From: Actinopolyspora biskrensis
GTDB taxonomy: Bacteria > Actinomycetota > Actinomycetes > Mycobacteriales > Pseudonocardiaceae
DNA: 64,000 bases
Direction: 5' to 3'
Assembly: GCF_013408175.1 (NCBI RefSeq)
Contig: NZ_JACBYW010000001.1
Coordinates: 372,001-436,000, forward strand
In this document: positions 1 through 64,000 of the stretch, one piece after another
Layout: each line of letters starts with the position of its first letter
Numbering within the stretch: position 1 is the first letter of the stretch
Made by a program: the position numbers and the translations under genes
Notes under the pieces: generated by a model
The model's database searches: none
What the model saw: the letters and a program-made list of their open reading frames with translations, nothing else
What the model was told of the DNA's origin: nothing

Positions 1-160
1 GCGGCACCTGGCCCAGCAGCCGCGCGCCGGTGGTGCTGACCGTCCAGTCCAGCGGCGTCAGCCCGCCTTGGCGGCCTCGGCGGGCCACCTCGACCAGCGC
101 TTCCAACGCGGCGTGCTGATGCTGCCCTCGTTCGGTGGGGGTGGGGATGTCGTCGTCCAT
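1..160 (-). CDS. Hypothetical protein, C-terminus beyond the window
   Basis: Reading leftward from an ATG at 160, the frame stays open to the window edge and gives an N-terminus beginning MDDDIPTPTERGQHQHAALE followed by an Arg/Gly-rich helical stretch and a TPLDW segment. A GGGAG ribosome binding site lies about eight bases upstream of the ATG. The gene diverges from the GbsR/MarR-like regulator at 393, leaving about 230 bases that could hold both promoters. I do not recognise the family. Only the first 53 residues are visible, so no function is offered. Confidence 0.5.
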   Translation of the reverse strand, partial: MDDDIPTPTERGQHQHAALEALVEVARRGRQGGLTPLDWTVSTTGARLLGQVP

Positions 161-392
161 GCGCTGCTGCTCCCGAACACCGCGGTTGCCGATTTCCGTG
201 GCACGGTGCCACCGCGCCGATCTCGCACAGTAGCGGCTTCGTCCTCGTCACGTAACCGGCGCTCGAGCACTTTCGGTCCCGCGCATCGAGCCGGTCGACT
301 TGCCCTCGTACGTCGGTTAAGCCTATTGTTTCAGTGTTGAGCGAAACCGATCACGGTGCTGCCGTGGTCCGGCACCGGAGGCGAGCACAGCA

Positions 393-881
393 GTGGCCGA
401 GTACACCCAGCGCACCGACCGGCCCGCCATGTCGGAGTGGATCGAGCAGATGGCGGCGCACTTCGAGGCGACCGAGGGGATGCCGCTGATCGCGGGGCGC
501 ATCCTCGCCTTCCTGCTGATCTGCGACCCGCCGGAACGCACCGCGGCCGAGCTGTCCCACGCGCTCAGCGCCAGCACCGGATCGGTGAGCACCAACGTGC
601 GCTTTCTGCTGCGCATGGGCATCATCTCCAAGACGACGCGGCAGGGCCGCGAGGCGGCGCTGTACCGGGTCGAGGAGGAGCGCTGGCCCGAGCTGGTCAG
701 CGCGCGCATGCACCGCATGGTCGAGCTGGAGGGGCTGCTCGAGTCCGGGCTGCGCATGTTCAGCGGCCAGGGCGAGCGGGCCCGCAGGCTGCGGACCGTG
801 CACGAGTTCTACCAGTGGCTGTCGGAGGAGATCCCCGAACTGTGGCGACGCTGGGAACGCGACTCCCGGCGCAGGAGCTGA
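393..881 (+). CDS. GbsR/MarR-type winged-helix transcriptional regulator
   Basis: This 162-residue protein starts at a GTG with GGAG 12 bases upstream. An amphipathic N-terminal helix (SEWIEQMAAHFEATEG) leads into a winged-helix domain of the ArsR/MarR superfamily. The recognition segment (ELSHALSASTGSVSTNVRFL) and the wing (RQGREAALYRV) lie around residues 50-95, and a helical dimerisation tail follows. The layout matches actinobacterial GbsR/MarR-family regulators that often control efflux or stress genes. No effector-binding residues can be assigned. It is convergent with ctaA, five bases away, so the target is more likely the divergent gene at the window start. Confidence 0.8.
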   Translation: MAEYTQRTDRPAMSEWIEQMAAHFEATEGMPLIAGRILAFLLICDPPERTAAELSHALSASTGSVSTNVRFLLRMGIISKTTRQGREAALYRVEEERWPELVSARMHRMVELEGLLESGLRMFSGQGERARRLRTVHEFYQWLSEEIPELWRRWERDSRRRS

Positions 882-886
882 GCGGT

Positions 887-1930
887 TCAGCCGCTCACGG
901 TCTCCGAGACACCCGTCCCGCGTTCGGTGAACGCGCGTTCCGGCCCGACCGGCTCGCCCCGGTAGCGGGACTCGCCCCACAGCAGCGAGACCGTGGCGAT
1001 CACCAGTGTCGCCCCGGCCACGTGCAGCACGACCAGCCCCTCGGGAACGCCGATCGCGTACTGCACCGACCCGACGATCCCCTGGGCCAGCACGACCAGG
1101 CAGGAAGCGGCGTAGGCCCGCAGCAGTCCCCGCGTGGGAGAGGCGTTGCGCAGCCACACGCCGAAAACCGCCAGCAGGCACAGGTAGGCCATCACGAGCA
1201 GCCCGTGCGTCTGGGTCAGCAGCGGGATGGACAGCGGCAGCCGCGGAGTGGCCGGATCGCCCGCGTGCGGTCCGGCCGCGGTCACCAGCGTTCCGGCGAA
1301 CACCATCGCGGCGGCGACCACGGTCAACGCGACCAGCAGCCTGCGCATGCCCGCCGGGACCACGGGGTACGCGGGATCGTCGCCCTCACGCGCGGCCCTG
1401 ACCAGCAGCCCGGCCAGCCAGATCAGCACCGCCGAGGCCATGAAGTGCAGCGACACGCTCCACCAGCGCAGGTCGAGCAGCACGGTCATACCGCCTATCA
1501 CCGCCTGCACCGGTACGCCGAGCAGCACCACCGCGGCCAGCAGCCGCAGCCGCGGCCGCACGGGCCGCACGCGCCAGGACAGCAGCACGCAGATCAGCGC
1601 GGCCGCGGCGACCACCCACGTGAGCAGCCGGTTGCCGAACTCGACGGCCTGGTGCAGCGGCTCGATGTCGGCGTGCGAGACCGGGACCATGCTTCCCGGG
1701 AAGCACTGCGGCCAGGTGGGGCACCCCAGCCCGGAGCCGGTGACCCGGACGGTGGCACCGGTGACCGCGATCAGGCACTGGGTCACCAGCACCGCTATCG
1801 CCGAACCCAGGACGAGTCGGGGAGACGGTCGGGAGATCCGCTCGGGCAGCGAGAGTGTCGGCACGAGGACGATGGTAGGCACACGCGCGGGGCGGGCGAG
1901 GGCGGGGCCGCGGATCGTGCCGTGCGTCAC
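887..1930 (-). CDS. ctaA: Heme A synthase (COX15/CtaA family)
   Basis: CtaA is an integral membrane enzyme that oxidises the C8 methyl group of heme O to a formyl group, making heme A for aa3-type cytochrome oxidase. The 347-residue protein has about eight hydrophobic helices and the family segment VTGSGLGCPTWPQCFPG in the first extracytoplasmic loop, including paired Cys residues. Heme-ligand His candidates lie in EPLHQAVEFGNR, SVSLHFMAS, LTQTHG and VVLHVAGA. The start is a GTG at 1930; the first 30 residues are non-conserved, so a GTG further in is possible. Position beside an ABC-2 exporter and mptB, upstream of SUF, repeats the mycobacterial order around Rv1456c. Confidence 0.9.
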   Translation of the reverse strand: MTHGTIRGPALARPARVPTIVLVPTLSLPERISRPSPRLVLGSAIAVLVTQCLIAVTGATVRVTGSGLGCPTWPQCFPGSMVPVSHADIEPLHQAVEFGNRLLTWVVAAAALICVLLSWRVRPVRPRLRLLAAVVLLGVPVQAVIGGMTVLLDLRWWSVSLHFMASAVLIWLAGLLVRAAREGDDPAYPVVPAGMRRLLVALTVVAAAMVFAGTLVTAAGPHAGDPATPRLPLSIPLLTQTHGLLVMAYLCLLAVFGVWLRNASPTRGLLRAYAASCLVVLAQGIVGSVQYAIGVPEGLVVLHVAGATLVIATVSLLWGESRYRGEPVGPERAFTERGTGVSETVSG

Positions 1931-1970
1931 CTGAGTACTGGTCGGCGGGTCTTTTTGCTTGGCGGTGCGG

Positions 1971-2115
1971 GTGGCGGAACCTCAGTCGGCGCCCGGCTGC
2001 GGGATCCTCGACATCGGACAGCGGCCTGCACAACGTCGGGGCCGTCCTCGCCGGGCGCTCGGCTGGGAACCCGCGGCGGTGCCGGTGACTCGGGCTCAGA
2101 GCACCCGCGTTGGAG
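1971..2115 (+). repeat. Dispersed intergenic repeat, copy A
   Basis: This stretch in the 445-base gap between ctaA and the SCO6745-family gene aligns nearly end to end with 21650-21791. Shared blocks include TGGCGGAACCTCAGTCGGCG, GTCGGGGCCGTCCTCGCCGG and AACCCGCGGCGGTGCCG, with about four-fifths identity by eye. Shorter similarity reaches 38161-38315 and the complement of 15605-15728. Neither strand carries a conserved start or RBS, so it is a non-coding dispersed repeat rather than a gene. Confidence 0.75.
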
Positions 2116-2144
2116 TGATTCTCTTGGACGGGGCTGTCTGGGTT

Positions 2145-2165
2145 TTCGGTGCTGGCCGCGCCGAA
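2145..2165. repeat. TTCGGNGC-type hairpin within the copy A region
   Basis: The arms TTCGGTGC and GCGCCGAA pair around a TGGCC loop, with one G-T wobble. The same hairpin recurs at 24373, 35540, 38294 and 58463, always between genes. No T-run follows, so a terminator role is only possible. Confidence 0.6.
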
Positions 2166-2307
2166 GGGGGAGATCGGCGCACTTCCAGCGGAATGCCTCG
2201 GTCAGCGCAGACGCTTCAGCCCGCGCAGGAGGAGAAGCTCCGGTGCGTGAGTCGGGTGCACTGCGAGGCCGGGCCGCTCGCCGCGCAGGTGGCCACCCAA
2301 GAGCGGC

Positions 2308-2335
2308 CCAACACAGCAAGGCGCCGACTCGCGTG
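2308..2335 (+). repeat. Short dispersed repeat, partner of 32075-32102
   Basis: This 28-base block centred on AGGCGCCGACTC matches 32075-32102 with three mismatches. Both copies lie just downstream of, or between, convergently placed genes. It may be the distal part of the larger dispersed repeat. Confidence 0.55.
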
Positions 2336-2375
2336 CCGGCCAAGCAACCACCTACGCAGCGAGAGCCGTCGAACG

Positions 2376-3227
2376 TCACTGGATGAAGGCCTCCTTGGGG
2401 AAGGCGCCCGCCTTGACGACCTGCTTGCTCAGCGCGGAGCCGTGTTCGAACAGGCGAGCCGCTTCCGTGGAACCGAGGTGCCGCCACGGCGGGAGCGCGG
2501 CCTCGTCGGTGGCCTCCTCGACCCGTTCCAGGAGATCCTCCCCCTCGGCGGAGAGCTCGCCCGAATCGTCGAACAGCCCTCGTTCGGTCAGTTCCCGGCG
2601 GGTGGTCTCCCAGTCCTGCTCGGACCAGTGCCGGGTCCGGCGCAGCGTGGCGGCGTTCATCCCCCTGCCCGTCGCGTTCTGCAGCACCAGTGCCTCCAGC
2701 GGGCCGATCCCCGCCTGCTGCAGCGCGGCGATGTGCGCGTCGCCCCGGAACTCACGCAGCAGGGTCAGCGCGTGCCAGAGCCGCAGGTGGGGCCGTTCGG
2801 GCCAGGACAGGTCCGCGTGCGCGGCGAACAGCGGTTTGCCCGCGGGTGAGCACCCCTCGGTGGCCCTGGCGGCCAGCTCGGCAGCCTCGCGGACGGTCTC
2901 CGACTCCAGCGTCTCCGAGCCGAGCATCCGCTCCAGCGCGGCCGATGCGGCGCGGAAGCGTGCCGCGACGATCTCCACCGGGTCGGCGATCGACCACGCC
3001 TTCGGGACGCACGTGGCGACCAGTTCGGGGTTGAAGTTGTAGAAGGTCGCGCTCACCACACCGGGGCCGACCGGGCCCAGCGGGGCGGCGCGCGCCGCGA
3101 AGTACGACATGGCGCCCGGTTCGAGTCCGAGGGCGGTCGTCTCCCGCTCCGCCTCGGGGGCGAAGTAGATCATCGAGTGCGGGGCTTCGAGGGCCTGCTT
3201 GGCTTCCCTGGAGATCCGAGTCTGCAT
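2376..3227 (-). CDS. SCO6745 family protein
   Basis: This 283-residue soluble protein begins MQTRISREAKQALEAPHSMI. It matches the actinobacterial SCO6745 family, whose hallmark is an N-terminal helical segment with a Y-F-A-P-E-A loop (residues 20-26) followed by a MarR-like helical C-terminal half (HWSEQDWETTRRELTERGLF, about 200-220). The biochemical role is not established; the C-terminal fold suggests a regulator or ligand-binding protein. The ATG is preceded directly by TAGAGT six bases upstream with no Shine-Dalgarno sequence, so the mRNA is probably leaderless. It stands alone between a repeat-filled gap and the ABC exporter. Confidence 0.75.
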   Translation of the reverse strand: MQTRISREAKQALEAPHSMIYFAPEAERETTALGLEPGAMSYFAARAAPLGPVGPGVVSATFYNFNPELVATCVPKAWSIADPVEIVAARFRAASAALERMLGSETLESETVREAAELAARATEGCSPAGKPLFAAHADLSWPERPHLRLWHALTLLREFRGDAHIAALQQAGIGPLEALVLQNATGRGMNAATLRRTRHWSEQDWETTRRELTERGLFDDSGELSAEGEDLLERVEEATDEAALPPWRHLGSTEAARLFEHGSALSKQVVKAGAFPKEAFIQ

Positions 3228-3233
3228 GGGCGC

Positions 3234-3239
3234 ACTCTA
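3234..3239 (-). promoter_or_regulatory. -10 element of a probable leaderless promoter
   Basis: On the minus strand TAGAGT ends six bases before the ATG of the SCO6745-family gene and no ribosome binding site intervenes. Transcription would start at or next to the start codon. Confidence 0.5.
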
Positions 3240-3366
3240 GATCGTCTCCGTGGAGAAGGACACGTCTCGTCGCGGTACCCGTCCCGCCGGAGCCGCACGC
3301 GGGCCCCGCCGCAGCAGGCCGGCCCGGGCCCCGCCGCCGGCGGGTGTCGCTCGTCACGCGAGTCCC

Positions 3367-4209
3367 TCAGCTCGTCCTGGTGGTGCGGACCGCGAGCGCG
3401 CCCGCGGCCAGTCCCCAGCCGAGCAGGACGAGCAACGAGCGGAGCGGAGGACCTCCGCCTTCGGCGAAGCAGGCGCTGAGGGCCTCGGCCAGCGCTCCCG
3501 AGGGGAGGTAGTCGGCGACGACGGTCAACGCCGCCGGGAGGTGCCGGGCCGGCACGGCCAGTCCCCCCGCCAGCAGCAGCAGGAACCAGACGGTGTTGGC
3601 GACGGCGAGCACGATCTCGGCCCGCAGGGCCCCTCCGATCAGCACGCCTCCGGCGCCGAAGGCCAGCGTCCCGAGCACGAGGACGGGCACGGCCAGCAGC
3701 GCGCCCGTGATCGAGGGGAGCCAGCCGAGGGCCACCGCAGTGCCGGACAGCACGAGTGTCTGCAACGCGACCACGAGCAGCGCGGCGAGCACGCGTCCCG
3801 CGATCAGCACCCATCTCGGCAGGGCGGTGGCGGTGAGGCGTTTGATGACCCCGTAGCGCCGGTCGAAGCCGAGGGCTATGGCCTGGCCGGTGAAGGCGGT
3901 GGACATGACGGCCAGCGCCAGGATGCGCGGGGCCACGGAGTCGACCCGCGGCTGGGCCACGATCCCCATGTCCAGCTCGCTGAGGCCGATCAGCAGCACC
4001 AGCGGGATGAGCAGTGTGAGCAGCGTCTGTTCCGGGTGCCGCAGTGTGAGCAGCGTCTCCGTCCGCGTCTGCGCGACGAGCATCCGCAGGGGGCTCGCCC
4101 TTCCGGGGGCGGGGTGGAACGTCCCCGGGGCGAAGCTCGGGGAGTCCCTCCTCGCGCGGAGCTCCGTTCCCAGGGTGTCCTCCTGGTCGCCGAGGTCTTC
4201 TCGTGTCAC
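3367..4209 (-). CDS. ABC-2 type exporter permease
   Basis: The 280-residue permease has a cytosolic N-terminus of about 45 residues followed by six hydrophobic segments, with the typical ABC-2 opening LRMLVAQTRTETLLTLRHPEQ. Its GTG at 4209 overlaps the stop codon of the ATPase gene in a GTGA junction, so the two are translationally coupled. It corresponds in position to M. tuberculosis Rv1457c. The substrate is unknown. Conserved location next to ctaA and mptB suggests a housekeeping role in the envelope or heme/cytochrome biogenesis rather than drug resistance, but that is inference from context. Confidence 0.85.
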   Translation of the reverse strand: MTREDLGDQEDTLGTELRARRDSPSFAPGTFHPAPGRASPLRMLVAQTRTETLLTLRHPEQTLLTLLIPLVLLIGLSELDMGIVAQPRVDSVAPRILALAVMSTAFTGQAIALGFDRRYGVIKRLTATALPRWVLIAGRVLAALLVVALQTLVLSGTAVALGWLPSITGALLAVPVLVLGTLAFGAGGVLIGGALRAEIVLAVANTVWFLLLLAGGLAVPARHLPAALTVVADYLPSGALAEALSACFAEGGGPPLRSLLVLLGWGLAAGALAVRTTRTS

Positions 4210-5144
4210 GCGCGCAACTCCCGTCCGGTGAGGTCGAGGAAGACGTCTTCCAGGCTGCGACGTCCCAGCCGCAACTCGTCGGCGAGCGCGCCGTGCTGCG
4301 CGCACCAGGAGGCGACGGTCGAGACCGTTTGCGGGTCGATCTCGCCGCGCACCAGGTACTGGCCCGGGCGGGTTTCCCAGGCCGCGCACTCCTCGGGCAG
4401 GGCGGAGAGCAACAGGTCCAGGTCCAGCTTGGGGCGGGAGCGGAAGTGCAGCTCGCGACGCCGTTCCTCGCCCGCGGTCAGCTCGGCCGGAGTCCCGTCG
4501 GCCAGCACCCGTCCGTGGTCCACGATCACCACGCGGTCGGCCAGGGTCTCCGCCTCGTCCATCAGGTGCGTGGTCAGCAGCACCCCGACTCCGTCGGAGC
4601 GCAGGGCCGATATCAGTTCCCACACGAGGTTGCGGGCGTGCGCGTCCATGCCCGCCGTCGGCTCGTCGAGGAAGACGAGTTCGGGTCTGCCGACCAGGGC
4701 GCAGGCCAGGGACAGGCGTTGCTGCTGTCCGCCCGAGAGCCTCTTGTACGGGGTGGAGCGCGCTTCGTTCAGCCCGAGCGTTTCCAGCAGCCACGCCGGA
4801 TCCAGCGGTGCGGCACAGCAGGAGGCGACCAGGCGGAGCATCTCCTCGGCGCGGATCCCGGGGTAGGCGCCGCCGCCCTGCGGCATCACACCGATGCGCG
4901 GCCGCAGCCGTGGACCCTGCGCGACGGGATCGAGCCCGAGCACCCGCACCTGCCCGTGGTCGGGGCGCAGGAAGCCCTCGCAGGTCTCCACGGTGGTGGT
5001 CTTCCCCGCTCCGTTCGGGCCGAGCAGGGCCAGCACCTCTCCGTGGGCCATGGACAGGTCGATATCGGCCACGGCGAGGTTCTCGCCGAATCGCTTGGTC
5101 AGTCCGCGCACTCGCACGGCAGCGTGGTCGGCGTCTGGGGTCAC
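4206..5144 (-). CDS. ABC-2 exporter ATP-binding protein
   Basis: This 312-residue ATPase of the DrrA/CcmA-like type energises the adjacent permease. It shows Walker A (GPNGAGKTT), the signature LSGGQQQR, Walker B with catalytic Glu (LVFLDEPTAG) and a switch His (TTHLMDEAE). After about residue 225 comes the C-terminal domain common in DrrA-like proteins. The GTG at 5144 is chosen because it has GGGAGAG upstream and opens directly into the ABC fold. The gene lies 11 bases downstream of mptB, so mptB, ATPase and permease form one minus-strand unit. Confidence 0.88.
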   Translation of the reverse strand: MTPDADHAAVRVRGLTKRFGENLAVADIDLSMAHGEVLALLGPNGAGKTTTVETCEGFLRPDHGQVRVLGLDPVAQGPRLRPRIGVMPQGGGAYPGIRAEEMLRLVASCCAAPLDPAWLLETLGLNEARSTPYKRLSGGQQQRLSLACALVGRPELVFLDEPTAGMDAHARNLVWELISALRSDGVGVLLTTHLMDEAETLADRVVIVDHGRVLADGTPAELTAGEERRRELHFRSRPKLDLDLLLSALPEECAAWETRPGQYLVRGEIDPQTVSTVASWCAQHGALADELRLGRRSLEDVFLDLTGRELRA

Positions 5145-5155
5145 GCTCTCCCAGC

Positions 5156-6817
5156 CTAGGACCCGGCCGGGAGGCGTTCCCCCCGGGTCGGCAACAGGCG
5201 TGGAACCCTTCCGCGCACGCACAGCAGGACCAGGGCGAACGCGACGAGCGCGGCGATCACGGCGAAGGGGATCATGTAGGCACGCAGGACGTAGGCGGCT
5301 CCCGTCGGGGGAACCAGCAGCGCGACCACGGCGCTGACGGCGGTGATCGCCGTCCGGAACCGGGAGTCGTGGGTGGAGGCGGCCAGCGGGGGCAGCGCCC
5401 ACAGCAGGTACCAGGGGTGCAGCACCGGTCCGAACAGCGCCACCGCTCCCAGGGTGATTCCGAGCCCGGTGAGGGGTTCCATCCTGCCGCGGAACGAGCG
5501 CCACAGCAGCCACAGGCAGACCGCCACGCTCAGTCCGTAACCGACGACCTTGGTTATGCTCAGCATGGCGTCGGTGTGGTTGCCGATGCCGAGCAGCATG
5601 CCGACCCCGCCGCCTCCGAACATCCCGAGCGCCGTCATCGGCGCGAGCCAGGTCTTGATGCGGTTGGGCACGTCGAAGGTCTCCAGCCATCCGAGTCCCC
5701 AGGTGCTGGTCATCGTGATCACGGTCATCGTGGCGAGGAAGACCACGGTGAGCAGCAGGGCCACCCGCAGCAGGTCGACGATCCTCCCGCCGCGTCGTCT
5801 GGCCAGGTAGATCCCGAAGAATCCGAGCGCGATGAACGCGGGTGGTTTGATGGCACCCGCGATCACTATGACCACGGCGGCGGCCACGGTCCCGAGGTTC
5901 CCGCGCATCCTGAGCCCGAGTTCGATCCCGGCGAGCATGAGCCCCATGAGCAGCGCTTCGTTGTGCATGCCGCTGACGACGTGGAACAGCACGATCGGAT
6001 TGGCCGCGCCGAGCCACAACGCGCAGGAGGGGTGCACACCGCAGCGGGCAGCCAGGTGGGGGATGGCCCAGATCGCCAGGGCCAGGGCGGCGAGCATGAC
6101 GATCCGCCACAGCAGCACGCCGAAGACGACGTTGTTGCCGACCAGCACGGCGACGACGCGTCCGAGCATCAGGAACAGCGGCCCGTAGGGCGCCGGGGTG
6201 TCCCGCCAGATGTTGGGCACGTTGGCGGTGAGCGGGTTGTCCACTCCCAGGGCGGTGTCGGGCCCGACCTGGTAGGGGTCGGCCCCGCTGGCCGCGACGG
6301 CGCTCTGCGCCAGGTAGGCGTACATGTCGCGGCTGAACAGCGGAGGGGCCACGGCCAGCGGGAGCCCCCACATGACGATGGTGCGGCCCAGCTGGGTGCG
6401 GGACAGCACTCTGCTCCGCCCGGGAGTGGCCAGCTTGCCCAGCCACAGCCAGGCGACGACGATCATCAGCACGCCCAGCCAGGAGCAGGCCATGGCCACC
6501 GTGGGCATCCGGGCGGGCAGCCCGATCAGACGCATCCCGGAGACGGGGTTGTCCACCGGCGCGGCTCCCGCGCCGATCGCACCCACGGCTAGTATCAGCG
6601 CTCCGGTGGTCCCGAAGCGTCGGGTGAGCGCGAGCTGGCGGCGTTCCCGCTCGTCGAGCGGCGCCGGGGCTTCGTCCCCGCTCTCGGGGGGAAGCTCCGT
6701 CGTCGTTCCGAGTCGTTTCCGCTCGCGGGGGTGCTCGCCGTGCTCCCCCGTGCCGGTTGCTGCGCCTGCCGCCATGTCGACCGAGCCTAGCGAGTGGCTT
6801 CCCGCGGTGGTGTCCAC
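5156..6817 (-). CDS. mptB: Polyprenol-phosphomannose alpha-1,6-mannosyltransferase
   Basis: A 553-residue GT-C family membrane enzyme with about 13 hydrophobic helices. Such enzymes add alpha-1,6 mannose to the lipomannan backbone outside the membrane, using polyprenyl-phosphate mannose. The acidic motif of the first outer loop is visible (PPLFSRDMYAYLAQ, around residue 160), as are the family segments HVVSGMHNEALL and HPWYLLWALPP. The first 65 residues are charged and poorly conserved, so the ATG at residue 15 is an alternative start. The gene diverges from sufR, as Rv1459c does from Rv1460, which supports the MptB assignment over MptA. Confidence 0.85.
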   Translation of the reverse strand: MDTTAGSHSLGSVDMAAGAATGTGEHGEHPRERKRLGTTTELPPESGDEAPAPLDERERRQLALTRRFGTTGALILAVGAIGAGAAPVDNPVSGMRLIGLPARMPTVAMACSWLGVLMIVVAWLWLGKLATPGRSRVLSRTQLGRTIVMWGLPLAVAPPLFSRDMYAYLAQSAVAASGADPYQVGPDTALGVDNPLTANVPNIWRDTPAPYGPLFLMLGRVVAVLVGNNVVFGVLLWRIVMLAALALAIWAIPHLAARCGVHPSCALWLGAANPIVLFHVVSGMHNEALLMGLMLAGIELGLRMRGNLGTVAAAVVIVIAGAIKPPAFIALGFFGIYLARRRGGRIVDLLRVALLLTVVFLATMTVITMTSTWGLGWLETFDVPNRIKTWLAPMTALGMFGGGGVGMLLGIGNHTDAMLSITKVVGYGLSVAVCLWLLWRSFRGRMEPLTGLGITLGAVALFGPVLHPWYLLWALPPLAASTHDSRFRTAITAVSAVVALLVPPTGAAYVLRAYMIPFAVIAALVAFALVLLCVRGRVPRLLPTRGERLPAGS

Positions 6818-6950
6818 GGGCGCGCCCGTGTCCTCGGACCGGGGCGTGCTGCCGGCTCACTGGTGCGGGCACTCCCCCGGACGGCGCTTTCCGGACCTCC
6901 GGAGGTGTGAGTCAGGTCATGTGGTCAACCCTGCCTCCTGCCAGGAGCCG

Positions 6951-6977
6951 GATAATTAGGTAACATCAGTGTTGTGA
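6951..6977 (+). promoter_or_regulatory. sufR promoter overlapped by a putative SufR operator
   Basis: A -10-like GATAAT sits at 6951-6956 and the sufR GTG follows at 6974, so the leader is very short or absent. Across this start lies ACATC-N5-TGTGA (6963-6977), an imperfect inverted repeat. It resembles the ACACT-N5-TGTGA element I recall for mycobacterial SufR. Binding here would block transcription initiation, consistent with autorepression. Confidence 0.5.
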
Positions 6978-7822
6978 AAAACGTCGGAGCCTCCCCACCG
7001 GGCGCGACGGCCGGATGGGCCGCCGCGGAACCGGCTGCCGAACAGGGGCAGTCGGCTCCGAACGCCGGCGACGGGCGGACCCGGCAGCTGGTCGCCAGGA
7101 TGGTGCTGGAACAGGGGCCGGTCACCGCGGCCGCGGTGGCCGAGCACCTCGGTATCAGCGCCACGGCGGTGCGCAGGCACCTCGACGCGCTCGTCGCGGA
7201 CGGCGAGGCGTGGATCAGGGAGTCCACCCGCCGAGGCCGCAGGGGGAGGGGACGTCCGGCTAAGCTGTTCCTGCTGACCGAATCGGGTCGGGCACGGTTC
7301 GGCCACGCCTATGACGACCTGGCTGCGTCGGCTCTGAGGTTTCTGGCCGAGCAGTCCGGAGAGCAGGCGGTGCGTTCGTTCGCCAAGCGGAGGATGGCTG
7401 CTCTCGTCGAGCACCACCGGGAAGCTCTGGCAGCGGGCGAGACCGTTGCCGAACGTGCTCGGGTGCTGGCCGACGCGTTGACGCGGGAGGGGTACGCCGC
7501 CTCCACACGAGACGTCGGATCGGGTGAGCAGCTTTGCCAGCACCACTGCCCGGTGGCCCACGTGGCTGCGGACTTCCCGCAGCTGTGTGAAGCCGAGACC
7601 GAGGCCTTCGCCGAGGTTCTCGGTATCCACGTGCAACGGCTGGCTACGATCGCCAACGGCGACGCGGCCTGCACCACGCACGTCCCGCACGTTTGGTCGG
7701 AGGGCCGGGTGGAAGGACGCTCGGAAACCGACCACGACGCTGTTGAACCGGGGACCGCCGAGCGGGAACCGAAGCAACAGGAGACCGCCCCGATTCCTCA
7801 TGATGGAGGGGAGCCCGTATGA
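6974..7822 (+). CDS. sufR: Fe-S cluster-responsive repressor SufR
   Basis: SufR represses the SUF operon when its Fe-S cluster is intact and releases it under iron or oxidative/nitrosative stress. The 282-residue protein has an N-terminal helix-turn-helix ([19 protein letters not shown], about residues 45-65) with a basic wing ([14 protein letters not shown]). Cluster-ligand cysteines sit at 188, 192 and 205 in CQHHC...LCEAE. An acidic tail of about 45 residues is non-conserved. An in-frame stop lies just upstream, so the GTG at 6974 is the first possible start. The stop overlaps the sufB start (ATGA), placing sufR first in the operon it controls. Confidence 0.92.
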
Positions 7823-9279
7823 CTGCCGCTGCGGAGCAGCGCACACCCACCACGGTGCCCAGTTCCGAACCAATGTCCCAGGAGGAGACCCTCGCCACGC
7901 TCGGCAACTACGAGTACGGCTGGGCCGATCCCGACGTCGCCGGCGCGAACGCGCAGCGTGGCCTGAACGAGGACGTCGTCCGGGAGATCTCCGCCAAGAA
8001 GGACGAGCCCGACTGGATGTTGCAGGCTCGGCTGAAGGCGCTCGGCCTGTTCGAGCGCAAGCCCACGCCCAACTGGGGCGCGGACCTGTCGGAGATCGAC
8101 TTCGACAAGATCAAGTACTTCGTCCGTTCCACGGAGGAACAGGCCCAGACCTGGGACGACCTGCCCGAGGACATCAAGAACACCTACGACAAGCTGGGAA
8201 TCCCCGAGGCGGAGAAACAGCGTCTGGTGGCCGGTGTCGCCGCGCAGTACGAGTCCGAGGTGGTCTACCACAAGATCCGTGAGGACCTCGAGGAAAAAGG
8301 TGTCAAGTTCCTGGACACCGACACGGCGCTGCGTGAGCACCCCGAGATCTTCGAGGAGTACTTCGGCTCGGTGATCCCGGCGGGGGACAACAAGTTCTCC
8401 GCGCTGAACACCGCCGTGTGGTCCGGTGGCTCGTTCATCTACGTGCCGAAGGGTGTCCACGTGGACATCCCGCTGCAGGCCTACTTCCGGATCAACACCG
8501 AGAACATGGGCCAGTTCGAGCGGACGCTGATCGTGGTCGACGAGGGTGCCTACGTCCACTACGTCGAGGGCTGCACCGCGCCGATCTACTCGACCGACTC
8601 GCTGCACTCGGCCGTGGTGGAGATCGTCGTCAAGCGCAACGCCCGTTGCCGCTACACGACCATCCAGAACTGGTCGAACAACGTTTACAACCTGGTCACC
8701 AAGCGTGCCAAGGCCGAAGAGGGCGCCACCATGGAGTGGGTCGACGGCAACCTCGGCTCCAAGGTGACCATGAAGTACCCGTCGGTCTTCCTGATGGGCG
8801 AGCACGCCAAGGGCGAGGTCCTCTCGGTGGCGTTCGCCGGTGAGAACCAGCACCAGGACGCCGGCGCGAAGATGGAGCACATGGCTCCGCACACCTCCTC
8901 GTCGATCGTGTCCAAGTCGATCGCCCGAGGTGGTGGGCGCACCTCCTACCGCGGTCTGGTCAAGGTCGCCAAGCGCGCCAACCACTCCGCGTCCAACGTC
9001 AAGTGCGACGCGTTGCTGGTGGACAACATCAGCCAGTCGGACACATACCCCTATGTGGACGTGCGCGTCGACGACGTGACGATGGGCCACGAGGCCACCG
9101 TCTCCAAGGTCAGTGACGACCAGCTGTTCTACCTCATGCAGCGTGGTCTGACCGAGGACGAGGCCATGGCGATGGTGGTGCGTGGTTTCGTCGAGCCGAT
9201 CGCTCGCGAGCTGCCCATGGAATACGCACTGGAACTCAACCGTCTGATCGAGCTGCAAATGGAAGGGGCCGTCGGCTGA
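7819..9279 (+). CDS. sufB: Fe-S cluster assembly scaffold SufB
   Basis: SufB forms the SufBCD scaffold on which nascent Fe-S clusters are built with sulfur from SufS-SufU. The 486-residue protein is full length and carries the beta-helix core and the conserved Cys396 in SNVKCDALL, equivalent to the sulfur-accepting Cys of E. coli SufB. The region around [13 protein letters not shown] and the rest of the core read straight through, so no intein is present, unlike M. tuberculosis SufB. The ATG overlaps the sufR stop and the stop overlaps the sufD start, so translation is coupled along the operon. Confidence 0.96.
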
Positions 9280-10478
9280 TGACGGAGTCGACTCTCGAAA
9301 CGTCCGGCCGTGATGGCCTCGACGAGCAGGCCGGTGGCCAGCGGAACTCCGCGGCTCCGCCGCGGAGTTCCCGCGGTCACCGCTTCACCTCCTACGACGT
9401 GGAGGCCTTCGAGGTTCCCGGCGGTCGTGAGGAGGACTGGCGCTTCACCCCGATGAAGCGGCTGCGCGGACTGCACGACGGGTCCGCCTCGGCCACCGGT
9501 TCGTTGCGCGTCGAAGTGGACGGGAGCTCGGCCGCCAAGGTCGAGACCGTCGGCCGGGACGACGAGCGCCTCGGCACGGGTGGCGCGCCCGCGGACAGGG
9601 TCGCCGCGCAGTCGTGGAACTCGTTCACCGAGGCCACCGTGGTGACCATCCCGAAGGAGACCCGGGCCGCCGACCCGGTCACGGTCACCGTGCACGGACC
9701 GGGGCGGGACAGCACCGCCTACGGGCACCTGCAGGTGCGGGCCGAGCCCATGTCCGAGGCCACCGTGGTGCTGGACTACCGCGGTTCCGGCGTGATCGGT
9801 GACAACGTCGAGATGATCGCCGAGGAATCCGCGCGGTTGTCGGTGATCACCATCCACGACTTCGAGGGGGACGCCACCCAGGTCTCCTCCGAGCACGCCC
9901 ACCTCGGCAAGGACGCGGTGTTCCGCCACTTCGCCGTCACTCTCGGCGGGGACCTCGTGCGGGTCAACACCAAGGTGACCTTCGCCGACCGCGGCGGTGA
10001 CGCCGAGATCCTCGGGGTGTACTTCACCGACGGCGGCCAGCACCAGGAGCACCGGCTGCTGATGGACCACGCCCAGCCGAACTGCCGCAGCAACGTCACC
10101 TACAAGGGGGCGCTGCAGGGCGATTCGGCCAGGTCGGTCTGGATCGGCGACGTGTTGATCCAGGCAGCGGCCGAGGGCACGGACACCTTCGAGCTCAACC
10201 GCAACCTCGTGCTCACCGAGGGGGCTCGCGCCGATTCGGTGCCGAACCTGGAGATCGAGACCGGAGAGATCGCCGGGGCCGGTCACGCCAGCGCGATCGG
10301 GCGTTTCGACGACGAGCAGCTCTTCTACCTGCAGGCGAGGGGCATCCCCTACGACCAGGCACGTCGGCTGGTCGTGCGCGGCTTCTTCGGCGAGATCCTG
10401 CAGAAGATCACGATCGACGAGGTCCGCGAGCGGCTGGAGGCCGCGATCGACGAGGAACTGGCGGCGGTCGGAGTTTAA
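9279..10478 (+). CDS. sufD: Fe-S cluster assembly protein SufD
   Basis: SufD is the SufB paralogue in the SufBC2D complex and is needed for iron acquisition during assembly. The 399-residue protein has a divergent N-terminus (EVPGGREEDWRFTPMKRLRG), the shared beta-helix core, and the C-terminal signature IGRFDDEQLFYLQARGI. A core His lies in DHAQPNCRSNVTYKGAL. It starts at an ATGA overlap with sufB. The next gene begins 104 bases downstream, the only sizeable gap in the operon. Confidence 0.95.
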   Translation: MTESTLETSGRDGLDEQAGGQRNSAAPPRSSRGHRFTSYDVEAFEVPGGREEDWRFTPMKRLRGLHDGSASATGSLRVEVDGSSAAKVETVGRDDERLGTGGAPADRVAAQSWNSFTEATVVTIPKETRAADPVTVTVHGPGRDSTAYGHLQVRAEPMSEATVVLDYRGSGVIGDNVEMIAEESARLSVITIHDFEGDATQVSSEHAHLGKDAVFRHFAVTLGGDLVRVNTKVTFADRGGDAEILGVYFTDGGQHQEHRLLMDHAQPNCRSNVTYKGALQGDSARSVWIGDVLIQAAAEGTDTFELNRNLVLTEGARADSVPNLEIETGEIAGAGHASAIGRFDDEQLFYLQARGIPYDQARRLVVRGFFGEILQKITIDEVRERLEAAIDEELAAVGV

Positions 10479-10582
10479 CCGGCCACGGCCGAAGCGCTCC
10501 GGCGTTTCGGCCCCGCCCACCGCCGCTGCCGCGGCGTCAGACAACAGCTTTTCGCGCCAACACCGGGAGAAGAACGAACACG

Positions 10583-12693
<2,111 letters not shown>

Positions 12694-12703
12694 GGATGTG
12701 GTG

Positions 12704-13165
12704 ATGCAGCTCGAACAGATGTACCAGGAGATCATCCTGGACCACTACCGCAATCCGCATCGGCACGGTCTGCGGGAACCGTTCGACGCCGAGTCGTTTC
12801 AGGTCAACCCGACCTGTGGTGACGAGGTCACGTTACGCGTTCACTTGACCGGTACCGGAACGGAGGCCACCGTCGAGGACGTCTCCTACTCCGGACAGGG
12901 CTGTTCCATCAGTCAGGCCGCTACCTCGGTGCTGACGGATCTGGTGGTCGGACGTCCGTTGCAGGAGGCGTTGGACAAGCAGGCCGCCTTCACCGAGCTT
13001 ATGGAGGGGCGCGGCCAGGTCGAACCCGACGAGGACGTCCTGGAGGACGGTGTCGCCTTCGCAGGAGTCGCCAAGTACCCCATGCGGGTCAAATGCGCCC
13101 TGCTGGGGTGGATGGCGTTCCGGGACGCCGTATCGCGCGTTGTCGATGAGGTGGGAGCGTCATGA
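12704..13165 (+). CDS. sufU: Sulfur-transfer protein SufU
   Basis: SufU is a zinc-bound IscU-like protein that accepts persulfide sulfur from SufS. The 153-residue protein has the three conserved cysteines Cys38 (NPTCGDEV), Cys67 (GQGCSISQ) and Cys131 (VKCALLGW), plus Asp40, which together with Cys38 forms the zinc site. The family insertion before the last Cys is present. The ATG at 12704 is preferred because GAGGA lies seven bases upstream; GTG codons at 12698 and 12701 are alternatives. The stop overlaps the sufT start. Confidence 0.94.
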   Translation: MQLEQMYQEIILDHYRNPHRHGLREPFDAESFQVNPTCGDEVTLRVHLTGTGTEATVEDVSYSGQGCSISQAATSVLTDLVVGRPLQEALDKQAAFTELMEGRGQVEPDEDVLEDGVAFAGVAKYPMRVKCALLGWMAFRDAVSRVVDEVGAS

Positions 13166-13599
13166 CCAGTACTGAGAACGAATCCCGCACGGGCGGGGTC
13201 GCCACGGAGGAAGGCGCCGACGAGGTGGTTCGCGGGGCCGAGGGCATGCCCGAGACCGCGACGGCAGCGGCCGAGCTGGCCTCGAAGGAGGACGTCGAGG
13301 AGGCCATGCGCGACGTGGTCGACCCCGAGCTGGGAATCAACGTGGTCGACCTCGGTCTGGTGTACGGAGTGCAGGTCGAGCAGGACAACTCGGCGACCAT
13401 CGAGATGACGCTGACGTCCCCGGCCTGCCCGCTCACCGACGTCATCGAGGAGCAGGCGCGCTCCGCGTTGACCGGTGGACCCGGTGGCGGTCTGGTCAAC
13501 GACTTCCAGATCAGCTGGGTGTGGATTCCGCCGTGGGGGCCGGAGAAGATCACCGAGGAGGGACGGGAGCAGCTCAGGGCCCTCGGCTTCACGCTGTGA
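13162..13599 (+). CDS. sufT: SufT, MIP18/DUF59 Fe-S assembly factor
   Basis: DUF59/MIP18 proteins act late in Fe-S delivery to target enzymes. This 145-residue protein has about 45 acidic variable residues and then the domain: EEAMRDVVDPELGINVVDLG, the cysteine motif SPACPLTD, and the C-terminal VWIPPWGPEKITEEGREQLR. It starts at an ATGA overlap with sufU and is the last gene of the operon, matching Rv1466. A strong hairpin follows 50 bases downstream. Confidence 0.93.
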   Translation: MTSTENESRTGGVATEEGADEVVRGAEGMPETATAAAELASKEDVEEAMRDVVDPELGINVVDLGLVYGVQVEQDNSATIEMTLTSPACPLTDVIEEQARSALTGGPGGGLVNDFQISWVWIPPWGPEKITEEGREQLRALGFTL

Positions 13600-13650
13600 G
13601 TCGAGTGGCCGTGGAAGGCGGGACTCCCGCGAACTGAAGCGATCCCCGCA

Positions 13651-13681
13651 CGGACCCCGGGAAGGTGTTTCCCGGGGTCCG
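13651..13681. terminator. SUF operon terminator
   Basis: A perfect 13-base inverted repeat (CGGACCCCGGGAA and its complement) with a GGTGT loop lies 51 bases after the sufT stop and is followed by TTCTC. The convergent gene ends at 13721, so the hairpin could serve both strands. Confidence 0.85.
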
Positions 13682-13720
13682 TTCTCGTCGCGGCGGCCTC
13701 CGCCCCGAACCGGGGAGCCG

Positions 13721-15517
13721 TCAGAGGTTCCCCCGGCGGCGCCCGTTGTGCGGCCCGCCCGAACCGCCGAGGGGCGGGTCCGGATCGCGGTCCGGGAACA
13801 CCGGCTCGGTCTGCTCCGGTATGTCCTCGTGGCCACGCAGCACGTCGACACGGTCCGAGCCGATCCGCGACATCACCCAGCTGGACCCGACGAGTGACTT
13901 GGCCTGCTGCTTCAGCGGGACCAGCATCCGGGAGGCCTCCTGGTACGAGGCGGTCCCGCTCTGGGTGCACACGAGAGTGGACAGGGAGAGGCCCACCCGT
14001 ATCCCCCCGGCTTCCCGGGGCGGGTCGAGGACCATCTCGGCGAGGGTGACCAGATCGTCCAGGTTCGCCACGAGCAGGAAGTCGTCCCCGCCGACGTGCC
14101 CGACCCGCACCGAGTCCAGGGCGGTGGCCGCGTCGGTGAGACTCCTGCCGACCGAGCGGATCAGCTCGTCCCCGGTGGAGAAGCCCGCGTTGTCGTTGAC
14201 GCTCTTGAAACCGTCGATGTCCAGCCAGCTCAGCGCGAAGACCTCGCCGCCTGCGATCCGCGAGTCCACATCGCGCTGGATGGCGTCGCTGCCGGGGAGT
14301 CTGGTGAGCGGGTTGAGCGCGGCGGCCTGTTCCGCCCGGAACTCCGCCATGCCGCGAATCAGATGAACCGCGCGGACCACCCCGAGGCACCTGCCCTGCT
14401 CGTCCACGACCACGGCGTCGTCGTGCACCCTCGTCTGATCGGAACCGCTGACCAGGTTCAGGGCCTCCATCGCCGTGGTGGCGGTGTTGACCACCCTGGG
14501 TTCGTCGGCCAGCCGGGCGGCGGGTCGTTGTGCGTGCAGCGCGTGACCGTAGGGGCCGGTGACGGCGAGCAGAAAACGGTTGCGGTCGATGGAGTACTCG
14601 GGCCTGTTGTACTGGTCCACGAGCACCACACCGCTGACCTCTGGGTGATCGGACAGCACCCCGCGCACCGAGTCCGCCGTGGTATCGGAGGGCAGCATGG
14701 TCGCCGGGGAGAGGAAATCGGTGACCCGGGGGCCGGAAGGCGTCGGCACGGAGTCGGCGGGGGCGTCGGTGATCTCGGCGGCGGGTTCCGTGATCTGCAG
14801 GGACGTGGGCGGCCGCCGCGCGGCCGGGGCCAACAGGTTGCCCTGGACCGTCCGGACCCCCGACTGCCGGAGCGCGTCCAGCTGACGCTCGCTCTCCACG
14901 CCTTCCGCGATGAGCACGGCTCCGGTCGCCTCGCACAGGCCGCGCAGCGACCTCAGCAGAGCGGTGCTTCCGGGGTCGTCGGGCAGCCCCTGCACCACTC
15001 CGGGGTCGAGTTTGATGGCGTCCGGCCCCAGGTCCGTGATCAGCTTGAGCGGGACGTCCCCCTCACCGATCCCGTCGATCGCGATCCGGTACCCGTGGGA
15101 GCGCAACCGTTCGACCTCGGTGCGGAGCTTGTCGAACTCCAACCTGGCGAACGGGGGGCTGAGTTCGAGGGTGATCTCGGGGGCGCGGCGTCCGACCTCG
15201 GCGAGTTTGTCGTGCAGCGCGCGCATCCGATCGGATTCGTAGGCGACCGTCCCGCCGAAGACGTTGAGGTGCAGCGGCAGCAGGGACTGCTGCTCGGAAA
15301 CCCGGTCCACGGCTGAAACGGCCAGTTCTACGTCCAGCTCACCGACCCGCCGGTCGCGGGCGGCCTCGCGGAACAGGTCGGTGATGTGCCCGTCCGCGGG
15401 ACGGGCGAGCGCCTCCACGGACACCACCGCGCCGGTGCGGATGTTGATCAGTGGCTGGAACGCGAATCGCACGTCGTTGGCGGGCCCAAGCACGTGGTCG
15501 ATACTGCCCGGATTCAT
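13721..15517 (-). CDS. EAL-CBS-GGDEF cyclic-di-GMP signalling protein with a degenerate EAL domain
   Basis: The 598-residue protein has an EAL-type domain (about 1-235), a linker, a tandem CBS-like region (about 265-390), a GGDEF domain (about 400-560) and a proline/charge-rich tail. The EAL motif is at 35-37, and E205 (AEGVES) and Q225 (VQGN) are kept. The canonical DDFG metal motif reads DGIG at 148-151, losing the second Asp, and ELTE reads ELSP. The GGDEF active loop is GGDDF at 476-480, compatible with cyclase activity. It is probably a diguanylate cyclase or c-di-GMP sensor with weak or no phosphodiesterase activity. No transmembrane segment is seen. Confidence 0.85.
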   Translation of the reverse strand: MNPGSIDHVLGPANDVRFAFQPLINIRTGAVVSVEALARPADGHITDLFREAARDRRVGELDVELAVSAVDRVSEQQSLLPLHLNVFGGTVAYESDRMRALHDKLAEVGRRAPEITLELSPPFARLEFDKLRTEVERLRSHGYRIAIDGIGEGDVPLKLITDLGPDAIKLDPGVVQGLPDDPGSTALLRSLRGLCEATGAVLIAEGVESERQLDALRQSGVRTVQGNLLAPAARRPPTSLQITEPAAEITDAPADSVPTPSGPRVTDFLSPATMLPSDTTADSVRGVLSDHPEVSGVVLVDQYNRPEYSIDRNRFLLAVTGPYGHALHAQRPAARLADEPRVVNTATTAMEALNLVSGSDQTRVHDDAVVVDEQGRCLGVVRAVHLIRGMAEFRAEQAAALNPLTRLPGSDAIQRDVDSRIAGGEVFALSWLDIDGFKSVNDNAGFSTGDELIRSVGRSLTDAATALDSVRVGHVGGDDFLLVANLDDLVTLAEMVLDPPREAGGIRVGLSLSTLVCTQSGTASYQEASRMLVPLKQQAKSLVGSSWVMSRIGSDRVDVLRGHEDIPEQTEPVFPDRDPDPPLGGSGGPHNGRRRGNL

Positions 15518-15604
15518 GCCTTCTCAGCGAGTCCGTTCACCAGCTGTTCACTGACATATCAACGCTCCTGCCTGACAGCGCTCGTTCGGAGTCCTCGAGC
15601 TCGT

Positions 15605-15728
15605 GCTTCGGAGCGGAGAGCACCGAAACATCCCCCCAGCTCGCAGGCACCACCGCGGGGTCTTCCGCGTCGTGCTCTCGCGAGGGCGTCCTCGACCGGC
15701 GCGTAGGTCGTTACCCGATGTCGAGACC
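15605..15728 (-). repeat. Dispersed intergenic repeat, copy D (inverted)
   Basis: Read on the minus strand, this block aligns with 38161-38315. Shared words include ACGACCT, CCTCGCGAGAGC and a closing TTCGG-loop-CCGAA hairpin (15607-15627). It occupies the middle of the 430-base gap between the EAL-GGDEF gene and the lycopene cyclase gene; I see nothing else convincing in that gap. Confidence 0.6.
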
Positions 15729-15947
15729 CTGCTTCCGCGAGCGGGTGGAAGGATTTCGTCCGGCGACCACCAGGGCAGCCGAGTCAACGAAGTCCTACTG
15801 GTCGTCCTGCGACAACATAGCGCGTTCGTTCCCGCCGTGACAGCAATCAGGGGTGTGCGATGTGGCGATCCACACAACAGACCGATCACGGGGGGACACG
15901 CTGCGCCGCCGGTTCCGGGAGGTCCCGGCCCGCGTGGGGAAGGAGGC

Positions 15948-17183
15948 TCAGGGGCGCGTCCCGTCCCGGGGCCTCCTGCCTCCGCCGCTTCCGAGCACAC
16001 CGTGCCCGAACAGGCCCCCGTGAACCAGCCGGTGGCGCAGCCACCAGGGAGAACGGCGGAACAGTTCCGTCATCGCCCCGCTGCTGCCGCCGGGGTCACT
16101 CGTCGAAGTGAGAAACGAGTGGCGTCGTTCGGCGGGCATCGTGAAGAACACGTCGAAGAAACGGGGGACCACCTCGGGCGGCATCGCGAGCAGCCCTTCG
16201 GCGGCGCGCAGCTGCAGCACGCGGTTCAGCAGGGCCGAGCCGGGCCAGATCACCGAGCGGGCGTCGCGGGCCGCGGTCACCGGACCGTGCTCCAGGCCGT
16301 CGGACAGGGCACCTGCGACGAACGGGGCCAGCCGCAGGACGGTGGCCACGCTGAATCCCGTGGCGGGGTGTATCAGTCCCGCGGAGGCGCCGAAGGGAAC
16401 CAGCCCGAACGGAACCGTCCGTCCGGACTCGGGAACGGGGTCGTCCAGCGCGAAGCGGACCCGCTCCTCGTGCGTGCCCTTCGCGAAGGGCACACCGGCC
16501 GCGCGCAGCCTGCTCCGCAGCCGACCGCGCAGCGTGCTCAACGGCAGACCGGGACGACGCGCCAGCGCCGTCTCCTCCAGCAGCATCCGGTTGCCCGGCC
16601 AGGGCACCGCGTAGAGGAAGCTCGGCCACGAGCCGTCGTTGCCCGGTGCCTGGCGCCAGTCCATGAAAATCCCCTGCTCCGGGGTGGCCAGCGGTCGGGC
16701 CTGCGGTTCGTCCACCACCACGCCGACGGCGGTCTGCTCGCTGGCCGTGCGGGCCGGCCGTCCTCCGCAGAGGGTCCGGTTGCCTCCCGTGGCGTCGACC
16801 ACCACCGCGGCCCGAAGCGAACGCCCGTCCCGCAGCCGGACCGTTCGTCGGTCTCCCGTTCGCTCCAGCGTGTGAACGGTTCCGGTCACCTCGCGGACCG
16901 TCGTTCTGCGCAACCGGCGGTGCAGCTCCGCGTTGTCCAGCACGCAGTACTCGCCCGTGAGGGAATGGGCGCGGGTTCCGACGGCCGTCATCCTCCCGGC
17001 CGTGGTGGCCACGACCTCGTCACCGAGGGACGCGGGCAGCTCCGCGCGCCACAGCGCGTAGGTGTGGGGCCAGCACTCGTCCGGAGCGGGATCGACCAGG
17101 GTCACGCCCAGCCCGATGTCGGCGCAGGCGGCGGCCAGTGCTCTCCCCGCGGGGCCCGCTCCGCAGACCAGTACATCCGTCAT
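15948..17183 (-). CDS. Lycopene cyclase family flavoprotein
   Basis: CrtY/CrtL-type enzymes cyclise the psi-ends of lycopene to beta-rings using reduced FAD. The 411-residue protein opens with the nucleotide-binding motif VLVCGAGPAGRALA and has the family segments YALWRAEL, VVVDATGG, FMDWR and GLIHPATGFSV. The ATG has GGAGG seven bases upstream. No crtE, crtB or crtI lies within the window, so it is either a detached carotenoid gene or a relative acting on another polyene. It diverges from dgt with about 140 bases between them. Confidence 0.85.
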   Translation of the reverse strand: MTDVLVCGAGPAGRALAAACADIGLGVTLVDPAPDECWPHTYALWRAELPASLGDEVVATTAGRMTAVGTRAHSLTGEYCVLDNAELHRRLRRTTVREVTGTVHTLERTGDRRTVRLRDGRSLRAAVVVDATGGNRTLCGGRPARTASEQTAVGVVVDEPQARPLATPEQGIFMDWRQAPGNDGSWPSFLYAVPWPGNRMLLEETALARRPGLPLSTLRGRLRSRLRAAGVPFAKGTHEERVRFALDDPVPESGRTVPFGLVPFGASAGLIHPATGFSVATVLRLAPFVAGALSDGLEHGPVTAARDARSVIWPGSALLNRVLQLRAAEGLLAMPPEVVPRFFDVFFTMPAERRHSFLTSTSDPGGSSGAMTELFRRSPWWLRHRLVHGGLFGHGVLGSGGGRRPRDGTRP

Positions 17184-17314
17184 CGTGCCTCCAATCGGCG
17201 GGGACCCCGGCGCTCCCGTCGGGATCCCCGGTGGAGTGCGGGATGTCCCCACCCGACGAGAGCGGCCGGGCCGACACGAACGACGAGCGGTGCTCGCCCC
17301 GGGTCGGCAGAAGA

Positions 17315-17320
17315 TAGCGT
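17315..17320 (+). promoter_or_regulatory. -10 element of a probable leaderless dgt promoter
   Basis: TAGCGT ends six bases before the dgt ATG with no Shine-Dalgarno sequence between, the same layout as at 36855 and 60486. Confidence 0.5.
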
Positions 17321-17326
17321 GACGGC

Positions 17327-18934
17327 ATGGAAAAGGATCCGCCAACCGGGCGAACCGCACGGCGCAGCAGCACCGGAACGGGAGGAGTCGAGGAGCACGG
17401 GACACCGCACCAGTCGTCGGATCTGGCCTCCAGCCCGTTCCGCGCGGACCGGGACCGGGTCTCCGGCTCCGCCTTCTTCGCGCGTCTCGGCGGGGTCACC
17501 CAGGTCGTCAGTCCCAGCGGCTCCGGCCTGCTGCTGCACAACAGACTGACCCACAGCCTCAAGGTCGCCCAGGTCGCGCGGGCGTTGGGGGAGAACCTGC
17601 TCGGCGACGCGGCCGGTCGGGACACGATGAACCGGCTCGGTGGCTGCGACCTCGACGTGGTGGAGGGAGCGGGGCTCGCCCACGATCTGGGGCACCCTCC
17701 GTTCGGGCACCTCGGTGAACGGGTTCTCGACCGCATCGCGCGTCAGCGCTTCGGGCTCGTGGACGGCTTCGAGGGCAACGCCCAGACGTTCCGCATCGTC
17801 AGCAGCATCGACGTCCGCGGGGGTGGAGGGGACGGCCTGGACCTGACCGCGGCGATGCGGGCCGCCCTGCTGAAGTACCCGTGGACGCGGTTGTCCCGCC
17901 CCGATCCGCATCCGCGTTCGCTGCCGGTACCGCCGCGCGGGGCCTCCGAGCCGGAGGACGCGCCGGAGACGGGGGCCTCGAAGTTCTCGTGCTACAGCAC
18001 CGAGCTCGACGACATGCTCGACTGCAGGTCCGTGTTCTCCGGCCGTCTGGAGAGCTGGCAGCAGAGCGTTGAGGCCTCGGTCATGGACACCGCCGACGAC
18101 ATCGCCTACGCGATCCACGACCTGGAGGATTTCCACCGTGTGGGCATCCTGCAGCACGCCACCGTTTCCACGGAGCTGACCGAGTGGCTCGGTCGCTGCG
18201 TCGAGCTGGCCCGCATCGACGAACACGCGCTGCAGCGTGGCATCGAGGCCCCGGGGTACTCCCTGGAGAGCCTGCGCAGGAGGCTGCGTTCCAAGGATTC
18301 CTGGATCGCCGACGACGAGGCGTTCGTCAACGCGGTCAAGAAGGTTCAGTCCGATCTCGTCACCAAGCTGCTGGAACAGCCGTTCGACCGCTCCAAGCAG
18401 GCGGAGCAGGCGGTCGCGGCGTTTTCCGGGAACTGGACCCGGCGTCTGGTGGAAGGAGTGCGGGTGGAGGCCGATCCCACCACCCGCTCCGGGCACGTGA
18501 CCCTGGACACGGAGCAGTGGCACGAGGTGCAGATACTGAAGTTCGTGCACCGGCGCTTCGTGCTGCAACGTCCGGACCTCGCGCTGCACCAGCGCGGTCA
18601 GGACAGGTTGTTGAGCAAGCTGGTCCAGGCGCTGGACGAATGGCTGATCGACCGCAGCGAGTCCGCCCGGCTGCCGCATCGGCTGCGCGACCTGTTCGAG
18701 CACGCCGCGGCCGAGCTCGAGGCGGTGAGCGTGCAGGACCCCGAGCTGTTGGGCCGCTCGAGAAGCAACGGTCCCGTGGACGAGGTTCCCGAACGGGAGA
18801 GGCTGGAGCGGATGGCCAGGGGGCGCGCGGTCATCGACTTCGTCGCCTCGTTGACCGACGAGCAGGCCGCCGCGCTGCTGGAGTCCCTGTCCGGTCGAAC
18901 CACCCAGCTGTGGTCTGACACCTTCGTCCTGTGA
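17327..18934 (+). CDS. dgt: Deoxyguanosinetriphosphate triphosphohydrolase-like protein
   Basis: This HD-superfamily enzyme hydrolyses dNTPs to the deoxynucleoside plus triphosphate, tuning dNTP pools. The 535-residue protein has the metal-binding residues of the HD fold: H76 in HNRLTHSLKV, H119-D120 in LAHDLGHPPFGH, and the distal Asp in MDTADDIAYAIHDLEDF. The first 35 residues are variable. Family length is normal for the actinobacterial long form. It overlaps the acVLRF1 gene by a GTGA junction, so nucleotide-pool control and ribosome rescue are co-translated here. Confidence 0.92.
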   Translation: MEKDPPTGRTARRSSTGTGGVEEHGTPHQSSDLASSPFRADRDRVSGSAFFARLGGVTQVVSPSGSGLLLHNRLTHSLKVAQVARALGENLLGDAAGRDTMNRLGGCDLDVVEGAGLAHDLGHPPFGHLGERVLDRIARQRFGLVDGFEGNAQTFRIVSSIDVRGGGGDGLDLTAAMRAALLKYPWTRLSRPDPHPRSLPVPPRGASEPEDAPETGASKFSCYSTELDDMLDCRSVFSGRLESWQQSVEASVMDTADDIAYAIHDLEDFHRVGILQHATVSTELTEWLGRCVELARIDEHALQRGIEAPGYSLESLRRRLRSKDSWIADDEAFVNAVKKVQSDLVTKLLEQPFDRSKQAEQAVAAFSGNWTRRLVEGVRVEADPTTRSGHVTLDTEQWHEVQILKFVHRRFVLQRPDLALHQRGQDRLLSKLVQALDEWLIDRSESARLPHRLRDLFEHAAAELEAVSVQDPELLGRSRSNGPVDEVPERERLERMARGRAVIDFVASLTDEQAAALLESLSGRTTQLWSDTFVL

Positions 18935-19608
18935 GCAAGGTGAGACAGCTGCCGGGTGGCGGCAGAGCGGTGGAGGTGGAGCCGGCGAGGCTTCCGGGCT
19001 GGTTCGAGCGGTTCGTGGGGAACCACGGGGGTGCCGAGTCGACCTCGGTGGGCCCGCGCGAGGTCCGGGTGCTGGCCGAGGACGGTGCGACCGCCCGGGT
19101 GCGGGTCCCTTTCGAGGAACTCGCACCTCCGCACGGGGAATCGTCCGGGCTGGATGTCGACGGGCTGGTCGCGCACGTGTCCCGCCGGAGGCGGACGGGG
19201 CTGGTTCTGGTCCGGCACGGCGCGCACAGCGTCGGTGTCGCGGAGGGGGAGCGGATCGTGTCCTCCTCCACCGATCGCCACTACGTGCAGGGCAGGAACA
19301 AGGCCGGAGGTTGGTCGCAGAAGCGCTATGCGCGCAGACGCGCGGGCCAGGCCCGCAAGGCCGTGGACTCGGCGGCCGAGGCCGTGGCCGAGGTGCTGCT
19401 TCCGGAGCGCGAGTCCCTGGACGGGGTGGTGCTCGGGGGTGACCGGCGGGCGCTCTCCGAGCTGGAGGAGGACAGCCGGTTGTCGCGGCTGTTGTCCCTG
19501 GCCGAGCCGCGGGTGCTGGAGGTGGCCGAACCGAGGCTCAGCGTGCTCAAGGAGGCGGCGCGGCGGGCGAGCGCCGTGGAGGTGGAGGTTCGCGAGCCCC
19601 CGGAGTGA
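18931..19608 (+). CDS. acVLRF1-family peptidyl-tRNA hydrolase (Vms1/ANKZF1-like)
   Basis: acVLRF1 proteins are actinobacterial relatives of the eRF1-like release factor domain of Vms1/ANKZF1 and are predicted to cleave peptidyl-tRNA on stalled ribosomes. The 225-residue protein carries the diagnostic loop HYVQGRNKAGGWSQKRYARR at about residues 112-131; its GWSQ glutamine is the counterpart of the eRF1 GGQ glutamine. The acidic C-terminal half forms the remaining alpha/beta domain. The GTG start lies within the dgt stop region. The function rests on family knowledge; activity of this copy is inferred. Confidence 0.85.
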   Translation: MSKVRQLPGGGRAVEVEPARLPGWFERFVGNHGGAESTSVGPREVRVLAEDGATARVRVPFEELAPPHGESSGLDVDGLVAHVSRRRRTGLVLVRHGAHSVGVAEGERIVSSSTDRHYVQGRNKAGGWSQKRYARRRAGQARKAVDSAAEAVAEVLLPERESLDGVVLGGDRRALSELEEDSRLSRLLSLAEPRVLEVAEPRLSVLKEAARRASAVEVEVREPPE

Positions 19609-19718
19609 TGGTCGTGTGCCGCGGAGCGCTGCTTCGCCCGGTCCGGAGCCTTCGGGCCCGCGCAGGCGCTCGTGAGTTCCGGGCGACAAATACCTGTCGG
19701 CTCCGCGGTCGTGGCCGG

Positions 19719-19986
19719 TATACTCGTCCCGGTTCGTGACCGGCCGTTTTCTCCGTGCTCGTGGATTCGTCGAGCGCGGATGGCCGCTCCCGCGAGTGGT
19801 CGCGGCCCGCGGTCCCTCCCCGCGCGAACTCGTGATGTCGTGTCGTGGGGTCCGCGAGCTCGGTACGACCCTCTTTCGGTCGCCGTCGGTGCGGCCCGCG
19901 ACTCCGTGCCGGCGGAGCGCGTGCTCGTCACGGCTGTTGCCGTCTGCAAATCTGTAGCCCCATACGTCTCGATCCGGAGTTTTTCG
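19719..19986 (+). promoter_or_regulatory. Candidate promoter and long leader of the ABC-F gene
   Basis: TATACT at 19719-19724 is a good -10 sequence in a 378-base gap, implying a leader of about 255 bases before the TTG start. The leader holds a GGCCGC...GCGGCC hairpin (19782-19807) and a short open frame (19835-19957, 40 Arg/Ser-rich codons) without a clear ribosome binding site. Many antibiotic-responsive ABC-F genes use such leaders for attenuation; that role is inference here. Confidence 0.4.
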
Positions 19987-21615
19987 TTGATCTCTGCGAA
20001 TGGCCTCGAACTCAGGGCCGGTTCCCGCATACTGCTCTCGGACGCGGCGCTGCGCGTCCAACCCGGTGACCGAGTCGGGCTGGTCGGACGCAACGGTACC
20101 GGCAAGACCACGACGCTGCGCGTGCTGGCGGGTGAGGGGGAGCCCTACGGGGGCGAGATCACCCGGCATGGCGAGATCGGTTACCTGCCCCAGGACCCGC
20201 GGGAAGGGGATCTCTCCGTGACGGCGCGGGACCGGGTGCTGTCCGCGCGTGGGCTGGATCGAATCCTGCGGGACATGGACAAGGCCCAGTCGGAGATGGC
20301 CGAGCTCGTCGACGACAAGGAGCGGGACCGGGCCATCCGCAGGTACGGCAAGCTGGAGGAGCGGTTCGCCGCGCGGGGTGGATACGCGGCGGAGGGGGAG
20401 GCGGGCCGGATCTGCGGCAACCTCGGTCTGCCGGACGGGGTGCTCAACCAGTCGCTGGGAACTCTCTCGGGTGGTCAGCGCAGGCGGGTGGAGCTAGCCC
20501 GCATCCTGTTCGCGGCTTCGGAAGCCGGCCCCGGGGGAGCGTCCAACACGACCCTGCTGCTCGACGAGCCCACCAACCACCTGGACGCCGACTCGATCAA
20601 CTGGCTGCGGGACTTCCTCAAGGCCCACGACGGGGGGCTCGTGGTCATCAGCCACGACGTGGAGCTCATCGACGCCGTGGTCAACAAGGTCTGGTACCTG
20701 GACGGGGTGCGGGGCGAGGCCGATGTGTACAACATGAACTGGCGTCGTTACCAGGAAGCCCGTGCCGACGACGAGAAGCGGAGGCGCCGGGAACGGGCGA
20801 ACGCGGAGAAGAAGGCGGCCACCCTCAAGGCTCAGGCCGACAAGTTGGGGGCCAAGGCGACCAAGGCCGTGGCGGCCAAGAACATGGCCAGGCGTGCCGA
20901 TGACATGCTCGCCAACCTCGACGAGGAGCAGGCGTCGGAGAAGACGGCCAAGATCCGCTTCCCCTCGCCCGCTCCCTGCGGCAGCACTCCGCTGACGGCT
21001 CAGGGGCTGTCCAAGTCGTACGGCTCGCTGGAGATCTTCAGCGGGGTGGACCTCGCCGTGGACCGCGGTTCGAAGGTGGTGGTGCTCGGGTTCAACGGCG
21101 CGGGCAAGACCACCCTGCTGCGGCTGCTGGCCGGGGTGGAGTCCGCGGACGCCGGTGAGGTCCAGCCGGGGTACGGGCTGCGCATCGGGTACTACGCGCA
21201 GGAGCACGAGACCCTGGACACCGATACCACCGTTTGGGAGAACATCCGGGGGGTGGCTCCGAACACCCCCGAGCAGGAGCTGCGCACGCTGCTCGGCGCC
21301 TTCCTGTTCAACGGTGAGCAGCTCAAGCAGCCAGCGGGCACGCTTTCCGGCGGGGAGAAGACGCGGCTCGCGCTGGCCGGTCTGGTCTCCAGTTCGGCGA
21401 ACGTGCTGCTGCTGGACGAGCCGACCAACAACCTCGACCCGGCGAGTCGGGAGCAGGTGCTGGACGCGCTGCGCAGCTTCACGGGCGCGGTCGTGCTCGT
21501 GACGCACGACCCCGGTGCCGTCGAGGCGCTGGAGCCGGAGCGGGTGATCCTGCTTCCGGACGGCAGTGAGGACCACTGGTCCGAGGAGTACATGGACCTG
21601 GTTCAACTGGCCTGA
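19987..21615 (+). CDS. ABC-F family ribosome-associated ATPase
   Basis: ABC-F proteins bind the ribosomal E site and relieve translation stalls or antibiotic block; they lack membrane domains. The 542-residue protein has two ABC cassettes: Walker A GRNGTGKTT and GFNGAGKTT, signatures LSGGQRRR and LSGGEKTR, and Walker B LLLDEPTNHLD and LLLDEPTNNLD. The charged inter-domain arm RRRRERANAEKKAATLKAQA lies around residues 260-280. The TTG at 19987 is chosen because CCGGAG lies seven bases upstream and the frame then begins ISANGLELRAG, matching the Rv1473 N-terminus. The open frame extends 105 codons further upstream without conserved sequence. Confidence 0.9.
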   Translation: MISANGLELRAGSRILLSDAALRVQPGDRVGLVGRNGTGKTTTLRVLAGEGEPYGGEITRHGEIGYLPQDPREGDLSVTARDRVLSARGLDRILRDMDKAQSEMAELVDDKERDRAIRRYGKLEERFAARGGYAAEGEAGRICGNLGLPDGVLNQSLGTLSGGQRRRVELARILFAASEAGPGGASNTTLLLDEPTNHLDADSINWLRDFLKAHDGGLVVISHDVELIDAVVNKVWYLDGVRGEADVYNMNWRRYQEARADDEKRRRRERANAEKKAATLKAQADKLGAKATKAVAAKNMARRADDMLANLDEEQASEKTAKIRFPSPAPCGSTPLTAQGLSKSYGSLEIFSGVDLAVDRGSKVVVLGFNGAGKTTLLRLLAGVESADAGEVQPGYGLRIGYYAQEHETLDTDTTVWENIRGVAPNTPEQELRTLLGAFLFNGEQLKQPAGTLSGGEKTRLALAGLVSSSANVLLLDEPTNNLDPASREQVLDALRSFTGAVVLVTHDPGAVEALEPERVILLPDGSEDHWSEEYMDLVQLA

Positions 21616-21649
21616 CCGAGCTCGCTGGTCGGCTCGCGTGGGTGGTCAC

Positions 21650-21791
21650 TTGGCGGAACCTCAGTCGGCGCCCGGCCGCGGGGGCCCCGACATCGGGTAG
21701 CCCCACACGACGTCGGGGCCGTCCTCGCCGGGCACTCGACCGAGAACCCGCGGCGGTGCCGACCGCCCAGGCTCAGAGCGCCTGCGTTGGA
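21650..21791 (+). repeat. Dispersed intergenic repeat, copy B
   Basis: This is the closest relative of copy A at 1971-2115; both start TGGCGGAACCTCAGTCGG and end near GCGTTGGA. It begins about 35 bases after the ABC-F stop and fills the first part of a 620-base gap. Confidence 0.75.
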
Positions 21792-21948
21792 CGGAACCCT
21801 TTCGCTGGAAGTCCCTGGCGGGAACTCGTCGATTCGGTTCGTTCGCGGCGGTGCCGGCGGGCGAGCCTCGTGAAAGCTGCTTCCGCCGCTTCGGGACGTC
21901 GCAGCCGGCCGCGCAGCATCCGCCCGGTCCGCACCGGCGGTGAGAAGG

Positions 21949-21990
21949 CCCGCGACAGGGCCCGCGACAGGGCCCGCGACAGGGCCCGCG
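21949..21990 (+). repeat. 12-bp tandem repeat, about 3.5 copies
   Basis: The unit CCCGCGACAGGG is repeated three times without change at 21949-21984, then breaks into CCCGCGGGCC. The number of units may vary between strains by slippage. It is too short and lacks spacers, so it is not a CRISPR array. Confidence 0.9.
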
Positions 21991-22063
21991 GGCCGTGCCG
22001 AGCGCTCCTTTTTCCCTCGTCAATCCCTGACGGAACGGCCCGGGGCATATTCGAAGCGAATTG

Positions 22064-22107
22064 TTGATCTTGGCTTTCGGTGCTCCATACCGCATTTTCA
22101 AGATCAA
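22064..22107. repeat. Inverted repeat in an AT-rich patch
   Basis: TTGATCTTG (22064-22072) is repeated in inverted form as CAAGATCAA (22099-22107), followed by the palindrome GAATATATTC (22111-22120). The surrounding 90 bases are markedly AT-richer than the rest of the window. It lies about 80 bases upstream of the -35 box of the small HTH gene. Confidence 0.55.
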
Positions 22108-22186
22108 TAGGAATATATTCGGCTTCACCGGGGGATCTGTTGCCGAGGTCGTCTGGCGTTTCCGGCTTTCCTGTTCGATCATTGGC

Positions 22187-22215
22187 TTGACAGGGGTCGT
22201 GAGCGGCCCTACCTG
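22187..22215 (+). promoter_or_regulatory. Promoter of the small HTH gene
   Basis: A consensus -35 TTGACA (22187-22192) and a -10 TACCTG (22210-22215) are separated by 17 bases. The start codon follows at 22237 with GGGGAAGG before it. Confidence 0.65.
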
Positions 22216-22236
22216 TACGGGGAAGGCGGGGACACT

Positions 22237-22446
22237 GTGGTTGATCTAAAGAAGGGTGCGCGAATCACAGGAAGCGCACGAGACAAGCTGGCCAGCGATC
22301 TCAAGAAAAAGTACGAGAAGGGGGCGAGCATTCGTTCACTCGCGGAGGCGACGGGCCGTTCCTACGGCTTCGTGCACCGCGTGCTGGTCGAGTCGGGAGT
22401 GCAATTGCGCGGGCGCGGAGGAGCGACCCGATCCAAGAAGAAATAG
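22237..22446 (+). CDS. Small helix-turn-helix protein (Rv1473A-like)
   Basis: This very basic 69-residue protein contains one HTH (KGASIRSLAEATGRSYGFVH, about residues 29-48) followed by VHRVLVESGVQLRGRGG and a Lys/Arg tail. The same kind of small regulator sits next to the ABC-F gene in mycobacteria (Rv1473A). It has its own strong promoter and a terminator directly after it, so it is monocistronic. The targets are unknown; a DNA-binding or nucleoid-associated role is inferred from charge and HTH. Confidence 0.85.
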   Translation: MVDLKKGARITGSARDKLASDLKKKYEKGASIRSLAEATGRSYGFVHRVLVESGVQLRGRGGATRSKKK

Positions 22447-22460
22447 CATTCGCAGCTGTG

Positions 22461-22497
22461 CGGCGTGCCCGGCACGCTGTTGGCGCCGGGCACGCCG
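22461..22497. terminator. Hairpin terminator after the small HTH gene
   Basis: A perfect 13-base inverted repeat (CGGCGTGCCCGGC and its complement) with an 11-base loop starts 15 bases after the stop codon. No T-run follows, as is common in high-GC actinobacteria. Confidence 0.75.
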
Positions 22498-22605
22498 TGC
22501 CCGAACGGCCGGTGAAGATTACGGACTCCGATCGCGACGACATGATCGGTCCTCTAGGCTGGTGGCCATCGTCGACCGCTGTGGTGTATCGCGACGGAGG
22601 ACCGT

Positions 22606-23418
22606 TTGACGGAATCGGCAATTGATCCCGGTGTACTTGACCGAGGGCACGTCCGACTGACGATCAGTGGGGCCCGGGCCACGATCGTTCTCGACCGGCC
22701 GGATCAGCTCAACGCGCAGACGCCGGACACGTGGAGGGCGTTGCGCGAAATCGGCCAGAACCTCGCCGAAGAGGTGCGCGTCGTCGACATCAAAGCGGCG
22801 GGCAGGGCGTTCTCCGCGGGGCTGGACCGTCGGCTGTTCGAGTCCGCGGAGGTGGACGGTTCTCCCGGGTTGCTCTCGTTGGCATCGCGGCCGGTGGAGC
22901 AGGCCGATGCCGACATAGCCGCGTTTCAGCAGGGATTCAGCTGGTTGCGTGATCCGGAACGGGTGACCATCGCCGCCGTTCAGGGGCATGCCATCGGTGC
23001 CGGGTTCCAGCTGGCCCTGGCCTGTGACATGCGGGTGCTGGCTTCCGACGCCGTGTTCCGCATGGCCGAGACGAGTCTCGGTCTGGTGCCGGACCTCGGT
23101 GGAACGCTCCCGCTGGTGCAGACCGTCGGCTACTCCCGGGCCACCGAGATGTGTCTGACGGGACGGGACGTTCCGGCCGAGGAGGCATCGCGCGTCGGGC
23201 TGGCCAATTCCGTGGTCGAACCGGCTGAGCTGGAGGCGGCCACCGATCGGCTGGCCGATGCCATCGCGCAGGCGCCGCACGGTGCCGTCAGGGAGACTCT
23301 CGCACTGCTCTCCCAGGCGAGTGAGGCCGAGGACCCGGAGCAGCAGCTCGCCGCCGAGCGGGCCGCTCAGCTCCGCAGGCTCGGGGAGCTGAGCGGAGCC
23401 ACCGCTCCGGATCGGTGA
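22606..23418 (+). CDS. Enoyl-CoA hydratase/isomerase (crotonase family)
   Basis: The 270-residue crotonase-fold protein has the oxyanion-hole segments AAGRAFSAGLD and GHAIGAGFQLALACDMR. Glutamates matching both catalytic positions of enoyl-CoA hydratase are present, in MAETSLGLVP and ATEMCLTG, so hydratase activity is plausible; the acyl substrate is unknown. The start is TTG at 22606 with a perfect GGAGG five bases upstream. In mycobacteria an echA gene also neighbours the ABC-F gene. A TAGGCT at 22554 could be its -10. Confidence 0.85.
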   Translation: MTESAIDPGVLDRGHVRLTISGARATIVLDRPDQLNAQTPDTWRALREIGQNLAEEVRVVDIKAAGRAFSAGLDRRLFESAEVDGSPGLLSLASRPVEQADADIAAFQQGFSWLRDPERVTIAAVQGHAIGAGFQLALACDMRVLASDAVFRMAETSLGLVPDLGGTLPLVQTVGYSRATEMCLTGRDVPAEEASRVGLANSVVEPAELEAATDRLADAIAQAPHGAVRETLALLSQASEAEDPEQQLAAERAAQLRRLGELSGATAPDR

Positions 23419-23578
23419 CCTTCGCGTCGGTGCGGGCCGTTTCGTGGCGTTCGGACGATCGACGGTCGTCGAGCGGTTCGGTCCCGGGGCGAGCGGGCGG
23501 TCTCGCGGACGACATCCGGTCTGGACCAGTTGAGGCATTCCGCCGTGTCGTCCGAACCGGGCAGTCCGCCGCTCCGGC

Positions 23579-24322
23579 TCAGCGCAGTCGCGTGATCCGC
23601 CCGGAGTAGTGCTCCAGCCGGGACGCGTTGGCCTCGTCACCGCCCGGGGCGTTCGAGCTGCGCCACCAGGGCAGCGAGATCCCGTCCTCGTCGGCTCGTT
23701 CGTACGCCTCGACCATGAGCAGGTTCCACAGGAACACGTTGGCCAGCGAGGAAGCGGGCGCGGTCACGGGGCCGGACTCGGGGTAGGTGGTGTCCCCGGG
23801 CGGTACCAGCGTGTCCAGCACCAGCGTCGCCTGCTCGCTCAGGGTGCCCGCGTCCGTGCGGCGTGGTGCGCCCTCCGCCGCTGCTTTCGAGGTGAGGGCT
23901 ATGACCTCGGACCCCCGCGCCCGCGCGGTGGCGGCCAGTTCGACCGGGTAGGGGTTGATCCCGGAGTTGGAGAAGACCACCAGCACGTCGGTGCCGCCGT
24001 CGAAGCCGGCCTCGTGCAGTGTTTCCTCCGCGAGCCCTCGTCTGCGTTCGGTGGCCGTGCTGGTGGCCGCTCCGTGCAGCGGAAGCAGATCGGGGTGGTA
24101 GAGCGGACGCACCGCGGCCAGTCCGCCTGCCCGGTAGAAGCTTTCCAGGACCCCGGCGAGCGAGTGCCCGGCCCCGGCGGTGAACACCAGACCGTCGGCC
24201 GAGACGCATTCGATCAGTAGTTTCGCGGCCTCCCCCAGGGCCGCTCCGTTGTGCTCGACCACCCGATCCAGGTCGTGCAGACTCCGCTCGGCGTGCTTGC
24301 GTGCGTGCGAACCGTCCGGCAT
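23579..24322 (-). CDS. SIS domain phosphosugar-binding protein
   Basis: The 247-residue protein is built around one SIS (sugar isomerase) domain. The phosphosugar loop is TAGAGHSLAGV, and VVFSNSGINPYPVELA carries the second Ser-rich motif. The C-terminal half has a conserved VFLWNLLMVEAY helix. Related proteins of about 245 residues bind or isomerise hexosamine phosphates or MurNAc-6-P-like ligands. No kinase or transporter is adjacent, so the substrate is open. It ends 160 bases from the convergent enoyl-CoA hydratase gene. Confidence 0.8.
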   Translation of the reverse strand: MPDGSHARKHAERSLHDLDRVVEHNGAALGEAAKLLIECVSADGLVFTAGAGHSLAGVLESFYRAGGLAAVRPLYHPDLLPLHGAATSTATERRRGLAEETLHEAGFDGGTDVLVVFSNSGINPYPVELAATARARGSEVIALTSKAAAEGAPRRTDAGTLSEQATLVLDTLVPPGDTTYPESGPVTAPASSLANVFLWNLLMVEAYERADEDGISLPWWRSSNAPGGDEANASRLEHYSGRITRLR

Positions 24323-24372
24323 GCCGTCCTCTCACTGATGTCTTTCCGTCGTGTCGGCGATCGGCGCGGCGC

Positions 24373-24393
24373 TTCGGCGCTCCCGGCGCCGAA
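24373..24393. repeat. TTCGGCGC hairpin in a 466-base gap
   Basis: TTCGGCGC and GCGCCGAA pair perfectly around TCCCG. It lies in the upstream region of the SIS gene; the rest of 24323-24788 shows no gene, terminator or convincing promoter. Confidence 0.6.
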
Positions 24394-24788
24394 CGACCGT
24401 CCGAGCGGTCCGGCGCCGCCGCGGGAGGTTCCGCCGCCCGCATCGCCACGCACCCCGAGCGGAGAACCTCGATCGTCCGGGATGCTCTCGCGGAATCGAT
24501 GCTCCCAGGAACCGCCTTCCGGCGGGGAGTTGTGTGGCGGATCACTCCGCGTGGGCGGACGCCTCCGGCGCGGAGACCGCGTTCGGGCCGCACGGCCTCC
24601 CCACCTGGGGTCCGCGGAGCACGAAGCGGCCGGTACCGTTCCCACTCGGATGTCGTTGGTGCGATTCGGTCACCGCCTCGCCACCGTGGCGAACCGAGCT
24701 GGCAACATGATCACCACAGCCCGGTGGCGGAGAGGTTCGAACGGTGCCACCAGGGAATCGGGTACACGGATTGAAACACGGGGAAAGC

Positions 24789-25505
24789 ATGTCGAATCCG
24801 CCGTCGCACGACGAGTCCGCTGCCCCGGAGAACCTCTCGGAGGTGTTCGCCCGGCTGACGGATGTTCCGCTGGACCAAGTGGACAAACTGATCGAGACCA
24901 CCGAGTCCGCCTACTCCGATCTGAACAGGGTGATGGAGCACTCGTACTGGGCCGATCTGGTCTACCACCAGGGGGCGACCCTGCGCGCGCTGCGGGAGGC
25001 CCGCGCGGAACTCGACGCGTTCCGCGCCGAGGCGACCGGCGCGCGCAACACGGAGCTGGGGATCATGGTCGCCACCGGGGTGGTCGACGGTGAACGGGAG
25101 TACGCCGAAGACGAGGAGCACAAGCACGCGTTGGTCGAGCGGTTGCTCCGTCCGCCGCGGCAGGGGAGTGCCTGCCACCTCTACGTCTGGGACCGGCCCT
25201 ACGAGGACGACGGGGTTCCGGGGCCGTACCGGCAGGTCCGGGTGGTGACGTCCGCCGACGACGAGGTGGGGGCGCTGAACTTCACCGAGGAGCAGGAGGA
25301 CGGGCAGCTGTACTCCTGGCAGACCCGCAGTTCGCGGGAGTCCGCGGAGGCGCCGGTGTTGCGTTTCGACCTGGGCAGCGCTTTGACCTTTCCGCGCAGT
25401 TCGGTCGTCGGCTTCACCGAGTTGCGCGCTGCGCTCGACGAGTTCGTGCGGAGCGGTGAGTGCCCGGAGAACGTGGGCTGGCAGCAGGCCCGCTGGGGCG
25501 AGTGA
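24789..25505 (+). CDS. Imm1-family immunity-like protein, orphan
   Basis: The C-terminal 130 residues of this 238-residue protein match the Imm1 fold of polymorphic-toxin immunity proteins: YRQVRVVTSADDEVGALNF, a central edge strand, and the closing ALDEFVRSGECPENVGWQQA. The N-terminal 100 residues are helical and acidic and are not part of Imm1. Start choice: ATG at 24789 with GGGGAAAG before it. No toxin gene adjoins it. It may be a stockpiled immunity against toxins of relatives, or have been recruited to another role. Confidence 0.75.
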   Translation: MSNPPSHDESAAPENLSEVFARLTDVPLDQVDKLIETTESAYSDLNRVMEHSYWADLVYHQGATLRALREARAELDAFRAEATGARNTELGIMVATGVVDGEREYAEDEEHKHALVERLLRPPRQGSACHLYVWDRPYEDDGVPGPYRQVRVVTSADDEVGALNFTEEQEDGQLYSWQTRSSRESAEAPVLRFDLGSALTFPRSSVVGFTELRAALDEFVRSGECPENVGWQQARWGE

Positions 25506-25570
25506 ACGGGTGCCCACCGGTTACGCGCGAAACGTTCGCACCGCGTGGCTCGTGCCCCAGCGGGCGAGGC

Positions 25571-26398
25571 TCACCCGTACGTGTCCTGGGCGGCCTTGGA
25601 GGCCACGGTGGTGATCACCTTGAAGGTTTTCATCGCCGTCGTCATGTCCGCGGCGTCGAAACCGACACGTCGGGGTGACAGCTGCTCCACTGTGGGCACG
25701 AGGGCCGCCGCGGCGGCGAGGTGGGTTCCGGTGAACTCCAGCTCGACCCGGTGTGGCTCGACCTCGCCCTCGCCACGGCCGGCGAGTCCCATGGCGTCGG
25801 ACGCCGTCGTCCTGATCGCGGAACTCGTCCGCTCCGGAGTGGAGCAGACGGCCGCGTACCTGCTCACGCATTCCTTCACCGGGACGGTCCGGCACTCCGG
25901 AGCGTAGGAACCGGCTTCCACGCAGGTGAGGTCGTCACCGGTGACCAGCAGAACGGGCACTCCGTGCTCGGTGGCCAACGCGGCGTTCAGCCTTCCCTCG
26001 CTGGCGTGGATACCGTCCAGCCAGACCCCGGACAACCCGCTCTCCATGTAGGTGTGCGAGAGCACGCCCTCCGCGCCCGCTCCGGTGTGATAGCCGAGGA
26101 AGACCACACCGTCCACTCCCGAATCGACGCCTTCCATCATCGACAGCGGTTTGTGCCTGCCGGTGAGCATCCGAGCGCGCCCGTCGAGCCGTTCGAGCAG
26201 CAGGTGACGCTGGACCGAGTGGGCCTCGTTGACCAGCGTCTCGGTCGCCCCGGCCGCGAACAGGCCGGACACGCAGGCGTTGACGTCGCCGGTGAACAGC
26301 TCCCGGAAACGCCGCCAGGGCTCGGTGCCCGCGATCACGTCGTCGACACCGGTCACGCCGGTGGCGCCTTCCATGTCCGCAGAGATCAGGATCCGCAC
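25571..26398 (-). CDS. dppA: D-aminopeptidase DppA (peptidase family M55)
   Basis: M55 enzymes are zinc-dependent D-aminopeptidases releasing D-Ala from D-Ala-peptides such as peptidoglycan fragments. The 275-residue protein starts RILISADMEGATGV with the metal-binding Asp-x-Glu, and carries GYHTGAGAEGVLSHTY, VTGDDLTCVEA and the C-terminal FDAADMTTAMK. The GTG at 26398 places the motif at the N-terminus as in characterised DppA; a GTG nine bases upstream is possible. It diverges from a dipeptide ABC operon, so uptake and cytosolic trimming of D-amino-acid peptides are likely linked, as in B. subtilis dpp. Confidence 0.88.
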   Translation of the reverse strand: MRILISADMEGATGVTGVDDVIAGTEPWRRFRELFTGDVNACVSGLFAAGATETLVNEAHSVQRHLLLERLDGRARMLTGRHKPLSMMEGVDSGVDGVVFLGYHTGAGAEGVLSHTYMESGLSGVWLDGIHASEGRLNAALATEHGVPVLLVTGDDLTCVEAGSYAPECRTVPVKECVSRYAAVCSTPERTSSAIRTTASDAMGLAGRGEGEVEPHRVELEFTGTHLAAAAALVPTVEQLSPRRVGFDAADMTTAMKTFKVITTVASKAAQDTYG

Positions 26399-26562
26399 GA
26401 GAACCACCCTAGAACCCGTGGCCCTCTCGAGCAGCCCCCGAAACGCGGCGGGGCGCGTCCGGTGTTCGTCCGACGTGCTCGCAACGCCGAAACGGTGAAC
26501 CATTGACTGGAAGACGGGTCCGGTGGTTCTTTTCTACCACGTGACGTGAGGGAGTGATCACC

Positions 26563-28410
26563 ATGGGTGTGCGGTCTGCCGGTGTTCGACCGAGCTTTCC
26601 GCGTGCCGCGGCCACCGTGGTGATCGCCGGGCTGCTGCTTCCCGTGGTCCTCGCCCCCGGCGCTCTTTCCGCGAACGAGCGCGGCGACGGTTCGGGACAG
26701 GAGGGGGAGGCCACCCTCAGGGTCGGGATTCAGCAGGAGTTCGATTCGCTCAATCCCTTCCTCGGTTTCAGCCGGGCCGCCACCGAGGTCTTTCGGCTGA
26801 TCTACCCGACCCTGACCACCTACAGCTCCGAGGACTTCTCGGTGGTCCCCGAGCTGGCCACCGACTGGGAGTCCTCGCGCGACAAGCTCACCTGGACCTT
26901 TCACATCCGTGAAGGAGTGAAGTGGTCGGACGGGGAACCGGTCACCGCCCACGACGTCGCCTACACGTTCGACCGCATGATGACCGACTCGGCGGCGGCG
27001 ACGGCCAACGGGAACTACGTGGACAACTTCGCGGAGGTCTCCGCCCCCGACGACGGGCGGGTGGTGATCAGAACCGAGACTCCCCAGGCCACGATGCGCT
27101 CCCTCGCCGTGCCGATCGTGCCCGAACACGTCTGGTCGGAAGTCGACGACGTGGCCGGGTTCGCGAACCGGCGAATGCCCATCGTGGGCAGTGGCCCCTT
27201 CGAGGTGACCGACTACCGGCCGCAGCAGTCCCTGACCCTCGAGGCCAACGAGGACTTCTGGCGCGGGGCGCCCACGGTGGACCGGCTGCGTTTCGTCAAC
27301 TTCGAGAACAGCGACGCCGCGGTGCAGGCGCTGCGCAAGGGCGAGATCGACGTGGCGAGAAAGCTGACCCCCGCGCAGTTCGACGCCCTGAAGGGGGCCG
27401 AGAACATCGAACGGGTGAAGGGGAAGGGACGTCGGTTCTACGAGCTCGTGCTGAACCCGGGAGCGGCCAACAGCGCGGGCGACCCCATCGGCACCGGCCA
27501 CCCCGCGCTGCGGGACGTCCGGGTGCGCAAAGCTTTGGACCGCGCGATCGACCGGTCCGAACTGGTCGACCGGGTGCTCGGGGGGCACGGCACGGTCGGA
27601 GCCGGTTACCTGCCTCCCATCTTCCGGAAGTACCACTGGTCTCCCCCGGACGACGAGCGACGCTCCTTCTCGCTCGAGGCGGCCGACCGAGCTCTGGACG
27701 AGGCCGGGTATCCCCGCGGTCCCGACGGGATCCGCCGGGGGCCTTCCGGGCGGCCGCTGGACTTCGAATTCGTGCTGCACGGTGACTCGTCCACCGACGC
27801 GCTGGTGGGCAAGTTCGTCAAGGAGTGGTTGTCCGGGATCGGGGTCGAGGTGAGCCTGCAGCCGGTGTCGGACAACCAGGTCAACCAGCGCACAACGGCA
27901 GGCGACTTCGACATGGTGATCAGCGGCTGGTCCGTCAACCCCGATCCGGACTACGTGCTGCGGCTGCAGACCTGCGGAGCCAGGCCCAACCCCGGGGGCG
28001 GAGGCCTCCCGGACAGCTTCCTCTGCGACGAGCGCTACGACGAGCTGTACGCGCGGCAGCTGGCCGAATTCGACCGGGACGCGCGGGTGGAACTGGTGAA
28101 GCGGGCCCAAGGGCGGTTCCACGAGATGGCGACCGGCCTGATCCTGTTCTACCCGAACGCGCTCGAGGCCTACCGCTCGGACCGTTTCGCGGGATTCGAG
28201 AGGCAGCCGGCGGAACGCGGTGTCATCACGGCCCAGCAGGGCTACTGGGGCTACTACCGGGCGGAACCGACCGAACGGGCGCGAACCGCCGGGGGCGGGG
28301 CCGGGTACCGCTCCGCGGCGTTCGTGATCGTGGGCGTGGTCCTGCTCGGCGCGCTCGTGGTGTTCTCCGCGAGCGCTCACAGGCGTCGTACCGCGGAACA
28401 CCGGGAATAG
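26563..28410 (+). CDS. Peptide ABC transporter substrate-binding protein with a C-terminal membrane anchor
   Basis: This 615-residue family 5 solute-binding protein captures di/oligopeptides outside the cell. An N-terminal signal sequence is followed by the mature start ATLRVGIQQEFDSLNPFLGF, the family landmark LTWTFHIREGVKWSDGEPVTAHDVAYTF (about residues 108-135), and VRVRKALDRAIDR. There is no lipobox Cys. Instead a hydrophobic segment near residue 585 (FVIVGVVLLGALVVF) followed by basic residues would anchor the C-terminus. The ATG at 26563 is preceded by GAGGGAG. It leads the operon with two permeases and a fused ATPase. Confidence 0.9.
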   Translation: MGVRSAGVRPSFPRAAATVVIAGLLLPVVLAPGALSANERGDGSGQEGEATLRVGIQQEFDSLNPFLGFSRAATEVFRLIYPTLTTYSSEDFSVVPELATDWESSRDKLTWTFHIREGVKWSDGEPVTAHDVAYTFDRMMTDSAAATANGNYVDNFAEVSAPDDGRVVIRTETPQATMRSLAVPIVPEHVWSEVDDVAGFANRRMPIVGSGPFEVTDYRPQQSLTLEANEDFWRGAPTVDRLRFVNFENSDAAVQALRKGEIDVARKLTPAQFDALKGAENIERVKGKGRRFYELVLNPGAANSAGDPIGTGHPALRDVRVRKALDRAIDRSELVDRVLGGHGTVGAGYLPPIFRKYHWSPPDDERRSFSLEAADRALDEAGYPRGPDGIRRGPSGRPLDFEFVLHGDSSTDALVGKFVKEWLSGIGVEVSLQPVSDNQVNQRTTAGDFDMVISGWSVNPDPDYVLRLQTCGARPNPGGGGLPDSFLCDERYDELYARQLAEFDRDARVELVKRAQGRFHEMATGLILFYPNALEAYRSDRFAGFERQPAERGVITAQQGYWGYYRAEPTERARTAGGGAGYRSAAFVIVGVVLLGALVVFSASAHRRRTAEHRE

Positions 28411-28412
28411 CC

Positions 28413-29447
28413 ATGACCGACACGCGTGACAGGGACGACGTCCGGAGGCCCCCCGCCCGCGCGCCGCGGATCCTCGGGTTCGTGGCGCTGAAGCTGGGCG
28501 GCGGGGCGCTGAGCCTGCTGCTGGTGGTGGTGCTCGGATTCTTCCTGTTCCGGGTGTTGCCCGGCGATCCGGCACGCACCATGACCAGGTCGGCACCGGT
28601 CAGCGCCGAGCAGCTGGCCGCGTTGCGGCACCGCTTCGGGCTGGACCAGCCGTTGTACGTGCAGTTCCGCGACTTCCTCGGGAACCTGGTGCGCGGGGAG
28701 CTGGGCACCTCCTACACCTACAACCGGCCGGTGGCGGAACTGATCGGGGAGCGGATCGGCCCCACCGTGCTGCTGGTGGGAACCGCGACGGTGCTCGCCG
28801 TGCTGCTCGGGCTGTGGATGGGCACGCGCGCGGCGTGGCGTCACGGCGGCTCCGCCGACCGCTGGTTCACCTCGGTGGGGCTGACCCTGTGGTCCGTTCC
28901 GACCTTCTGGCTGGGTCTGCTGCTGCTGATGGCCTTCGGAGTGGGGGTCGGGCCGATGCCCGGGCTGTTCCCGGTGGCGGGAATGTCCTCCCCCGACGTT
29001 CCACCCGGTGTGCTGCCGCGCGTGCTCGACGTGGGCCACCACCTCGTGCTTCCGTGCGTGACGCTGGTGGCGGTCATCCACGCCCAGTTCATGATGGTGA
29101 TGCGCAGTTCCCTGCTCGAGGAGATGGGCGAGGAGTACCTGACCACGGCCCGCGCGAAGGGACTGCGGGAGGACCTGGTGCGGCGCAGGCACGCCGTTCC
29201 CAACGCGTTGCTGCCCACGGTGACGTTGATATTCCTCCACCTGGGGCTGGTCGTTTCCGGTGCCATCACCGTGGAGACCGTTTTCTCCTGGCCCGGACTG
29301 GGGCTGTTGACCTACGAGGCGCTTCGTGTCCCCGACCTCCCGTTGTTGCAGGGAACGTTCATCGTCCTGGCGGGAAGCGTGATCGTGATGAACGTGCTGG
29401 CCGAACTGCTGTACCGGGTTCTCGACCCACGGGTGCGTGCCTCATGA
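28413..29447 (+). CDS. Peptide ABC transporter permease (DppB-like)
   Basis: The 344-residue permease has the DppB features: an N-terminal helix ending FFLFRVLPGDPA, a cytosolic loop ALRHRFGLDQPLYVQF, and the EAA motif EEYLTTARAKGLREDLVRRRHAVPNALLP contacting the ATPase. Six helices are predicted. The ATG comes two bases after the binding-protein stop, and its own stop overlaps the next start (ATGA). Confidence 0.92.
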   Translation: MTDTRDRDDVRRPPARAPRILGFVALKLGGGALSLLLVVVLGFFLFRVLPGDPARTMTRSAPVSAEQLAALRHRFGLDQPLYVQFRDFLGNLVRGELGTSYTYNRPVAELIGERIGPTVLLVGTATVLAVLLGLWMGTRAAWRHGGSADRWFTSVGLTLWSVPTFWLGLLLLMAFGVGVGPMPGLFPVAGMSSPDVPPGVLPRVLDVGHHLVLPCVTLVAVIHAQFMMVMRSSLLEEMGEEYLTTARAKGLREDLVRRRHAVPNALLPTVTLIFLHLGLVVSGAITVETVFSWPGLGLLTYEALRVPDLPLLQGTFIVLAGSVIVMNVLAELLYRVLDPRVRAS

Positions 29448-30346
29448 CCACGAATCCCCCCTCCGGAAACGTGCGTTCGCGGCGACTGGCCGCGCTGGCC
29501 GATTCGTGGCGCGTCTACCGCGCCGAACGCGGTGGGGTGCTCGGGCTCGCGGTCCTCGTGTGCGCCGTGTTGCTGGCCGTGCTGGCACCGGTGCTGACCG
29601 ACTCCGCCGAGCTGGACGTCACGGGGGTCGACGCGTCCGCGCTGCGGCCACCGGGAGCGCAGCACTGGTTGGGCACGGACGAGTCGGGGCGCTCCGTGCT
29701 GCTGCTGACCTGGTGGGGGGCGCGCATGTCCCTGCTGGTCGGGGCCGCGGCCGCCGTGCTTTCGATGGTGATCGGCACCGTGGTCGGTCTGACGGCGGCG
29801 CACTTCGGTGGCTGGGTGGAGACCGTGCTGCTGCGGTTGACCGATTTCTTCCTGGTGCTTCCGGCGCTGGTGCTGGCCATAGCGCTGTCGACGGTGCTGT
29901 CCAGGGGGCTGTTCACCATAGTGCTGGCCATCGGGGTCACCTCGTGGCCGCAGACCGCCCGACTGGTGCGGGCTCAAACGCTGACCGTGGAGACACGTCC
30001 CTACGTCGAACGGGCCAGGGCGCTCGGCGGTGGGCACGGGCACGTGCTCGTGAAGCACGTGCTGCCCTCGGTGCTTCCGCTCGTGTTCGCCACGACCACG
30101 TTGACGGTGGCCAGCGCGATCATAGCCGAGTCGACGCTCTCCTTCCTCGGGCTGGGCGACCCGAGCCGGATCTCCTGGGGCGCGATGCTCAAGTCCGCGA
30201 TGGACACCGGGGCGGTGACGGCAGGGGCGTGGTGGTACCTGCTTCCTCCCGGGATCGGCATCGCGGTGGTCGTGCTCGCTTTCACCCTGTGCGGCCGTGC
30301 CCTGGAGACCGTGCTGAACCCGAGATTGCGGGGTGGGGCCGAATGA
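29444..30346 (+). CDS. Peptide ABC transporter permease (DppC-like)
   Basis: The 300-residue partner permease shows the DppC-type periplasmic motif HWLGTDESGRSVL and the EAA loop VERARALGGGHGHVLVKHVLPSVLP. Six helices are predicted, including FFLVLPALVLAIALS. Start and stop both overlap neighbours by ATGA, so the operon is tightly coupled. Confidence 0.92.
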   Translation: MTTNPPSGNVRSRRLAALADSWRVYRAERGGVLGLAVLVCAVLLAVLAPVLTDSAELDVTGVDASALRPPGAQHWLGTDESGRSVLLLTWWGARMSLLVGAAAAVLSMVIGTVVGLTAAHFGGWVETVLLRLTDFFLVLPALVLAIALSTVLSRGLFTIVLAIGVTSWPQTARLVRAQTLTVETRPYVERARALGGGHGHVLVKHVLPSVLPLVFATTTLTVASAIIAESTLSFLGLGDPSRISWGAMLKSAMDTGAVTAGAWWYLLPPGIGIAVVVLAFTLCGRALETVLNPRLRGGAE

Positions 30347-31980
30347 CTCCGGTTCTCGACATGCGCGACGTCTCGATCTCCTACCGCGCGGGCGGGGGAC
30401 TGCGGCGGGCCGTCACGGACGTGAGCCTGAGCCTGGAAGCCGGGCAGACGCTCGGGCTGGCCGGGGAGTCCGGCTGCGGGAAGACCACGCTCGCCCTGTC
30501 GGTGCTGCGGTTGTTGCCGCGCTCGGCGCGCGTGGAGGGCGAGGTCCTGCTGGGCGGGCGTGATGTGGGGAAGCTGACCTGGGGCGGGTTGCGGGCCGTG
30601 CGCTGGGCCGGAGCCTCGGTGGTGTTCCAGGGGGCCATGCACGCGCTCAACCCGGTGCGCACCGTGGGTGACCAGATCGCCGAGCCCATCCGGTTGCACT
30701 CCGCCGAGCGGGTCCCCACCGCGGTGCTGCGCGCGCGGGTGGCCGAGTTGCTGGAGCAGGTGGAGCTTCCCGTCGAGCGCCGCGACGCCTATCCGCACGA
30801 GCTCTCGGGAGGGCAGCGCCAACGGGTGATGATCGCGATGGCGCTGGCCTGCGAGCCGAGCCTGATCATCGCGGACGAGCCGACCACAGCTCTCGACGTG
30901 GTGGTACAGTCCCAGGTTCTGACGTTGTTGCGGAACTCGGTGGCCCGGCGCGACGTCGCCCTGCTGGTGATCAGCCACGACCTCTCGGTGCTGGCGAACA
31001 CCTGCGGGCGTTTGGCCGTGATGTACCAGGGGGAGCTCGTGGAGCGGGGACGGGCCGAGCGGCTCGTCACCAGCCCCGAGCACCGGCACACCCGTGCGTT
31101 GGCGACCGCGTTCCCGATCGTCGGCGACGTCTCCTCCCGGCGGGTCGGGGAGGGGGAGCGCTCGGGCGGTGCCGACACGCCGAGAGGTGGGGCCGCCTCG
31201 AACGGTGCGCTGCTCAGCGCCCGCGGGGTCAGCGTGAGCTTCACCGACGGTGCGCGGATCCGTACGAGGGCGGTCAGCGGTGTCGACCTGGACGTGTGCG
31301 AGGACGAGATAGTCGCCCTGGTGGGACAGTCCGGTTCGGGCAAGACGACCCTGGCCCGCACACTGCTCGGGCTGCGACGTCCCGACGCGGGCGGTGTGAG
31401 CTATCTGGGTGCCCCGCTGGCGCACACGGGTGGTGGGCTGCGGGCCTTCCGCAGGCGGGTTCAGCTGGTGCTGCAGGATCCGACCGGGGCGCTCAATCCG
31501 CGCCACACCGTCTACGAGGCCGTCGCCGAGGGGCTTCGGGTGCACGGGGACGTCGTGAACGAGGGAGAACGTGTTCGGGCCGCCCTCGAAGCGGCCGAGC
31601 TGCGTCCTGCGGAGGAGTTCCTCGGCCGTTTCCCGCACGAACTCTCCGGTGGCCAGCGCCAACGGGTGGTGATCGCGGGAGCCCTGGTGCTCGACCCCAG
31701 GGTGCTGGTGGCCGACGAGCCGGTCGCCTCGCTGGACGCCACCGTCCGGGGTGAGGTCCTCGAGCTGCTGCTCGGACTCCGGAGGGAACGTGGTCTGTCC
31801 ACTCTGGTGATAACGCACGATCTGGGGCTCGCCTGGAGCATCGCGGACCGCGTGGCCGTGATGCGAGCCGGGGAGGTGGTCGAGCGGGGGCCCGTCGAAC
31901 AGGTGCTGACCTCTCCCGAGCACGAGTACACGAAAGCCCTGCTCGCGGCCGTCCCCGTGCTCACGCGCACGGTCACCTGA
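30343..31980 (+). CDS. Peptide ABC transporter ATPase, DppD-DppF fusion
   Basis: Two complete oligopeptide-type ATPase cassettes are fused in 545 residues. The first has GESGCGKTT, LSGGQRQRV and LIIADEPTTALDV; the second has GQSGSGKTT, LSGGQRQRV and VLVADEPVASLDA. A linker of about 30 residues rich in Gly/Arg/Ser joins them near residue 275. Each half keeps a C-terminal oligopeptide-type SPEH-Y/H-T segment. Fusion of DppD and DppF is common in actinobacteria. It completes a self-sufficient dipeptide importer. Confidence 0.92.
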   Translation: MTPVLDMRDVSISYRAGGGLRRAVTDVSLSLEAGQTLGLAGESGCGKTTLALSVLRLLPRSARVEGEVLLGGRDVGKLTWGGLRAVRWAGASVVFQGAMHALNPVRTVGDQIAEPIRLHSAERVPTAVLRARVAELLEQVELPVERRDAYPHELSGGQRQRVMIAMALACEPSLIIADEPTTALDVVVQSQVLTLLRNSVARRDVALLVISHDLSVLANTCGRLAVMYQGELVERGRAERLVTSPEHRHTRALATAFPIVGDVSSRRVGEGERSGGADTPRGGAASNGALLSARGVSVSFTDGARIRTRAVSGVDLDVCEDEIVALVGQSGSGKTTLARTLLGLRRPDAGGVSYLGAPLAHTGGGLRAFRRRVQLVLQDPTGALNPRHTVYEAVAEGLRVHGDVVNEGERVRAALEAAELRPAEEFLGRFPHELSGGQRQRVVIAGALVLDPRVLVADEPVASLDATVRGEVLELLLGLRRERGLSTLVITHDLGLAWSIADRVAVMRAGEVVERGPVEQVLTSPEHEYTKALLAAVPVLTRTVT

Positions 31981-32074
31981 GCGCGGCCTTCCGCCCCGGT
32001 CGGCCACAACCCCCGCGAAGTGCCCGCGCGGCTCGGGCGACTGCTCGTCCGGTCGCCGCTGCTCGAGGTGCCCT

Positions 32075-32102
32075 CCAACGCAGCGAGGCGCCGACTCACG
32101 TG
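32075..32102 (+). repeat. Short dispersed repeat, partner of 2308-2335
   Basis: This 28-base block matches 2308-2335 with three mismatches and lies in the 165-base gap between the convergent ABC operon and the kinase-like gene. Confidence 0.55.
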
Positions 32103-32145
32103 ACGGCTGCCCGACCGCGCAAGCGAAGCTTCGTTACGAGTCGTC

Positions 32146-32778
32146 TCAGTCCAGGGCGTCCACGACGGCGGGCCGTTCCGGACGGTCCGCCCGGATCAGC
32201 CGGTCGGCCGTCCTCTCGGGGCGGATCTCGTGCGCGTACTCGGAAAAGGCCGGAAGCTGCCACTCGTCCTCGGCGGGCACTTTCCGCCGCAGTACCTTCT
32301 CGGACATCCACAGGTGTACGGCGAAGTCGAAGTCGAGCCGTTTACCCAGCAGAAAGGGCCCCTCGACCAGCACCGTGCCGTTCTCGCCCACCTCGGTGCG
32401 GGGTTCGCGGGGAGAGCGGTCGCTGTCCGGGTCCCAGAGCGCGGTGAGCACGTGACCGTCGCCTCCGGCCGCGAGCGGGGCGAGCACCTCCCGGGACAGC
32501 CCCTCGAAGTCGAACCAGTCGTGCAGGAAGACCTCGGGGTCGGTGCGGCCCCGTTCCAAGCGCAGCGAAGCGGGACGCAGGTAGTCCCACGTGCTGACGC
32601 GCACGGCGCGACGCCCGCGGGTGCGCAACTCTTCCGCCAGTGAGTCCGCGAGCTCGCGCGTGCCGGTCAGCGGATGGCCGTCGAGCGCGACCAGGGACCC
32701 GAGCGGGCCGGTTACGTGCAGCAGCCGGTCGGCCAGTTCGGTGACCAGCGCTTCGTGTGTGATCGGACGTACGCGCAT
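32146..32778 (-). CDS. Uridine kinase-like P-loop protein with degenerate Walker A
   Basis: The 210-residue protein resembles actinobacterial uridine kinase-like proteins in length and order: a beta-strand-loop-helix start (LVALDGHPLTGTRELADSL), a DYLRP segment, HDWFDFEGL, and a late VLVEGPFLLG strand followed by WMSEKVLRRKV. The Walker A lysine and Gly-Lys-Ser/Thr are absent: the loop reads GHPLTGTRE. It may bind nucleotides weakly or have lost phosphotransferase activity. Start: ATG at 32778, opposite the LD-carboxypeptidase end. Confidence 0.65.
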   Translation of the reverse strand: MRVRPITHEALVTELADRLLHVTGPLGSLVALDGHPLTGTRELADSLAEELRTRGRRAVRVSTWDYLRPASLRLERGRTDPEVFLHDWFDFEGLSREVLAPLAAGGDGHVLTALWDPDSDRSPREPRTEVGENGTVLVEGPFLLGKRLDFDFAVHLWMSEKVLRRKVPAEDEWQLPAFSEYAHEIRPERTADRLIRADRPERPAVVDALD

Positions 32779-32930
32779 TCTCGGATCCGGATCGTTGCAC
32801 GATCGCCCCGGAGGGGGACACCCGGTGGGGCGGGATCGATGCCTGATCGAGGTTCGCCGCTCGGGCGGGCGGCGCGGAGCTACCGGGCGGGCCCTCGGAG
32901 CCCTCCCTTGGTGGGGCGTCGGACAGCGGC

Positions 32931-33869
32931 TCAGCACAGGGCCGGGCCGGCTAGGGTGAGTTCGCAGGCGTCGGCGTCCAGCTCGGCGGTGACCCCGAGC
33001 GGAACGCTGAGCTGACCGTCCCGGTGCCCGAACCCCAGTTCCCAAGCCACGGGAACCCCCAGGTCGCCGAGGAGGTCCGCCATAGTCGTCCGGACGCGTT
33101 CCAGTGAGCCGCACGCGCGCCAGGAGCCGAGCGCCACACCGGCCACGTGGTCGAACCAGCCCGCCCGGCGCAGCTGGGTGAGGTAGCGGTCGAGCTGGTA
33201 GGGCTCCTCGGTGACGTCCTCCAGCAGCGCTATCCCCGGGTTCGGCCGCCGGGGCGGGGCGGCGGAACCGAGCGTTCCGGCGAGCACGCTGAGGTTGCCC
33301 CCGTGAAGCACCCCCGTGGCACGGCCGCCGCGCAGCGGTTCCACCCCGGCGCCCCGCAGGGAGAGCGACTCCTGCGGTTCGAACAGGATCCCGCGCAACC
33401 GCTCCCGCGCGGTGGCGTCCTCCGTGAACGCGGAGGTGGCGACCATCGGGCCGAACAGGGTGACCACGTCGAGCTCGCGGGAAAAGGCTTCGTGCAGCGC
33501 CGTCACGTCGCTGGAACCGACCAGCAGTTTCCGCGGCGCTCGGGCGAGGGCGTCCCGGTCGAGCTCGTCGAGCATCCGCATCGTTCCGTAGCCACCGCGC
33601 GCGCAGAGGACGGCGGAGACCTCCGGGTGGCACCACGCCCAGCGCAGGTCGGCGGCGCGGTCCCCGTCCAGCCCGGCCAGGTAGTCCAGCCGGGGGTGGC
33701 GGTCCAGGACGTGCTCGCCGAGCAGGACCCGCAGCCCCCAGGACTCGAGTCCGGCCACTCCGGCCCGCAGCTGTTCGGCGGGGACGGGCCCGGCCGGAGC
33801 CACCACGGCGACCGTGTCCCCCGGCCGGAGTCCGCGTGGACGGGTGTTCTCCGATGTGCTGATCGACAT
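32931..33869 (-). CDS. LD-carboxypeptidase (peptidase S66)
   Basis: S66 peptidases cleave the L,D bond before terminal D-Ala in muropeptide tetrapeptides during peptidoglycan recycling. The 312-residue protein has the nucleophile Ser in LVGSSDVTAL, the catalytic Glu in ALLEDVTEEPYQLDR and the catalytic His in GHRDGQLSVPLG. The ARGGYGTMRMLDELD segment is also typical. The ATG at 33869 has GGAG before it; an ATG three codons upstream is possible. No signal peptide is seen, so it is cytosolic. Two matching palindromes lie just upstream. Confidence 0.88.
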   Translation of the reverse strand: MSISTSENTRPRGLRPGDTVAVVAPAGPVPAEQLRAGVAGLESWGLRVLLGEHVLDRHPRLDYLAGLDGDRAADLRWAWCHPEVSAVLCARGGYGTMRMLDELDRDALARAPRKLLVGSSDVTALHEAFSRELDVVTLFGPMVATSAFTEDATARERLRGILFEPQESLSLRGAGVEPLRGGRATGVLHGGNLSVLAGTLGSAAPPRRPNPGIALLEDVTEEPYQLDRYLTQLRRAGWFDHVAGVALGSWRACGSLERVRTTMADLLGDLGVPVAWELGFGHRDGQLSVPLGVTAELDADACELTLAGPALC

Positions 33870-33909
33870 GTGCTCCATGATGCGGCGTCGCGAGGTGGCG
33901 GGAGAATGT

Positions 33910-33999
33910 TGTTCGCCGGGTGAACACTTTTGGTCAATTTTGGTTACCGATGGTGACTCCGATACGCTTCGGGGCGAGGTGTTCGCCGGAGGCGAACAC
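33910..33999. promoter_or_regulatory. Paired palindromes in the divergent ldcA-like/DUF3090 promoter region
   Basis: TGTTCGCCGGGTGAACA (33910-33926) and the perfect 21-base palindrome GTGTTCGCC-GGA-GGCGAACAC (33979-33999) share the TGTTCGCCGG half-site, 71 bases apart. The nearer one lies 41 bases before the LD-carboxypeptidase start, downstream of a minus-strand TTGACC. These look like operators for one unidentified dimeric regulator; the arm order (GTTC...GAAC) is opposite to an actinobacterial SOS box. Confidence 0.45.
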
Positions 34000-34136
34000 G
34001 CCGCGCGGGAGCTCGAAATCCCCGGTGGGGCCGGATTCCCCTGTTCGAGAAGCTCTTTACCAGGCAAGATTTCGCCGAGCATCATGGGGGCGGGGCTGCA
34101 TGATCCGAGCGACGGTGACTTAGTGTCGAGGGTGTC

Positions 34137-34703
34137 ATGGCTCGTGTCATCCACGTATTCCGTCAGCCCGATCGTTTCATCGTCGGAACGGTCGGAGAGC
34201 CCGGCGAGCGCACCTTCTATCTGCAGGCCACCGAGGACTTGCGGACAGTGAGCGTTCAGCTGGAGAAGCAGCAGGTCTCGGTGCTGACCGAACGCATCGA
34301 TGCGCTGCTGGAAGAGGTGCAGCGCCGGTTCGACACCGAGCTGCCCACCGAACCGCCGGACGAGCTCGTCGACTCCGGTCCGCTCGAGGTCCCCGTGGAG
34401 GAGGAGTTCCGGGTCGGCACCATGGGGCTCGGCTGGGACGCGGAGACCGAAGCGGTGGTGGTGGAGTTGCTGGCCGTCACCGAAGAAGAGGTGGACGAGT
34501 CGGTGGTGCTCGACGACACCGAGGAGGGGCCCGATGCCGTTCGGGTGTTCCTCAGCGCCGCGCACGCTCGTGCCTTCGCGGAACGTGCCCAGCGAGTGAT
34601 CGAAGCCGGACGTAAGCCGTGTCCGTTGTGCTCGGAGCCGCTCGACCCGAACGGCCACATCTGCCCGAGGCAGAACGGTTATCGACGTTCCGAGGAGGAG
34701 TAG
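34137..34703 (+). CDS. DUF3090 domain-containing protein
   Basis: This acidic 188-residue protein of unknown function is conserved across actinobacteria beside the SCO1664-family gene. It begins ARVIHVFRQPDRFIVGTVGEPG and ends in a zinc-ribbon-like motif, CPLCSEPLDPNGHICPR, around residues 161-177. A TAGTGT at 34121 may be its -10 element. The downstream SCO1664-family gene follows after six bases, so the two are likely partners. Confidence 0.88.
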   Translation: MARVIHVFRQPDRFIVGTVGEPGERTFYLQATEDLRTVSVQLEKQQVSVLTERIDALLEEVQRRFDTELPTEPPDELVDSGPLEVPVEEEFRVGTMGLGWDAETEAVVVELLAVTEEEVDESVVLDDTEEGPDAVRVFLSAAHARAFAERAQRVIEAGRKPCPLCSEPLDPNGHICPRQNGYRRSEEE

Positions 34704-34709
34704 TCGACC

Positions 34710-35507
34710 GTGCTCTCCGACGATGTCGCCGCCGAGCTGCTGGCCAACGGGCGGATCGAGGTTCGGGGGCGACTGGTCGAGGCATCCAACGCGACTCTGC
34801 TCTGCTCCGTCGAGCACGACGGACTGAGCGCGGACTGCGTTTACAAGCCAGTGCGCGGCGAGCGGCCGTTGTGGGACTTCCCGGACGGCACGCTGGCCGG
34901 GCGTGAGGTCGCCGCGTACCTGCTTTCCGAGGAGATCGGGTGGAACCTGGTTCCCCCGACGCTCTGGCGTGCCGACGGCCCCTACGGGGCCGGCATGTTG
35001 CAGCTCTGGGTGAACACCGAGCAGGAGGACTCCGGGCTCGTGGACGTGCTCTCCCCGGAGGACGTTCCCCACGACTGGCTGACCGTGCTGCACGCCCAGG
35101 ACGAGCGGGGCGCCCCGCTGGTGCTGGCGCACGCCGATCACGCGGACCTGCGTCGGCTGGCCGTTCTCGACGTGGTGCTCAACAACGCCGACCGCAAGGG
35201 CGGGCACGTGCTCCGCACCCCGCGGGGTGAGGTGCTCGGCATCGACCACGGGGTGAGTCTCAACGCGGACGACAAGCTGCGCACGGTGCTGTGGGGCTGG
35301 CTGGGACGTGAGCTGGACGAATCCTCGGTGGAGCGGCTCACGCGGTTGCGTGCGAGGCTGGACGGGTCGTTCGCCGCCGGGCTGGCCGAGTACATAACCC
35401 CCAAGGAGATCCAGGCGGTGGCCGACAGGATCGACCGGCTGCTGCAGCAGGGCGTGCTGCCCGCACCGTCCGGTGAGTGGCCCGCGATTCCCTGGCCCCC
35501 CTTCTGA
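34710..35507 (+). CDS. SCO1664 family protein
   Basis: This 265-residue protein is conserved with DUF3090 in actinobacteria. Kinase-like features, resembling PI3/4-kinase-type or HipA-like folds, are visible: VYKPVRGERPLWDFPDG with a nucleotide-contacting Lys, the catalytic-loop-like VVLNNADRKGGHVL, and LGIDHGVSLN resembling a DFG region. The substrate is unknown. The start is a GTG at 34710 inside the operon. Confidence 0.85.
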   Translation: MLSDDVAAELLANGRIEVRGRLVEASNATLLCSVEHDGLSADCVYKPVRGERPLWDFPDGTLAGREVAAYLLSEEIGWNLVPPTLWRADGPYGAGMLQLWVNTEQEDSGLVDVLSPEDVPHDWLTVLHAQDERGAPLVLAHADHADLRRLAVLDVVLNNADRKGGHVLRTPRGEVLGIDHGVSLNADDKLRTVLWGWLGRELDESSVERLTRLRARLDGSFAAGLAEYITPKEIQAVADRIDRLLQQGVLPAPSGEWPAIPWPPF

Positions 35508-35539
35508 TCGTGGTTCGCCGGCCGACTGCTCAGGTGGTG

Positions 35540-35560
35540 TTTCGGTGCTGCCTGCGCCGA
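35540..35560. repeat. TTTCGGTGC hairpin
   Basis: TTTCGGTGC and GCGCCGA pair around TGCCT just after the SCO1664-family gene. It is the same dispersed hairpin as at 58463 and may assist termination. Confidence 0.55.
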
Positions 35561-35776
35561 GGGCACGCTCCGGTCCTCGACGGGACCGGAAAGCCTCGGT
35601 GAGGGAGCCCGGCGGGCCGGTCTCTCGGAAACCTCGCGGGGCGCTCGAACTTCCGGAAGCCCCGCAGCGCGTTGTCACTCGACGGAGCGTTACGAACGCG
35701 GGCCGGTGCGTGGGAGTCTCGTGTCCTGCACGCCGTAACCGCGTTCCGGTCTCCCGGGCAGTTCGGAGGCGGCCAC

Positions 35777-36715
35777 ATGGTGATCCGGTTCCAGCGTCGT
35801 CGCTCCTTCGCGGATCGGTTGGACGGCCCGTTGCCGAACGTGCGTGACGTGCTGCGTTTCATGTGGAAGGAGAAGCAGCGGGGGACGGTGCTGGATCGCA
35901 GGCTCGTCCCGCTGCACGGTGGACCGCTGCCCGGGGTCGAACCGCACGACGTCGCCGTGACCTGGATCGGGCACGCCACCTTCCTGCTGCGGGCCGCGGG
36001 GTGCCGGGTGGTCACCGATCCGGTGTGGTCCACGCTCATCCCGGGAGTCCCGCCGAGGCTGAGCCCGCCGGGGCTCGCCTTCGAGGAGCTGCTCCCCGTG
36101 GACGCGGTGCTGATCAGCCACAACCACTACGACCATCTGGACGCGTCGACGCTGGCCCGGTTTCCCCGGAGCACGCCCGTGCTCGTTCCGCTGGGGCTGG
36201 GGAACTGGTTCACCCGGCGCGGGTTCACCGACGTCCGGGAGCTCGACTGGTGGGATTCCACCGCGCTCGGTCCGCTCCGCTTCGACTTCGTCCCGGCTCG
36301 TCACTGGAGCAGACGCGGGGTGTGGGACTTCTGCCGGAGCCTGTGGGGTGGTTGGATCGTCACGGCGCCGGACGGTCGAAGCCTGTACCACGCGGGGGAC
36401 ACCGGTTACGGATCGTTCTTCGCGGAGATAGGACGCAGGTTTCCGAACATCGAGCTGGCGATGTTGCCCATAGGCGCGTACCACCCTCCGTGGTTGATGC
36501 GCTCGGTGCACCTGACCCCGGAGGATGCCGTGGCCGCTGCAGCGGACACCGGGGCGGGCAGGCTGGCCGGGATGCACTGGGCCACCTTCCCCCTGACGGG
36601 GGAGCCCGTTCTCCAGCCGTTGGAGCGGTTGCGCGGAGCGTGGTTCGCCGCGGGAGGCAGCGGGGAGCTGCTGTGGGATCTGGCCGTTGGCGAGACCCGG
36701 ATCCTGCCTCGGTGA
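35777..36715 (+). CDS. MBL-fold metallo-hydrolase (NAPE-PLD-like)
   Basis: The 312-residue metallo-beta-lactamase-fold protein has the metal site HNHYDH at 115-120, further ligand candidates in PARHW and YHAGDTGY, and GMHWATF near the end. This order matches the NAPE-PLD/UlaG-like lipid or phosphodiester hydrolases. No signal peptide or transmembrane segment is seen. The ATG at 35777 has GGAGG eight bases upstream. The physiological substrate is not known in bacteria. Confidence 0.85.
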
Positions 36716-36854
36716 GCGCTCCCCGAACCGTTCCGGGGGATGAACGCGGGACCGGCTGTTCCCGGTCGCGGAGAACCATCCGGACGGAGCAGCGCGGGGT
36801 GTGGTGCGGGGCTCGCACCTCGTGGCCCGCGACGGCTCCTCGTGGCACAACGGC

Positions 36855-36860
36855 TAGGGT
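36855..36860 (+). promoter_or_regulatory. -10 element of a probable leaderless mshC promoter
   Basis: TAGGGT ends seven bases before the mshC ATG and there is no ribosome binding site between them. Confidence 0.5.
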
Positions 36861-36867
36861 CGGACAC

Positions 36868-38109
36868 ATGCAACCCTGGTCCTCGGTTTCCGTTCCCAGC
36901 CTGCCCGGCAGGGCTCACCCGTTACGTTTGTTCGACACCGCGACCGGTGAGATCAGACCTGTCGGTGCGGGACCACGGGTGGGGATGTACGTGTGCGGCA
37001 TAACCCCCTACGACGCCACGCACCTGGGGCACGCGGCCACGTACATCGCTTACGACCTGGTGCACCGCATGTGGCTGGACAACGGTCACGACGTGCACTA
37101 CGTGCAGAACGTCACCGATATCGACGATCCGCTGCTGGAACGCGCCGAGCACGACAACGAGGACTGGATCGTGCTCGGGATGCGGGAGACCGCCCTGTTC
37201 CGGGAGGACATGGCCGCGCTGCGGGTGCTTCCCCCGCGGGACTTCGTCGGTGCGGTCGAATCGATACCGGAGATCGAACAGGCCGTGACCAAGCTGCTCG
37301 CCTCGGGCGCGGCCTACCGGGTCGACGACGAGTACCCGGACGTCTACTTCCGGCACGACGCCACGGGCCGGCTCGGATACGAGTCGCGGTACAGCGCGGA
37401 CGAGATGGCCGAGGTGTTCCCCGAGCGGGGCGGTGACCCGGACCGGCCGGGCAAGAAGCACCCGCTGGACGCGCTGCTGTGGCGGATGGCGCGGCCGAAC
37501 GAGCCCTCCTGGGACGCGGAGGAGCTCGGGGCGGGCAGGCCGGGGTGGCACCTGGAGTGCTCGGTGATCGCGCTCAACCGACTGGGCATCGGCTTCGACC
37601 TGCAGGGCGGCGGGTCCGATCTGGCTTTCCCGCACCACGAGTTCAGCGCGGCCCACGCCGAGGCGCTGACGGAACAGCACCCGTTCGCACAGCACTACTC
37701 CCACGCCGGAATGGTGGGGCTGGACGGGCAGAAGATGTCCAAGTCCAAGGGCAACCTGGTGTTCGTCTCCCGCCTGCGCGGGGACAGGGTCGACCCGATG
37801 GCGATCAGGCTGGCCCTGCTGGGCGGCCACTACCGGGAGAACCGTTCCTGGAACGCCGATCTGCTCACCAGCGGGGCCGCCAGGCTGGCACGCTGGCGTC
37901 AGGCCGTGTCCCTCGAACGGGGGCCGGAGCCGGCGGAGACCCTGGACCGCATGCGGGAGCGCCTCAGCGACGATCTGGACGCGGAGGGGGCACTGCGCGC
38001 CGTCGACGAGTGGGTCGACCGGGCCCTCGGCGAGAACGGCTCCTTCGAGGAAGGGGCGCCCTCGGTGGTCCGGAACGCGGTGGACGCGCTGCTGGGTGTG
38101 GCTTTGTAG
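36868..38109 (+). CDS. mshC: Cysteine:1D-myo-inosityl glucosaminide ligase
   Basis: MshC joins cysteine to GlcN-inositol via cysteinyl-AMP, the third committed step of mycothiol synthesis. The 413-residue class I aminoacyl-tRNA-synthetase-like protein has the HIGH-type motif THLGH, the zinc ligands [15 protein letters not shown] and [10 protein letters not shown], and the KMSKSKGN loop. It lacks the C-terminal anticodon-binding domain of full cysteinyl-tRNA synthetase. That length, together with the PWSS N-terminus, identifies MshC. The start is an ATG directly downstream of a leaderless promoter. Confidence 0.95.
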
Positions 38110-38160
38110 CGGCGATTTCGTCCGATCGGGGTCTCCGCTCTCCCCTTGGTGGGGGCTCGG

Positions 38161-38315
38161 GTGGCGGCCCCTCGCGGACTCCCGCTCAGCCGAGGCCCGG
38201 CAGCGGGTGACGACCTGCGCCACGTCGGGCCTTCCTCGCGAGAGCGTGACGCGGGAGAACCCGCGGTCGGTCCGGTCGCGTGGTGGGGTGTTCTCGGCGC
38301 TGCCCGCGCCGAAAG
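38161..38315 (+). repeat. Dispersed intergenic repeat, copy C, with hairpin
   Basis: The block starts GTGGCGG like copies A and B, shares GACGACCTGCGCC, CCTCGCGAGAGCG and GAGAACCCGCGG with copy D, and ends in a CGGCGC-TGCCC-GCGCCG hairpin (38295-38311). It sits in the 750-base gap after mshC. Confidence 0.65.
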
Positions 38316-38856
38316 CACCACGCCGGTCGTCGACATCTCGGAAAGCGCCACCGAGCGGGGGTTCGCCCCGCCGGCGCCGCGGGGGCGAATTGATCGTTCG
38401 GCCGGTGTCTGCCTTCGTCCCGGACGTTGTTCCGCGTGCTCCCCGGGAATGCGTTCGGCGAGTGTTCCGCCCCGTCGCGTTCGGGTGTTTTCGGCCGCCT
38501 GCGGGAGCTGGCCACCGGAGTGTTCGATCACGTACGGTGTCGTTCGCGGCGTCGCACCTCCCCGTTGTTGTGTCCATTGTGTACATACGGTGATGTTTCG
38601 TCCGGCGGTGGAGCGCTCCCGCTCTTGATTCGGGCGAATGGGTTGCATTAATGTCCGGGCGAACGAATTCATACCGACACACGGCGATGTCCCCGGGTGC
38701 GGTGAACTCCGCGGAAACGAATCATTCGGTCGCCACTCACCATTCATGTTCGAGGCAGGGGCATCGTAGACTCCCCGTGATCGGTCTGATTGGATCTCGT
38801 GGCATGAGTCCGCACGAAGCCCGGATCGGTGATACGCGCTTTGGTTGCGAGGTGGG
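38316..38856. other. Non-coding region upstream of the conservon
   Basis: No gene is supported here. The stretch 38560-38760 is AT-richer than average and presumably holds the conservon promoter; TAGACT at 38767-38772 is a possible -10 about 85 bases before the first gene, without a convincing -35. Confidence 0.3.
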
Positions 38857-40140
38857 ATGGTGAGTCGGGTATGGGAGATGCTCGAACGTTCGCGCAAGTC
38901 GTTGCGCGACAGAGCGGCCAGACAACGGCTGGAGGGTTCGACCAAACAGCTGTTGCAGCGTTCCCGCGAGACCGTGGCGCAGATCATCGGGCCCGTTTCC
39001 CCGCGTGAGCCCGGAGCGCAGGATGTGCTGGCCGGAGTCTGTTCCAGTGTGGCCCTGCGCGACCTGAACCTCGTGGACTCGCTGCTCGAGCAGCTCGAGC
39101 AAATGGAGTCCGAGGAGGACGACCCGGAATCGCTGGACCGGCTCTACCGGCTCGACCACCTGGCGACACGGTTGCGTCGCAACGGGGAGAACCTGCGGGT
39201 CCTGGCCGGCAGGGACGCGGGCGGAACACGTCCGGAGTCCGCTTCGCTGGTCGACGTCATCCGTGCCGGGATGTCGGCCATCGAGCACTACAGCCGAGTG
39301 GAGCTCGGCAAGATAACCGAACTCGGCGTGGTGGGGCTGGCCGCCGACGACATCAGCAGGTTGTTGGCGGAGCTGCTGGACAATGCGACGACGCATTCCC
39401 CGCCGAACTCGGCGGTGACCGTCAGCGCTCACCTGACCGAGCGAGGAAGCATAATGGTGCGGGTCGAGGACTCCGGGATCGGTCTGCCCGCGGCCAGGCT
39501 CTCGGCGCTCAACGAGCGGCTGGCGAGCGCGCCGGTGCTCGACCGCGACGCGGTGCGGCACATGGGACTGGCCGTGGTGCGGCGTCTGTCCGGCAGGCAC
39601 GGCATCCGGGTGTGGTTGTCCCGTCGCGCTCCGCACGGGACCACGGCTTCGGTGCTGCTACCGTCCACTCTGGTGCACGAGGAGTCCTTACCGGAAGGAC
39701 GCGGTCCGGCGCGCAGGCCCATGCGGGAGAAGCAGCAGGCCGCAGCGGACAGTGCTCCGGACGCGGGCACGAGTCCTCCGGAGCCCTCCGCGCAGCGGAG
39801 TTCCGGAGCGTCTCCGGCCGAGGCGAGCAAGCGAGCGGTCGCCTCGTCGGTGACGGCCGAACCCGTGTGGCCGTCCGAGGAGCAGGCTGCTGCTCAACAG
39901 CCGGGAACGGAGTCGTCCACCACCGTGAACGGATTGCCGCGCAGAGTTTCGCAGAGCCTGAAGGGGTCGTCGACCGCCCGACACGATTCCCCCACGCCGT
40001 CCACAAAGGACACCGGTGTGGACATGCGAGAGAGTCATGAGCAATTGCTGGCGGACCTGGGTGCCTTCGCCGAGGGTGAGCACGAGGCCAGGAAGGACCA
40101 GCAGGACGACAACGACGACGCCGAGAGGTCACAGCAGTGA
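38857..40140 (+). CDS. Conservon histidine-kinase-like ATPase (CvnA-like)
   Basis: First gene of a four-gene conservon. The 427-residue protein has a helical N-terminus (1-110), a DHp-like helix with LDHLATRLRRNGENLRVLAG, and a GHKL ATPase with N box ELLDNATTHSPP, G1 box VEDSGIGLP and G2-like GLAVVRRLSG. The last 150 residues are disordered, Pro/Ser/Gln-rich and acidic. Unlike many CvnA proteins it lacks transmembrane helices, so it probably acts in the cytosol with the roadblock-GTPase pair. ATG 38857 with GAGG upstream is preferred. Confidence 0.85.
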   Translation: MVSRVWEMLERSRKSLRDRAARQRLEGSTKQLLQRSRETVAQIIGPVSPREPGAQDVLAGVCSSVALRDLNLVDSLLEQLEQMESEEDDPESLDRLYRLDHLATRLRRNGENLRVLAGRDAGGTRPESASLVDVIRAGMSAIEHYSRVELGKITELGVVGLAADDISRLLAELLDNATTHSPPNSAVTVSAHLTERGSIMVRVEDSGIGLPAARLSALNERLASAPVLDRDAVRHMGLAVVRRLSGRHGIRVWLSRRAPHGTTASVLLPSTLVHEESLPEGRGPARRPMREKQQAAADSAPDAGTSPPEPSAQRSSGASPAEASKRAVASSVTAEPVWPSEEQAAAQQPGTESSTTVNGLPRRVSQSLKGSSTARHDSPTPSTKDTGVDMRESHEQLLADLGAFAEGEHEARKDQQDDNDDAERSQQ

Positions 40141-40580
40141 CGGCTGCAGAAGACGACGCCCAGCCCCCGAACTTCGACTGGTTAGTCGACGATTTCGTAC
40201 GCCGTGTTCACGGCGTCACCCACGCGTTGATCCTGTCGGCGGATGGTCTTCCGCTGGCGGGGTCCTCCTCGGTCACCAATGACGAGGCCGAGCAGCTGGC
40301 CGCCATCTCCAGCGGTTTGCTCAGCCTTGCCCAGAACGGTTCGGCACTGTTCGACAAGGGCGGTTGCGAACAGATCATCATCAGGCTTCACCACGGATAC
40401 TTCCTGTTCATGGGGATCGGGAGTGGGGCGGGACTGGCCGTGCTCACTTCCTCGGAGGCCCAGATGCGTGTGGTCGCCTACGAGATGACCCAGTTCGTGG
40501 AGAACACGGGACACGCGTTGACCCCCGAGGTTCGGGCCGATCTACGACGTGTGGTCACCGCCAAGCGACCGCGTGACTGA
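40137..40580 (+). CDS. Roadblock/LC7 domain protein (CvnB-like)
   Basis: Roadblock/LC7 proteins bind and regulate small Ras-like GTPases (MglB type). The 147-residue protein has the family core WLVDDFVRRVHGVTHALILSADGLPLA and ISSGLLSLAQN. The GTG start overlaps the stop of the ATPase gene. Within the conservon it should be the GTPase-interacting partner. Confidence 0.92.
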   Translation: MTAAEDDAQPPNFDWLVDDFVRRVHGVTHALILSADGLPLAGSSSVTNDEAEQLAAISSGLLSLAQNGSALFDKGGCEQIIIRLHHGYFLFMGIGSGAGLAVLTSSEAQMRVVAYEMTQFVENTGHALTPEVRADLRRVVTAKRPRD

Positions 40581-40598
40581 TCGTTTAAGGAAATCTCC

Positions 40599-40970
40599 AT
40601 GGCCACACACTCACAGACCCAGCGGGAAAGTCGCAGCAGCCGGGTACGCCCCTACGCCCTCACGGGTGGGCGGACCCGCTCGCGGCATCAGCTTCTCGTG
40701 GAGACGATGATCTCGGTCACCGAATACGACCGGGATCGCGCGGAGAAGCTGCTCCCCGAATCCCGTGCGGTTTACGAGCACGCTCGCAGTCCGGTATCCC
40801 TCGCCGAGCTGTCGGCCACACTGGATATTCCACTCGGCGTCATCCGAGTGCTGGTCAGTGACTTGGCGGCGGATGGGGTGATTTTCATTCACCCGACCGG
40901 ACAGGCCTACAGCTACGACCACAACATCCTCGAGAGGATTCTCGATGGCCTCAACAAGCTCTCCGCATGA
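40599..40970 (+). CDS. DUF742 protein (CvnC-like)
   Basis: The 123-residue DUF742 protein contains RVRPYALTGGRTRS and a winged-helix-like SLAELSATLDIPLGVIRVLVSDLAADG. It is the invariant third member of conservons; the HTH suggests DNA or protein binding. Its 3' end overlaps the GTPase gene by 26 bases. Confidence 0.92.
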   Translation: MATHSQTQRESRSSRVRPYALTGGRTRSRHQLLVETMISVTEYDRDRAEKLLPESRAVYEHARSPVSLAELSATLDIPLGVIRVLVSDLAADGVIFIHPTGQAYSYDHNILERILDGLNKLSA

Positions 40971-41541
40971 CCACGCCGAGTTGATGCTCTCGGCGAAGAT
41001 CGTGGTCGCGGGTGGCTTCGGAGTCGGCAAGACCACGTTCGTCTCGGCGGTGTCCGAGATCGCCCCGTTGAACACCGAGGCCTGGATGACCGAGGCCAGT
41101 GAAGGGATCGACGAGATCGATCCGACGGGGGACAAGACGACCACCACGGTCGCGATGGATTTCGGGCGCATCCAGCTGCACCAGGACCTCATGCTCTACT
41201 TGTTCGGAACTCCCGGGCAGTCCCGTTTCTGGTTCCTCTGGGACGACCTGGCCAGGGGTGCGCTCGGTGCCGTGGTTCTGGTGGACACCCGACGGCTCTC
41301 GGAGTCATTCGCCGCGATCAACTACTTCGAGCACGACTCGGACATCCCCTTCATCGTCGCGGTCAACCTGTTCGACGGGAAGCTGACCCACGACCTGGAA
41401 GAGGTGCGTGACGCCCTCGCGCTGGCTCCGGACATCCCCTTGATCGCCTGTGACGCACGTGATTCAGTGTCCACTGTGGATACACTGCGTGCTTTGGTAA
41501 CGCACACGATGCGGTTGAACGTGACGCACGGCGCCGCATGA
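40945..41541 (+). CDS. Conservon Ras-like GTPase (CvnD-like)
   Basis: The 198-residue small GTPase has the P-loop GGFGVGKTT (about residues 23-31), a switch region with conserved Thr (GDKTTTTVAMDFG), the DxxG-equivalent FGTPGQSRF, and AVNLFD in place of NKxD. It is the output GTPase of the conservon. The ATG overlaps the DUF742 gene, and the flavoprotein gene follows 52 bases later, probably in the same transcript. Confidence 0.92.
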   Translation: MASTSSPHDHAELMLSAKIVVAGGFGVGKTTFVSAVSEIAPLNTEAWMTEASEGIDEIDPTGDKTTTTVAMDFGRIQLHQDLMLYLFGTPGQSRFWFLWDDLARGALGAVVLVDTRRLSESFAAINYFEHDSDIPFIVAVNLFDGKLTHDLEEVRDALALAPDIPLIACDARDSVSTVDTLRALVTHTMRLNVTHGAA

Positions 41542-41593
41542 TCGTGTCCGCCGCCGCGGCGGGAAGGTGTCGGCAGGTGAAAAGGAGAACGCG

Positions 41594-42829
41594 ATGCGCA
41601 AGATCCTCATCGTGGGAGCCGGACAGGCGGGGTTGCAGACCGGGCTGAGCCTGCTCGAGCACGGATACGACGTCACTGTGATGTCCGCGCGGACGCCGGA
41701 GGAGATCCGCGGCGGGCGTGTGATGTCCACGCAGGCCATGTTCCACACCGCTCTGCAGTACGAACGGGACTACAAGCTCAACCTCTGGGAGGACCAGGCC
41801 CCCGAGATCCGGGGAGTGGGCGTATCGATCGCGGGTCCTGAGGGTGACCGGGAGCTGGACTGGGTGGGCAGGTTGGACAACCACGCCCAGTCGGTGGACC
41901 AGCGGATCAAGATGGCCGGATGGCTGGAGCTGTTCGAGGACCGCGGCGGGAAGGTCATTTTCCACGGGGTGACCACTTCCGATCTCGATTCGTTGACCAG
42001 GCACTACGAACTCGTCCTCATCGCCGCGGGCAAAGGCGAGCTGGTACAGCTCTTCGGCCGCGATCCGAACCGTTCCCCTTACAGCACTCCGCAGCGCGTG
42101 CTGTCGGTCAGCTACGTGCACGGAGCGGGGCGCCGCCCGGAACACCCGGACATGGACGCGGTGCGCTTCAATGTGGTCCCCGGGGTGGGAGAGCTGTTCG
42201 TCATCCCCGGGCTCACGCTGAGCGGTCCCTGCGAGATCCCCTTCTTCGAAGGATTACCGGGCGGCCCGTTGGACTGCTGGTCCGATCGCCCGGCAGCGGG
42301 GGAGCACTGGAAGCGGATGCTCGAGCTGATGCGACAGTACTTCCCCTGGGAGTACGAACGGTTCAAGCACGCGGAGCTGACCGATTCCCAGGGAACGCTG
42401 TCCGGTGGGTATCCGCCGGTGGTGCGTCGTCCCGTCGGGGAGCTCCCCTCGGGAGGGATCGTGCTCGGCATGGCCGATGTGGTGGTGGCCAACGATCCCA
42501 TAACCGGTCAGGGGTCCAACAACGCGAGCAAGTGCGCGGCGTCCTACCTGTACAGCATCCTCGAACGGGGCGACCGCCCCTTCGACCGGGAATGGATGGA
42601 GCGGACTTTCGAACGTTACTGGTCGGTCGTGGAGCCGGTGACGACCTGGACGAACGCGATGCTGCAGCCCCCGCCGGAACACGTGATGAACCTCTTCAGG
42701 CAGGCCGCCGACACCCCGGCGATCCGCCAGCGGTTCGTCAACGCCTTCGACGATCCGGCCGATTTCGGGAACTGGTTCCTCGATCCGGAACTCGCCGAGC
42801 AGTACCTGCGTGAGGTCGCCCGGGGTTGA
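41594..42829 (+). CDS. Styrene/indole monooxygenase-like FAD oxygenase
   Basis: The 411-residue flavoprotein belongs to the StyA/IndA family of two-component monooxygenases that epoxidise styrene or oxygenate indole with FADH2 from a partner reductase. It has the Rossmann motif IVGAGQAGLQTGL (about 6-18), RGGRVMSTQAMFH near residue 37, and the late FAD segment ADVVVANDPITGQGSNNASK. AAGGAGA precedes the ATG. No StyB-type reductase lies nearby. Linkage to a conservon is reminiscent of Streptomyces conservons that carry a P450, so the GTPase system may regulate this oxidation. Confidence 0.85.
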   Translation: MRKILIVGAGQAGLQTGLSLLEHGYDVTVMSARTPEEIRGGRVMSTQAMFHTALQYERDYKLNLWEDQAPEIRGVGVSIAGPEGDRELDWVGRLDNHAQSVDQRIKMAGWLELFEDRGGKVIFHGVTTSDLDSLTRHYELVLIAAGKGELVQLFGRDPNRSPYSTPQRVLSVSYVHGAGRRPEHPDMDAVRFNVVPGVGELFVIPGLTLSGPCEIPFFEGLPGGPLDCWSDRPAAGEHWKRMLELMRQYFPWEYERFKHAELTDSQGTLSGGYPPVVRRPVGELPSGGIVLGMADVVVANDPITGQGSNNASKCAASYLYSILERGDRPFDREWMERTFERYWSVVEPVTTWTNAMLQPPPEHVMNLFRQAADTPAIRQRFVNAFDDPADFGNWFLDPELAEQYLREVARG

Positions 42830-42833
42830 CGCA

Positions 42834-42867
42834 CCGCCGGGCGGCGTCTCTCGACGCCGTCCGGCGG
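42834..42867. terminator. Bidirectional hairpin terminator
   Basis: CCGCCGGGCGGCGTC pairs with its complement around TCTC, with one G-T wobble, between the convergent flavoprotein and PAC2 genes. Confidence 0.8.
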
Positions 42868-42883
42868 GACCGTCCGAGACGGT

Positions 42884-43777
42884 TCAGCCCTGAGCGGGGC
42901 CCGAACTCCCCTTGCCGCCCTGTCCGCCCGGACCTCGCCTGCGCAGGTAGCGCTCGAACTCGGCGGCGATGTCCTCACCGCTGGTCTCGGTCAGCGAGTT
43001 CTCCGCGTCGCCGCGTTCTTCCAGGGCCCGGACGTAGTTGCGCACGTCCTCGTCCTCCTCGGTCATCTCGCTGACCGTGTTCTCCCACTCCTCGGCCTGT
43101 TCGGGGAGGTTGTTCAGCGGAACCTCCAGGTCGAGAACCTCCTCGACGCGGTGCAGCAGTGCCAGGGTCGCCTTGGGCGAGGGCGGCTGCGAAACGTAGT
43201 GCGGGACCGCGGCCCAGAACGAGATGGCCGGGATCCCGTCGCGTACGCAGGCGTCCTGGAAGATACCCACGATGCCGGTGGGGCCCTCGTAGCGTGAGTG
43301 CTCCAGGCCGAACCGGTTGGCGGACTCGGTGTCGTAGGCCGTTCCGGTGACCGGGATCGGACGGGTGTGCGGAGCGTCCGCGAGCAGCGCGCCGAGACTG
43401 ATCACGGTGTTCGCGCCCGCCTGCTCGACGTGGGCGAGCAGCTCGGAGCAGAAGGAGCGCCAGCGCATGTTCGGTTCCATACCGTGGATCAGCACCACGT
43501 CCTTGCCCAGGCCGGGCGGACGGCACACCGACATGCGGGTCGTCGGCCAGGTGACCTCGCGGGTCACACCGTCCACCAGCTTCACGGTAGGACGGGAAAC
43601 CTGGAAATCGTAGTACGGATCCGGGTCGATCTCGGCCCAGCTGGTCGCGTCCCACACGAGCTGGAGATGCTCTATGGCGGTGCTGGCGGCGTCGCCGCCA
43701 TCGTTCCAGCCCTCGAAGGCGCAGATGACGATGCTGTCCTCGAGGGTGAAACCGGCGGGTGGGGCAGGTACGGACAC
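42884..43777 (-). CDS. PAC2 family protein (proteasome assembly chaperone-like)
   Basis: The 297-residue protein has the PAC2 fold seen in archaeal and actinobacterial proteins related to proteasome assembly chaperone 2: ICAFEGWNDGGDAASTAIEHL near the N-terminus, LIHGMEPNMRWRSF, and EGPTGIVGIFQDAC. The C-terminal tail is acidic with a GGQGGKG end. Its actinobacterial role is unproven. It corresponds to Rv2125. The start is GTG, with a TAGTAC -10-like sequence upstream on the minus strand. It marks the left edge of the accessory block. Confidence 0.9.
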   Translation of the reverse strand: MSVPAPPAGFTLEDSIVICAFEGWNDGGDAASTAIEHLQLVWDATSWAEIDPDPYYDFQVSRPTVKLVDGVTREVTWPTTRMSVCRPPGLGKDVVLIHGMEPNMRWRSFCSELLAHVEQAGANTVISLGALLADAPHTRPIPVTGTAYDTESANRFGLEHSRYEGPTGIVGIFQDACVRDGIPAISFWAAVPHYVSQPPSPKATLALLHRVEEVLDLEVPLNNLPEQAEEWENTVSEMTEEDEDVRNYVRALEERGDAENSLTETSGEDIAAEFERYLRRRGPGGQGGKGSSGPAQG

Positions 43778-43862
43778 AGGCCGAGGGTACTATCCTGCTC
43801 CGATCGTGTCGGACGCGACGACCGCGAAATCGCGGTGTCGGCGCCGCTGCCGTGTCCGTAGC

Positions 43863-43890
43863 GGCTCGTGGCCCTGTTCACACCACATGC
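43863..43890 (+). repeat. Direct repeat bracketing the 12-kb accessory block, left copy
   Basis: GGCTCGTGGCCCTG-T-TCACACCACA-T-GC recurs at 56238-56265 with two substitutions in 28 bases and weaker similarity upstream. The copies have the same orientation and enclose the toxin island and the amino-sugar locus. Confidence 0.65.
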
Positions 43891-43927
43891 CGTGTGTCCC
43901 GAGCTTCACGGGGTCGGGGCTTCGGCG

Positions 43928-43955
43928 CGTGGTCGTGTGGATGTCAGTACCACTC
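43928..43955 (+). repeat. Direct repeat within the toxin island, first copy
   Basis: CGTGGTCGTGTGGATGTC-A-GTACCACTC recurs at 47212-47239 with one substitution. This copy spans the 3' end of the Imm1 gene and its downstream bases. Confidence 0.8.
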
Positions 43956-44390
43956 GGCGAGCTGCCAGTGGACGCAGGTGGGGCGCTGGCCGGTGTGGAT
44001 GAATTCGTCGATCGCGGTGCGTATCAGATCGATCGGTAGGGCAGCGTTCTGGCGAAATTCCGTGCCGCTGTGTGGGGAGAACAGTATTCGAGGAGCATCG
44101 TCCGGCGCGTGAGGGTTGAACGAGTCTCGGGCGTCCCCGTCCGAGCCCTCTTGGAACCAATTCAGCGCGCCGTATCCGGTGCCTGGCTCCACCATGACGC
44201 GTAGTTGGTGTCCGGGGAGTTCGCTGTTGTCGGCGGTGAGTGGTCGGTCGCACACGTAGATCAAGCTGGGCCAGTCGCCATGATCGTCATCGACGATCGT
44301 GCGGATCAGCTCGGTGATTTCGCTGTCGGTCTGAGCATAGTGTCGCCGGTTCTCAACGATCGCCGTCACGACGTTGGTTATGGTCGTCAT
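43944..44390 (-). CDS. Imm1 family immunity protein
   Basis: The 148-residue Imm1-fold protein should neutralise the deaminase encoded immediately upstream. Landmarks are LIYVCDRPL, LRVMVEPGTGYGALNWF, and the C-terminal AIDEFIHTGQRPTCVHWQLAEW. The ATG at 44390 overlaps the toxin stop (ATGA) and has GAAAGG upstream, giving toxin and antidote from one mRNA with immunity second. Imm1 pairs with nucleic-acid deaminases in many polymorphic-toxin loci. The gene's last codons lie inside a repeated 28-base sequence. Confidence 0.88.
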   Translation of the reverse strand: MTTITNVVTAIVENRRHYAQTDSEITELIRTIVDDDHGDWPSLIYVCDRPLTADNSELPGHQLRVMVEPGTGYGALNWFQEGSDGDARDSFNPHAPDDAPRILFSPHSGTEFRQNAALPIDLIRTAIDEFIHTGQRPTCVHWQLAEWY

Positions 44391-45226
44391 GGTATCGCCT
44401 TTCCGTGGAAGACGTGAGGCTGGTCGGTACCGGGCTCCCAGACGTACAGGGTGTAGCCACGTGGAAGGATGGCTGGTACGGCGAACTCGCACCCGTAGGG
44501 CTCGCGGCAAATTTCGTTGTTGACGACCAGGACGCCGTTGGTGTTGCCGCGCTCTCGCATGATCTGAGCGGCCTTCGTCTCGACGTGCGTACTGACGTCG
44601 GGACGGCCGATGTCGCGCGGCAGCTCGGGATAGTGGTCGCTGGTAATCAGGAGGGCACCTGCACGGTCAGCGAGTTCGCTCTCCAAGCGTTGTTCGCGCT
44701 GCTGTTGTGTCTCCTCCCTCTCGTGCTGATCGCGTTGCCACGATTCCGCACCTCCTTGCCACGGGGACCGCCCGGCTCCGCCGCTGCGGCGGTCGATTTC
44801 GTTGCCGTCCGGGTCGACGAACAAGCCGGTGGTGGGCTCACGGCGACCACGCACGGGTAGTCGATCGCGGGCTCTGACGACACACTCCGATGTCATCGAC
44901 GCTTTGTCGACGATTCTTGAGCCCGTCGAGGGGTGCGGCAGGCTGAGCGGGGATTGGTCGGTGTTGAGGCCGAGTCCGGCGAGGTAGTTGATCAGGTGGG
45001 TTCGGGTGGTCTCGCTCAGGGCGAGCACGTCGTCGATGAGCTCGCGTGTTCGTTCGAGCAGCGCTACCGCTTCGGTCAAGTCGGGCGACGAGCTGCCTTC
45101 GCCGACTTCGGTCAGGGTGGGCAGGGCGTATTCCTCGATCCAGGCTTTGATCTGGTGGAGTTGTTCGGGCGGGATGCGTCCGAACATCCCGCCGAGGGTG
45201 TTGCCCACCTCTTGCACCTCGGACAT
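44387..45226 (-). CDS. SCP1.201/DddA-like DNA deaminase toxin
   Basis: The 279-residue protein ends in a cytidine-deaminase-fold domain of the SCP1.201 group (about 185-279). The zinc/proton-shuttle motif is H214-V-E216 (THVETKAAQIM), followed by the two zinc cysteines C240 and C246 (ICREPYGC), the C-x5-C variant typical of this group rather than C-x2-C of DddA. The N-terminal 90 residues are helical, and 100-185 is a charged Arg/Gln/Glu-rich linker. There is no signal peptide, so export through a type VII-like route is inferred from the small helical gene upstream. The toxin probably deaminates cytosine in rival DNA. Confidence 0.85.
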   Translation of the reverse strand: MSEVQEVGNTLGGMFGRIPPEQLHQIKAWIEEYALPTLTEVGEGSSSPDLTEAVALLERTRELIDDVLALSETTRTHLINYLAGLGLNTDQSPLSLPHPSTGSRIVDKASMTSECVVRARDRLPVRGRREPTTGLFVDPDGNEIDRRSGGAGRSPWQGGAESWQRDQHEREETQQQREQRLESELADRAGALLITSDHYPELPRDIGRPDVSTHVETKAAQIMRERGNTNGVLVVNNEICREPYGCEFAVPAILPRGYTLYVWEPGTDQPHVFHGKAIP

Positions 45227-45235
45227 GCCGGGCTC

Positions 45236-45484
45236 CTACAGGACAGCGGAAAAGGACCGGACGTGTTCGGCAGCCTGTATCGTTGCCTGCGCTGCTTCGC
45301 CTGCTTTCTCGACTGCGATTCCGAGAAGCTGGAGTGCCTGCCGCACGTCGTGGTTGGTGCTGGTTCCGGCGACCTGGTGCAGCTGCCCGAGTAGCTCGTC
45401 GAGCGTGTTCTGCGCTGCCTGCAACTCGTCGGCGGGGGCGGTGTCGATGATCTGCTGTAACTGGCCGCGAATGTTCTCGAGCAT
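45236..45484 (-). CDS. Small helical protein (DUF6244-like)
   Basis: The 82-residue all-alpha protein (EDL/ALQ heptad-like spacing, LLGQLHQVAGTS...LLGIAVEKAGEAAQ) resembles DUF6244 proteins that commonly precede SCP1.201-like deaminases in Pseudonocardiales and recall WXG100-sized secretion partners. It has no WXG motif. It ends nine bases before the toxin ATG, whose GGAG overlaps this gene's end. A role in toxin export or chaperoning is inferred from size and position. Confidence 0.65.
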   Translation of the reverse strand: MLENIRGQLQQIIDTAPADELQAAQNTLDELLGQLHQVAGTSTNHDVRQALQLLGIAVEKAGEAAQATIQAAEHVRSFSAVL

Positions 45485-45495
45485 GATGGATCTTC

Positions 45496-45738
45496 TTACC
45501 AACAGGGGACGACAGTCAGACCGGGTTCGCGGCCTGCGCGCACGTGCTCCGGGCATTGGGTGGGGGTGTAGGGGTCGAGGTAGAGGTAGAGCTGACCGGT
45601 GGTGGTCAGTACCAGCGCGTCGACCGAGCCCCCGTGCGCTAATGCGTATTCCCCGCGCTCGACGTCGTTGTGCACGCCGGGGGTGTCGATGAGCACGCCC
45701 CCCGGTAGCCAGTAGTGCCGTCTCTCGCTCGTTTTCAC
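45496..45738 (-). CDS. Hypothetical protein of the toxin operon
   Basis: The 80-residue protein has two beta-rich blocks (WLPGGVLIDTPGVH and DALVLTTTGQLYLYLDPY) and two cysteines, with no recognised motif. It starts at a GTG with GGAAAGGATG upstream and ends 11 bases before the helical-protein gene. I do not recognise the family; membership of the operon rests on spacing. Confidence 0.6.
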   Translation of the reverse strand: MKTSERRHYWLPGGVLIDTPGVHNDVERGEYALAHGGSVDALVLTTTGQLYLYLDPYTPTQCPEHVRAGREPGLTVVPCW

Positions 45739-45744
45739 GCCTGC

Positions 45745-45828
45745 TCATCCTTTCCAGCTGGGTTGGTCACGATCGCGCCACGGATATTCGTTGGAGCAGT
45801 CGTCACAGAACGATCGGATGTGGCTCAT
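45745..45828 (-). CDS. Possible 27-residue micro-protein with a CDDC motif
   Basis: An ATG overlaps the stop of the upstream micro-frame (ATGA) and encodes MSHIRSFCDDCSNEYPWRD and a short tail. Its end provides the ribosome binding site of the 80-residue gene. The Cys pair could bind metal. Coding status is uncertain. Confidence 0.35.
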   Translation of the reverse strand: MSHIRSFCDDCSNEYPWRDRDQPSWKG

Positions 45829-45959
45829 CCGTCGATCACGGGTCGGGGAGCTTCGGCGCGATCGCACTGCCCCGGGCAGAACAGCCCCACCTTCGACCGA
45901 CGCACGACCGACTCCTCGGTCCGACCGCGAGGTGCTTGCACTGCGCGACCCTGACTCAT
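45825..45959 (-). CDS. Possible 44-residue leader protein of the toxin operon
   Basis: The frame from the ATG at 45959 encodes a basic peptide ending DRAEAPRPVIDG, with one CPGQC motif. It would be the first gene after the operator region and is coupled to the next micro-frame. No homology is recognised. Confidence 0.35.
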   Translation of the reverse strand: MSQGRAVQAPRGRTEESVVRRSKVGLFCPGQCDRAEAPRPVIDG

Positions 45960-46006
45960 TCGCTGCTGTTTCTTGCCTGGCTCATGCTTCCAACACGACA
46001 ACATCC

Positions 46007-46039
46007 TGACAGTGTCAAAATATGCCCCTGACGGTGTCA
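46007..46039. promoter_or_regulatory. Tandem palindromic operators between toxin operon and XRE regulator
   Basis: TGACAGTGTCA (46007-46017) is a perfect palindrome, and TGACGGTGTCA (46029-46039) differs at one position. Their centres are 22 bases apart, two helical turns. The left site overlaps a minus-strand TTGACA (46018-46013) that fits the -35 of the toxin operon. The divergent XRE gene is the obvious candidate binder. Confidence 0.6.
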
Positions 46040-46088
46040 GAGATGCGTTCGTCTGAATGGGTGACGATCTTCCTGCTTCTGTCGTGGC

Positions 46089-46094
46089 TACGCT
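46089..46094 (+). promoter_or_regulatory. -10 element of a probable leaderless XRE promoter
   Basis: TACGCT ends six bases before the ATG at 46101, favouring that start over the GTG at 46095. Confidence 0.45.
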
Positions 46095-46100
46095 GTGGGC

Positions 46101-46940
46101 ATGTCATCTGCGAGACGTCGTCAGCTCGGCTCATGGCTTACGAAGCTCCGTCAGTCGGCAGGATTCGATGTGGAAGACGCAGGTAGTGTTCTCGGCTGCT
46201 CAGCGTCGAAAGTTCGTCATCTCGAAGCGGGACGCTCCAAGATCAAGCGTCATGAGCTCGTGACCTTGCTCGACCTCTACGAAGCGGACCAAGACGTTCG
46301 GAACCAGTTGGACGAGACGCGTCAACAAGCCGAGCAGCGTGGTTGGTGGGAGAGCTACCGAGTACCGAGCTGGTTCGAGCCGTTCGTGGACTTCGAGAGC
46401 TTCGCCACCGAAGCGGTCAACTTCGAGCTCGACCTGATCCCTGGCCTACTACAGACGGAGGCGTACGCCTACGAGATCCACCGAGCGGGCCGCTACACGA
46501 CGAACCCCGTGGATATCTCACGGCGGGTGCAGGCCAGAGCGGAACGTCAGAAACGGCTCACGGAGTTGAACCCGCTACGCCTTCGAGCGGTTGTCAACGA
46601 GGCGGCCCTACGCCGCGAAGTCGGCGGTCCCGCCGTCATGGCTGAGCAGTTGGATCAAGTGATGCGCTGGTGTGAGCTTTCGAACGTGATTGTTCAGGTG
46701 CTCCCCTACAGCGCCGGGGCGCACGCCAGCCCTTCCGGCGCGTTCGCGTTGCTGTCGTTCGACAACAATGAGGCTGTCGGATTTCTCGACACTCCGTTGG
46801 GAGGGCACACCGTGGACGATCCCAACGACGTGGAGGCTCTGAAGTATGTCGGGGATGAGCTGAGGTCTACAGCCCTACCAGCGCCAACCTCGTTGGAGTT
46901 GATACGTAGCATTCGGGAGGCGCACACGGCACAGACCTAG
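46101..46940 (+). CDS. XRE-family regulator with DUF5753 domain
   Basis: The 279-residue protein has an N-terminal HTH (GFDVEDAGSVLGCSASKVRHLEAG, about residues 20-45) and a C-terminal DUF5753 domain starting around residue 85 (WFEPFVDFESFATEAVNFELDLIPGLLQTEAYA) and including QVLPYSAGAHAS. Such proteins are usually paired with a DUF397 gene, as here. Base composition (many A/T-ending codons) is lower in GC than the flanking core genes, suggesting acquisition with the island. It likely binds the tandem operators upstream. Confidence 0.9.
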   Translation: MSSARRRQLGSWLTKLRQSAGFDVEDAGSVLGCSASKVRHLEAGRSKIKRHELVTLLDLYEADQDVRNQLDETRQQAEQRGWWESYRVPSWFEPFVDFESFATEAVNFELDLIPGLLQTEAYAYEIHRAGRYTTNPVDISRRVQARAERQKRLTELNPLRLRAVVNEAALRREVGGPAVMAEQLDQVMRWCELSNVIVQVLPYSAGAHASPSGAFALLSFDNNEAVGFLDTPLGGHTVDDPNDVEALKYVGDELRSTALPAPTSLELIRSIREAHTAQT

Positions 46941-46952
46941 GAGGTTGGCACA

Positions 46953-47144
46953 GTGGATCTCTCGCGCGCGACGTGGCGAAAGTCGTCGCGGTCGAACAGT
47001 GGTGGTAACTGCGTTGAGGTCACCGTCACACCGACCGTTGCTGGGGTTCGCGACACCAAGGACCGCTCGGCCGGGTATTTCACTACCAACCGGAAGCAGT
47101 GGCAGGCGTTCCTCGACGCGGTGAAAACCGACCGGTTCGCCTGA
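46953..47144 (+). CDS. DUF397 domain protein
   Basis: The 63-residue DUF397 protein shows the hallmark WRKSSRSNSGGNCVEV and VRDTKDR followed by WQAFLDAVK. DUF397 genes follow XRE-DUF5753 regulators in actinobacteria and several act as their antagonist or toxin-like partner. The GTG is 12 bases after the regulator stop with AGGAGG before it. Confidence 0.92.
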   Translation: MDLSRATWRKSSRSNSGGNCVEVTVTPTVAGVRDTKDRSAGYFTTNRKQWQAFLDAVKTDRFA

Positions 47145-47211
47145 TCCGCTCACGGTGTGAAACGACCCCTGGTGCTGTCGGGGGGCGTTTCCGCATTTCA
47201 GGACCTCAGCA

Positions 47212-47239
47212 CGTGGTCGTGTGGATGTCGGTACCACTC
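47212..47239 (+). repeat. Direct repeat within the toxin island, second copy
   Basis: It matches 43928-43955 with one change. On the minus strand the adjoining codons read Gly-Gln-Pro-Gly-Glu-Trp-Tyr, resembling the Imm1 terminus Trp-Gln-Leu-Ala-Glu-Trp-Tyr, so it is probably a remnant of an Imm1 3' end. Confidence 0.65.
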
Positions 47240-47285
47240 ACCGGGTTGCCCACAGCGCTCTTGTTCTCCGAACGTGGAGCGCTGC

Positions 47286-47531
47286 TTAGAGATCCTGCAT
47301 CCGTAGCACGTTCACCTGAAGCACGTTCTCGCTGAGAATGAACGTGATCATGATCAGCCCGTTGTCGGCCGTGGTCGTCCAGCGATCCGTTTTCGGATCG
47401 TACCCGCTGATCGACTTCGGTTCTTGCGCGAGTCGTGCGTTGACCTGATCGACCTTCTTCTTTCTGGTGGCGGGAAGTTTGTTGTAAGCGTCATCGGCGA
47501 TTTCCGACCAGATCACCCGGTATTTGGCCAT
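47286..47531 (-). CDS. RelE/ParE-like small toxin candidate
   Basis: The 81-residue basic protein follows the RelE/ParE pattern: an N-terminal strand YRVIWSE, two helices with LPATRKKKVDQVNARL, and C-terminal strands LIMITFILSENVLQVNVLRMQDL. It starts in an ATGA overlap with the DUF6247-like gene, the order antitoxin then toxin common for type II modules. Catalytic residues cannot be assigned with certainty. Confidence 0.65.
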   Translation of the reverse strand: MAKYRVIWSEIADDAYNKLPATRKKKVDQVNARLAQEPKSISGYDPKTDRWTTTADNGLIMITFILSENVLQVNVLRMQDL

Positions 47532-47917
47532 CAGTGATGTTCCTTGAGTCCTGAAGGGGCTTCGCGGTGGATCGCCCCGTTCTCTTCTTTGCGCCAGATG
47601 ATTCCGTTCTCGTCTTCCTGCCAAGACGTACCGTCCGTGTCGTGCTGCCAGACCTTGGAGAAGTCGCCGCGCTCGGCTCGTGCGATGGCGTCTCGCTCCT
47701 CGTCCGTGATCGGCTGCGCCGCGTCAACGGCACGCCCCCACCACCGGATGAGCACGTTGTCGATGTGGGACGTGTCGAAGTCCCGGGCGACTTCCCAGAG
47801 GGCGCCTCGGAACTCCCGTTCGAACACCGGGCGATCCTCCTCGTCGAGGACCTCGCGGAAGACCTGAGCATCGCGCGAGACATTCCCTTGGATCTTCCAG
47901 TCGCTTTTGTCGACCAT
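47531..47917 (-). CDS. DUF6247-like protein, probable antitoxin
   Basis: The acidic 128-residue protein contains FEREFRGALWEVARDFDTSHIDNVLIRWW and DEERDAIARAERGDF, the pattern of actinobacterial DUF6247 proteins. The C-terminal third is very hydrophilic and Trp-containing. The ATG at 47917 has GGGAGAGG upstream. With the RelE-like gene coupled downstream it may be the antitoxin, although no DNA-binding motif is obvious. Confidence 0.6.
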   Translation of the reverse strand: MVDKSDWKIQGNVSRDAQVFREVLDEEDRPVFEREFRGALWEVARDFDTSHIDNVLIRWWGRAVDAAQPITDEERDAIARAERGDFSKVWQHDTDGTSWQEDENGIIWRKEENGAIHREAPSGLKEHH

Positions 47918-48055
47918 CACCTCTCCCTTCCTTGCCGAGCTTACGGCAGGTGCCCGTAACGCAGTGTCCCTCGAAAGGGCGGAGGACGATGCCGTGGGAA
48001 TCCCACCCCGGTAATCGGCCCGCCCGGAAGAACTCGTCGAGCGGTGCCCCGCGCG

Positions 48056-49024
48056 TCAGGTGGTGCTCGTGGAAGCGCCGGTGGAGTTCCAGTGGTCCCG
48101 GGCGTTCGCTGCCGCGCCGATGACCCCGGCTCGCCGGCCGAGCTCGGTGCGTGCGAAGGACGGCACGCTCGCGACTCTCGCGCGTTCGGTGAGCTGCTGG
48201 TGCACTGGGGCCAGGAGGTCTTGCCCGGCTTCGGCGAGTCCTCCTCCGAAGACGACGAGGTCGGGCGCGAGCAGGGTGCACGCGGTGAGCACTCCGTCGG
48301 CGAGGGCGCTGGTCGCGTCCTGCCACACGCGGTCGGCGGCAGCGTCCCGGCCGAGCCGTGCCCACACGTCCGCGGCCCCGGTCACCGCGCGTCCGGTGGC
48401 GGTCGTGTAGGAGCGCGCGATGCCGGAGGCCGATGCGAGGGCCTCCAAACACCCTCGCTGACCGCAGCCGCAGAGCGGGCCGTCGGGGCGCACGACGACG
48501 TGACCGAGTTCGCCTGCCTGGCCCGCCCCGCCGTGCACCACGCGGTTCCCCCCGATGACGACCGCGGCGATGCCGGTGCCGATGACGACGACGAGCAGAT
48601 CGGACACACCACGTCCCGCTCCGAAACGAGCTTCGGCCTCACCGGCGGCAGTCACGTCGTGATGGAGCACTACCGGCAGTCCGAGAGCTGCTTGAACCCG
48701 ATCACGCACCGGCGTGTTGTGCCAGCCGACGTTGGCGCTGTACAGGGCGACACCCCGCACGGTGTCGACCAGACCGGGAATCGCCAACCCGATTCCGCGT
48801 ACCGCCGGACGGGCTGACGCGGGCAGCGCGGAGAGCACCTTCTCGATCAAAGCGACAACGGCCCGCGTGGCCGCGGCGCCGTCGCCCCGCGGTGTCGCGG
48901 CCGTCGCGGAGGCGTGCGTGGTCCTCTCCTGGTCCAGGACCTCGGCGGCCATCCCCGTTCCGCCGACGTCGACGGCTACGACGAGATCAGCGTGGCCGTC
49001 CGTGCTGTGCTGGTCATCGGTCAT
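48056..49024 (-). CDS. ROK family sugar kinase
   Basis: The 322-residue ROK protein begins with the ATP phosphate motif VVAVDVGGTG, has IGTGIAAVVI, the substrate/zinc region GELGHVVVRPDGPLCGCGQRGCLE, and ends with FGGGLAE. No N-terminal HTH is present, so it is a kinase rather than a ROK repressor. Beside a GH109 gene and an aga-like operon, the likely substrate is GalNAc, galactosamine or a related hexose, phosphorylated at C6. Confidence 0.88.
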   Translation of the reverse strand: MTDDQHSTDGHADLVVAVDVGGTGMAAEVLDQERTTHASATAATPRGDGAAATRAVVALIEKVLSALPASARPAVRGIGLAIPGLVDTVRGVALYSANVGWHNTPVRDRVQAALGLPVVLHHDVTAAGEAEARFGAGRGVSDLLVVVIGTGIAAVVIGGNRVVHGGAGQAGELGHVVVRPDGPLCGCGQRGCLEALASASGIARSYTTATGRAVTGAADVWARLGRDAAADRVWQDATSALADGVLTACTLLAPDLVVFGGGLAEAGQDLLAPVHQQLTERARVASVPSFARTELGRRAGVIGAAANARDHWNSTGASTSTT

Positions 49025-49163
49025 GTTCGCGTCTCATCAGTGATCTGTGGGTGTCCGCCGGCCGTCCCCTCGGTGGACCGCACACCGGCGGGCACCACGG
49101 GAACGGGCGACGGGCACCGGCGGTCGGCGTTTCGGGGCAGCGCTCCTCTCGAGGACTCCTGGG

Positions 49164-50567
49164 TCAGGAGGCGGGCCGCACGGAGTCGACCCCCGGATGC
49201 GGTGTCTTCCACTCGCCGCGTGTGAAGTCCGGAAACTCCATGGGCGCGCCGCCTTCGGTGATCGATGCGGCGCTCAGGGCGAACGGCGCGCTCCAGGTAG
49301 CCGAGTCGTAGACGTCGATGTCCGGCGGCAGGCCGAGCTTCATCGTCTGCGCGAGCCGGTAGAGCATGATGTAGTCCATGCCGCCGTGGCCCCCGCCCGG
49401 TCCGGGATCGACCTCCTTCCACAACCAGTGGTCGTAGGAGGAGTAGTCGGCGAAGTCGCCCCACTCGTGCCCGCTCATGTCCGGTTCCAGGTAGATGCGG
49501 GTCGGGTAGTCCTCGAACACGCCCCTGCTGCCGCCGAGGTGGTTGAGCCTGCTGTAGGGGTGCGGGCTCGAGACGTCGTGCACGAGGTGGATGACGCGCC
49601 CCCGCTCCGTCTGGATCAGGCTCATGGTGACGTCACCCTTGACGTAGTCCTCGTGCCACGCCTCGTCGGTCTCGGGGACGTTGCGCGCCCGGTACTCGGA
49701 CAGACTCGCCGCGGGGGAGCCCATCGAGGTCAGACGTACCAGCCGGTCGCCGCGATTGATGTCCATGTAGGAGGCCACCGGGCCGAGGCCGTGCGTGGGG
49801 TAGAGGTCTCCGTCGCGCTCGGCGTGCCACGCCCGCCGCCACTCGTCGGCGTAGTAGCTGTCGGAGAACAGCAGTTCGCGCAGGTCGTGGATGTATCCAC
49901 CCGCGCCGTGGAGCAGCGTGCCGAACTTCTCCTCGTGGACCATGCGAAGCACGCGCATCTCGTTGCGGCCGTAGCAGCAGTTCTCCAGCTGGATGCAGTG
50001 CCTGCGGGTGCGTTCGGAGGTGTCGACGAGTTCCCACAGGTCCTTGATCGAGGGCGCGATCGGACACTCCACCCCCACGTGCTTGCCGCCGCGCATGGCC
50101 GCCGATGCCATCGGAACGTGCCACTCCCAGGGGGTGGCGACGTAGACGAAGTCCACGTCCTCCCGGGCGCACAGGTTCTCGAAGTCGTTCTCGCCACGGG
50201 TGTACCGCGCCGGGGCGGGATCGCCGTGGTCGGTGATCCCCTTGGCGGCGCGGCGGACAGCGGGAACATCCACGTCGCACAGCGCGGTGACCCGGACGCC
50301 GGGCACGGCCAGGATCTGCGTGAGCATGGCACTGCCCCGGTTGCCCAGCCCGATGATGCCCATCCGCACGGTCTCGTGGGCTTCGAAGGGCACCCCCATC
50401 ATCGACCTGCCCTTGCGCGCGGGAGCCGTGTCCTCCCCGTCGGGGGAGGCCGAGGTCGCCTGCGCCGTGCCGAGACCCGTCAGTCCGATACCGGCGGCCG
50501 TCGCGGCGCTGGTGCGCAGCATCGCTCGCCGCGAGAGCGGCCCGTTGCTGGTTTCGTCATCGGACAT
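49164..50567 (-). CDS. GH109-like Gfo/Idh/MocA protein with Tat signal (alpha-N-acetylgalactosaminidase family)
   Basis: GH109 enzymes are NAD-dependent glycosidases, first known as alpha-N-acetylgalactosaminidases. The 467-residue protein starts with a twin-arginine signal ([19 protein letters not shown]), then the Rossmann motif [29 protein letters not shown]...ENCCYGR, the active-site [24 protein letters not shown], and GGHGGMDY. Tat export with bound cofactor is typical of the family. It would release terminal GalNAc from glycans outside the cell, supplying the divergent catabolic operon. Confidence 0.82.
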
Positions 50568-50577
50568 AGCAGACTCC

Positions 50578-50597
50578 TGATTGATAATGATTGATAT
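50578..50597. promoter_or_regulatory. Tandem TGATTGATA repeat in the GH109/DeoR divergent promoter
   Basis: TGATTGATAA is followed at once by TGATTGATAT in an AT-rich patch 11 bases before the GH109 start codon. CACTTTCACACAGAGTG follows at 50621. Direct repeats of this kind suit DeoR-family binding; the repressor encoded at 50761 is the natural candidate. Confidence 0.4.
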
Positions 50598-50760
50598 CTC
50601 GTTAGTTAAAGCACTTTCACACAGAGTGTTGCCGTATTGCTATCGTCCGAACAGACGAATTCGGCGGCAGCGTCCACAGGAGTCCACGGGCGACGCCGGT
50701 CCGCTGAGCGCGGGAGCACGTTGCTCTCCGCGGGTGGGGCCACCGGGAAGGGAGAGTCAG

Positions 50761-51546
50761 GTGAATCGGCACGAGCGGCTCAGCACACTGCTCGACCTCG
50801 TCGGTCAGCGTGAACGCGTCGACGTCGACGAGATGGCCGCGGAACTGGACGTCTCGGCGGCGACCGTCCGCCGTGATCTGGACCAGCTCGCCGAGCAGCA
50901 ACTGCTGTCGCGGACCCGTGGCGGGGCGGTGGCCTCCAACGTCGCCTACGACCTCCCGCTGCGCCACAAGAGCGCCCGGCACGCCCCCGAGAAGCAGCGG
51001 ATCAGTGCCGCGGCCGCGCGACTGGTGCGACCGGGCATGGTCGTCGGTCTCAACGGCGGCACGACCACCACCGAGGTCGCGCGGGCGATCGCAACCCGAA
51101 CGGACCTGCCGGAACGCGGTGAGAGCCCGTCGCTGACGGTGGTGACCAACGCGCTCAACATCGCCAACGAGCTGGTCGTGCGCCCGCACATCAAGATCGT
51201 GGTCACCGGGGGAGTGGCACGGCAGCACTCGTTCGAACTGGCCGGTCCGCTGGGCACCCGTGTTCTCGACGAGATCACGCTGGACCTCCTGTTCCTCGGT
51301 GTGGACGCGATCGATCCCACGCTGGGGGCCTACGCCCATCACGAGGGTGAGGCCAGCATCAACCAGCTCATGGCCTCGCGAGCCGCCCACGTCGCCGTCG
51401 TCGCCGACAGCTCGAAGCTCGGGCACCGCGCGTTCGCGCGCATCTGCCGGAGCAGTGGCGTGCACACGCTGATCACCAACGAGGGGGCCACGGACGAGCT
51501 GGTGAGCGCCTTCCGGGGCGAGGGCACGCAGGTCCAGGTCGTGTGA
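50761..51546 (+). CDS. DeoR-family transcriptional repressor of the amino-sugar locus
   Basis: The 261-residue DeoR protein has the N-terminal HTH (VDEMAAELDVSAATVRRDLDQL) and the phosphosugar-binding C-terminal domain with GLNGGTTTTEVARAI, VVTNALNIANEL, ITLDLLFLGVDAI and VAVVADSSKLG. These repressors release DNA on binding a phosphosugar intermediate. The GTG at 50761 with GGGAGAG upstream is preferred over earlier in-frame starts because the HTH follows at the usual distance. It heads the agaS-kinase-aldolase-porter gene group. Confidence 0.9.
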   Translation: MNRHERLSTLLDLVGQRERVDVDEMAAELDVSAATVRRDLDQLAEQQLLSRTRGGAVASNVAYDLPLRHKSARHAPEKQRISAAAARLVRPGMVVGLNGGTTTTEVARAIATRTDLPERGESPSLTVVTNALNIANELVVRPHIKIVVTGGVARQHSFELAGPLGTRVLDEITLDLLFLGVDAIDPTLGAYAHHEGEASINQLMASRAAHVAVVADSSKLGHRAFARICRSSGVHTLITNEGATDELVSAFRGEGTQVQVV

Positions 51547-51601
51547 CGGGGCACTCCGCAGGTTCGCCCGACTTTATGCTTGAAGTTGCTCAAAGTTTCG
51601 A

Positions 51602-51631
51602 TTGACATTGCAATTTCGAGCACCCTACTGT
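51602..51631 (+). promoter_or_regulatory. Promoter of the agaS operon with TTTCGA repeats
   Basis: TTGACA (51602-51607) and TACTGT (51626-51631) are separated by 18 bases. AAGTTTCGAT (51594) and CAATTTCGAG (51611) flank the -35 as spaced direct repeats, a pattern expected for DeoR/AgaR-type repressors. Confidence 0.6.
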
Positions 51632-51702
51632 TTCCTCTGATCGAGGCGCCGGTGTGATCGTGCCGCCTCACCCGGTAGTCGACGGCAGGGGAAGGACGCG
51701 TG

Positions 51703-52590
51703 ATGGCGGAATCGTTCGTGCAGGCGGAGATCGCCACCCAACCGGAGTGCTGGCGGCAGGCCGAGCGAATCGCGGCGACCGCTGCCGAGGGCCTTCCCGA
51801 AGCCGGTGAGCGGGTTGCCGTCCTCGGCTGCGGGACTTCCTGGTTCATGGCGCAGTCCTACGCCGCCCTCCGGGAGCTCTCGGGCGCGGGCGTGACCGAC
51901 GCCTTCGCGGCCTCGGAGTTTCCGCGCACCCGCGACTACGACCGCGTCGTCGCCATCACCCGGTCCGGCACGACCACCGAGGTGCTGCGGGTCCTCGGCG
52001 ATCTGGACGGTCACGTGGCCACTGCTGTCCTGACAGGAGTCCCGGATGCGGTCGCGGGAGGAGCCGGACACGTGGTCGACTTGTCGTTCTGCGACGAGCG
52101 CTCCGTCGTTCAGACCCGCTTCGCGACCACCGCGCTGGCCTTGCTGCGGGCGCACAACGGCGAGGACCTCACCGGCGTGGTCGAGCAGGCCGAGCAGCTC
52201 CTCGCCGAGACACCGGAAAGCGCCCTGCTGGACGCGGAGCAGATCAGCTTCCTGGGACGCGGATGGACCGTGGGGCTCGCTCACGAGGCCGCGCTCAAGA
52301 TCCGCGAGGCCGCCAACGGGTGGACCGAGTCCTACCCGGCACTGGAGTACCGGCACGGTCCGATCAGCATCGCCGAGCACGGTCGCGCGACCTGGATGTT
52401 CGGTGCCGCGCCTGACGGACTCGCCGACGAGGTGCGGGCAACGGGGGCGGCGTTCGTGCCCACCAGCGCGGACCCGATGGTCGAGCTCGTGGCCGCTCAG
52501 CGGCTCGCGGTCGCCCTCGCGTTCCGTCGTGGTCTCGACCCGGACCGGCCGCGTCACCTGAACCGTTCGGTCGTGCTGGAGACCACCTGA
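51703..52590 (+). CDS. AgaS-like SIS-domain sugar isomerase/deaminase
   Basis: AgaS converts galactosamine-6-phosphate to tagatose-6-phosphate and ammonia. The 295-residue protein has two SIS lobes: VLGCGTSWFMAQSYA and ITRSGTTTEVL in the first, FLGRGWTVGLAHEAALKIREAANGW and ESYPALEYRHGPISIAEHG in the second. The last motif is shared with AgaS and the isomerase half of GlmS. The glutaminase domain of GlmS is absent. The ATG at 51703 has GAAGGA upstream. Confidence 0.85.
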   Translation: MAESFVQAEIATQPECWRQAERIAATAAEGLPEAGERVAVLGCGTSWFMAQSYAALRELSGAGVTDAFAASEFPRTRDYDRVVAITRSGTTTEVLRVLGDLDGHVATAVLTGVPDAVAGGAGHVVDLSFCDERSVVQTRFATTALALLRAHNGEDLTGVVEQAEQLLAETPESALLDAEQISFLGRGWTVGLAHEAALKIREAANGWTESYPALEYRHGPISIAEHGRATWMFGAAPDGLADEVRATGAAFVPTSADPMVELVAAQRLAVALAFRRGLDPDRPRHLNRSVVLETT

Positions 52591-52633
52591 ATCAAGCCGG
52601 GTGGGACGGCACGGAAGACGGGGAGGTGCGGTC

Positions 52634-53587
52634 GTGATCGTGACGGTGACGGCGAACCCGGCCCTTGACGTGACCTACGGTCTCGACCGGCTGGTTCCGA
52701 ACCACGCGCACCGCGTTCGATCGGTGCGCCAGCGGGCCGGTGGCAAGGGCGTCAACGTGGCCCGGGTACTGCGCCGGTTGGGGCACGAGACGCGTGTCGT
52801 GGCGGCGGTCGGTGGAACCACGGGTGCACTCGTCCGGGGTGATCTCGAGGCCGCGGAGCTGCCCCGTGATCTCGTCGAGATCGCCGGGGAGTCGCGCCGC
52901 ACGGTGACGCTCGTGTCTGGTGAGGACGGTCAGGCCACACTGCTCAACGAGCCCGGTCCGACGGTGCGCTCCCAGGAGTGGGCGGAGCTGAGCGAACTCG
53001 TGCGCCGGGTGGGCGCGTCGGCGAGCGTGGTGGTGTTCGCGGGCAGCCTGCCTCCCGGGGTCGCGGGCAGCGAGTACGCCCAGCTCGTCGCGATGCTCGC
53101 GGAGCAGGGGGTGCCGACCGTGCTGGACACGTCCGGGGACGCGCTGCGCGCCGGAGTGACGGGCGGTCCCGACATCGTCAAGCCCAATGCCGAGGAACTC
53201 GCCGAACTGACCTCGACGGCCGATCCCGTGGAGGGCGCTACGGCGCTGCGGGAGCTGGGTGCGCGCGACGTCGTGGTCTCGCTGGGGAGCGACGGGTTGC
53301 TCGCCGTGACCGGTGCGGGGAGCTGGCGCGCGAGCCCGTCGAGGACGGTCCCCGGGAACCCGACCGGGGCGGGCGACGCGGTGGTGGCCGCGCTGGCGGC
53401 CGGGCTGCGGAACGGAACGCGGTGGCCCGACAGGTTGCGCGAGGCCGTCGCCGCGTCCACATCGGCCGTTGCCGCACCGGTGGCGGGCGACATCGACGAG
53501 AGCCACTACCGCGGCGAACTCCGTGCCGCAAGAGTGAGCACTGTAGACGGACAGGAGGAGTTCCATGGCGCTGGTTCCCACGGGTGA
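52634..53587 (+). CDS. PfkB-family phosphosugar kinase (tagatose-6-P or fructose-1-P kinase)
   Basis: The 317-residue PfkB kinase starts VTVTANPALDVTYGLDRL, has GGKGVNVARVLRRLG, KPNAEELAEL, and the anion-hole/catalytic GNPTGAGDA. This arrangement is common to 1-phosphofructokinase and tagatose-6-phosphate kinase. Between agaS and a class II aldolase, tagatose-6-phosphate is the best substrate guess. The GTG at 52634 has GGGGAGG upstream. Its end overlaps the aldolase gene by 23 bases. Confidence 0.85.
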   Translation: MIVTVTANPALDVTYGLDRLVPNHAHRVRSVRQRAGGKGVNVARVLRRLGHETRVVAAVGGTTGALVRGDLEAAELPRDLVEIAGESRRTVTLVSGEDGQATLLNEPGPTVRSQEWAELSELVRRVGASASVVVFAGSLPPGVAGSEYAQLVAMLAEQGVPTVLDTSGDALRAGVTGGPDIVKPNAEELAELTSTADPVEGATALRELGARDVVVSLGSDGLLAVTGAGSWRASPSRTVPGNPTGAGDAVVAALAAGLRNGTRWPDRLREAVAASTSAVAAPVAGDIDESHYRGELRAARVSTVDGQEEFHGAGSHG

Positions 53588-54449
53588 CCTCGTCACCGCG
53601 GCGCGCGAGTCGGGACAGTGCTGCCCGGCGTTCAACGTGATCCAGCTGGAACACGCGGCTGCTGTCGTCGCCGCGGCCGAGCGGTCGCACTGCCCGGTCA
53701 TCCTGCAGGTCAGCCAGAACGCGGTCCGCTACCACGGTGCCCTGGAGCCGGTCGGGGCGGCGATGCTGGCGACCGCGCGGACGGCGCGCACCCCCGTCGC
53801 GGTGCACCTCGACCACGCGGAAACCGCGGAGCTGGTGGAAAGCGCCGTGACGCTCGGATTCTCCTCGGTCATGTTCGACGCGTCCACCCTGGACTACGAC
53901 GACAACGTCCGGGAGACGGAGCGCGTCGCACGGTACTGCCACGACAACGGCGTGTGGGTCGAGGCCGAACTCGGGGAGGTCGGCGGCAAGGGCGGGGTGC
54001 ACGTCCCCGGGGCGCGCACCGACCCCGGGGAGGCAGCGCGGTTCGTGCGCGACACCGGTGTCGACGCCCTGGCGGTGGCCGTGGGGACCTCCCACGCCAT
54101 GCTCACCCGCGACGCGGAGCTGGACTTCGCCCTGATCGAACGGTTGCACGCGGCGCTGACCGTCCCGCTGGTGCTGCACGGGTCCTCGGGGGTGGCCGAC
54201 GACGACTTGTGCGCCGCGGTCCGGTCGGGAATGGGCAAGATCAACATCGCCACCCAGCTCAACAAGGAGTTCACCGCGGCGGTGCGGGACTCCCTGGCGA
54301 CTCACCCCGACGGCGTCGATCCGCGCCGATACCTCGGCGCGGGGCGCGAGGCGATCACTCACGAGACGCTGCGCCTGCTCGCGGTGCTCAGCGGCACGAC
54401 AACGCCGGTGACCTCGGAACCGCGTAGCGACCGCATCACCGACCAGTGA
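53565..54449 (+). CDS. Class II ketose-bisphosphate aldolase
   Basis: The zinc-dependent aldolase family splits tagatose- or fructose-1,6-bisphosphate into DHAP and glyceraldehyde-3-phosphate. The 294-residue protein shows AFNVIQLEHA, the zinc/catalytic segment HLDHAE, MFDAS, AELGEVGGKGG, GTSHAM, LHGSSG and the phosphate loop GKINIATQLN. Context with agaS and the PfkB kinase favours tagatose-bisphosphate (GatY/KbaY-like) over glycolytic FbaA, but the motifs alone do not separate them. Confidence 0.88.
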   Translation: MALVPTGDLVTAARESGQCCPAFNVIQLEHAAAVVAAAERSHCPVILQVSQNAVRYHGALEPVGAAMLATARTARTPVAVHLDHAETAELVESAVTLGFSSVMFDASTLDYDDNVRETERVARYCHDNGVWVEAELGEVGGKGGVHVPGARTDPGEAARFVRDTGVDALAVAVGTSHAMLTRDAELDFALIERLHAALTVPLVLHGSSGVADDDLCAAVRSGMGKINIATQLNKEFTAAVRDSLATHPDGVDPRRYLGAGREAITHETLRLLAVLSGTTTPVTSEPRSDRITDQ

Positions 54450-54463
54450 GAGGAAACGGGTTC

Positions 54464-55855
54464 ATGTCCGACAGTCCCTCCACCGAAGCGGCGAGGTCCC
54501 GCGTGACCTCGTCCATGGGTTGGAAGATCGCCGTGGCCGCGGCCACGCTCGGGGTCATCTACGGCTACGACATCGGCAACATCTCCGGTGCGTTGCTGTT
54601 CATCACCGAGGAGATGGCCCTCTCGCCCGCCATGCAGGGCACGGTCACCACGGTCCTGGTGGCCGGCAACATCGTCGGTGCGCTCATCGGCGGCAAACTG
54701 GCCACGGCCATCGGCCGCCAGAAGTCGATGCTGCTGGTCGTGCTGGGGTACGCCGTGTTCGCCACCTGGTCGGGTCTGACCACCGAGATCCTCTGGCTGG
54801 ACATCTCCCGGTTCTTCCTCGGCGTCAGCATCGGATTGTCACTGGTGGTGACCCCGATCTTCCTGGCGGAGTCGGCGCCGGCAGCCATCCGCGGCGCCCT
54901 GGTGGTCGGTTATCAGGTCGCCACCGTCAGCGGCATCCTGCTGGCCTACCTCGTCGACTGGGCCCTGGCCTCCTCCGGCAACTGGCGTCTCATGCTCGCC
55001 CTCTCGGCCGTGCCCTCGATACTCATCCTGTTCCTGCTGATCCGGTTACCCGACACGCCCCGCTGGTACCTGATGAAGGGACGGCACGAGGAAGCTCGCG
55101 CGACGCTGCGACAGGTCGATCCGGCCGCTGACGCGGACCGGGAGCTGGCCGAGATCAGCGCCGACATATCCGCGGAACGCGGTGGGCACCTCAGCGAGAT
55201 GTTCCGCAAGCCTTACTCGACGGCCACGATGTTCGTCCTGATGATCGGTTTCCTCGTGCAGATCACCGGTATCAACGCGATCACCTACTACAGCCCGATC
55301 ATCTTCGAGGAGATGGGTTTCGAGGGCTACGCGACGATCCTGGGCCTGCCCGCCGTCGTGCAGGCGGCAGCGCTGGTGGCCACGGTCGGTTCGCTGTTCG
55401 CGGTGGACCGGATCGGGCGTCGCCCGCTGCTGCTCGGTGGGATCGCCGCGATGATGCTCGCCGGCGTCATGATGATCACCGTGTTCGCCACCGGGTCGCT
55501 CAGCACCGGCTCGGTGTGGGGATTCGTGGCGATCCTGCTGTTCACGGCCGGGTACAACTTCGGGTTCGGTTCGATGGTGTGGGTCTTCGCCTCGGAAAGC
55601 TTCCCCGCCCGCTTGCGCACCCTCGGCGCCTCGTTGCTGCTGGCGTCCAACCTGGTCGCGAACCTGGTCGTGGCCCAGCTGTTCCTGCCGCTGATGCAGG
55701 GGATAGGCGGCGTGAGCACCTTCGTGATCTTCCTCGCGCTGGCGGCGTTCTCCTGGCTGTTCGTGCTGCGCTTCGCTCCGGAGACCAAGGGGCGCCCGCT
55801 GGAGAGCATCCGCACCTACTGGGAGAACGGAGCCCGCTGGCCGCAGCGGTCGTGA
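54464..55855 (+). CDS. MFS sugar porter
   Basis: The 463-residue, 12-helix transporter of the sugar porter family has GYDIGNISGALLF in helix 1, the loop 2-3 motif GGKLATAIGRQ, the PDTPRWY signature after helix 6, QITGINAITYYSPIIF in helix 7, DRIGRRPLLL and the C-terminal APETKGRPLE. It replaces the PTS or ABC uptake found in other aga loci. ATG 54464 with GAGAGGA upstream is preferred to the GTG overlapping the aldolase stop. Confidence 0.92.
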   Translation: MSDSPSTEAARSRVTSSMGWKIAVAAATLGVIYGYDIGNISGALLFITEEMALSPAMQGTVTTVLVAGNIVGALIGGKLATAIGRQKSMLLVVLGYAVFATWSGLTTEILWLDISRFFLGVSIGLSLVVTPIFLAESAPAAIRGALVVGYQVATVSGILLAYLVDWALASSGNWRLMLALSAVPSILILFLLIRLPDTPRWYLMKGRHEEARATLRQVDPAADADRELAEISADISAERGGHLSEMFRKPYSTATMFVLMIGFLVQITGINAITYYSPIIFEEMGFEGYATILGLPAVVQAAALVATVGSLFAVDRIGRRPLLLGGIAAMMLAGVMMITVFATGSLSTGSVWGFVAILLFTAGYNFGFGSMVWVFASESFPARLRTLGASLLLASNLVANLVVAQLFLPLMQGIGGVSTFVIFLALAAFSWLFVLRFAPETKGRPLESIRTYWENGARWPQRS

Positions 55856-55883
55856 CCACGGCGGCGCGCTCAACCGGAACGGA

Positions 55884-56108
55884 CTACTCGGTGTCGCCGC
55901 TCCGGCGGCCGAAGTAGAAGAAGCCGAGCGCGAACGAGACCGCGCCGAGCGCGACGGAGGTGACCCAGTGCCCGGCCCACGGGAATTGCCCGGTGAAGCC
56001 GTCGGCGACGGCCAGGCGACTGGTCAGCATGGCGAGGAGCATGCACACGCACGCTCCGACGAAGGAGATTCGGCGCGCGATCGTGGAACGCCGCCGGTGC
56101 TGGCTCAT
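55884..56108 (-). CDS. Small two-helix membrane protein
   Basis: The 74-residue protein has a basic N-terminus (SQHRRRSTIARR) and two hydrophobic helices (FVGACVCMLLAML and VTSVALGAVSFALGFFYF). GGAGGG precedes the ATG. The family is not recognised. It converges on the MFS gene and ends the accessory block. Confidence 0.7.
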   Translation of the reverse strand: MSQHRRRSTIARRISFVGACVCMLLAMLTSRLAVADGFTGQFPWAGHWVTSVALGAVSFALGFFYFGRRSGDTE

Positions 56109-56237
56109 GGTCGCCCTCCCGAGGAACTCCCCCGCGATCAAAGCCTAGCAGCGGAGGCCGCCGGCGATTGCGCGGCTGCTGCGCTCCGGCCGGGGAGGAG
56201 CTTGGGCCGGAACCGACCGTCCCGGCCGCTCCGCAGT

Positions 56238-56265
56238 GGCTCGTGGCCCTGCTCACACCACACGC
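56238..56265 (+). repeat. Direct repeat bracketing the 12-kb accessory block, right copy
   Basis: Same-orientation partner of 43863-43890, located just upstream of the HAD/hisE genes that continue the conserved core order. Confidence 0.65.
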
Positions 56266-56298
56266 TGCGCACGGTGAGCGAACCACTAGGCTGGAACC

Positions 56299-56367
56299 AT
56301 GTCGAACGATCTTCGCGCGCTGAACGCGGTCTCCGGACGGCGTGCCTCGGAAAGAGCGTACGGTTAG
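56299..56367 (+). CDS. Possible 22-codon leader peptide before the HAD gene
   Basis: TAGGCT (56287-56292) lies six bases before an ATG that opens a 22-codon frame (MSNDLRALNAVSGRRASERA and two more). It stops at TAG, nine bases before the HAD start, and is in phase with it. It may be a leaderless upstream frame or a truncated remnant. Confidence 0.35.
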   Translation: MSNDLRALNAVSGRRASERAYG

Positions 56368-56376
56368 GCCCGGCCG

Positions 56377-57093
56377 ATGTCCGATACCAGCATTCGCGAC
56401 GCGCGGTCGTCGCGGGCGGACTCGCAGGTCCTTCCCGCGGCCGTGTTGTTCGACATGGACGGCACCCTCGTCGACTCCGAGAAGCTATGGACGATCGCGA
56501 TGGACGATTTCGCCGCCGCCAACGGCGCCGAGATCAGCGACGCGGCCAGGGCTCGAATGGTCGGCTCGAACATGGCCCGCAGCATGAGCCTGCTGCTGAC
56601 CGACCTGGGCATGTCCACGGAGCCGACCGATATCGCCGCCGCCGCGGAACGCGTCATCGCCCGCATGTCCGAGATGCTCGCGTCCGACCTGAGCTGGCGC
56701 CCCGGCGCCGAGAGCGCGCTGCGCGCCGTGACCTCCAACGGGATCCCGACGGCGTTGGTGACCTCGACCATCAGGTCGTTGACCGACATAGCACTGCGCA
56801 CCATCGGGCCGGACACCTTCGACGTGACCGTTTGCGGAGACGAGGTGGACGGTCGCAACAAACCGGACCCGGAGCCGTACCTGCGGGCCTGCGGGGAACT
56901 CGGCGTGGATCCGGCGCACTGCGTCGCGGTCGAGGACTCGCCCACCGGGGTCGCCTCCGCGGTGGCGGCGGGCTGCACGGTCCTCGGGGTCGCCTGCGAG
57001 GTGCCGCTCGCCCCTGATTCGGGCTGCGTGCTGCGGGACTCCCTCGAAGGGGTCGATCTCGACGAGCTGGCCGCGCTGTTCGCGCGAAGCTGA
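56377..57093 (+). CDS. HAD superfamily phosphatase (beta-phosphoglucomutase-like)
   Basis: The 238-residue HAD protein has motif I FDMDGTLVDSE (nucleophile Asp), a helical cap (residues 35-105), motif II LVTSTIRS, motif III Lys in NKPDPEPYL, and motif IV VEDSPTGVASA. Cap type and length fit small phosphosugar or nucleotide phosphatases. It sits upstream of hisE as in related actinobacteria; substrate unknown. Confidence 0.88.
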   Translation: MSDTSIRDARSSRADSQVLPAAVLFDMDGTLVDSEKLWTIAMDDFAAANGAEISDAARARMVGSNMARSMSLLLTDLGMSTEPTDIAAAAERVIARMSEMLASDLSWRPGAESALRAVTSNGIPTALVTSTIRSLTDIALRTIGPDTFDVTVCGDEVDGRNKPDPEPYLRACGELGVDPAHCVAVEDSPTGVASAVAAGCTVLGVACEVPLAPDSGCVLRDSLEGVDLDELAALFARS

Positions 57094-57144
57094 GACGAGC
57101 CGGAGCACCGGCCCGGCGGCCGGTGTCTTCCCGGTGGGAGCGGG

Positions 57145-57426
57145 ATGCAAGGATCACGGGTCGTGAAGACCTTCGACGAGCTGTTCAGCGAGCTCGAACA
57201 ACGTGCCCGTACCCGCCCCGAGGGATCCTCCACGGTCGCCGCTCTCGACGCAGGCGTCCACTTCCAGGGGAAGAAGGTTCTGGAAGAGGCGGGCGAGGTG
57301 TGGCTGGCCGCCGAGCACGAGTCGGACGAGCAGCTCGCGGAGGAGGCCTCCCAGCTGCTCTACCGGCTGCAGGTGATCCTGCTCGCGCGCGGACTGTCCC
57401 CGCAGGACGTCTACCGCTACCTTTGA
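57145..57426 (+). CDS. hisE: Phosphoribosyl-ATP pyrophosphatase
   Basis: HisE hydrolyses phosphoribosyl-ATP to phosphoribosyl-AMP, step two of histidine synthesis. The 93-residue MazG-fold protein has [37 protein letters not shown] and [18 protein letters not shown] with the metal-binding acidic helices. The ATG at 57145 mirrors the mycobacterial N-terminus (MQ-S-VKTF); GTG 57163 is an alternative. The usual partner hisG does not follow. Confidence 0.94.
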
Positions 57427-57577
57427 GCGGGTTCCGGGCTGCCGCGGCGGGGCCCGGTCGTGCTCCGAGCGCGGGGCTCGCAGAGTGATCGGATCGTGAC
57501 CGAAACGCCACACGGCGAGTTCTTTTCGGCGGATAATGCGTTTGCGAAAGATCGCGAAACCGCTCGGGGAGGACCTT

Positions 57578-58429
57578 ATGGGTGTGGTCCCTGTGGACTC
57601 GGCGCCGCCGAAATGGCAACTGTACGCGGGAACGCCCTGCTGGATCGAGTTGGTGACCTCCGACCTCGACAGCGCACGTGAGTTCTACGCGGGATTGTTC
57701 GGATGGGAGTACGAGCAACGACGCGACTCGGAGAACGGTCACCACCTGGTGGCGCTGCACGACGGCTTTCCGGTGGCCAGCCTGCGCGCGGCTGACGCCC
57801 CGGAAACCGCGAAGTGGCGGCTGTTCCTGGCCACGAGTGACTGCCGAGCGGCCTGTGAGCAGGCCGAGGAGAAAGGAGCCACCGTCACCGTACCGCCCAG
57901 CAAACTCGGCGGTATCGGAACCAAGGTGGTCCTGGAGGGGCCTTCGGAAGCCGAGTTCGGGTTGCTCGAGCCGGAGTCCTCCTGGCAGTTCGACGTCGGG
58001 CTGCCGGGGACGCTCATGTGGGCCGAGCTGGTGACCATCAAGGCCCAGACGGCCGATCTGTTCTTCCAGGAGCTGTTCGGTTACACCTCATCCCAGTTCG
58101 GCACGGAGAACCAACTCGACTACTCGGTCTGGTACCTGGGCGAGGAGTCGGTGCTGGCCAGGGTGAGCATGATCCGCGAGCACATCGACGCGGAGACGCA
58201 CCCCCACTGGCTGCTCTACCTCGGGGTGGCGGCGAAGGTCGGCACCGACGAGGCGGTGCGCCGTGCCGTCGAGACGCACGCACGAGTGCGGGTGGACCCG
58301 TACGACTCCCGGCTGGGAAGGGCGGCCGTGCTCCGTGACCCCACGGGAGCCAGGTTCGCCCTGGTCGACCCGGCCCAGGCTCCCGCGAACAACGGCAGCG
58401 CCGCGAACTACGACCCGTACGAGGACTGA
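57578..58429 (+). CDS. VOC family protein, two glyoxalase-like domains
   Basis: The 283-residue protein repeats the vicinal-oxygen-chelate fold twice: TPCWIELVTSDLDSAREFYAGLFGW (about residues 20-44) and GTLMWAELVTIKAQTADLFFQELFGY (about 146-172), each ending in a FGLLEP or FALVDP strand. Metal-binding His/Glu are only partly conserved, so activity is unclear; similar proteins are annotated as glyoxalase/bleomycin-resistance-like. ATG 57578 has GGGGAGGA upstream. It occupies the place where hisG is expected. Confidence 0.85.
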   Translation: MGVVPVDSAPPKWQLYAGTPCWIELVTSDLDSAREFYAGLFGWEYEQRRDSENGHHLVALHDGFPVASLRAADAPETAKWRLFLATSDCRAACEQAEEKGATVTVPPSKLGGIGTKVVLEGPSEAEFGLLEPESSWQFDVGLPGTLMWAELVTIKAQTADLFFQELFGYTSSQFGTENQLDYSVWYLGEESVLARVSMIREHIDAETHPHWLLYLGVAAKVGTDEAVRRAVETHARVRVDPYDSRLGRAAVLRDPTGARFALVDPAQAPANNGSAANYDPYED

Positions 58430-58462
58430 TCCCGCGGCGGTGCGAGCCGCTCGGATGGTGTG

Positions 58463-58485
58463 TTTCGGCGCTGCCCGCGCCGAAA
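58463..58485. repeat. Perfect TTTCGGCGC hairpin
   Basis: TTTCGGCGC-TGCCC-GCGCCGAAA is the best-preserved copy of the dispersed hairpin, located between the convergent VOC and thioesterase genes, where it could terminate either transcript. Confidence 0.7.
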
Positions 58486-58537
58486 CCCCGGCGAGCTGCC
58501 ACGGCCGAACGGGCGCACCGGACTCGGCGGGTCCCGT

Positions 58538-59329
58538 TCAGAGCCTGGTCGGGAGAAGTGCCTGAGCGCAGCGCCCCACCGGGCCCTCGGTGTCGTGCAG
58601 GACGGTCTGGGTCAGCCCGGCCCCGTCCGCGCCGAGCGCCATGCGCGCGTCCAGCCCGATCCACTCGCCGACCGGTTCCCGCGTCAGGTGGACCGTCAGG
58701 TCGGTGTTGGCGAACGCCCACCGCTCGAACGGGAGGGCGCTGGACACGCCGCTGGCGCAGTCGGCGACGGCGAACAGGCGCTGCAGCGGGCTCGGCTCCT
58801 CCCCCGCGATCAACGGCATCCGCTGCCTGCCCCAGACAGCGACTCCGTCGGCGTCCTCCCGTGCGAGCGTGTCCATCCGCCAGTCGAGCGCCTTCGCGTA
58901 TCCGCCGGACCACCCCCCGGGTAGCGGCATGGGGCCGCACGACTCCGGCGCGCTCGGGCGGGGAGCGTGGTCAGCGGCCACATCGGCCGTGTCGGACCGC
59001 CGCATCCGCCAGGCACGTGCCGTGGCGGCCACCCGGTCCCCGGCCGAGATCTCCGCGGAGATCAGTTCGACGGAACGTCCGGGGCGGAGCGTCTCGGTCC
59101 GCACCGTGACCTCGTCGACCGGCACGGGCCCGAGCACGTCGACGGCCACCCGTCGGATCCCGCTCCCCGCCTCCGGTGCGTGGTGCTCGATCTCGCGGAC
59201 GAGCAGTGCGGCGACCGGACCGAGGTGCTGCGCCTTGTCCGACCACGGCCCCACGGTGTGCTCGGTCGCGCGGTACCGGCCCTGGCCGAGCGGTTCGTAG
59301 AACACCTCGTCGGTGTGGGTGCTGTCCAC
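58538..59329 (-). CDS. Acyl-CoA thioesterase family protein (double hotdog)
   Basis: The 263-residue protein has the actinobacterial thioesterase pattern: FYEPLGQGRYRATEHTVGPW at the start, HLGPVAALLVREIE, then a second hotdog with FAVADCASGVSSALPFERWAFANTDLTVHLTREPVGEWIGLDA. Such proteins hydrolyse acyl-CoAs; the substrate is unknown. The GTG at 59329 has AGGAAGGAAG upstream. An ATG at 59398 overlapping the RecB-like stop (ATGA) would add 23 non-conserved residues. Confidence 0.8.
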   Translation of the reverse strand: MDSTHTDEVFYEPLGQGRYRATEHTVGPWSDKAQHLGPVAALLVREIEHHAPEAGSGIRRVAVDVLGPVPVDEVTVRTETLRPGRSVELISAEISAGDRVAATARAWRMRRSDTADVAADHAPRPSAPESCGPMPLPGGWSGGYAKALDWRMDTLAREDADGVAVWGRQRMPLIAGEEPSPLQRLFAVADCASGVSSALPFERWAFANTDLTVHLTREPVGEWIGLDARMALGADGAGLTQTVLHDTEGPVGRCAQALLPTRL

Positions 59330-59394
59330 GGGGTCTTCCTTCCTGGAGCGGGACTCTTCCGCCTCGGGCGACGATGATGCCACGGAAGTTCGGT

Positions 59395-60297
59395 TCATCC
59401 GTCCGGAGTGGACGGAGTCTCGGCGTCCTCCCGCGTCCCGGGCCAACCGGGGTACGGCGGAGCCGTGCCGCCGTGCGCGGGGCAGATGGGTTTGAAGTCG
59501 CAGAATCCGCACAGCCGGGAGGGACTCGGCCGGAAATCGCCGGTGCGTCCCGCCCGGAGGATGGCCTGCCAGATCGCCTCCAAGGTGCGTTCGAACCTGT
59601 TCAGCTCCGCCTCGTCCGGCGTGTAGGCCAGTGACTGCCGGTCGGCCAGGTACATCAGCAGCAGCTGCCGGGGCAGTTCCCCGCGGCTGCGCCACAGCGC
59701 CAGGGCGTAGAATTTCATCTGGAACAGGGCCTTGGCCTCGTTGAGCTGTCGCGGCGCGGAACCGGTCTTGTAGTCGACCAGCCGCACCTCGCCCGTGGGA
59801 GCCACGTCCACCCGGTCGATGAACCCGCGCAGCACGAGCCCGCTCTCCAGCTCGGTCTCCACGCGCTGCTCGCAGGACTCCGGCTCGATGCGCTGCGGGT
59901 CCTCCAGCTCGAAGTACGACTCCAGCAGTTCACCCGCGGACTTCAGCCAGTCGTTCAGCTCCGGTTCACCGGTGAACAGCTCGGCCAGCTCGGGCTGTTC
60001 GGCGCTGAGCTCGCGCCAGGCCGGGGCCAGCAGCTCGGCGGCGGTGTCGCGGTCCCGCTGGTCGGCGGGCAGCTCGAACAGCCGTTCCAGGACGCTGTGC
60101 ACGACCGTGCCCCGCGCCTGGGCTCTCGTCGGAGTTTCGGGCAGCCGGTCCACCGCCCGGAAGCGGTACAGCAACGGGCACTGCTTGAAGTCGCCGGCTC
60201 GGGACGGCGACAGGGCGAGGCGGCGCGGGCGGTCCTGCTGCGGCTGTTCCGCGGGGGAGGGATTGGTGGGGTGGTCACTCCGGGCCGATTGCGCCAT
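59395..60297 (-). CDS. RecB-family exonuclease with Fe-S cysteines
   Basis: The 300-residue PD-(D/E)XK nuclease has SPSRAGDFKQCPLLYRF with the first cluster Cys, ARGTVVHSVLERLF, the nuclease core LRGFIDRVDV...VRLVDYKTG with catalytic Asp/Asp/Lys, and the C-terminal cluster cysteines LCGFCDFKPICP. This arrangement is that of Cas4/AddB-type 4Fe-4S nucleases. It corresponds to the stand-alone nuclease beside trmI in mycobacteria. A role in DNA repair is inferred. A TACTAT -10-like element lies close to the ATG. Confidence 0.9.
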   Translation of the reverse strand: MAQSARSDHPTNPSPAEQPQQDRPRRLALSPSRAGDFKQCPLLYRFRAVDRLPETPTRAQARGTVVHSVLERLFELPADQRDRDTAAELLAPAWRELSAEQPELAELFTGEPELNDWLKSAGELLESYFELEDPQRIEPESCEQRVETELESGLVLRGFIDRVDVAPTGEVRLVDYKTGSAPRQLNEAKALFQMKFYALALWRSRGELPRQLLLMYLADRQSLAYTPDEAELNRFERTLEAIWQAILRAGRTGDFRPSPSRLCGFCDFKPICPAHGGTAPPYPGWPGTREDAETPSTPDG

Positions 60298-60485
60298 GGA
60301 CGAGCACCATAGTAGGACTTCGTCGGAGCGGTCGTTGAGGTTCGCCGGAGCGGCGCCGTCCACAGGATCGCGGTGCGAGCTCCCCGCCCGGGCGGCGGTC
60401 CGTGCGGGAACGCGCCGCGGGAGCCGAGACGACCGACACGCCGGAATCGTGCCGGTGGGATCGAAACGGCCCGCGCGCTTCGTTC

Positions 60486-60491
60486 TAGGCT
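60486..60491 (+). promoter_or_regulatory. -10 element of a probable leaderless M50 promoter
   Basis: TAGGCT ends six bases before the ATG at 60498, with no ribosome binding site in between. Confidence 0.5.
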
Positions 60492-60497
60492 TTCCGC

Positions 60498-62752
<2,255 letters not shown>

Positions 62753-62764
62753 CGAGTCCGGTCC

Positions 62765-62821
62765 GCCGGCCGGGCCCGGAGGCCGGCGACGTCCGGGGCC
62801 GCCCGGTTGCCGGTCCCGGAC
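62765..62821. terminator. Paired hairpins after trmI
   Basis: GCCGGCC...GGCCGGC (62765-62787) and GTCCGGG...CCCGGAC (62791-62821) lie just after the trmI stop, between convergent genes. Confidence 0.5.
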
Positions 62822-62930
62822 GGCCTGCTGCGGACCGCTGATTCTCCCCGGCGCGGGCCGGATCGTTGAGGGAACGTTGGGGTGGGTGACTCAAGCGCTC
62901 GCCTCGTCGGGCGAAGAACCGCCGGTCGGT

Positions 62931-63716
62931 TCAGCCCGTTGAGCCCGTGGGACCGGATTCCTGCATCCCGCACATCTTCCAGGACCCGTCCTCCACGGTC
63001 ATGTTCACGCTGAGGTCCATGGGAATCGACTGGGACCGGGTTTCCCCGAGGGCGGTCAGCTCCATGGTTGCTTCTCCGCTGATCTCGGCGACGGCCCTTT
63101 CGTCGGACTCCCTGGTCACGTTCTCCAGGCTCACGTCGAACTGCATCTTGTCGAGCAGCTCACTGGTATCGATGCCGGACGCGCCGTACTGGCTCATGCC
63201 CTGCTCGAGCGGGTTCTTTCCGGATTTCGAGCAGGACAGGTTCGCGATCCGGCTCGCGTTCTTCTCGTTGAACGAGTCGACGTACTTCCGGGCGGTCTCC
63301 TCGGGGTCCCCCGGTCCCGAGCTCAGTCCCACGATCAGCGCCGTGATCGCGCCTATCACGAGGATTCCGCCGCCGGTGCCGCCGAGGATCCAGGGGAGTT
63401 TGGACTTGTTGCCGGTGGGGGGAGGTGCGCCGGGCTGTCCGTAGGGGTGCTGCTGGCCGGGGTAGGCCTGTTGTGGCCAGGGTTGGCCGGGTTGTTGGCC
63501 CCACGGTTGCTGCTGTTGCTGAGCCCAGGCCTGCTGCTGTTGTTGCCCCCAGGCCTGCTGCTGGTCCCAGGGTTGTTGTGGGCCGCCGGGCTGCTGGCCC
63601 CAGGCCGGTTGCTGCCCGCTCTGCGGGTACTGCCCGCCCGGTTGTCCGTAGGGGTTCGGCTGGGCTGGTTGCTGGCCCCAGGGATCGTTGTGCCCTGGTT
63701 GCTGCGGGTAGTTCAT
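62931..63716 (-). CDS. Gln/Pro/Gly-rich single-pass membrane protein
   Basis: The 261-residue protein has about 105 residues of low-complexity Gln/Pro/Gly/Trp repeats (GQQPGQPWPQQ type), a transmembrane segment (LPWILGGTGGGILVIGAI, about 108-125) and an outer domain of about 130 residues with two cysteines (NLSCSKSG and WKMCGM). The fold recalls NTF2-like/DUF4878 domains of actinobacterial membrane proteins. Function unknown. The downstream-strand neighbour at 63831 shares the WK-x-CG ending. Confidence 0.75.
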   Translation of the reverse strand: MNYPQQPGHNDPWGQQPAQPNPYGQPGGQYPQSGQQPAWGQQPGGPQQPWDQQQAWGQQQQQAWAQQQQQPWGQQPGQPWPQQAYPGQQHPYGQPGAPPPTGNKSKLPWILGGTGGGILVIGAITALIVGLSSGPGDPEETARKYVDSFNEKNASRIANLSCSKSGKNPLEQGMSQYGASGIDTSELLDKMQFDVSLENVTRESDERAVAEISGEATMELTALGETRSQSIPMDLSVNMTVEDGSWKMCGMQESGPTGSTG

Positions 63717-63830
63717 CGAACCTCTCCGAGGAGTTCGGTGTTTGCGACGGTCGAGCGGGGCGGGACTCCGCTGTCGTGTTTCGTCCGGGGACGCTGACGT
63801 GTTTCGTCCGGTTCCGGTGATCGGCCGTGA

Positions 63831-64000
63831 TCAGTTCGAGCTGTTCTGGACAGGTCCGCACACCTTCCAGCCGTCGTCTTCTTTCTTGAGTTCGAACTCG
63901 GTGGTTTGGGAATCGCTTTCCTCGGGGTGGTTGAATTCCAGAGTGAAGGAACCGCTTTCTTCGGTGTGGTTGACCTCCTTGAGTTCGATGGTGGTCTTCT
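63831..64000 (-). CDS. C-terminal fragment of a secreted protein paralogous to its neighbour
   Basis: The visible last 56 residues end GWKVCGPVQNSSN and contain alternating acidic strands (TIELKEVNHTEESGSFTLEF). This resembles the end of the neighbouring membrane protein, suggesting tandem paralogues. The start lies beyond the window. Confidence 0.65.
   Translation of the reverse strand, partial: KTTIELKEVNHTEESGSFTLEFNHPEESDSQTTEFELKKEDDGWKVCGPVQNSSN

Follow-up and report, generated by a model that had tools for sequence, protein, structure and literature searches.

A domain shared between compact deaminase toxins and small proteins encoded beside a secretion-motor-like ATPase suggests how tagged toxins may leave the cell

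Introduction

DddA, a double-stranded DNA cytidine deaminase toxin of Burkholderia cenocepacia (PF14428, SCP1.201 class), is delivered by a type VI secretion system. According to the accessible portions of the literature, deaminases of this type are under development as base editors. In the accessible part of PMC3482391, Imm1 immunity proteins are tabulated together with SCP1.201 deaminases. The route by which a compact actinobacterial member of the class would reach its target cell is not stated in the accessible portions of the openly licensed literature that we searched.

The closest described parallels come from type VII secretion. LXG toxins, as presented in the accessible text of PMC9600955, join an N-terminal domain to a variable toxin tip and are secreted by a type VIIb system together with the small helical, WXG100-related partners Lap1 and Lap2. 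EsaD, a nucleic-acid-attacking type VIIb toxin, has the small partners EsxB, EsxC and EsxD encoded upstream and an immunity protein, with the partners residing in a complete T7SSb cluster (PMC10653861, accessible text). EccC, the ATPase of the ESX type VII systems, combines a DUF-like domain, an FtsK-type motor and a further ATPase-like domain, an arrangement recovered in the predicted fold of the ATPase described below.

Here we analyse a locus of the halophilic actinomycete Actinopolyspora biskrensis in which the toxin and its Imm1 protein belong to known families as ordinary members. What is unusual is the proposed delivery side, a soluble EccC-like motor together with a helical adaptor family, a domain of which is carried by the toxin. 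Unlike DddA, the toxin is compact (279 aa) and has an N-terminal domain of its own (NT). In contrast to the LXG/Lap systems, as far as the accessible text of PMC9600955 describes them, the system is actinobacterial and lacks a WXG signature, its motor has no predicted membrane anchor, and the small partner and the N-terminus of the toxin itself are of one family; the features in common would be an N-terminal domain with a variable toxin tip, small helical partners and type VII secretion. With EsaD the system shares a toxin directed at nucleic acid, a small partner gene upstream and an immunity protein, but the motor is encoded elsewhere in the genome, unlike the EsaD arrangement in the accessible part of PMC10653861. 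We did not find such an ATPase-adaptor module described in the titles and abstract beginnings of openly licensed literature, a statement that concerns these texts rather than print as a whole.

Results

A compact DddA-like toxin coupled to Imm1

The analysed window is a 64,000-nucleotide stretch of contig C1 of the 4.95-Mb A. biskrensis genome (Table 1). A DddA-like deaminase had been proposed in an earlier note made from the letters of the window, and the profile search agrees: PF14428 matches residues 179-276 of the toxin (Pfam, E 7.2e-23; 81.4 bits against a cut-off of 25). The residues H214-V-E216, C240 and C246 occupy the positions given in that note, with E216 and C246 invariant across 26 sequences, and the deaminase fold was found as well. 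The two cysteines are spaced C-x5-C, as opposed to C-x2-C in DddA. The toxin probably mutates the DNA of rival cells. Across 67 deaminase toxins, the zinc-ligand histidine of the HxE motif is H in 41 and D (DxE) in 18, the pattern having no match in the other 8.

The coupling of the toxin to Imm1 was also read correctly: the downstream protein passes the PF14430 cut-off, and its ATG overlaps the TGA of the toxin gene (ATGA), so that Imm1 directly adjoins an SCP1.201-type deaminase. An Imm1-like frame follows the toxin in 55 of 56 NT-bearing toxins and in 10 of 11 toxins that carry a hydrophobic segment instead. Two copies of a 53-base direct repeat (81%) lie at 43914-43966, covering the 3' end of Imm1, and at 47198-47250, beyond the XRE-DUF397 pair; the latter may be what is left of a second Imm1 cassette.

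Sister toxins are encoded on contigs C4, C7 and C6 of the same genome. Near the end of contig C10 (L013), an Imm1-like frame that appears intact follows the remnant of a toxin gene. PF14428 matches were obtained in 75 of the 150 family genomes, 'family' being a genome-search grouping wider than the Actinopolysporaceae, where NCBI places Actinopolyspora; the corresponding open frames are mostly ~150-370 aa among the matches listed. In a class-wide sample of 296 genomes, two of them family members, the model matched nine. Seven of the nine lie outside the family, with open frames of 1029-3732 aa in six of them; within these samples, then, it is the family that is characterised by the compact form.

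Table 1. Features of the toxin locus and its flank (window coordinates)
Feature	Position	Strand	Details
Imm1 immunity protein, 148 aa	43944..44390	-	PF14430 E 3.1e-18, 67.1 bits (cut-off 22.4)
Compact DddA-like DNA deaminase toxin	44387..45226	-	279 aa; NT ~1-90, linker ~91-112, deaminase ~113-279
NT domain of toxin, residues 1-89	44960..45226	-	predicted helices H2-15, H20-42 / H48-84 (structure model)
D, 82-aa stand-alone helical protein, NT family	45236..45484	-	hhalign vs NT 97.2%, E 4.6e-11; relatives upstream of same-genus toxins
80-aa protein (GTG start)	45496..45738	-	related to the C-terminal region of longer proteins encoded upstream of sister loci
27-aa frame, unsupported as gene	45745..45828	-	self matches only; G+C by codon position 0.46/0.54/0.64
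44-aa frame, unsupported as gene	45825..45959	-	G+C by codon position 0.76/0.60/0.69
Divergent XRE-type regulator, flank	46095..46940	+	HTH_31 PF13560 8.4e-13; DUF5753 PF19054 1.4e-50
DUF397 protein, flank	46953..47144	+	PF04149 4.2e-19

NT belongs to a family of small helical proteins

How the toxin leaves the cell, a question raised in the earlier note, proved a good one. Taken literally, the remark that the toxin has no large delivery domain is correct; its residues 1-90 nevertheless form a conserved and swappable domain. Profile-profile comparison linked NT to an 86-aa protein encoded next to an ATPase (hhalign 98.2%, E 4e-14), and D to the same protein (96.9%, E 1.8e-10). Scores fell to 0.6-1.4% with reversed profiles (0.9% for NT against the 86-aa protein) and to 0.1-0.5% with 20 column-shuffled profiles. 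Of 19784 frames in the fetched loci, the NT model matched 223, and it matched none of the same frames when reversed. By these comparisons, NT, D and the 86-aa protein are one family.

Assignment to WXG100/ESAT-6 by motif was rejected: the ESX export motifs are absent or rare, W-x-G and YxxxD/E each occurring in 0 of 16 86-aa proteins, 0 of 5 D proteins and 2 of 20 NT domains. The WXG100 model gives weak matches (best 0.023) to two of 26 toxins. The helical protein upstream of the toxin is indeed present; its label as 'DUF6244-like' holds only loosely, with D giving no match to PF19757 at E<=1 and none of the 150 family genomes reaching the model cut-off. Weak DUF6244 matches were seen in 3 of 26 related toxins (best 0.0037) and one 86-aa relative (0.011); we found no paper on DUF6244 in the openly licensed literature.

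The remaining upstream frames differ in quality. The 80-aa product has normal coding bias and tblastn relatives at 53-62% over 52-72 aa in contigs C4 and C7 of its own genome and in L047, and at 59% over 34 aa in L120, which adjoin sister toxin or toxin-remnant loci in its own genome and two other Actinopolyspora genomes. The other two frames are unsupported as genes because they have neither credible relatives nor a coding-type G+C pattern: among the loci fetched, no relative of the 27-aa frame was detected, and for the 44-aa frame the search returned, besides itself, two matches at E 0.02-0.04. Only the frame nearest to D, among the three listed beyond it, is therefore retained as a gene. 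The suggestion that the small proteins form an export or chaperone module likewise survives in part, for D by its family membership, but not for the two frames that look non-coding.

That the small genes would recur beside other deaminases holds to a limited extent. A D-like frame lies immediately upstream of 13 of 56 NT-bearing toxins, a set that includes loci chosen through a match to the NT model, and 10 of the 13 are in Actinopolyspora; D is not general. The sister toxin genes on C4 and C7 are in-frame fusions with a shortened D. Because D-like frames precede just 13 of the 56 toxins, D looks like a dedicated extra adaptor copy and not a universal need; from its family membership we propose it as a dedicated partner of the toxin. 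The scarcity of D-like frames and the two fusions would suit a role of NT and D in mere folding, dimerisation or restraint; lysis would then free the toxin, and shared ancestry of small helical proteins would account for the connection to the ATPase. We hold such a role to be highly improbable, as it does not explain two findings presented below: the NT family and the ATPase almost always occur together, and a hydrophobic segment takes the place of NT in most toxins of genomes lacking the ATPase.

NT is joined to different toxin tips. Beyond the DddA-like deaminase, it precedes an EndoU domain in L159 (PF14436, 3.9e-12), is joined to Imm1 in L160, and is attached to at least two further kinds of tip having no Pfam match at E 0.01 (L118/L156/L161 and L115/L065), beside which small genes may encode immunity proteins. 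One N-terminal domain followed by different tips is the hallmark by which polymorphic toxins were recognised here. A profile built from 20 toxin N-termini (A3) matched 120 of 150 family genomes, many of the matches being the conserved stand-alone 86-aa protein and not toxins; seven family genomes carry 13-28 matches to the NT profile. In L121 (G112:C7), two stand-alone NT-family frames adjoin frames with HExxH-like peptidase motifs, noted by eye.

The ATPase beside the 86-aa protein resembles EccC and EssC

The A. biskrensis ATPase set, on contig C4, consists of the 86-aa protein, an 83-aa protein, a 969-aa ATPase and a frame for a ~120-aa partner, and the sister toxin on C4 lies ~6 kb from this operon. 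Among 20 chosen A3 places, 18 have an open reading frame >850 aa nearby and the other two look toxin-like. The two long frames tested are FtsK/SpoIIIE ATPases with best NCBIfam matches to EccCa and EssC, below cut-off; for TIGR03924 (T7SS EccC), the L090 relative reached 85.9 bits and the A. biskrensis protein 96 bits against an equivalog cut-off of 509.15. The predicted fold is that of an EccC-type DUF domain followed by serial FtsK-type ATPase domains, and the Foldseek results are led by EccC and EssC, well clear of the rest. For the middle domain, FtsK motors are as good a fit as EccC/EssC (VIA comparison, Z tied at 18-19). The closest relatives of the ATPase are from Actinopolyspora species (81-85% identity).

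In contrast to EccC, the ATPase appears soluble: no membrane segment was predicted, the hydropathy maximum being 1.24-1.88 in 15 relatives and 1.58 in the A. biskrensis protein. Neighbouring genes were called by a crude script based on G+C by codon position, which overlooks some genes: it picked up the second small protein in 10 of 18 ATPase loci. Among these crude calls no ESX gene was recognised, nor any channel gene within 6-kb flanks. About 4-5 kb upstream of the ATPase, on the same strand, a lipoprotein-like protein of ~256 aa is encoded in 10 of 30 loci (L217-L246) and is a candidate envelope part of the module. Distant soluble EccC-like ATPase relatives (~27% identity) were seen in cyanobacteria (L267, L268, L271 and L277), where no 86-aa partner was detected.

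An alternative is an intracellular system, in which the ATPase, the small partners and the NT toxins would work within the producing cell, perhaps to counter incoming DNA, and Imm1 would serve as a restraint. We judge this quite unlikely, given the lead of EccC and EssC in the Foldseek results and the match of the EccC-type DUF domain. The long frames carrying the same warhead in six genomes of other families fit outward delivery, and relatives lacking the ATPase encode the same warhead and Imm1 with a hydrophobic N-terminus.

Co-occurrence with the ATPase and replacement of NT by a hydrophobic segment

The ATPase (E<=1e-80) is present in 119 of 150 family genomes, A. biskrensis included. Both the ATPase and A3 were found in 118 genomes, A3 alone in 2, the ATPase alone in 1 and neither in 29, a co-occurrence that arises partly by construction, as the A3 profile also detects the 86-aa gene beside the ATPase. 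Class-wide, 31 of 296 genomes encode the ATPase (E<=1e-60), and A3 matches 29 of these versus 9 of the 265 others. Where the ATPase and an A3 match share a contig, they are on one strand and no more than 2.6 kb apart in 24 of 24 pairs; in the remaining ATPase genomes, five pairs are on different contigs and two have no A3 match. In all 30 named records with ATPase identity >=44%, the 86-aa gene is upstream of the ATPase gene and shares its strand. With no DddA-like match in 51 of the 119 ATPase genomes, some other or earlier function of the ATPase has to be assumed.

We then compared the N-termini of deaminase toxins. In genomes with the ATPase, NT was present at 39 of 58 deaminase-selected places (24/29 and 15/29), which were taken from 58 of the 68 genomes having both ATPase and PF14428, one per genome, at or near the best match among the matches listed; nine of the ten genomes left out had weaker matches only. 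Over the 150 residues preceding the deaminase, no hydropathy window at the 58 places exceeded 1.66; 10 places offered <70 in-frame residues, one of these having too few for the test. The NT match is missing at 19 places: 10 of the 58 are the short ones just mentioned, and others look helical but diverged or broken, as judged by eye. The seven deaminase genomes lacking the ATPase gave a different picture: all 15 of their places comprise 12 with a hydrophobic segment (Kyte-Doolittle window 19, >=1.9, a call that does not separate signal peptides from anchors), one with NT (G074), one broken and one cut by a contig end. The contrast of 39/0 versus 1/12 gives a Fisher p of 6e-11, with the ATPase-lacking toxin genomes spanning few genera and the p-value uncorrected for relatedness. 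G074, with an NT toxin yet no ATPase even at E 1e-15, counts against the toxin being a client of the ATPase. In the NT toxin L123, selected through the NT model, the open frame ahead of NT contains a hydrophobic stretch (2.01) that may be upstream of the true start.

These data also bear on ordinary ESX (type VIIa) export, with NT and D as divergent WXG100-like partners and the soluble ATPase as an accessory motor or an unrelated protein. Canonical EccC was found in A. biskrensis and in all 18 genomes tested; NT is a predicted helical hairpin; and the weak WXG100 matches of two toxins point the same way. However, EccC is equally present in the seven of these genomes that lack the soluble ATPase, the toxins of which mostly bear the hydrophobic segment and not NT, and the ESX export motifs are nearly missing from the NT family. 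ESX export thus appears rather unlikely.

Discussion

In the explanation that we consider probable, a type-VII-like export ATPase has the toxin as its client, and D is the dedicated partner of the toxin. The computed support consists of the domain identities, the NT/D/86-aa family, the co-occurrence and adjacency of the ATPase, its EccC-like architecture and the hydrophobic swap. The locus would be a polymorphic-toxin cassette, in which the C-terminal DddA-family cytidine deaminase would attack the DNA of a rival cell while Imm1 would shield the producer. The N-terminal ~90 residues would serve as a helical trafficking adaptor that physically pairs with, or imitates, small helical proteins of its own family, namely the neighbouring D and the 86-aa protein encoded beside the ATPase on C4. 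By analogy with Lap1/Lap2 and EsxB/C/D, D may join NT in a pre-secretion complex. The complex would be fed to the EccC/EssC-like ATPase, which would power export, presumably outward through a membrane channel, much as LXG toxins with their Lap or Esx partners are passed to EssC in type VIIb systems.

More broadly and more tentatively, actinomycetes may possess an unnamed type-VII-like export branch composed of a soluble EccC-type motor, helical adaptors of ~86 aa and compact polymorphic toxins (deaminase, EndoU and unassigned tips) that carry the adaptor at their N-terminus. The evidence points to a specific motor, a specific adaptor domain and a natural swap, that between NT and the hydrophobic segment. 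If this is true, type VII biology would be extended to a motor that has no membrane anchor, and NT would provide a search key for unrecognised toxins.
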